Assembly (NCBI GenBank): GCA_016839845.1
Contig: JAEOTL010000413.1
Location: forward strand, 1 to 6,273
Source of the DNA: Promethearchaeota archaeon
GTDB taxonomy: Archaea > Asgardarchaeota > Lokiarchaeia > Sigynarchaeales > SOKP01
Reading direction: 5' to 3'
DNA: 6,273 bases
Shown here piece after piece: positions 1 to 6,273 of this stretch. The position numbers and the translations under genes were made by a program. The first letter of the stretch is position 1; the number at the start of each line of letters is the position of its first letter. The notes beneath the pieces were generated by a model. It saw nothing but the letters and a program-made list of their open reading frames with translations. It was not told the DNA's origin and ran no database searches.

Positions 1-345
1 ATCTGCATTAAAAGTAATTCCAAATTTTGAAGACAATTCTGATAAATTGTTTTTATTCTCATAATCTCCACCTCCATCATTTATAATTAAGAGACTTCCG
101 CCACTTGCAACATATTCGACCAAACATGCGATTTCATCGGAGTCAAGGTCAGGTCCTAGATGAGGAACACCTAATATGAAAATATCATAGTTTTTTAACT
201 TCTCTGAAGCTAAACCTGCTTCAATTTTTCCTAATTGAAATCCAGAATCAAATAAGTACTGAATAAAATCAGTAAATGCGTTATTCTCAATAGTGAGTTT
301 GTTATTATGAGTGTAATCAAACCCAATTGCGATTTTTTTTGCCAT
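1..345 (-). CDS. GATase-like / IFT52-like (DUF4350-type) protein, N-terminal part, truncated by window edge
   Basis: Open frame from the ATG at 345-343 to the left edge (115 codons, no stop), so the C-terminus is missing. Visible pattern: a first beta strand (AKKIAIGFDYTHNN), a strand-turn FILGVPHLGPDL near residues 57-68, a helix EIACLVEYV, then GGSLLIINDGGG (82-93) and a segment with N99, N100 and FGITFNAD (109-115). This matches the N-terminal domain of IFT52/GldG/DUF4350-like proteins, a class I glutamine-amidotransferase-like Rossmann fold in which GGxLL, a Gly-rich turn, an Asn-rich helix and a final GI.xN.D are typical. The family usually acts as a binding or scaffold module, not an enzyme, and no catalytic Cys is visible at a nucleophile elbow. 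The start is supported by the first strand following directly and by an AT-rich box about 27 nt upstream. It is divergent from the cupin gene. The family call rests on pattern memory; the specific function is unknown. Confidence 0.72.
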   Translation of the reverse strand, partial: MAKKIAIGFDYTHNNKLTIENNAFTDFIQYLFDSGFQLGKIEAGLASEKLKNYDIFILGVPHLGPDLDSDEIACLVEYVASGGSLLIINDGGGDYENKNNLSELSSKFGITFNAD

Positions 346-366
346 GAGTACAAACCCTATGTAAAG

Positions 367-376
367 TTAAATTTAA
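367..376 (-). promoter_or_regulatory. candidate TATA box for the IFT52-like gene
   Basis: On the minus strand TTAAATTTAA is centred about 27 nt before the ATG at 345. This is the distance expected between an archaeal TATA box and the start site of a leaderless transcript. The sequence is only AT-rich, not a strong consensus, and the surrounding DNA is also AT-rich, so the call is tentative. Confidence 0.35.
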
Positions 377-454
377 TATTTTTGATCTTACATCTATAGA
401 AAAAGATGCTATAATATTATGATTCTATAAATATCTAGTTAAAGAAACTACTTA

Positions 455-471
455 ATATACTTTCAGTATAT
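455..471. repeat. short perfect dyad in the divergent intergenic region
   Basis: ATATACT (455-461) and AGTATAT (465-471) are 7-bp inverted arms around a 3-nt centre, in the middle of the 346-592 spacer between two divergent genes. It could be an operator for a dimeric regulator. In DNA this rich in A and T, a chance dyad of this size is also possible. Apart from the two candidate TATA boxes I see nothing else in this spacer. Confidence 0.3.
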
Positions 472-562
472 ATTGTTACTCCTAATTTTCTTATTTGGTG
501 GATTTTGAAATCTTTTCTATCATTCAAAGTACGCTATACTATGAGAAAATTAAAGCCATCAC

Positions 563-570
563 TATATAAT
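563..570 (+). promoter_or_regulatory. TATA box of the cupin gene (leaderless promoter)
   Basis: TATATAAT is centred 26-27 nt upstream of the ATG at 593. This is the canonical archaeal TATA-to-start-site distance and implies that transcription starts at or next to the start codon. No Shine-Dalgarno sequence precedes the ATG, which agrees with a leaderless mRNA. The purine-containing AAAGCC just upstream could serve as a BRE, but this is weak. Confidence 0.6.
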
Positions 571-592
571 AGATTAAAAATTAGTACACCAT

Positions 593-949
593 ATGATAAG
601 AAAAAATTACCGCGATGTTGAATCAGCACAAGCTACATTAAGTAATGGAACTAATGTAGAAGATGTAACTGTACGGTGGTTGATTGATAAAAAGATGGGC
701 GCCCAAAACTTTGCTATGAGACGGTTTGAAATCAAGGTTGAGGGTAAAGTCCCTCTCCATAACCATCCACAAGAGCATGAAATATATGTTTTGTCTGGAA
801 ACGCAAAATTTTATAATGGGGAGAATAAGGAGGAGATAGTAAAAGAGGGGGATGTAATCTTTATCCCTCCAAATGAACCCCACGGAATAGATAATCTTGG
901 AAAAGAAAGATTTGACTTTATTTGTCTTATACCCTATCTCGAGAAGTGA
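593..949 (+). CDS. small single-domain cupin protein (cupin_2 type)
   Basis: 118 residues, complete, ATG to TGA. It is a one-domain beta-barrel cupin, probably a cytosolic metal-binding protein; no signal peptide or membrane segment is visible. Cupin motif 1 is at residues 51-69 (G51, H56, H58, E63, G69) and motif 2 at 86-101 (G86, P92, H97, N101). H56, H58, E63 and H97 are the expected 3-His/1-Glu ligands, usually for Mn, Fe, Ni or Zn. The N-terminal piece with VRWLI and NFAMRRFEI is typical of short archaeal and bacterial cupins of unknown substrate. The Gly of the motif 2 PxG is replaced by Asn (N94). The start is supported by the TATA box 27 nt upstream and by no earlier in-frame start. 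It is transcribed towards gyrA, with an 11-nt gap between the stops, so it is not part of the gyrase unit. The family is certain; the substrate or reaction cannot be deduced. Confidence 0.93.
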   Translation: MIRKNYRDVESAQATLSNGTNVEDVTVRWLIDKKMGAQNFAMRRFEIKVEGKVPLHNHPQEHEIYVLSGNAKFYNGENKEEIVKEGDVIFIPPNEPHGIDNLGKERFDFICLIPYLEK

Positions 950-960
950 ATTCGATGGGA

Positions 961-3399
961 TTATAAATCTTTTGCGCACTTACCAATAGCGACAACTGAA
1001 TCATTTTCATAAAGTTTGATAACTCTTACTCCTTTTGCGGTTCTATGAGTAATTCTAATAGAATCAACCGGAACTCGTATAACTTGCCCTTTTTCTGTGC
1101 CAATCAACATATCCATTTGTTTTGCGATCTTGATAGCAATTACATTATCATTTTTTGTTTTGTTTAATGTAATATTTTTAACGCCTTTGGCTCCCCTACC
1201 TGTTTTTCTATATTCTTTAACATAAGTCCTTTGACCATAACCATTCTCAGTTAATGTTAGAATAATTTCTTCATCTGAAACTAAAAGAGTATCGATAATT
1301 TCATCTCCTTCTCTTAGATCAGCGCCCTTTACACCCATGGAGGTCCTTCCCAACTCTCTGAGCTCAGATTCATCAAATCTGACTGCGTAACCTAATTTAG
1401 TAGCAATAAAAATATCTTCTAATTCATTTGTTAACCTTCTAACACTGACCAATTCATCATCAGGTCTAATTTTCTGAGCTCTAACTCCGGTGCTTTTAAA
1501 CTTAGAAAATAGTTTTAGAGGGGATTTCTTTATTATGCCATTTTTGGTGGTCATTATGAGCGCTTCATTAGTGTTAAAATTATTAATGGGTATCATCGAA
1601 GATATCTTTTCACCTGATTGGAGAGGGATAAGATTAATAATAGGCTTTCCTCGAGCAGTACGCTTTTGGAGGGGGATATTATAACACTTTATAGAATATA
1701 CTCTTCCCTTCGAAGTAAACACTAAAATTGTATCATGTGTAGAACATACAAATAAATCGTTTATAAAATCTTCTTCTCGTACGGTCATTCCCTTCTTTCC
1801 CCGTCCCCCTCTTCCTTGTGTTCGATATTCTTCTACAGATATTCGTTTAACATATTGATTCTTTGTGAAAATTATAATTGTAGGCTCTTTTTTAATAAGG
1901 TCTTTAGTTTCAATCTCCTTTACATGTTGTTCCCCACTAACTTCAATTTTCGATTTCCTTGGATCTCCATATTTTTTACTTAATTCCGATAATTCATTCT
2001 TTATTATATCGAGACGTAATTGTTCATTTGCTAAAGTTTTATTAAATCCTGTGATACTTTCATTTAGAGATTTCTTTTCATCAACTAACTTTTGTTTTTC
2101 TAAATTTGTCAATCGGGATAATTGCATGCTTAATATTGCTTGAACTTGAACTTCGCTCAAATTATAAACCATAATTAATTTCTCTTTAGCTTCGTTTGTA
2201 TCTTTTGATTTTTTAATTAGATCTACAACATTATCAATGTCATCTAAAGCAATAAGCAATCCTTCTACTCTATGAAGTCTATCTTCAGCTTTTTTAAGGT
2301 CAAATTCTATTCGTCTTTTAATGATAAGTAAACGGTGATTTATGTATTCTTGAATGATTTCCTTTAAATTAAGGATTTTTGGTTGCTTTCCCTTATTAAT
2401 CAGAACAAGGTTGATAATATTAAAGCTAGTAAACAATTTAGTTCTTTTAAACAAAATATTCTTAATAATAACTGGTTGAGCGTTTTTAGTTAAATCAATA
2501 ACTATCCGCATTCCATGTCTATCAGATTCATCCCTTAAGTCTCTGATATCTTTAAGGACACCATCCTTTACCAATTTAGCAATAGATCCTATTAATAGAG
2601 ATTTATTGACCAAATAGGGAATTTCAGTAATAACTAGACTAGTTTTGTCATTTTTAATTTCAGTTTCGACATTCGCTCTGATATTCACGTTACCGATTCC
2701 AGTAGTATAAGCATTATATATACCATTTATATCTGATATAATTCCTCCTGTTGGAAAATCAGGTCCTTTTATGATTTCCATAAGCTCTTGGACGGATATT
2801 TCAGGATCATCAATTGTGGCAATAATCCCTTTACAGATTTCAATTAAATTATGAGGAGGCATCGAAGTAGCCATACCGACAGCTATACCTTTCGTCCCAT
2901 TTATCAAAATATTAGGTAATACAGCGGGTAAATAAACGGGTTCAACTTTACTATTATCAAAATTAGGGATAAATTCAACTGTTTCCTTATTGATATCCCC
3001 AATTAGTTCATCTGAAATACTAGCTAGTCTTGCTTCTGTATATCGATAAGCCGCTGGTTCGTCTCCATCGACGGATCCAAAATTGCCTTGAGGATCGATT
3101 AAAGGATACCGTAGGGAAAAACTCTGTCCCATTCTTACAAGTGCACCATATGTCGCACTATCCCCTAGAGGATGATAATTTCCTAATACTTCCCCTACAA
3201 TCTTGGCACATTTAACATGAGGTGCACGTGAGTTCCATCCATTTTCTGCCATTGCATAGATTATCCTCTTCTGGACAGGTTTAAGTCCATCTCTAACATC
3301 AGGAATCGCACGTCCAACCACAACGCTCATAGCATAATCAATGTAACTACTCTGCATCTCATCCTTTAACAATACGTCGTCAATCTGTTCTGAAGTCAA
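961..3399 (-). CDS. gyrA: DNA gyrase subunit A
   Basis: 812 residues, a normal GyrA length. GyrA forms the DNA-breaking and DNA-wrapping half of the A2B2 type IIA topoisomerase that introduces negative supercoils using ATP hydrolysed by GyrB. Visible parts: winged-helix/CAP region with SYIDYAMSVVVGRA (18-31) and DVRDGLKPVQKR (34-45); YHPLGDSATYGALVRM (75-90); catalytic Y120 preceded by R119 in AAYRYTEARL; the tower and coiled-coil arm (about 345-480); then the beta-pinwheel C-terminal domain from about 505. A GyrA box, QGRGGRG at 528-534, marks it as gyrase and not topoisomerase IV. The start is TTG: no ATG lies between the gyrB stop and this point, and the frame closes upstream at 3438-3436. 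GGGAT six nt before TTG is only a weak ribosome site. The 47-nt gap to gyrB implies co-transcription. Odd positions: L78 and G85 correspond to E. coli H80 and D87. There is no acidic tail after the last blade. Confidence 0.96.
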   Translation of the reverse strand: MTSEQIDDVLLKDEMQSSYIDYAMSVVVGRAIPDVRDGLKPVQKRIIYAMAENGWNSRAPHVKCAKIVGEVLGNYHPLGDSATYGALVRMGQSFSLRYPLIDPQGNFGSVDGDEPAAYRYTEARLASISDELIGDINKETVEFIPNFDNSKVEPVYLPAVLPNILINGTKGIAVGMATSMPPHNLIEICKGIIATIDDPEISVQELMEIIKGPDFPTGGIISDINGIYNAYTTGIGNVNIRANVETEIKNDKTSLVITEIPYLVNKSLLIGSIAKLVKDGVLKDIRDLRDESDRHGMRIVIDLTKNAQPVIIKNILFKRTKLFTSFNIINLVLINKGKQPKILNLKEIIQEYINHRLLIIKRRIEFDLKKAEDRLHRVEGLLIALDDIDNVVDLIKKSKDTNEAKEKLIMVYNLSEVQVQAILSMQLSRLTNLEKQKLVDEKKSLNESITGFNKTLANEQLRLDIIKNELSELSKKYGDPRKSKIEVSGEQHVKEIETKDLIKKEPTIIIFTKNQYVKRISVEEYRTQGRGGRGKKGMTVREEDFINDLFVCSTHDTILVFTSKGRVYSIKCYNIPLQKRTARGKPIINLIPLQSGEKISSMIPINNFNTNEALIMTTKNGIIKKSPLKLFSKFKSTGVRAQKIRPDDELVSVRRLTNELEDIFIATKLGYAVRFDESELRELGRTSMGVKGADLREGDEIIDTLLVSDEEIILTLTENGYGQRTYVKEYRKTGRGAKGVKNITLNKTKNDNVIAIKIAKQMDMLIGTEKGQVIRVPVDSIRITHRTAKGVRVIKLYENDSVVAIGKCAKDL

Positions 3400-3446
3400 A
3401 ATAATATCCCAATTATATAAAATTGATAATAATAATTAAATCAAAA

Positions 3447-5509
3447 CTAAATATCTAACACATTAACTTCATCAAAATTACTGATAATAAACTTTTTTCG
3501 GGCTTTAACTTCTTTACCCATAAGCTTTGTAAACATTAAATCATTTTCTAAATAGTCCTCATAGGTGACTCTTTTGAGTCTTCTGGTTTCTCTATTCATA
3601 GTAGTAATGTAAAGCTCCTCAGGATTCATTTCCCCAAGTCCTTTATAACGTTGAACTCGGATTGAATTTGTGTCTTTAAGCTTATGTTTAGTTTTTAATT
3701 CTTGGATCAAATTATCCTTTTCTTTGTCTGAATGAATATATTCTTTTGTTTTTTTGTAACTTACTTTATACAAGGGAGGACATGCCATGAATAAATTTCC
3801 ATTATCTATTAGAGGACGCATGTATCTAAAGAAAAAGGTTAGTAAAAGTGTTTCAATATGTTTTCCATCAATATCACTATCACACAATAAAACTACCTTA
3901 TGATACCTTAACTTACTTAAATCAAAATTCTCCTCAATATCTTCCCCTTCTTCTATTTCTCCATTTGAGCCATTAGTTTCATTTACTTCTTGAAACCCTA
4001 CCCCTAGGGCTTTAATAATAGACTGGATTTCATTATTTTGCAATATCTTATCCAATCGAGCCTTTTCTACATTTAAAACCTTACCTCTAAGAGGAAGAAT
4101 AGCCTGATAATTTCTATCTCTTCCTTGTTTTGCAGAGCCACCTGCTGAATTTCCCTCGACTATAAAGATTTCTGATTCCTCAGGATTGTTCGAAGAGCAA
4201 TCAGCAAGTTTGCCAGGCATTCTTGCACTATCTAATGCGGATTTTCTACGAATTAGTGATCTTGCTTTTTGGGCGGCTTCACGAGCAATTTTTGCATTAA
4301 TAGTCTTTAAAACAATTCTTTTAGCTGTTTGGGGATGTTCTTCTAGGTATTGAGTTAACCTATCAGTTACCATTTGACTTATAATCTGTCGAATCTCAGG
4401 ATTGCCTAATTTAATTTTAGTTTGGCTTTCAAATTGGGGATCTGGGAGTTTAACTGAAATTACTGCTGAAAGGCCTTCTCTTGTATCAGTCCCACTTAAA
4501 ACATGATCTTTATATTTTTTTTCCATATAGTTTTCGATATATGAATTAAAACCTCTTGTTAAAGCTGATTTGAATCCGGTTAAATGGGTACCTCCTTCAA
4601 TAGTGTTGATCGTATTAGCATAAGAGAGAATGTTAGACTGATACCCTTGGTTGTATTGTGCAGCAATTTCGCATATTACACTAGAACCATCCTCATCTGT
4701 AGTTGAATCGCTAATAGAAATTACATCATTATGTAAAGGTTGTTTATCTTTATTCAAATAGCTAACAAATTCTTTTAATCCTCCCTCATAATGAAATTCT
4801 TCTGTTTCACCATTAAATTTATCATGAAGTTCAAATCTTGTATTTGGATTAAGAAATGCTAACTCTCGTATCCTAGTAGTGATAGTTGGGGCACTGAAAA
4901 TTGGTTCATCCGGATTAAATTCAAAAATTGTATTGTCGGGATAAAATGATATTTTTGTAAAAGATTCTTTAGTATTAACCTGGTTTATCTCTGGTTCAGA
5001 AACCTTTTTACCTTTAGAAAATTTTTGAGTGTAGCTTAATCCGTCACGACACACTTCAACAAGCATCCATTCGGTTAATGCATTCACAACTGAAAGCCCA
5101 ACACCGTGTAAGCCTCCAGAAATTTTATAACTCTTACTGTCGAATTTCCCACCAGAATGAAGGTGCTCCATAATTACTTCTAGAGCGGGTTTATTGAATT
5201 CGGGATGATTATCTATAGGAATCCCTCGACCATTATCAAATATTTTAACAGAGTTATCCTTGAGAAGTGTTATTTTAATTTCATTGGCAAAACCCCCAAT
5301 TGCTTCATCAACTGAGTTATCAAGAACCTCAAAAATAAGATGGTGAAGACCCTTCTTACCTTGATCCCCAATATACATTGCGGGGCGTCTTCTCTAGCGA
5401 CTCAGCACGATTTGTGCAAAAATTTTATAAATTATAAATTTGAGTTTACGCCTTCGAGCCCCTTTAGTACTTGGATATCATCGGCATCATAACCATTATT
5501 TTCAGACAT
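3447..5509 (-). CDS. gyrB: DNA gyrase subunit B, two exons: join of 5447-5509 and 3447-5393
   Basis: After removal of the 53-nt intron the product has 669 residues: 21 from exon 1 and 648 from exon 2. GyrB supplies ATPase and TOPRIM functions to gyrase. Exon 1 carries the N-terminal arm YDADDIQVLKGLEGV (7-21), with Y7 and I12 matching E. coli Y5 and I10, which reach into the partner's ATP site. Exon 2 begins RRRPAMYIG (22-30). GHKL motifs follow: E43 and N47 in EVLDN, D74 in DNGRGIP, GGLHGVG (114-120). The transducer has QTKIKL. TOPRIM has EGNSAGGSAKQGRDR (434 on) and DSDIDG (526-531), then RYKGLGEMN (603-611). The E. coli-type 170-residue insertion is absent. About 20 acidic residues are inserted before DLSKLRYHK. 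Starting at the internal ATG (5378) would give a 643-residue protein without the arm and with the RPxMYIG motif cut in two, so the upstream ATG at 5509 is preferred. No Shine-Dalgarno sequence precedes it. N436 replaces the usual Asp of EGDSAGG. Confidence 0.94.
5382..5462 (-). other. bulge-helix-bulge splicing motif spanning the gyrB exon-intron junctions
   Basis: Central helix of 4 bp: exon 1 GGCG (5452-5449) with intron CGCU (5399-5396), including one G-U pair. Bulge 1 is UAA (5448-5446) and bulge 2 is AGA (5395-5393), 3 nt each on opposite strands. Inner helix of 5 bp: ACUCA (5445-5441) with UGAGU (5404-5400). Cutting after the second nucleotide of each bulge, the archaeal EndA rule, gives UA^A and AG^A, exactly the boundaries required by the protein. 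The outer exon-exon stem is imperfect: GAA faces GAA (5455-5453 with 5392-5390), which can form stacked sheared purine pairs. Then UC pairs with GA, a single C bulges, and GGGGC (5462-5458) pairs with GCCCC (5386-5382). It is therefore a BHB core with a relaxed outer helix. Confidence 0.82.
5394..5446 (-). other. 53-nt archaeal (BHB-type) intron in gyrB, phase 0
   Basis: In transcript sense, exon 1 ends ...GGC GTA at 5447 and exon 2 begins AGA AGA CGC at 5393. The 53 nt between them are not a multiple of three. Reading on from exon 1 gives N-S-N-L and then TAA, and the frame of exon 2 has TAG just before AGA. Excising exactly 53 nt yields GLEGV-RRRPAMYIG, matching the invariant GyrB GLEAVRKRPGMYIG block with no gap. 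The intron is too short for a group I or II ribozyme or a homing endonuclease gene. It holds an AT-only stretch (5440-5418) and a GCAC/GTGC hairpin (5417-5405) stacked against the splicing stem. Processing would be by the tRNA-splicing endonuclease and the RtcB ligase, as for archaeal tRNA introns. Shifting the intron by one base (to 5393-5445) gives the same spliced product, but the BHB cut rule selects 5394-5446. Confidence 0.88.
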
Positions 5510-5931
5510 AAGAAATCGAATAGAGATTATTAGTAAAGGTAAATCTATCAAATATAACTGAAACTGTAATGATAATTTAACAATTCACTATATATATAAT
5601 GGAATTTATCACTTTTAAATGTAAGTACACTTTTTCGTAGTTTTTTGACGCTCAGAAATAGAATTGAACAAGGGAAACATTCCAAAGAGTTGATTTCCTA
5701 GATTTAATTACATATATAAGGGATTCTGGCTTTTAATGCAGTTTTCTTAGTTTGAACAGCCCAAATTTTTGAGTAAGATTTGTGATAAAAATATTCAAGA
5801 TAGATTCATTTCATCAGAGATTATTAGCATAAATCTTTATTCCATTATTATTCTGATTTCGTTTTAGAAGAAGGTTGATATTGATTATGATTGAAATGTT
5901 TATTAGTTTTTACATAAGGCTATGATCTAAA
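5510..5931. other. 422-nt intergenic region between the radical SAM gene and gyrB
   Basis: AT-rich DNA without a convincing gene on either strand; open frames are very short and none resembles a known family. It holds two minus-strand TATA-like boxes, one at 5591-5599 and one at 5711-5720 (CTTATATATG). There is also a short run of five T on the minus strand near 5790, which could help terminate transcription of the radical SAM gene. No tRNA or C/D-box RNA with properly spaced boxes was found. The length and the internal promoter-like boxes suggest that gyrBA has its own promoter and is not an extension of the upstream unit. Confidence 0.5.
5591..5599 (-). promoter_or_regulatory. candidate TATA box for the gyrBA unit
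   Basis: TTATATATA on the minus strand is the best TATA-like element upstream of gyrB. With the usual spacing, transcription would start near 5570, giving a 5' leader of about 60 nt before the ATG at 5509. No Shine-Dalgarno sequence is visible next to that ATG. The weaker TTATATTT near 5557 would give a shorter leader of about 20 nt, so the active box is uncertain. Confidence 0.4.
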
Positions 5932-6273
5932 CTACTGAATGTCTCCATGAGTCCATGCCTTGGTGGAAAAATTGTAGAAATTTCCAAGGTTCTCAAGATT
6001 ATTAAGATTTGATAATCCGATCCTCAATCGATGTCGACTTCGTATAGTTCTTGCAATTTGATGGATAATATATTTTGGGCGCATAATAAAGGTGATATAA
6101 GCTAGTCTCATTTCTTCTTCTACCAGTTGGAGAGGAGGTACCAAAGTTTTCACCCCGTTTTCCCAGAACTTATCAGGATTTATGGTTCCTTCTTGCACTA
6201 ATCGATCCCATATTTCTGAGCCCGGTAGGGCCCCAAATATATGAAATTGAGGAAAATCGATATCTAATTTTTG
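5932..6273 (-). CDS. C-terminal part of a radical SAM protein, probably cobalamin-binding type, truncated by window edge
   Basis: The open frame enters from the right edge and ends with TAG at 5934-5932, leaving 113 residues. The visible GTG at 6198 is internal and not a real start, since the same frame continues to the edge with good homology: DIDFPQFHIFGALPGSEIWDRLVQEG is the last strand and helix of a radical SAM TIM barrel, where PGT/PGS-E-x-W/Y is conserved. After it come KFWENG, an EEEMRLAY helix and MRPKYIIHQIARTIRSR (residues about 67-84 of the fragment). This (A)Y..F..RPKYI pattern is typical of the tail of B12-binding radical SAM enzymes (BchE/P-methylase-like group). The CxxxCxxC cluster site and any B12 domain lie outside the window, so substrate and reaction cannot be told. 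It is separated from gyrB by 422 nt. Confidence 0.75.
   Translation of the reverse strand, partial: QKLDIDFPQFHIFGALPGSEIWDRLVQEGTINPDKFWENGVKTLVPPLQLVEEEMRLAYITFIMRPKYIIHQIARTIRSRHRLRIGLSNLNNLENLGNFYNFSTKAWTHGDIQ

Follow-up and report, generated by a model that had tools for sequence, protein, structure and literature searches.

A 53-nt insert that interrupts gyrB in a Promethearchaeota archaeon is very probably a bulge-helix-bulge (BHB) intron, cut from the message by EndA and sealed by RtcB to give full-length GyrB, and comparable introns are predicted in nadE and rpl11 of related Lokiarchaeia. A BHB mRNA intron at this position had been proposed in an earlier note on the same DNA, and the proposal is now supported by restoration of the frame, structure at the junctions, covariation in ten inserts, exon codons and the splicing enzymes of relatives; from this comparative evidence, we infer cleavage and ligation of the gyrB message in the cell. 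The window (the whole stretch of DNA analysed, 6,273 nt) encodes a Lokiarchaeia-like GyrB, with up to 86% identity, and its gyrase genes are laid out as follows:

961..3399, minus strand: gyrA, uninterrupted, downstream of gyrB (1027.3 bits).
3447..5393, minus strand: gyrB exon 2, RRRPAMYIGD... to the stop (NCBIfam PRK05644 match).
5394..5446, minus strand: predicted BHB intron, 53 nt with an in-frame stop (sequence and relatives).
5447..5509, minus strand: gyrB exon 1, 21 codons MSENNGYDADDIQVLKGLEGV, N-terminal arm (read from the sequence; ATG at 5509).

The length of the insert is not a multiple of three and its fifth in-frame codon is TAA, while the GyrB frame is otherwise open down to its stop. 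The claim that the 53 nt follow GLEGV and that their exact removal restores the GyrB frame is borne out in the window, where the junction of 5447 with 5393 reads GLEGVRRRPAMYIG and leaves no gap (GLEGV-RRRPAMYIG). TIGR01059 rises from 820.7 to 859.0 bits once the exons are joined, its cut-off of 882.4 still not being reached. It could also be hypothesized that no splicing takes place, that the ATG at MYIG starts a shortened GyrB, and that the upstream 21-codon ORF encodes a leader peptide or acts as an attenuator. The listed GyrB ORF does begin at MYIG, with its ATG at 5378, and the intron contains hairpins, but the joined exons score 895.6 bits against NCBIfam PRK05644, compared with 853.9 bits from MYIG (match starting at model position 6 versus 30). 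Moreover, the arm in exon 1 (YDAxDIxVLKGLxGV) and the exon 2 motif R-x-RPA upstream of that ATG are kept, with varying codons, in all ten interrupted genes known here, and the 2^1 BHB cuts and compensatory changes described below also make a shortened GyrB highly unlikely. Elsewhere, the window holds a partial protein with an IFT52 GIFT-domain match (1-345, minus strand; Pfam 32.6 bits), a small cupin protein (593-949, plus strand; Cupin_2, 62.8 bits) and a further partial protein (5932-6273, minus strand) that matches neither Pfam nor NCBIfam at the thresholds applied.

The RNA elements predicted around the two junctions, in window coordinates, are:

5458..5462, minus strand: outer exon helix h, 5' strand GGGGC (covariation alignment and fold).
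5449..5452, minus strand: central helix H, 5' strand GGCG, in exon 1 (helix 2; 95% of cells paired).
5446..5448, minus strand: 5' bulge UA^A, with the predicted cut site 5447^5446 (BHB geometry).
5442..5445, minus strand: inner helix h', 5' strand ACUC (helix 3; 86.7% of cells paired, first three pairs counted).
5424..5438, minus strand: first intron hairpin, in all introns of 30-53 nt (helix 4; 94% of cells paired, both sides changed in three of five pairs).
5405..5417, minus strand: second intron hairpin, confined to the five 53-nt introns (helix 5; 100% of cells paired, both sides changed in two of four pairs).
5400..5403, minus strand: inner helix h', 3' strand GAGU, pairing with ACUC at 5445-5442.
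5396..5399, minus strand: central helix H, 3' strand CGCU, in the intron, pairing with GGCG with one G-U.
5393..5395, minus strand: 3' bulge AG^A, with the predicted cut site 5394^5393 (BHB geometry).
5382..5386, minus strand: outer exon helix h, 3' strand GCCCC (covariation alignment and fold).

Two 3-nt bulges surround a 4-bp helix, and the 2^1 cuts fall at the exon borders. The outer exon-exon helix, in which 86% of cells are paired, is separated from the bulges by unpaired bases; the strict hBHBh' form, with this helix stacked on the bulges, was not found in the gyrB intron, and the motif is therefore a relaxed BHB; known introns of the relaxed kind do not need such stacking. The bulge/4-bp helix/bulge element first noticed, with its 2^1 cuts at the same junctions, is thus present, and only its class needed refinement. 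The minimum-energy fold of the window RNA includes H and the inner helix (z -2.12; 5 of 200 shuffles fold as well). Across ten sequences, z ranges from -0.81 to -3.48, with four of the ten z-scores above -1.5, and the minimum-energy folds of L002, L004 and L009 are without H as modelled.

Scanning genome contigs for GyrB yielded 30 loci, of which 21 are from Lokiarchaeia at 74-85% identity. The class to which genome G004 belongs was then represented by 83 genomes, with GyrB found in 68 and its N-terminal region readable in 65 (it is cut off in G017, G018 and G040). An insert at the same site is present in nine of these 65 genomes (53 nt in G002, G004, G009 and G054, 33 nt in G014, 31 nt in G063, and 30 nt in G048, G050 and G051) and absent from the other 56; six genes flagged by the R-x-RP pattern (L080, L087, L089, L090, L091, L098) were counted by eye as uninterrupted. 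With the window, ten inserts occupy one site (five of 53 nt, one of 33, one of 31 and three of 30), each of which reaches an in-frame stop by its fifth codon at the latest (by eye), and removal restores the protein each time. No second intact gyrB was seen, each of the nine intron-bearing genomes having one GyrB match. Because the named relatives are metagenome-assembled, the insert might be suspected to stem from faulty sequencing or assembly, or to mark a gene in decay. However, one site is used in ten sequences, among them a 3.34-Mb single-contig chromosome record (G004, CP070831), structure is kept while sequence diverges, and the GyrB frame is otherwise open, so that the probability of such an artefact appears next to negligible. 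A different kind of interruption was observed in the gyrB of G020 (L020:4150-5349), where an intein lies in frame (42.7 bits for Pfam Intein_splicing against a cut-off of 35.8, with HNH staying under its own cut-off).

Alignment of gyrB from relatives revealed both the presence or absence of the insert and the compensatory changes that the earlier note had looked to as a check. In the covariation alignment of the ten inserts, 91.6% of 190 cells are standard pairs, compared with 33-41% in slid versions; eight of 21 pairs have changed on both sides and none of 500 shuffles reaches the covariation score, the slid control carrying more weight because related sequences can beat shuffles without structure. 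The exon codons are constrained as well. GGC GTA stands at the exon junction in 10/10 interrupted genes versus 4/56 uninterrupted ones, and the leucine codon is CTN in 10/10 versus 24/56. Column pair 6-80 of the outer helix, made up of two codon third positions, is GC, CG or UA in seven of ten interrupted genes and unpaired in three, against 20 of 56 paired in uninterrupted genes (p 0.047, with Fisher tests and pair counts taking related sequences as independent). Pair 3-83 of the same helix is no better in interrupted (4/10) than in uninterrupted gyrB (17/56). The junction codons GGC GTA AGA are kept in four uninterrupted genes (L015, L071, L072, L075), a possible trace of intron loss.

A covariance-model search for the element was also informative about known introns, model R1 recovering all nine of those in gyrB. 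The R1 searches used strict filters, and only 54 or 19 candidates were scored per genome. In the 83 class genomes, at E up to 1, only weak matches appeared besides the known introns: those in G041 (E 0.42, the junction of an uninterrupted gyrB) and G048 (E 0.26, a site within an open coding frame) were rejected, and a further one lies in G020 (E 0.57). Among 227 phylum genomes, at E up to 0.1, a match in G192 (E 3.5e-4) was rejected as an unrelated coding stretch holding LKGLEGV by chance.

The earlier note suggested that the host may carry other protein-coding introns, missed by automated gene calling; in relatives, such introns are indeed predicted, in nadE and rpl11 of G004 and in the rpl11 of further genomes. 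A first ab initio scan for BHB plus coding sequence was too noisy (2429 candidates). A stricter scan of 2.4 of the 3.34 Mb of G004 found 7919 BHB motifs and 40 phase-consistent candidates, where decoy phases led one to expect 51; a second scan gave 218 against 233.5. Overall, phase-consistent sites were not in excess, and the best-scored tail alone stands out (5 versus 1.5). The G004 scan is insensitive, since it missed the gyrB intron of the same genome. From the scans, nadE and rpl11 alone were accepted, on homology, and the second-ranked candidate was not; another candidate, at 761395, is an L32e/L19e gene boundary (by eye), and one at 1314067 is likewise outside the accepted set. The top candidate, in G004 nadE (2599625-2599654), is 30 nt long and separates KYGD from GGVD, and the joined gene passes the NAD+ synthase equivalog model (290.4, cut-off 255). 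The third, in G004 rpl11 (1129379-1129406), is 28 nt long, and the joined gene passes the L11 equivalog model (200.2, cut-off 162). The 30-nt nadE insert recurs at one site in four of 30 loci fetched (G004, G054, G043, G011), as matches holding a stop, and 45 of 48 cells of its BHB are paired, compared with 31-54% when slid. Outside these 30 loci, the nadE matches of G008 and G081 also hold a stop.

For rpl11, 29 BHB introns were predicted at four sites in 21 of 44 genomes, the gene being uninterrupted in 23; the proportion 21/44 is not a frequency estimate, because 14 genomes picked for a split, late-starting or stop-holding match were added to the 30 best matches. By residue, the introns fall at 17 (10), 24 (7), 28 (2) and 34 (10), after two site-24 calls in G048/G049 that overlap site 28 were dropped (31 to 29). 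Late-starting or split rpl11 matches in six further genomes (G017, G018, G064, G065, G066, G072) lie outside the count. All 29 introns shift the frame or hold a stop. Helix H lacks no pair in 25 of the 29 introns and keeps three or more of its four pairs in all of them, compared with perfect helices at 53 of 2320 decoy offsets. The first pair at site 17 takes the form U-A in six introns and A-U in four, the exon third position and the intron agreeing in 10/10. Cells are paired to 88%, 92% and 93% at sites 17, 28 and 34 (slid, up to 65%, 62% and 42%), and site 24 is weaker (60%; slid, 29-43%). Two introns each are predicted in G054, G059, G007, G011, G016 and G071, and three in G057, where a 21-nt exon lies between the first two and no more than 50 coding nt separate the outer junctions. 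In a phylum search, L11 outside this part of the class is uninterrupted among the matches listed, in which two G114 matches are not included. By eye, UCGAUU was seen in nine of ten site-34 and four of ten site-17 introns. In addition, long EF-2 matches in 14 class genomes either contain an in-frame stop or break near residue 32 (G043, G044) or 97 (G081, G024), for example G009:C3:75825-77948, G058:C1:1381918-1384101, G044:C272 and G043:C188; EF-2 is possibly a fourth intron-bearing gene, assembly errors being another possible source.

The recurrence of one structure in several genes bears on two other ways of dealing with such inserts. In translational bypassing, of which T4 gene 60 is an example, ribosomes would hop over the insert to make an identical product, and the hairpins and early stop of the gyrB insert are compatible with this. 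BHB bulges are nevertheless found at both junctions in the gyrB, nadE and rpl11 sites, including all three inserts of G057, and EndA and RtcB are present in relatives, which leaves bypassing barely credible. Another intron type (group I, group II or spliceosomal-like), or programmed DNA excision, would likewise explain why exact removal restores the gene each time. This seems extremely unlikely, as inserts of 28-53 nt are too short for group I or II introns, the intron ends vary between genes and sites while the BHB is common to them, and an Rfam search of the window at the gathering threshold gave 0 matches.

The enzymes needed for removal of BHB introns were found in relatives. EndA (PF01974) exceeds its cut-off in 21/21 of the first Lokiarchaeial genomes, with two copies in 19, and is present in all nine gyrB-intron-bearing genomes, with two copies in seven; only a beta-type EndA was found in G050, and only an alpha-type in G051. 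RtcB was found in ten of 11 genomes, the exception being G051. The alpha-type sequences match structure 3p1z best and keep Tyr/His/Lys in 8/8, residues whose catalytic roles we take to be those of M. jannaschii EndA; the beta-type sequences match 1a79 best and lack His and the second Lys in 8/8. This residue pattern suggests that Lokiarchaeial EndA is an alpha-beta heterotetramer accepting the relaxed motif. EndA of this architecture has been linked to relaxed BHB motifs and pre-mRNA introns, in the available text of PMC2738675. In 1.2 Mb of G004, ARAGORN with introns allowed yields nine predicted tRNAs that contain an intron, among them a tRNA Thr with 21 nt at 37/38; the other borders, at odd positions, are unsure.

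The history of these introns appears to be one of patchy presence. On a GyrB tree of 62 of 66 rows (the short rows L068, L082, L099 and L100 being left out), the gyrB intron requires nine changes, at least eight of them forced by well-supported branches, compared with an average of 9.4 for shuffled labels, and an origin as a single clade does not fit. Within the five-member clade of the window (100/100), the intron occurs in the window and G002 and is absent from G001, G003 and G060. In the same clade, the rpl11 intron lies at site 17 in G001, 24 in G002 and 34 in G060, and L11 was not found in G003; three different sites in three close relatives suggest that rpl11 introns turn over fast. For gyrB, the shared site, shared structure and drift in length are compatible with an old intron, followed by numerous losses or by local gene transfer, and independent insertions at the same base each time seem less likely.

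In the mechanism proposed, EndA would cut both bulges of the gyrB mRNA and RtcB would join the exons, while the excised intron would leave, probably as a circle. Translation of an unspliced message from its first start would end after a mere 25 residues, and synthesis of GyrB therefore likely depends on splicing. In E. coli GyrB, the arm reaches over the ATP site of the partner subunit, and an internal start at MYIG would give a GyrB without it. Since the alternatives would be a short peptide or an armless protein, splicing may gate active gyrase. The best reading of the sequences is that of EndA/RtcB mRNA introns patchily gained and lost, and recurrent in Lokiarchaeia. Given the gyrB intron and similar inserts in two other core genes, Lokiarchaeia probably splice their protein messages far more than thought. 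A bolder proposition, which we regard as evenly balanced, is that a Lokiarchaeial subclade has genome-wide, spliceosome-free mRNA splicing, in which many core genes (gyrB, nadE, rpl11 and probably EF-2) carry tiny EndA/RtcB introns, several per gene, that turn over fast between sister species. If so, expression of the core machinery would hinge on tRNA-splicing capacity. Short BHB introns in the genes for gyrase, NAD synthetase and ribosomal protein L11, three of them in a single gene, would by themselves demonstrate that routine splicing of protein messages is possible in an archaeon that has no spliceosome and belongs to the phylum nearest to eukaryotes. This bears on how a lineage could tolerate mRNA introns before spliceosomes, and offers a natural system for recent intron gain and loss at several sites. 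In Asgard annotations, introns of this kind may also cause starts to be overlooked and genes to be reported as broken.

Archaeal tRNA and rRNA introns have BHB motifs with 2^1 cuts and are processed by EndA and RtcB. The motif and cuts are common to the Lokiarchaeial introns, but the host RNA is here a messenger, in which the exons must meet the motif by synonymous codon choice. In XBP1/HAC1 splicing, a small mRNA intron is removed non-spliceosomally by an endonuclease and a tRNA ligase. It works alike without being a relative, since it uses IRE1 stem-loops rather than BHB and EndA. IRE1 mRNA splicing is described in the available text of PMC13149111. No additional coding-gene BHB introns in Asgard archaea appear in the accessible portions of PMC12397907, PMC6125680 and PMC13149111, and in the open-access literature covered (few subscription papers, no preprints, some sources in part) no Asgard coding-gene BHB intron was found, nor any paper pairing gyrB with bulge-helix-bulge. 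The cbf5 mRNA intron is the only one reported besides the 5'-UTR case of HVO_1309, according to the part of PMC7714728 available, and introns in other archaeal genes had been predicted, none being confirmed, according to that of PMC2738675. In published papers, as far as their accessible text goes, archaeal protein-coding BHB introns have so far been a curiosity of crenarchaeal cbf5. The HVO_1309 BHB intron of Haloferax volcanii is likewise in an EndA-processed mRNA (processing being a prediction for gyrB), but sits in the untranslated leader, whereas the gyrB intron lies within codons (PMC7714728, available part). Most cbf5 introns have an unconventional BHB too, as stated in the available text of PMC2738675, and cbf5 is uninterrupted in the 11/11 Lokiarchaeial genomes tested. 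Compared with the cbf5 intron of Crenarchaeota (PMC2738675), which concerns another gene in another phylum, the predicted introns of Lokiarchaeia extend to several genes, with up to three introns per gene.
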